The notes below the pieces were generated by a model. The model worked only from the letters and a program-made list of their open reading frames with translations. It had not been told where the DNA came from and did no database searches. Made by a program: the position numbers and the translations under genes. From Candidatus Desantisiibacteriota bacterium (GTDB lineage Bacteria; JACRDZ01): a stretch of 15,776 nt of DNA. Below are positions 1 through 15,776 of this stretch, one piece after another (positions within the stretch are counted from its first letter, which is position 1; the number at the start of each line of letters is the position of its first letter). The stretch lies in NCBI GenBank assembly GCA_016209155.1, contig JACQWU010000166.1:1-15776 (forward strand). The letters run 5' to 3'.

Positions 1-7
1 TTGGAAT

Positions 8-70
8 TGAGTTTTGTTTGTCTTAGTGATATTATATGAGATTATTAAAGGGAAGACAAAATAAAACTCA
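8..70. repeat. Imperfect inverted repeat with long stem
   Basis: The left arm at 8-24 pairs with the right arm at 53-70. The reverse complement of the left arm matches the right arm except for one position (C against AT). This gives a stem of about 17 base pairs around a 28-base loop. It could be the terminator of a gene ending just before the window or a small inverted-repeat element. No poly-T tract follows the right arm, which weakens the terminator reading on the plus strand. Confidence 0.5.
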
Positions 71-171
71 CACATAATTTAAGTATTAGTAAATTATTAG
101 AAATGTAATTAGAATGCGCTTCATAACCCGAATAAAATCAAGTATTCACAGAACTTTAACTTTTGTAAAAA

Positions 172-198
172 GTATTAAAAGTATTAGAAGTATTAGAA
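172..198. repeat. Three tandem copies of the 9-mer GTATTARAA
   Basis: GTATTAAAA at 172-180 is followed directly by GTATTAGAA at 181-189 and again at 190-198. Related AGTATT words occur at 79, 141 and 224. The array ends about 35 bases before the kdsB ribosome binding site. It may be a slippage-prone AT repeat or a multi-site operator. Confidence 0.55.
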
Positions 199-244
199 AA
201 ACATTAATCAAATTAGAAAAAAAAGTATTCATGGAGAAATACCA

Positions 245-1075
245 TTGAAAAAAAAAGTTGTCGGGGTAATACCCGCACGATATGGTTCAACACGTCTTCC
301 GGGTAAGGCGCTTATCCTTATTCATGGCAAGCCAATGATACAGCATGTGTATGAGCAGTGTATTAAAGCATCCCGGCTTGAAGAAGTATATGTGGCAACA
401 GATGATAAGAGAATTTTTGATTGTGTTAAAGGTTTTGGCGGTAAGGTAGTAATGACATCTCCTCATCATCTTTCGGGAACTGACAGAATCAGAGAAGCAG
501 CTAAGCATATAAAAGCTGACATTATTGTAAATATTCAGGGGGATGAACCTCTTATTGTACCTGAAATGATTGATCAGGCTGTTATGCCTCTGGTAAAAAA
601 TTCTAAAATTTACATGAGCACACTGGTAAAAAAAATCGATAATCCTCTTGACCTTTTTAATCCCAGTATTGCAAAAGTAATTATTGATAATATGGATTAT
701 GCTGTTTATTTTTCCCGTTCACTGGTCCCCTACCCGCGTGATGCAGAAAAAATGACACCTGAATATTTTAAAAAAAGCGGTATATTAAAAACCTCTATTT
801 TTTACAAACATATTGGTTTATATGTTTATACACGGCGTTTTTTATTTAAACTGACTTCTCTTCCTCCATCTTTGCTTGAACAAACCGAAAAATTGGAACA
901 ACTTCGGGTTATTTCAAATGGTTTTAAAATTAAAGCGATAGAAACCAATTTTGATACACTCGGAGTAGATACTCCTCATGAATTAAAAATAGTTAAACAA
1001 ATAATGGTGCGAAATCTGGATTTAAACGATACTATCAAAAGTAAAAAAATTAACCACAGAGGTCGCAGAGATTAA
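245..1075 (+). CDS. kdsB: 3-deoxy-manno-octulosonate cytidylyltransferase (CMP-KDO synthetase)
   Basis: This cytoplasmic enzyme activates KDO with CTP to give CMP-KDO, the donor for the inner core of LPS. The N-terminus carries the nucleotide-binding signature IPARYGSTRLPGKAL (about residues 9-23). SGTDRI (about 77-82) and the conserved NIQGDEPL (about 96-103) follow, and the C-terminal GVDTPHELK is typical of the family. At 276 codons it is somewhat longer than the usual roughly 250. The extra C-terminal residues come from a repeat that overlaps the 3' end (see 1052-1140). The start is TTG at 245, chosen because GGAG at 233-236 sits eight bases upstream and the family signature begins just after it; the ATG at 231 is out of frame. 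The gene is intact and the identification is firm. Confidence 0.95.
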   Translation: MKKKVVGVIPARYGSTRLPGKALILIHGKPMIQHVYEQCIKASRLEEVYVATDDKRIFDCVKGFGGKVVMTSPHHLSGTDRIREAAKHIKADIIVNIQGDEPLIVPEMIDQAVMPLVKNSKIYMSTLVKKIDNPLDLFNPSIAKVIIDNMDYAVYFSRSLVPYPRDAEKMTPEYFKKSGILKTSIFYKHIGLYVYTRRFLFKLTSLPPSLLEQTEKLEQLRVISNGFKIKAIETNFDTLGVDTPHELKIVKQIMVRNLDLNDTIKSKKINHRGRRD

Positions 1076-1140
1076 CTATGTGTTCTCAAAAAAAATTTCC
1101 AATTCATTATGATTTTAAGGTTTTTCTGTGTTCTGTTATG
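1052..1140. repeat. Degenerate dispersed-repeat-like element overlapping the 3' end of kdsB
   Basis: The block begins with AACCACAGAGGTCGCAGAGA at 1052-1071 and ends with a CTGTGTTCTGTTATG-like arm near 1126-1140, roughly the inverse of the first arm. Words of the type CCACAGAGG...CAGAGA are, from general knowledge, typical of dispersed intergenic repeats in several environmental bacterial genomes. Here the left arm supplies the last few codons and the stop codon of kdsB, so the element seems to have replaced the original 3' end. It may also act as a weak hairpin between kdsB and the capA remnant. Only one copy is in the window, so its repeat nature is inferred. Confidence 0.45.
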
Positions 1141-1170
1141 TAAATTTTTTTATACACGTAGGAAAAATTT

Positions 1171-1476
1171 ATGAAATTTAAAATATATTCATTAAAATCT
1201 ATTTCAATATGTGTATTATTTTTTTCTTTATATAATTATCTTTTCAGCAAAAATATTGAAAGTAAGAAGCAAGAGATAACCCTTAAGAAAGATATTGAAA
1301 ATATCCGTAAAAAAGTGGATTTCGTTATAGTGTCTATGCACTGGGGCACGGAATATCAATTAATACCTACAGAAAAACAAAAAGAAATTGCACATAAAGG
1401 AAATTTCCTCCCCTTTAAATTAAGCATTTATTTAGACTGGCTTATTTTTTCAGATCGATGCGCATACAGGTTATAA
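1171..1476 (+). pseudogene. CapA-family (poly-gamma-glutamate/capsule-type metallophosphatase) remnant
   Basis: The 101-codon frame opens with a hydrophobic signal-like segment (residues 1-27). It then jumps into the conserved family stretch DIENIRKKVDFVIVSMHWG (residues 41-59), followed by EYQLIPTEKQKEIAHK (61-76). In intact CapA proteins about 150 residues of the calcineurin-like phosphoesterase core precede this stretch, and an Ala-Gly-Ala-Asp then Gly-His-His-Pro-His metal motif follows it directly. Both are missing. After residue 76 (about base 1398) the frame has no family resemblance and runs antisense into the end of the minus-strand gene. I read it as a gene with an internal deletion and a 3' truncation. 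The family call rests on the HWG segment. Confidence 0.7.
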
Positions 1477-2411
1477 AAAAACTGTTTTACTTCAGATAGT
1501 TCTATGTCTATTATTATTTTTAGCTTTTCCTGTTCCCCCAAGCTCAATTGCTTGAAATATTCATCAGCAATCAGTGAATCCAATTTATCTTTAATATCAT
1601 TGTAATCTTGTTGAATATTATCTATATTATAATCAGTATACATTATTTCGCCTCCGGGAAAAACAGAAGCTTCTCTTATTGATAGTCCGGCTAAATTCTC
1701 CAATTGCCGGTAGATTTCCATCCTGTAACCGGTTAATGTTCTATTTCCGCCTCTTAAAGCCTGTATATATGTCCTGAAATCTGACGGATCAATTAACATT
1801 ATCAGGCGGCTTGCTATTTTATTCATATTCTCCTTAAATGTTATAGTGTGCAGTAAAAAAATTTCATTAGATATAACATCAAGAACTTGAGATAATTTAT
1901 CATAGAAATAATTTCCTTCCGCAATCATATTCATTATATTAGCGCCAATATCATCCTGCTTGCTGACAATTTTTTCATGTTTTTTGTCAGGACTTACTAC
2001 CAGGTATAAAAATGCCTGAGATTCGATCTGATTCATAATACTGAAATGATTCTTAAGATATTTTTGCCCTCCTTCAAAAAACATAATATATAATTCTCTT
2101 ACCACTATATCTTCATAAGATTTAGATTCTGAACCCTTCTGCGCACGATTAATAAGGTTTTTTAATTTTTTTTCAGCCGGGTTCTCTTCATTCATTATGT
2201 TTAATGAGATATCCTGTTTCTTCAAAATTGCTTTAAACCAATCAGGATATTTTCCGGCATGATATTTATCATAATACTCCTTTAGCGCCAGGGGGTCGGC
2301 CACTTTTACTTTTGTATTCATGTTTTGAGCATTCATTGCTGCTGCTTTTAACAATATTAAAATAATAAAAATAGTTTTAATGAGTATATCCTTTTTCCAT
2401 TTTTTTTTCAT
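1428..2411 (-). other. Probable original unit of the fused ORF: secreted protein of unknown function (about 327 residues)
   Basis: Met324 of the fused ORF is followed by a lysine-rich start and a hydrophobic stretch (IFIILILLKAAAMNAQ) that looks like a signal peptide cleaved after NAQ. The mature part is alpha-helix-like, polar and charged, with no cysteine cluster and no motif I recognise. It contains EEYD-type acidic helices and a central YIMFFEGGQKYLKNH segment. A GGGA purine run abuts the ATG, which is too close for a good ribosome site. The 3' end is convergent with the capA remnant and leaves no intergenic space. The protein is probably periplasmic or outer-membrane facing, with unknown function. 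Confidence 0.5.
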
Positions 2412-3380
2412 TCCCAGTTTTTTTTCACTTTGTATCTTCTCATGGGTAATAGGATTCATCCCTGTATAATAAATTGCTGTGGATATGGTCATGGGTGTCG
2501 GATAAAACTCCTGTATTTGTTCTATTTTTATTCTGTTTTTTTGCAGATAATTTTTTAATTCTTTTTCTGTTTTTTCTGAAGAACCCGGATGTCCAATTAT
2601 AAAATACGGAAGTAGAAATTGTTTTTTCCCGGATTCCTTACTTTTGGTATAAAACATTTTTGAAAAATTTTCATAAACTGATATAGGCGGTTTTGCCATT
2701 ATGTTTAGAATTGAGCGATCAGTGTGTTCGGGAGCAATTGATAATTGTCCGGGGGTATAATACTTTACCAGTTGTTCAATAAAATTATTATCAAGTAAAG
2801 CCATGTCATATCGTATTCCCGAATTAATGTAAACAGCTTTAATGTTTTTATTTTTTCTGATATTTTCAAGTAAAACAAGATATTTTGCGGAAGAACTGTT
2901 CAAATTTTTGCAGATAAAAGGATATAGGCAGCTTATTCTTCTGCATTTTTTTTGGAGTGCATCGTTTCCGCAGTATGTACCGTACATATTTGCAGTGGGA
3001 CCGCCGATGTCAGTGATTACGATATTCTGATTTTTTTTATGCGCTGTATTGTTTATAAGTATTGAGATTTCTTTATTAATCGACCCTATACTCCTGCTTT
3101 GCACTATTTTTCCCTGATGAATATAAAGTGAGCAGAAACTGCACCCGCCATAACATCCGCGATGTGAGGTTATGGAATTTTTAACTACCGAAAAAGCAGG
3201 AATATTTCCCTTGTATCCGGGATGGGGTTTATAAGTAAACGGTAATGCATATATTGCATCGAGTTCCTGTATAGAAAGAGGAAACGCAGGCTGATTTATC
3301 AGAATTCCGCGGGTACCGGTTTCCTGAAAAAGACGTGAAGCATTATATGGATTAAGATTTGATAATATAATACGGGTCAT
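1428..3380 (-). CDS. ygiQ: YgiQ-family radical SAM protein (N-terminally truncated) fused in frame to a secreted protein
   Basis: Residues 5-320 match the radical-SAM half of YgiQ (UPF0313). NPYNA (10-14) and the LPFTYKPHPGY region (46-56) precede the cluster motif C76-x3-C80-x2-C83, which binds the 4Fe-4S cluster and SAM. IGGPTANMYG (125-134), IAPEHTD (215-221), LPYFIIGHPG (257-266) and YYTGMNP (304-310) follow. The usual YgiQ C-terminal tail is absent. From Met324 (base 2411) the frame continues into an unrelated protein that begins with its own signal peptide. The YgiQ N-terminal domain lies in a separate frame upstream (3377-3754), so this ORF probably does not start naturally at its ATG (3380), which has no visible ribosome site. 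The YgiQ part is therefore likely non-functional. The fusion could be a deletion scar or an assembly error. Confidence 0.7.
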   Translation of the reverse strand: MTRIILSNLNPYNASRLFQETGTRGILINQPAFPLSIQELDAIYALPFTYKPHPGYKGNIPAFSVVKNSITSHRGCYGGCSFCSLYIHQGKIVQSRSIGSINKEISILINNTAHKKNQNIVITDIGGPTANMYGTYCGNDALQKKCRRISCLYPFICKNLNSSSAKYLVLLENIRKNKNIKAVYINSGIRYDMALLDNNFIEQLVKYYTPGQLSIAPEHTDRSILNIMAKPPISVYENFSKMFYTKSKESGKKQFLLPYFIIGHPGSSEKTEKELKNYLQKNRIKIEQIQEFYPTPMTISTAIYYTGMNPITHEKIQSEKKLGMKKKWKKDILIKTIFIILILLKAAAMNAQNMNTKVKVADPLALKEYYDKYHAGKYPDWFKAILKKQDISLNIMNEENPAEKKLKNLINRAQKGSESKSYEDIVVRELYIMFFEGGQKYLKNHFSIMNQIESQAFLYLVVSPDKKHEKIVSKQDDIGANIMNMIAEGNYFYDKLSQVLDVISNEIFLLHTITFKENMNKIASRLIMLIDPSDFRTYIQALRGGNRTLTGYRMEIYRQLENLAGLSIREASVFPGGEIMYTDYNIDNIQQDYNDIKDKLDSLIADEYFKQLSLGEQEKLKIIIDIELSEVKQFFYNLYAHRSEKISQSK

Positions 3381-3754
3381 TTCGGAAAAATCGGATTTGA
3401 AGGAAGATAAGGACGTTTTCCGGCAATCCCTTTTTCGCTATATGGATCATCGGAGCGTATTTTCCTTTGCGAGGTATAAAGGGATACCATTGAATCAAGG
3501 TTCCCTGCTGTGACTCCGAAAAAAAGCCGTGGACAGCCAAGTAGAGTAAAATCATGAGTGCTATGCCAGTCGGGCTGTGAAATTATTCCGACTTTAAGTC
3601 CTAAAGATTCTAAAAATCTTCCTATTAAAGCACCGGCGAAAGACGGATGATCAACATAAGCATCTGCCGAGATAATTATTACATCCAGTTCATTATACCC
3701 TATTTTTTTTGCTTCATTCAAATTTGTCGGCAAGAAATTAAATGTAGAATTCAT
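3377..3754 (-). pseudogene. ygiQ: YgiQ N-terminal domain fragment
   Basis: The fragment carries the start of the YgiQ_N domain: FLPTNLNEAKKIGYNELDV (7-25), DAYVDHPSFAGALIGR (31-46), VGIISQPDWHS (55-65), LFFGVTAGNLDSMV (78-91) and AGKRP (110-114). In intact YgiQ the text continues with ATLVY and the GGIEASLRR region, some 180-190 residues before the NPYNA segment. Here the frame diverges after GKRP and stops at 3377-3379. The next ORF starts at 3380 with the residues just before NPYNA. So the middle of the N-terminal domain has been deleted with loss of frame. No good ribosome site precedes the ATG. It lies 18 bases behind the deacetylase gene, so it was probably co-transcribed with it. Confidence 0.85.
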
Positions 3755-3772
3755 AGTATATTTTCATTTTTT

Positions 3773-4711
3773 TTACTGCATTAAAATTTCGATATGGAGT
3801 GCTGCTGCACGGGCTAATGCTTTGAGATTATATCCGCCTTCAAGTACGGAAACAATTTTTCCGTTACAACTTTCTTTTGCCAGATTTTTTACTATTTCAG
3901 TCATCATGGCAAAGCCTTTGTCCGTAAGCGGAAGCGAAGCCAGAAAGTCTTCAAAATGACTGTCAAATCCGGCAGAGATCATGAATAGATCGGGTTTAAA
4001 TTTTTTTGCATGAGGAATCAGCTCCTCCGAAAATTTTTTCAAAAAATCTTCCTCGCTAATTCCTGCATTTACAGGTACGTTTACCGTAAATCCCTTTCCT
4101 TCACCTGTTCCGGTTTCCTCTTTTTTCCCGGTACCCGGATAATGAGGGAACTGATGAATAGAAAAATAAAGAACGGAGGGGTCGCTGTAAAATATATTTT
4201 GAGTTCCGTTTCCATGATGCGCATCCCAGTCAACTATAAGGATTTTTTTTAACCCATATTTTTTTTGCGCATAACGCGCGCCTATCGCTATATTATTAAA
4301 CAGACAAAATCCCATACCGCAGGCTTTTTCAGCATGATGGCCCGGAGGTCTGACAGCGCAGAATACATTTTCAACCTCACCGCCCGCTACGGCATCAACC
4401 CCGCGCATTACTCCGCCGACAGCCATGAGAGCGACATTATAAGATTCTTCACAGATGACAGTATCAACATCAATATTACTGATCTTCTGAACGCATTTTT
4501 TCCATACTTCTTTGGCATAATCAGTATCATGAGCAAGAGAGATGTCCTGTTCTGTGGCTTTATATGGATCTATGTGCAGCAGCTTTTCAAATATTTTTTT
4601 TTCTTTAAGCTCTTTGATAATTGACTGAAGCCTTTTGGGGTTTTCCGGATGATGTCCTGTATTATGTTCAAGATAATACGGACTATAAACAAAACCTGTT
4701 TTATATTTCAT
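3773..4711 (-). CDS. HDAC-like (AcuC/AphA/acetylpolyamine amidohydrolase superfamily) deacetylase
   Basis: This is a zinc-dependent amidohydrolase of the arginase/deacetylase fold, expected to remove acetyl groups from lysine side chains or small amines in the cytoplasm. The motif order is intact. HPENPKR (21-27) is followed by the RPPGHHA general-base histidine pair H125/H126. GFCLFNN (134-140) and DWDAHHGNGT (161-170) supply zinc ligands D163 and H165. SAGFDSH (246-252) supplies the third ligand D250, and EGGY (291-294) contains the catalytic tyrosine Y294. The length of 312 fits a complete single-domain enzyme. A GGGGAGAG purine tract ends a few bases before the ATG and supports this start. 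It lies 40 bases downstream of the CheY-like gene and 18 upstream of the ygiQ fragment, suggesting one transcript. The true substrate cannot be read from sequence; acetyl-lysine, acetylpolyamine and acetoin-related roles all occur in the family. Confidence 0.9.
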   Translation of the reverse strand: MKYKTGFVYSPYYLEHNTGHHPENPKRLQSIIKELKEKKIFEKLLHIDPYKATEQDISLAHDTDYAKEVWKKCVQKISNIDVDTVICEESYNVALMAVGGVMRGVDAVAGGEVENVFCAVRPPGHHAEKACGMGFCLFNNIAIGARYAQKKYGLKKILIVDWDAHHGNGTQNIFYSDPSVLYFSIHQFPHYPGTGKKEETGTGEGKGFTVNVPVNAGISEEDFLKKFSEELIPHAKKFKPDLFMISAGFDSHFEDFLASLPLTDKGFAMMTEIVKNLAKESCNGKIVSVLEGGYNLKALARAAALHIEILMQ

Positions 4712-4751
4712 ATGCTCTCCCCATTACTTCCATTTAACACAATTTGAGTAT

Positions 4752-5138
4752 TTAAGTTACCAATCCAAATATTTTAGCGGCCTTATTCACTACTTCATCA
4801 GGATCAAATGGTTTGGTTAGATATTCATTTGCACCAACTTCCAGACCTCTTTGTTTGTCAATTTCCTGCCCTTTTGCAGTAAGCATGATTATATGCATCT
4901 TATCAAGTTTGTGTGTTTTCTTTAATGCTTCACACATATCATAACCATTCATTTTAGGCATCATCACATCAAGAAAAATTAAATTTGGTTTATGTTCTAA
5001 AGCCATTTCCAATCCTTTCTCCCCGTTATGAGCGATAAGTATTTCCACTCCTTTATCAGCAAAATCTTCTAATGCTTCTTCAAGGAGCGCTCTGATATAA
5101 GGTTCATCATCTACAATTAAAACTTTTTGGGTTATCAT
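4752..5138 (-). CDS. CheY-like single-domain response regulator
   Basis: This is a receiver domain without an output domain (128 residues). Acidic pocket D10/D11, phosphoacceptor D57 in FLDVMMPKMNG, switch threonine T87 in MLTAKG and K109 in LTKPF are all present, so it should be phosphorylatable. AGGAG at 5146-5150, seven bases before the ATG, fixes the start. It follows the 992-residue membrane regulator by 88 bases and precedes the deacetylase by 40 bases. The hybrid kinase further up the operon (8429-11146) is a plausible phosphodonor. With no output domain it would act through protein contacts; the target is unknown. Confidence 0.93.
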   Translation of the reverse strand: MITQKVLIVDDEPYIRALLEEALEDFADKGVEILIAHNGEKGLEMALEHKPNLIFLDVMMPKMNGYDMCEALKKTHKLDKMHIIMLTAKGQEIDKQRGLEVGANEYLTKPFDPDEVVNKAAKIFGLVT

Positions 5139-5161
5139 ATGTAATCTCCTTTTCCTTAAGG

Positions 5162-5181
5162 ATGAGAGGTTAAACTCTCAG
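5162..5181. promoter_or_regulatory. Small hairpin just upstream of the receiver gene
   Basis: TGAGAG at 5163-5168 pairs with CTCTCA at 5175-5180 around a six-base loop, giving a six-pair stem. It lies about 13 bases before the strong ribosome site of the receiver gene and in the 88-base gap after the 992-residue gene. It could be an mRNA processing or attenuation element. The stem is short, so this is tentative. Confidence 0.25.
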
Positions 5182-5226
5182 ACACATTATTCATTTGTCG
5201 TTTATGATTAGTTAATATTAGTAATA

Positions 5227-8205
5227 TTAGTATATCAGAAAGTTTAAAAATAACAAGCAATAAAATAACATAATTATCTGATGGCTTAAATAATATAAAA
5301 CCGGCTGTTTTTCCTCTTTTTGACTGAATGAATGCATAATCATTAAAAAAACGCAAAAAAGAAAAACTGTAAAAACAAGATTCCCCTGAATGAAACTGAG
5401 AAGTGAGAAAGACAAAGAAGTATTCATGAATAATAAATTCAGAGTGCTTGAGGTAACAGAGAGTTTTGAAAGCAGAGGAATATATTTAAGCTGAAGCGCA
5501 ACATTGGCTCCTAATGCCAGAGGTATATAAAATTTTAATGTGTCAAAATAGTGCTGGAAGTTATTTTTTCTATCCAATCCGTAAAACATAGAATTTGCAA
5601 GCCATATAGAAAGACCAATTATTACCGGCAGAGACCAGTATAGTAAACTAAAATTAAAATATGAAGAATATTTTTTTGATTCAGACACGGCAATTGCAAA
5701 TGGAATACTTAGATGGCAGCATATCAAAATAGAAGTTTTTTGCCCGAGTTGTTTGTCTTTAACAATATCCCATCCAGGCAGGCGTACGTTAAGCTGTGGT
5801 GAATTATTCTGGCATAACCGGATGCAGCGATAGCAAAGTTTACATAAAGTATTATTTGTAATAAATTGAGGATGAAGTGACATGGGACAGCCGCTGATTG
5901 TATCATTGCCTTTAAAGCAGTCATGGGTTTTGCATTTGTTAGCGCAAATATCCGGATTTGAACGTAATTCAATAATTGACGCTGCTGATAGAATTCCCGC
6001 TGTCCAGCCTAATCCGCAAATATAGCGGCAATAAGTATGGCGTTGAAATAAAATATTTATAGTAGCCGCAAAAGAAAATCTTATAGCCATTATAATTCCT
6101 GTTCGAAATGCGGAAGATTTCATAACAAATATCTCTTCAGCCCAGATAATTGTTAATAAACCAATAGTGATAAAATAATGCGTATTATCTTTAATAAAAG
6201 ATGGAACTTTTAAATTGAAGTGCTTTATTTTTCTTAATACAATTCCAAATTCATTAATTGGACAAATCCCGCACCAGGATCGGGCTAAAAAGAAAAAAGA
6301 AAAACAAAAAAAGGGCCACCACAAAGACCATGCAAGGAATGTTCCAAAATTAGCGCCAAATTTATTTTCATGAAAAAAAGCAAAATAGTAAATAAGAAAA
6401 ATAAATGAAGAACTTACAATGATGAGAGAATGAGGGAAAATACCTTTCCTTATTAAATTATAGACAGGCTTAATATTTAAAAGATTATAACTATATTTAC
6501 CTGCTGCTGCTGACATTTCAAGAAAAATATATTCGCTGGTAATAATTTCCGATTCTGTCAAAATACAGGCACGTTCGATAATATCTTTAAGTTCTTTTAT
6601 ATTCCCTATACGGTAATTATAGCTGATTAGTTTTTCATATGCTTTATTATCTATTCCTTTAATGCTTTTACCTAAAGAAATTGAATACTCTTTAACAAAA
6701 TATTCAATAAGCAGACCAATATCTTTTTTTCTTTCTTTTAAAGGAGTAATTTTTATAATATTTTTATTCAAAATTTCAAAAAGACCAATATCAAACTCGC
6801 CTTTCTCAATTTTTTTATCAAGTAATACAGAACTTGAAGCAACAATTCTTACATCATATTTTGATAATTGAACAGCTTCTTCTTTTTGCTCTTTCCCGGG
6901 TTTAAGAAATTCCGTCAGCTTTTCCCCGAGCTCTTTTGGAAGCCGGTCAATATTATGTAAAAAAAGCGTACCTCCGTCTGCTAATTCCATATAACTAAAC
7001 TCGGATTCCGGCTTCTTCGAATCATATATATTATTCGACCCCAGAAGTAATGCGTAACTTTTAGGGTCAGATGAAAATATTGCGCAGTCAATAGAAATAA
7101 AAGGACTTTTTTTTCTTGAACTTTCTCTGTGAATTTTGCGTGCTAAAAGATTTTTCCCTACGCCGTAATCTCCATAAATAAGATAAGGGATGGGATCCTG
7201 CGGTATTTTTTCATTCATACTGATGATACGTGAGGAACTGCTTATTAATTCTTTGTAAGTTTTTTCTTTTTCTTCATTTATTATTCTTGTAAGAGCTAAT
7301 TGCCTTTTATGTTCCCAGTTAATTTTTTCCAGATAAGCATTTTTTATTGCTATAGATGCCTGATTCGCAAGACTGAAAACAAGTTTTTCATCACGCGCAT
7401 TAAATTGATTTTCATTTTGAGAAGTCAGAATAATCACACCAAAAAGCTCATCTTTTATTTTTAACGGAATACCTAAAAGAGAAGTTGTATTACATTTACA
7501 GAATTCCATTTTTTGTTTTAATTTTATATCATTGACAATTTCCGAATTTTTTGTCTTAACAATTAAATTGGCAAGGACTTTATCAGGATGAGTTAATCTG
7601 GAAGACGGGCAAAGATTGCCTATAGAAGCCTTTAATTGCAATTCACCTTTTTGTATTTCCAGAAGATAGATAGCATAAGTATCTGCTTTAACAATATTTT
7701 TACTTTCAAGCAGTACTGATTTTAAAACATGATTGAGGTCAAGCTGTGAACTTATATTACCGCCGAATTTATATAATAAGTTTATTTCTCTGTAACTGCT
7801 TAATGTCTCCTGAAGCAGCTCTTTTTTTTCAATTTTAAGTTTTACGATTTCTGCTAATAAATCCTTAAGCACTAAGGATAAAGTAATAATTTTATCTTTT
7901 TCTGCCGTTTTACTTTTGACATAAATATAACCAAGAGGATCATCGTCATAAAAAAATCGGGATAAAACCCCGTTGTCGATTTCATAATATTCATCCTGAA
8001 ATCCGGTTTTTAAAATTATTTCTTTATTGATCGGATGTACAGATTGGCTATTAGAAGAAGTAACAAATTCACCATTAATATCATAAACAGAAAACTCATC
8101 ATCAAAATTTGATAAATTGGAAATTTCTTTTAATAATTTAGAAATGTCATTCAAATCATCAGAAAGCAGCCGTGACAGATTTATTTTTTTTCCCGATTTT
8201 CCCAT
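5227..8205 (-). CDS. GAF - degenerate sigma54-activator-type AAA+ - membrane polyferredoxin (NapH/NosR-like) fusion regulator
   Basis: A 992-residue multidomain protein. Residues 1-120 form a PAS-like or small sensory domain, followed by a coiled coil (about 118-150) and a GAF domain (about 152-295). The AAA+ domain (about 320-565) has an intact Walker A GDYGVGK (345-351). At the usual Walker B the text is GGTLFLHNID (411-420), with H and N in place of the catalytic Asp-Glu. The GAFTGA sigma54-contact loop is absent around 388-400, both arginine-finger positions are lost (FDIGLFEILN at 471-480), and no HTH follows. Instead residues from about 590 form some eight to ten membrane segments. They bear C645-x2-C648-P, C726-x3-C730, the C754/C758/C763/C773 group and a ferredoxin-like C788-x2-C791-x2-C794-x3-C798. 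Such Fe-S membrane modules occur in NapH, NosR and CcoG. Redox sensing at the membrane with a nucleotide-binding but non-hydrolysing AAA+ switch is my inference. AGGA at about 8212-8215 supports the start. Confidence 0.85.
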   Translation of the reverse strand: MGKSGKKINLSRLLSDDLNDISKLLKEISNLSNFDDEFSVYDINGEFVTSSNSQSVHPINKEIILKTGFQDEYYEIDNGVLSRFFYDDDPLGYIYVKSKTAEKDKIITLSLVLKDLLAEIVKLKIEKKELLQETLSSYREINLLYKFGGNISSQLDLNHVLKSVLLESKNIVKADTYAIYLLEIQKGELQLKASIGNLCPSSRLTHPDKVLANLIVKTKNSEIVNDIKLKQKMEFCKCNTTSLLGIPLKIKDELFGVIILTSQNENQFNARDEKLVFSLANQASIAIKNAYLEKINWEHKRQLALTRIINEEKEKTYKELISSSSRIISMNEKIPQDPIPYLIYGDYGVGKNLLARKIHRESSRKKSPFISIDCAIFSSDPKSYALLLGSNNIYDSKKPESEFSYMELADGGTLFLHNIDRLPKELGEKLTEFLKPGKEQKEEAVQLSKYDVRIVASSSVLLDKKIEKGEFDIGLFEILNKNIIKITPLKERKKDIGLLIEYFVKEYSISLGKSIKGIDNKAYEKLISYNYRIGNIKELKDIIERACILTESEIITSEYIFLEMSAAAGKYSYNLLNIKPVYNLIRKGIFPHSLIIVSSSFIFLIYYFAFFHENKFGANFGTFLAWSLWWPFFCFSFFFLARSWCGICPINEFGIVLRKIKHFNLKVPSFIKDNTHYFITIGLLTIIWAEEIFVMKSSAFRTGIIMAIRFSFAATINILFQRHTYCRYICGLGWTAGILSAASIIELRSNPDICANKCKTHDCFKGNDTISGCPMSLHPQFITNNTLCKLCYRCIRLCQNNSPQLNVRLPGWDIVKDKQLGQKTSILICCHLSIPFAIAVSESKKYSSYFNFSLLYWSLPVIIGLSIWLANSMFYGLDRKNNFQHYFDTLKFYIPLALGANVALQLKYIPLLSKLSVTSSTLNLLFMNTSLSFSLLSFIQGNLVFTVFLFCVFLMIMHSFSQKEEKQPVLYYLSHQIIMLFYCLLFLNFLIY

Positions 8206-8428
8206 ATAAATTATCCTGGTTAATTATTTATAATTATTCAGGTATTTAGCTTAAAGGCTTAAGTGTGTTAGCTATAATATTATGATGAAGCTATTCAAAA
8301 AACCTTCTCATCTACCCGAAGCTTTGTGTAATCACACATTTGCTTTTTCGTCCCTCGTCCTAATGAGCAAAGCGAATGGTCGTCCGTCGTCCCTCTCATT
8401 GCGCAATGCCGTCTATTCACTCGAATAA
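8206..8428. other. Intergenic region with repeat-like GGACGA block
   Basis: This 223-base gap separates the hybrid kinase from the 992-residue gene. CGTCCCTCGTCC at 8349-8360 and CGTCCGTCGTCCCTC at 8381-8395 are related direct copies. They flank AATGAGCAAAGCGAATG, and the perfect 12-base palindrome CATTGCGCAATG lies at 8397-8408. A further hairpin TGTGT/ACACA with a four-base loop lies at 8325-8338. The block is more GC-rich than its surroundings and resembles a dispersed intergenic repeat. A weak minus-strand promoter (TTGAAT, then TATAGC after 16 bases) may lie near 8273-8300. Confidence 0.45.
8397..8408. repeat. Perfect 12-bp palindrome CATTGCGCAATG
   Basis: This exact self-complementary dodecamer lies about 20 bases beyond the stop codon of the hybrid kinase. 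It may be an operator or part of the dispersed repeat block around it. It has no following T-run, so I do not call it a terminator. Confidence 0.45.
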
Positions 8429-11146
8429 TTATTTATCACGGGTAAGAACGATTATGCTGGATTTTTCAGAACCTTTAACAAATTTTAAAGTTTTAATAAG
8501 CTCATAATTGTTAGATTTAGAAATAATATCATCAATAATTATCAGATCGGGGTTTTCTTTTGTAGCCAGTTCCAGACCTTCTTTCCCATTATATGCAGAC
8601 ACAACCTCATACCCCTTTAAATTCAAGGCCTCTTGAATTGATCTGGATACTGATTTATCTTCTTCGATAATAAGGACTTTTTTATTTGCCGATTTTTTAC
8701 CGGAAAGAAGCTCGGACACAGATTTTATTAATTTTTCGGCCGCATTAACAGATTTAGTAATATAATCATCAGCCCCAAGCCTGAACCCTTTTTCTTTATC
8801 TTCAAACACAGAATGAATGAGTATAGGAATATTAGCTGTTTCTTTATTCGATTTTAAAATAGTTAAGATATCAAATCCGCTCAACCCCGGCATTAAAACA
8901 TCGCAAATTATTAAATCCGGTTTTTCTTCTCTGGTTTTTAATATAGCCTCATTTCCATCACAAGCCTCAATGACACGATAACCTTCATCTTCAAGCTGTT
9001 GTCTTAAAAGAGTTCTGATATGAGCTTCATCATCAACAACCAGAATAAGATGCCCTTTCTGTATCTTGCTTATTTTATCAAGAAAAATATTCCCGGCAAT
9101 AGGAACATATTCGATTTTTTCTTCTGCAGAAGAAGCCTCCATTATTACAGGTAAAGTGAAAATAAAATTGCTGCCTTTGCCATACTCGCTTTCAACCCAT
9201 ATTTTTCCGCCGTGCGCTTCGATTATCTCTTTGCAAATTGTAAGTCCGAGCCCTGTTCCTTTTGGCCTGTCACTTATTGTATCTCCCTCGCCAAGCTGTT
9301 TGAATTTTTCAAAAACTTTACTGATATCCTCCGGTTTGATACCAATTCCTGTATCTATTACTCTTATTTCAACATGGTCCTTAAATTTTTTCACAATAAA
9401 CGTAACCGACCCGCTATTTGTAAATTTAATAGCATTGCTTAAAAGATTTGTTGCAACCTGAATTAGGCGGTCTTTATCAACATTTACTTTTGGCATGCAT
9501 TCATCAGGTATAAATTTTATTTCCAGTTTTTTTTCATCGGCAAGCGAAGACGTAGCATAAATAGCCGTATTGCATATATCCTCAATTTTTACCGGTTCCA
9601 TCTTCCACTCAAGTTTTCCGGCTTCGATTTTAGCTAAATCAAGAACATTATTTATAAGTCTTGCCAATCGTTCACCTTCTGAGGTAATAATCTTAAGATT
9701 TGTTATTATTTTTTCGGCAGTACCCGAAATCCTGGGATCATTCATATTAAGAACGGTGATAATATCCCTTTCCAATTTCTTTTGAATTATTTTGGCAAAA
9801 CCAAGAATTGAAGTCAGAGGAGTTCGCAGTTCATGAGATACGATGGATAAAAAATCAGATTTCATTTTATCAATTTTTTTAACTTCTTTTATTTTTTTAG
9901 CCAATTCCTTATTGGATTCGCGCAATTTTTTTTCGAGATGCTTTTGTTTGGTAATATCTTTGCTTATCCCGACAGTCCCTATTACTTTCCCTTCCTTATC
10001 TTTTAATTCAGAGATACTCAAGCTTATATCTATAAGCCGTCCCTGTTTTGACATTAATTTTGTTTCATAATTGGAAATATTTCCTTCTTTTTTAATTTTT
10101 TCAACAATTCTTTTTCTTTCTTCCTTATGGCGGTAAAATCTTTCGGCAGAAGAACCAATCACTTCTTCTTTCTTATATCCAAGTATGTTCTCTCCTCCGG
10201 TATTAAACTCAACTATATTTGTAAAGGAATCTGTAGTAATAATCATATCGGCTGAATTATTCATAACGCCTTTTAGATAATCTGTGGTTTTTTCAAGCTC
10301 ACTATTTTTGTTTTCCAGTTGAGTAAGAAGACGGATTTTTTCGATTCCAAATGCAGCTTCCATTGCTAAAAGAGAAAGAGAAGCAATTGCCTCCGGTGAA
10401 AAATCCCTTATAACAAAATCATCAACATAAAGTATCCCTACTATTTTTCTTTCACAAACCAAAGTTACGGCAATTAAGGAAGCAACTTTTTCTTTCAGCA
10501 ATAATGGATTATTAAAAGACGGCTGCTTTGATAAATCATTAATAACTATCGGTTCACTGCTTTGAAGAATATATTCGGTCATCCCGCCTTTTCTAACATT
10601 GTAAACAATGGTCTGTGAGAATTCCCTGCTAAAACCCCGGGCAGTTAATAAATTAAGCGTATTTTCTTTTTCATCATAAAGAACAAGACTGCCTGCGGGG
10701 GTTTTTGTTAAATTTAAAGCGCAGTCAAGTATTATTCTTGAAATTTCCTCCATACTTTTTGATGAAGTTAATTTAAGTCCAAGATCTGAAATTATTTTTT
10801 GCGATTCGATGTTTTGCTTAAACTCTTTTCCGCGCTCATACATTTCAGTAAGTACATTCTGAAAAAATTTAAAATTTAGCGCATTTAGAAATGGGATATC
10901 TTTTTCTAATTTTATATTGAGTTTTTCTTTCCCCTCATCACTAAGTATTATTGACAGATTTTCTATTTTGTTAATATTATTTATGGAATCCTCATATATT
11001 ACTTTTTTATCCGGATATGTATATTGTTCATTATTTAACCATTCATTATTAATAAAACAATGAATTTGAATATCCTTTAAACTGCTCAAAATTTTAATTA
11101 TTTCCAGGTTTTCCTTATGAGCACAAACAAAAGCAAGTTTCATCAT
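8429..11146 (-). CDS. Hybrid sensor histidine kinase (GAF-PAS-HisKA-HATPase-REC-REC)
   Basis: A 905-residue soluble hybrid kinase without membrane segments. Residues 1-100 look like a degenerate Rossmann-type alpha/beta domain. A GAF domain (about 118-275) and a PAS domain (about 288-402) follow. A coiled coil leads to HisKA with SHELRTP (437-443) and phosphoacceptor H438. The ATPase domain has N571 in [10 protein letters not shown]1 DTGIG (598-602) and G2 GTGLGL (630-635). Receiver 1 (about 699-815) has D705/D706, D749 and K798. Receiver 2 (about 823-905) has E828/E829/D830 and D872. It stops at IVLTRDK, before the conserved lysine and last helix, so it appears truncated. Two ATGs begin the frame; AGGAGG at 11152-11157 lies five bases from the first and eight from the second (11143), so the second may be used. 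It begins 19 bases after the lipoprotein ORF and probably shares its transcript. Confidence 0.92.
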
Positions 11147-11165
11147 GAGAACCTCCTTTATGCAA

Positions 11166-11804
11166 TTAATTTAATATTTTATCCGGATATTTTTCAGCAA
11201 GCATTTTAATCCCCTGATTCAAGGCTCCATCCTCGGAAAAACCCGCACCTGTTACTCTGATGCTGTTACTTTTTGCAATATCTCCATTTTTATCAATAAC
11301 TTTAAAAGTAAAAACAACATCACAGGATATAAGATTTGTATCTGCCACTACACTTTTTCTGAATGAGTAGGTAAGCATTCCGATAATTAAACTGTCAATT
11401 TTCAAAAGAGCATTTGATTCTTTTAAAAATTCTGTGTCCCCTTCATAGATTTCTTTAAAAAATCCTTTTGATATAAATAAATTTTCTTTAAAAAGATTTA
11501 AAACTATATTTATTTTATCTGTTCGCAAAAGATTATATAGAGCATTTTCAGGAGAAAATCCAGCTTCGGTTTTTTTCGAATCAATTATCATCGCAATATT
11601 TTTTTTATCTGAATGAATTACTAAAGTTTCATTTAAAAGAGAAATAAAATCATTAAATCTCTTATCTTTTTCAGGATTACTTTGCCGTATAAATTTTTTT
11701 CCTGTTGTTCTCCTTTCATATTTATTTGCCAGTAATTTTTTGATTGTATCATCCTTATTCATTATGGTGGAGGCAACAGCTAATACTTTAAGCTGTGTTA
11801 TCAT
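11166..11804 (-). CDS. C-terminal part of a CsgG/FlgO-like lipoprotein, probably separated by a frameshift
   Basis: The 212-codon frame overlaps the preceding ORF by 17 bases in another frame. Its ATG has only a weak GGAAAA upstream and lies inside the other gene. Removing one base near 11787-11790 would join NTA of the first ORF directly to KVLAVAS of this one, where such lipoproteins normally continue. The last 75 residues ([14 protein letters not shown], then [15 protein letters not shown] and [15 protein letters not shown]) look like the strand-rich C-terminus of this class, in which a variant is assembled from several copies in the periplasm or outer membrane. The middle is not recognised. 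The alternative is translational coupling of two real proteins. Confidence 0.55.
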
Positions 11805-12207
11805 CCATTTTTCCGGTAAGCGTCAGATCTATTTCTTTAAATACGGCATCCAGTTGTTTTCGTTCCACCACTTCAAATTTATCATTATGCTGAAAAAGAC
11901 TGCTTGTTAATTTATCGGATAGGTATATACCAAAATCTGTCATCTCTCCTGTTAAAAGAGGAAAATCCATTACAGCTGCCTTCCTTTTATTCTGAACCAG
12001 CATAGTTGAGGATATTTGTTTTGACAGATCGTGAATCACTATATTAATATCAGTATCAGCGTTATTTGTTTTTATTTGCGGATTAGATGAAGTACAGCCG
12101 GACAGCATGAATAATAAAAAACAGAATTTAATAAATAGGAATAAATTATTGTTTATAAAAAATTTCGAGGGATTTTGAATATAAATTTTTAATTTTTTAT
12201 ATTTCAT
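11788..12207 (-). CDS. CsgG/FlgO-like outer-membrane lipoprotein, N-terminal part
   Basis: A long basic n-region leads to a hydrophobic core and a lipobox LSGC with C38 as the lipidated cysteine, so the protein should be processed by signal peptidase II. Residues 77-137 match the start of the CsgG/FlgO-type domain: KAAVMDFPLLTGE (77-89), FGIYLSDKLTSSLFQ (92-106), FEVVERKQLDAVFKE (111-125) and [12 protein letters not shown]. In relatives the domain continues past DDNTA. Here a stop follows at once and the rest appears in the overlapping frame (11166-11804). It is the first gene of the minus-strand transcript and faces the kinase module across a 188-base divergent region. Its role may be as envelope partner of the hybrid kinase downstream; that is inference from position only. 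Confidence 0.65.
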   Translation of the reverse strand: MKYKKLKIYIQNPSKFFINNNLFLFIKFCFLLFMLSGCTSSNPQIKTNNADTDINIVIHDLSKQISSTMLVQNKRKAAVMDFPLLTGEMTDFGIYLSDKLTSSLFQHNDKFEVVERKQLDAVFKEIDLTLTGKMDDNTA

Positions 12208-12238
12208 TTTTTAATTTTCTTCTTAAGTAAATTACTGA

Positions 12239-12257
12239 CAGCTATAATGCAGCTATA
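12239..12257. repeat. Direct repeat CAGCTATA x2, 11-bp period
   Basis: CAGCTATA occurs at 12239-12246 and again at 12250-12257, one helical turn apart. It lies between the two divergent transcription units, about 30-50 bases before the lipoprotein ATG. The spacing suits a tandem binding site for a dimeric regulator. No protein can be named. Confidence 0.35.
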
Positions 12258-12265
12258 TAAATTTT

Positions 12266-12284
12266 ATTATAACATAATAGTCAA
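12266..12284 (-). promoter_or_regulatory. Possible minus-strand promoter elements for the lipoprotein operon
   Basis: On the minus strand TTGACT lies at 12284-12279 and a perfect TATAAT at 12271-12266. They are only seven bases apart, so they cannot form one sigma70 promoter. TTGACT with TTATAT at 12260-12255 gives an 18-base spacer and is the more workable pair. Either way the start of transcription would fall before the direct repeat or within it. Confidence 0.3.
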
Positions 12285-12317
12285 TAAAAATTCTTTACAA
12301 GAAATCATAAAATATTC

Positions 12318-12346
12318 TTGACCATAATGATATGTGTGGTTATAAT
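12318..12346 (+). promoter_or_regulatory. Near-consensus sigma70 promoter for the kinase-cyclase module
   Basis: TTGACC at 12318-12323 and TATAAT at 12341-12346 are separated by exactly 17 bases. Only the last -35 base departs from consensus. Transcription should begin near 12353, giving a leader of about 43 bases before the ATG at 12396. The TTG inside the -35 box opens a longer reading frame, but it lies upstream of the expected transcript start and cannot be the true initiation codon. Confidence 0.75.
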
Positions 12347-12395
12347 AAAATTAAATTTTAGTTTTTGTATATATATAGGGTATAAGGGTGAAAAA

Positions 12396-14207
12396 ATGTT
12401 AGTAGATGATAGACCTAAAATAAAAATAAGATGTTATGCAATATTACCATTTGATAAAGAATTCCAACCATTAAAAGAAGCTATAAAAGAAGCTGCAAAA
12501 GAAATTGGTATAAAATTAATTTTAAAAGATGAAATAATACATAAACAATTACAAGTCACAGAGTTAGTTTATTCTGAAATAGCAAGATGTGATTTTGTTA
12601 TTGCAGATATCTCACAAAGCAATCCCAATATTATGTATGAAATTGGGATAGCTCATGCTATGGGAAAATTTGTTGCTTTTTTAATGAAAGCAGGGACAGA
12701 GATACCATTAGGATTAGGATTCCCAAAAGCTTTTATATTTGCATATGATACAACTCCAAATAAAATTGTTGAAGTTATAAATCATTTTAAAGAGCTTTTA
12801 GAGGATTTCATCCATGCTCCAAGAAAATATCGTCCCTTTATTCCTTTTCCTGCTAAAACCATACAGCTACCTTATATTGTCAATTTAGAGAGAATCGATC
12901 CTCGTGAATTTGAAAATCTGTGCTTTGAACTAATTACGCAAATGGGATTCCGAAGAGTTGAATGGGAGAAAGAATTTAAAGAGATTGATGTTGTAGCCAC
13001 CTTGTCCAAGAAAGACCCTGACGGATATGAATATCAAGAGTTATGGCTTATTTCAATGGGACGGAATTTTCCTGTTGAGATGATGATGGAATCTGATCAT
13101 TTTTTACATCGTATATTACGATACTCTGAAGGTCTTGGAGATCTATTTCCTCGATATAAAATCCGTTCTGATGTCCCAATAACTATTTTGATTATCTCAC
13201 GTGGGGAAGGTCCACAGCCAGAATTTTTAAATCATGAATTAAAAAAAATGGAAAATCGGTTAAAAGAACGACCTTATCCATTTACTGTTCGAATTAGGTT
13301 GTGGGATACTTCCTATCTGACAGATCTTATTCAGCAATATCCCCAAATAGCTTTTAAATATTTTTCTGAAGAAGCACGAGTTAAGTCAAAATACCGGAAA
13401 ACACCTGAAGAGATGTATGAAGAGAATGTGCAGCTAATTGAACGGCTGCAAATAACTCTTAATGACCTTAAAGAAGAAAAAAAGAAGCGATTTATTGCTG
13501 AAAGAGATGCTGCATGGAAAGATGTTGCGTTTAAAGCATCTCATAATTTAGGTAATCCTATAGATGCCATTGATACTTTTCTTCAAAGCTTAAAAGAAAG
13601 ATTAAAGGAAAAACAGATTGATAAAGCTTTTCATATAGCAAATGAAATGGAAACCTCTATCGAACAATCTAAAACAATAATTGCGCAATTTAAATCACTC
13701 ATAAAAGCTCAAGAAATCAGTACTCGTCCTATGGATTTAGTGCCGATAATACAACATTCATGTAAATCTGCTGAAGAAAAAGGTGTAATTGTCGATTGTA
13801 AAGTGATAGAAAATTGTCCACAGGTGATGATTGACCCTGATAAGATTTCCGAATGTTTCAATGAGCTTGTTGCAAATGCAATTCACTGGTTTAACAAGTC
13901 TGATAAAAAGATTACGATAAGTGTAACAAGACCAGCAAAAAAAGAGTTGCCGGAAAATATGGATACAACTGAGGATTATTTAAAAATACTTTTTGAAGAT
14001 AATGGATGTGGTATCTTATTAGAAAATAAAGAAAAAATATTTGCTCCATTTTTTACAACTTATATACATGGGATAGGACTTGGGCTTTCTCAAGTTAAAA
14101 CGATTATTGAAGGGCATGGAGGATATATCTCGGAATTTGGGAAACCTGATGAAGGGGCATCATTTGAAATATATCTTCCTGTTGTGAAGAAAATAAGGAG
14201 AAAATAA
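12396..14207 (+). CDS. Histidine kinase with deoxyribosyltransferase/TIR-like and restriction-endonuclease-like sensor domains
   Basis: The start is ATG 12396, with AGGG at 12385-12388 and downstream of the promoter, giving 603 residues. Residues 10-139 form a nucleoside-deoxyribosyltransferase/TIR-like (DRHyd-type) domain. It has CYAILPFDKEF, CDFVIADIS and NPNIMYEIGIAHAMGK, with Glu82 at the family's nucleophile position. Residues 164-324 resemble the Mrr-type PD-(D/E)XK fold: DPREFENLC, MGF, and D198 in EIDVVA. The strand that should carry (Q/E)xK reads S220-M221-G222 (in LWLISMGRN), so nuclease activity is doubtful. A coiled coil (about 340-372) leads to a DHp-like helix with H383 in FKASHNLGNP. 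The ATPase domain has N494, DNGCG (535-539) and GIGLGL (559-564). No membrane segment is present, so it should be a cytoplasmic sensor. The receiver gene begins two bases after its stop, which makes it the likely partner. What it senses is unknown; nucleotide metabolites or damaged DNA are guesses from the domain families. Confidence 0.82.
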   Translation: MLVDDRPKIKIRCYAILPFDKEFQPLKEAIKEAAKEIGIKLILKDEIIHKQLQVTELVYSEIARCDFVIADISQSNPNIMYEIGIAHAMGKFVAFLMKAGTEIPLGLGFPKAFIFAYDTTPNKIVEVINHFKELLEDFIHAPRKYRPFIPFPAKTIQLPYIVNLERIDPREFENLCFELITQMGFRRVEWEKEFKEIDVVATLSKKDPDGYEYQELWLISMGRNFPVEMMMESDHFLHRILRYSEGLGDLFPRYKIRSDVPITILIISRGEGPQPEFLNHELKKMENRLKERPYPFTVRIRLWDTSYLTDLIQQYPQIAFKYFSEEARVKSKYRKTPEEMYEENVQLIERLQITLNDLKEEKKKRFIAERDAAWKDVAFKASHNLGNPIDAIDTFLQSLKERLKEKQIDKAFHIANEMETSIEQSKTIIAQFKSLIKAQEISTRPMDLVPIIQHSCKSAEEKGVIVDCKVIENCPQVMIDPDKISECFNELVANAIHWFNKSDKKITISVTRPAKKELPENMDTTEDYLKILFEDNGCGILLENKEKIFAPFFTTYIHGIGLGLSQVKTIIEGHGGYISEFGKPDEGASFEIYLPVVKKIRRK

Positions 14208-14209
14208 AT

Positions 14210-14557
14210 ATGGCGAACATACTCATCGTTGATGATAAAGAGGATAATCTAAAGGCATATAAATTGGCGTTAGAAGATGCCGGATTGGGATGGAATATTT
14301 TAACTGCCAGAAATGAATCCGTAGCTCAAAAAATCATCATGGAAACACACCCAATAGATGTAATCATAACAGACCTTGTTATGATTGATGAACAAAGTGG
14401 TATGGAGGTTCTACGTTTTGCGAAACAAAAAGATCCATTGGTTATGGTTATTATTTTAACAGCATTTGAAAAAAAACTTGATCGTTACAAAACATTCGAA
14501 TTAGGTGCGTTTGATTGTCTTTCAAAAGGTGTTCCACAGTTGTCTTTTGGGATATAA
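14210..14557 (+). CDS. Response-regulator receiver domain, N-terminal half of a likely receiver-cyclase protein
   Basis: The receiver has D8/D9, phosphoacceptor D55 in IITDLVM, T84 in ILTAFE and K106 in CLSKG. The last helix is missing. After SKGVP (about 14534) the frame stops at 14555-14557, while the cyclase begins in another frame within the same bases. AAGGAG at 14194-14199 and the two-base gap to the kinase gene support the start and operon coupling. In related response regulators a linker of roughly a hundred residues joins the receiver to the cyclase (from general knowledge). Here that linker appears deleted out of frame. The receiver alone might still fold poorly. Confidence 0.8.
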   Translation: MANILIVDDKEDNLKAYKLALEDAGLGWNILTARNESVAQKIIMETHPIDVIITDLVMIDEQSGMEVLRFAKQKDPLVMVIILTAFEKKLDRYKTFELGAFDCLSKGVPQLSFGI

Positions 14558-15120
14558 GGGGATTCTCTGCCCTCTGTGAAATTCTCAAAGCACACCCTAC
14601 TTTAATAGCGGGTTTTCTCCGAGAATATTTTAAAGTAGCATCGGAAGTTATTTTTAAGCATCAAGGAGTATTAGATAAATTTATTGGAGATGGTGTAATG
14701 GCTTTATTTGGAGCTATAAACGGTAAAGATCCGGAAGGTCGTCATGAAGCTATTAATGCAACTAAAGCTGCTATTGAAATGAAAGATTGTTTTAGTCAGG
14801 TATTGAAAAGCTGGATGGAACAATGGGTATTATATACACCTCAAACTATAGACATAGGTCTGGGATGTGGAATTCATACTGGTGAGACTTTAGTCGGAAA
14901 TGTTGGCACTGAAAATCGGGATCATTTTACAGCTTTAGGCCCTCATGTAAATTTTGCCCAAAGAATAGAGAGTCGAGCAAATAAAGGTAAAATTCTTATA
15001 TCAGCAAGTACAAAAGCAAGGATTTCCGAACATTTTGAATTGAAAAATATAGACACGATTAATGATGTGAAAAATATATCCGGGAATTTTGATATTTTTG
15101 AAGTTGTTAAATTAAAATAA
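14515..15120 (+). CDS. Class III adenylate/guanylate cyclase catalytic domain
   Basis: The domain contains all the expected catalytic residues. Metal-binding D13 lies in FWDIRGFS and D59 in IGDGVMALFG. Base-selecting K55 lies in LDKFIGDG and T139 in FTALG. Transition-state N146 and R150 lie in VNFAQR. The Lys/Thr pair is that of bacterial adenylate cyclases, so cAMP is the best guess. The frame opens with TTG at 14515 and has a weak AGGTG at 14503-14507. Homology begins only at STVVFWD (about 14533), so the start is uncertain. It overlaps the receiver ORF by 43 bases in another frame. A single frame restoration would give one receiver-cyclase polypeptide. The operon order (kinase, receiver, cyclase) implies phosphorylation-controlled cyclic-nucleotide output. 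No cyclic-nucleotide-binding effector with a CNB domain is seen in the window. Confidence 0.85.
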   Translation: MSFKRCSTVVFWDIRGFSALCEILKAHPTLIAGFLREYFKVASEVIFKHQGVLDKFIGDGVMALFGAINGKDPEGRHEAINATKAAIEMKDCFSQVLKSWMEQWVLYTPQTIDIGLGCGIHTGETLVGNVGTENRDHFTALGPHVNFAQRIESRANKGKILISASTKARISEHFELKNIDTINDVKNISGNFDIFEVVKLK

Positions 15121-15164
15121 TGACACAAACATTGAATATTGGATTAAATCTAACTTCTAATCCT

Positions 15165-15188
15165 AAAAATATTTTCAAATATTTTTTT
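15165..15188. terminator. AT-only hairpin with T-run between convergent genes
   Basis: AAAAATAT pairs with ATATTTTT around a short loop and is followed by T residues. A-rich sequence on the other side gives the same form on the minus strand. It lies between the cyclase stop and the end of the threonine-synthase-like gene, so it could serve both. The stem has no G-C pair, so confidence is low. A second small hairpin, GGATTA with TAATCC (15141-15163), lies just before it. Confidence 0.4.
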
Positions 15189-15275
15189 AACTTCAAGATA
15201 ATTTTTCGCTTTATAAATTAATCCGGGATTTTTTTCTTGTAAATTCCATGATTGTGAAAAGTGACCGGTAAAAAG

Positions 15276-15776
15276 TCATAAGGGTTCTTTAAAATTCTGT
15301 TTTTCTGATGCTTTTATCATTCCTGCAAATACGGCATTACCTTCTATTGAAGTTATGATTCCATTATTCGTTAAAATGAATGCGGCATTTTTTATTTCTT
15401 GGTTGGATACTATCCAACCGCTGCCGCCTGTTTTATTTATTATTTCTAATGCTTCTTTTTCACGGGAAGTATTTTTTGTCCCGAGTCTATTTTTAAAAGA
15501 TAAATTGCCATTTTTAAATATTTTATTATTAACATTTACTGATGTATTATCTTTTAATAAAAAATCATTCCGGACATTAGATACTTCGCATTTCCCAGCC
15601 AGTGAAGTTATATTTCCATACTGAACCGCATGTATCTGCGGAATTTTGATTTTATATTTTTCTTTTAAATATTGATATGCACGTCCCATACCGACAAGAG
15701 TACTCGCGCTTGTGGGACATAAAAAAATCGCATCAGGAAAAATCTCTTTCTCAGCCAATTCATAGCTTATGGTTTT
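15276..15776 (-). CDS. Threonine-synthase-like PLP enzyme, C-terminal part (runs off the window)
   Basis: The frame is open to the window edge. Its first residues, KTISYELAEKEIFPDA, match the TISYEIAE...PD region of threonine synthase, which converts O-phosphohomoserine to threonine. Later KIPQIHAVQ, the TGGSGWIVSNQEI segment and SIEGNAVFAG fit the family's C-terminal domain. About 167 codons are visible of an expected 350-420, so the active-site lysine lies outside. The family glycine-rich loop after PD (usually PVGNGGN) reads CPTSASTLVG here (about 15690-15720), which is unusual and leaves open a different PLP-enzyme activity. The TTG at 15758 is internal, not a start. Transcription is convergent with the cyclase operon. 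Confidence 0.65.
   Translation of the reverse strand, partial: KTISYELAEKEIFPDAIFLCPTSASTLVGMGRAYQYLKEKYKIKIPQIHAVQYGNITSLAGKCEVSNVRNDFLLKDNTSVNVNNKIFKNGNLSFKNRLGTKNTSREKEALEIINKTGGSGWIVSNQEIKNAAFILTNNGIITSIEGNAVFAGMIKASEKQNFKEPL

Follow-up and report, generated by a model that had tools for sequence, protein, structure and literature searches.

A protein family joining a degenerate NtrC-type AAA+ domain to a NapH-related Fe-S membrane tail in at least eight bacterial phyla

The gene at 5227-8205 of the window (the whole stretch of 15,776 nucleotides analysed here) is a member of a protein family that appears to be undescribed and occurs in at least eight bacterial phyla. Its proteins have a sensory domain and a degenerate NtrC-type AAA+ domain fused to a NapH-related Fe-S membrane tail. 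We tentatively propose, with a little less than even confidence, that in this family the AAA+ domain became the non-hydrolysing allosteric head of a membrane quinol/Fe-S module, turning a regulator into an electron-transfer protein that is under control and linked to respiration or sulfur. That these are membrane redox proteins under the control of a cytosolic sensory head is the explanation that we prefer, at about even odds. No description of the architecture or of the family was found in the open-access literature, most subscription papers not being searchable.

The reading frame, on the minus strand, comprises 992 codons and is uninterrupted on translation. Pfam models identify a GAF domain (residues 155-289), a Sigma54_activat domain (325-481) and an AAA_lid_14 domain (490-567), and residues from about 572 onwards make up the membrane tail. 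The features of the gene and of its two neighbours are as follows.

5227-8205, minus strand: fused gene, GAF, degenerate NtrC-type AAA+ and NapH-related Fe-S membrane tail, 992 amino acids
7915-8100, minus strand: N-terminal mixed alpha/beta region, residues 36-97 (AF2 model; PDE5A tandem-GAF match over residues 12-298)
7339-7743, minus strand: GAF domain, residues 155-289 (Pfam GAF_3, 3.7e-13; 3ci6, Z 18.6)
6505-7275, minus strand: AAA+ core and lid of NtrC1/PspF fold, residues 311-567 (Pfam; 1ny5 match)
7150-7173, minus strand: intact Walker A, GDYGVGKN, residues 345-352 (translation; alignments)
6997-7038, minus strand: site of the L1/GAFTGA loop, replaced by SNNIYDSKKPESEF (alignment with four canonical activators)
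6946-6969, minus strand: Walker B strand TLFLHNID, with His-Asn in place of Asp-Glu (same alignment)
6769-6795, minus strand: site of both arginine fingers (FREDLYYRL), here FDIGLFEIL (same alignment)
5230-6492, minus strand: NapH-related membrane tail, residues 572-992 (model pLDDT 91.9, pTM 0.90; NapH profile matches)
6262-6273, minus strand: cysteine group 1, C645xxC648P (invariant, 95/95)
6016-6030, minus strand: cysteine group 2, C726xxxC730, followed by Gly where Pro is usual (cysteines invariant, 95/95)
5887-5946, minus strand: cysteine group 3, C754, C758, C763 and C773 (invariant, 95/95)
5812-5844, minus strand: cysteine group 4, ferredoxin-type, C788, C791, C794 and C798, followed by Gln for the usual Pro (cysteines invariant, 95/95)
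8429-11146, minus strand: hybrid histidine kinase GAF-PAS-HisKA-HATPase-REC-REC, upstream in a conserved trio (Pfam)
4752-5138, minus strand: single-domain receiver, downstream in the trio (Pfam)

The full-length model (pLDDT 82, pTM 0.55) matches NtrC1 over residues 311-562 (Z 24.3; 1ny5, rmsd 3.0, 235 aligned) and a GAF structure over residues 134-296 (Z 18.6). Residues 36-97, the least conserved part of the protein (35-36% identity to the orthologues), probably represent a GAF-like domain, either incomplete or a second one, as judged from the model. Within the GAF domain, all four proteins of the window's clade have C199, H206, C236 and C238, residues of the head that may possibly bind a metal or an Fe-S cluster.

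Walker A is intact. The stretch corresponding to GAFTGA reads NNIYDSKKPESEF, Walker B reads GTLFLHNID with His-Asn at residues 417-418, and the sensor I Asn is gone, as are both arginine fingers. When the window protein is aligned with four canonical activators from its own genome, these are seen to retain all motifs lost here. An HTH domain is absent from the Pfam hits of the window protein and from the families found most often in 49 members, and the tail directly succeeds the lid. The sequence-only reading had described this arrangement (GAF, NtrC-type AAA+, membrane tail with four cysteine groups, intact Walker A, lost motifs, no HTH), and its description is accurate.

The same losses recur in the close homologues. 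The window's genome (3.08 Mb, 352 contigs) carries a paralogue, C328 (58% identity), and two other genomes of the phylum carry orthologues (60% and 59%); every motif loss is common to all four proteins. The paralogue gene is found downstream of rpoN, at a distance of about 3.5 kb. Further copies with the order cNMP-GAF-GAF-AAA+-tail are present in these two relatives (L044 and L046), and a fragment at a contig edge (L008) in the window's genome. In a further copy, the cNMP-AAA+-tail homologue of G002 (L043, G002:C177), a TAA interrupts the frame within the AAA+ region.

A profile of the tail, searched over 386 genomes, gave matches in 24 genomes, many in long frames, and 80 loci came from scanning named genomes. 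From these two sources 95 fused proteins were drawn and aligned, all with the order GAF or Crp-like domain, degenerate AAA+ domain and membrane Fe-S tail. They come from Cyanobacteriota, Thermodesulfobacteriota, Nitrospirota, Acidobacteriota, Bacillota, Planctomycetota, MAGs labelled Pseudomonadota and the window's own phylum; by record title, the carriers include Nostoc, Anabaena, Leptolyngbya, Thermosynechococcus, Desulfosediminicola, Desulfosporosinus, Desulfomonile, Nitrospirae, Planctomycetota and Thermoanaerobaculia. Pfam searches of 49 members found Sigma54_activat (PF00158) and the lid (PF25601) in all 49, Fer4_5 in 46, cNMP_binding in 43 and GAF in 7.

All 12 cysteines of the tail are kept in 95/95 proteins, while GAFTGA occurs in 0/95 and the Walker B Asp-Glu in none of the 94 rows that have the position. 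The Walker B pair is mostly NN (53 rows) or xN/xH, and one of D or E is retained in some members. Cyanobacterial members have a shorter GAFTGA loop or none, other members show DSFSFA or GGHSFA at its place, and the two arginine fingers are missing across the alignment. The alignment supports the clade predicted beforehand, in which the tail travels with AAA+ domains devoid of GAFTGA and of a working Walker B. The Walker A Lys is present in 86/95 proteins (Arg in 5), and the preceding Gly is replaced by Glu in 49/95. The conserved Lys speaks for the "nucleotide-gated" mode of action suggested earlier, but the frequent Glu and the loss of Walker B, sensor I and the fingers make it doubtful. From the alignment, the AAA+ part most likely no longer hydrolyses ATP.

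The absence of catalytic motifs could in principle indicate an ordinary activator that has decayed or been misassembled. Homologues with normal motifs, which would have marked the window copy as a decayed one, were sought and amount to 0/95: the same losses are found in 95 proteins of many phyla. The fusion also occurs in isolates and on finished replicons, e.g., the complete chromosome of Desulfosediminicola flagellatus and two complete cyanobacterial plasmids. Estimates of dN/dS in three close pairs, for the AAA+ part and the Fe-S core respectively, are 0.064/0.044, 0.042/0.064 and 0.099/0.020, rough values given that synonymous sites are near saturation. On these sequence comparisons the AAA+ head is clearly under purifying selection (dN/dS 0.04-0.10) and is not drifting. 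Both decay and misassembly were rejected on these grounds, and we consider either next to impossible.

Motif alignment, family alignment and trees agree with the earlier view that the protein descends from an NtrC-type activator whose sigma54 function was lost. One branch (99/97) splits the fused tails from 13 stand-alone tails, and one branch (100/99) splits the AAA+ parts of the family from 22 canonical domains, which were chosen by their GAFTGA motif. The AAA+ tree becomes ambiguous once five other degenerate AAA+ domains are added; the test does not reject a single clade for the family (p-AU 0.58). The simplest reading of these phylogenies, though not a proven one, would be a single fusion event with later spread. 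Another degenerate NtrC-type AAA+ domain lacking GAFTGA was observed in L175 (G001:C50), where it is fused to GAF, PAS and histidine kinase domains in one protein.

The DNA-binding domain of sigma54 was found in the window's genome, in its phylum and in other non-cyanobacterial carriers. None was found above the cut-off in the three cyanobacterial carriers examined; among 146 genomes of the cyanobacterial phylum, the fused family is present in 40 and PF04552 scores above the cut-off in 1. By these searches, the family appears to be conserved even in bacteria without sigma54, the usual partner of such motors. Since the motifs are missing and most carrier cyanobacterial genomes have no sigma54 domain above the cut-off, the fused protein is not expected to remodel this factor. 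It could instead be a membrane-tethered transcription regulator that acts without sigma54 in the manner of HupR or VpsR. Activators that lack a working GAFTGA and do not use sigma54 exist, and a VpsR structure (7v2b) is among the structural matches of the window protein (Z 22.6). However, HupR and VpsR retain an HTH; here none was found and the C-terminus lies in the membrane, and we regard such a regulator as improbable.

In the tail of the window protein the 12 cysteines form four groups and several membrane helices are predicted; hydropathy and charge place the cysteine loops on the cytosolic side. In the window copy the Pro of two CP motifs (residues 731 and 799) is lost, giving CxxxCG and CxxxCQ; the paralogue and the orthologues retain it. 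NapH models match 61/62 tails and the NosR model 41/62, all far below the curated cut-offs (30.3 bits against 213 for the window tail with the NapH model). The matches support the assignment to an Fe-S membrane module of the NapH/NosR type. The CcoG model gives a weak match in 1/62 tails, the window's tail not being among the matches. A PDB sequence search with the tail returned no match, and fold searches gave no meaningful one (best E 0.36 in Foldseek; best Z 7.5 in the other search), a null result that leaves room for a solved relative. Stand-alone tails, of 450-700 amino acids, adjoin NapG-like ferredoxins in several genomes and, in one case, a DUF1775 protein.

Homology, the invariant cysteines and the NapG-linked stand-alone relatives lead us to view the tail as a likely route from quinol to [4Fe-4S] clusters. 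In the mechanism that we propose, membrane quinol would be the electron source of the NapH-type tail, and cytosol-facing [4Fe-4S] clusters would carry the electrons onward. The head would consist of a sensory domain (GAF here, Crp-like in most relatives) and a structurally kept, non-hydrolysing NtrC-type AAA+ part, probably assembled as a ring or other oligomer. Sensory head and AAA+ part would occupy the place of the sensor and coupling domains of NtrC proteins, and the tail that of the DNA-binding domain. Upon ligand binding the head might act as a switch or gate for electron flow, or serve to assemble the module, with the AAA+ part as a structural or nucleotide-sensing coupler between sensory domain and tail. 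Canonical cAMP binding by the Crp-like heads was rejected: outside the window's clade, the strict phosphate-cassette pattern occurs in 0/61 cyanobacterial and 11/30 other members, as counted by a crude regular expression that is no proof and leaves ligand binding by these heads unsure.

The electron-transfer reading is favoured by the contrast between the cysteines, kept in every member, and the Walker B Asp-Glu and GAFTGA, kept in none, as well as by purifying selection on the AAA+ part of the same order as that on the Fe-S core. One cyanobacterial subclade is moreover linked to sulfur genes, PetC and cytochrome bd. In five of its loci (L089, L109, L135, L182 in AP018309.1 and L183 in NZ_CP112877.1; two on complete plasmids), cysK lies within about 50 bases downstream of the fused gene, and rhodanese, DsrE, CoA-disulfide reductase, PetC, cytochrome bd or Hdr-like genes are found near some copies. 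Against this reading, the tail scores far below the NapH cut-off, its fold gave no meaningful solved match, and no recurrent cluster of ferredoxin, reductase or NapG-like genes was seen beside fused members among the neighbours profiled.

Information could also flow in the other direction, the tail reading the quinone pool and the head signalling by contact to a partner, which in the window's phylum would be the hybrid kinase or the receiver. The head descends from a regulator; NosR, a profile relative of the tail, has regulatory as well as electron-transfer roles; and the NapG-like partner cluster was not seen beside fused members. Three genomes of the phylum share the order hybrid kinase, fused protein, receiver (58-73% identity) and differ in the genes flanking this trio; the order is the same in G001 and G003, and the window's kinase and receiver are 66% and 73% identical to those of the G003 trio. 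In this phylum the two neighbours probably belong to the circuit of the fused protein, also under the electron-transfer reading. In contrast, neither the paralogue C328 nor most members in other phyla have conserved neighbours, and a universal partnership with kinase or receiver was rejected outside the window's phylum. The output domain, moreover, is gone. We consider such a redox sensor possible but somewhat doubtful. The sequence-only reading had proposed a redox sensor that signals by contact, together with kinase and receiver neighbours: the neighbours stand for the three genomes but not for most members elsewhere, and contact signalling is one of two directions, a regulated electron-transfer protein fitting at least as well.

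Elsewhere in the window, a receiver frame overlaps a class III nucleotide cyclase frame at 14210-15120; the two are in different frames and may be one frameshifted gene. The protein encoded at 12318-14207 combines a histidine kinase-type ATPase with a Nuc_deoxyrib_tr-like domain and a part that weakly resembles Mrr. At 1428-3754, a radical-SAM (YgiQ-like) gene extends across two frames and is joined to a secreted-protein-like C-terminus.

In public databases, members are annotated as 'nitrogen assimilation regulatory protein' or 'cyclic nucleotide-binding domain-containing protein', and curated models place them among sigma54 activators. The members lack every part needed for sigma54 action, and re-annotation would remove a false regulator from cyanobacterial genomes. 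One plasmid member shares its product name with slr1529 of Synechocystis, a possible member of the family; slr1529 is reported to be down under high copper (ratio 0.29; PMC4182526) and under iron deprivation (PMC3516471). If the regulated electron-transfer mechanism proposed above is true, a transcription motor driven by ATP has found a second use as a passive coupler in membrane redox chemistry, and the family provides a redox-control protein that can be tested in cyanobacteria amenable to genetics.

With bacterial enhancer-binding proteins of the NtrC, NorR and NifA type the family shares the fold (1ny5, Z 24.3), the order of sensor followed by AAA+ with lid, and Walker A; it differs in lacking GAFTGA, the Walker B Asp-Glu, the arginine fingers and the HTH, and in occurring in genomes with no sigma54 domain above the cut-off. 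The degenerate or sigma54-independent activators HupR, VpsR and TyrR have lost the sigma54-contact loop, and their AAA+ domain is of the same family (VpsR structure match, Z 22.6). These activators are soluble and bind DNA, whereas the fused proteins have a membrane redox module in place of the HTH. NapH/MauN, the quinol dehydrogenase ferredoxin subunit, has the same membrane helices, two short cysteine pairs and two four-cysteine ferredoxin sets. Unlike it, the fused tail scores far below the cut-off, has a longer C-terminal membrane part, carries a regulatory head and has no NapG-like neighbour that we saw. NosR, for which regulatory and electron-transfer roles are both reported, is likewise a membrane polyferredoxin, and its model matches 41/62 tails; the window protein differs in having no FMN-binding domain among its Pfam hits (E up to 1) and in having a cytosolic GAF/AAA+ head.
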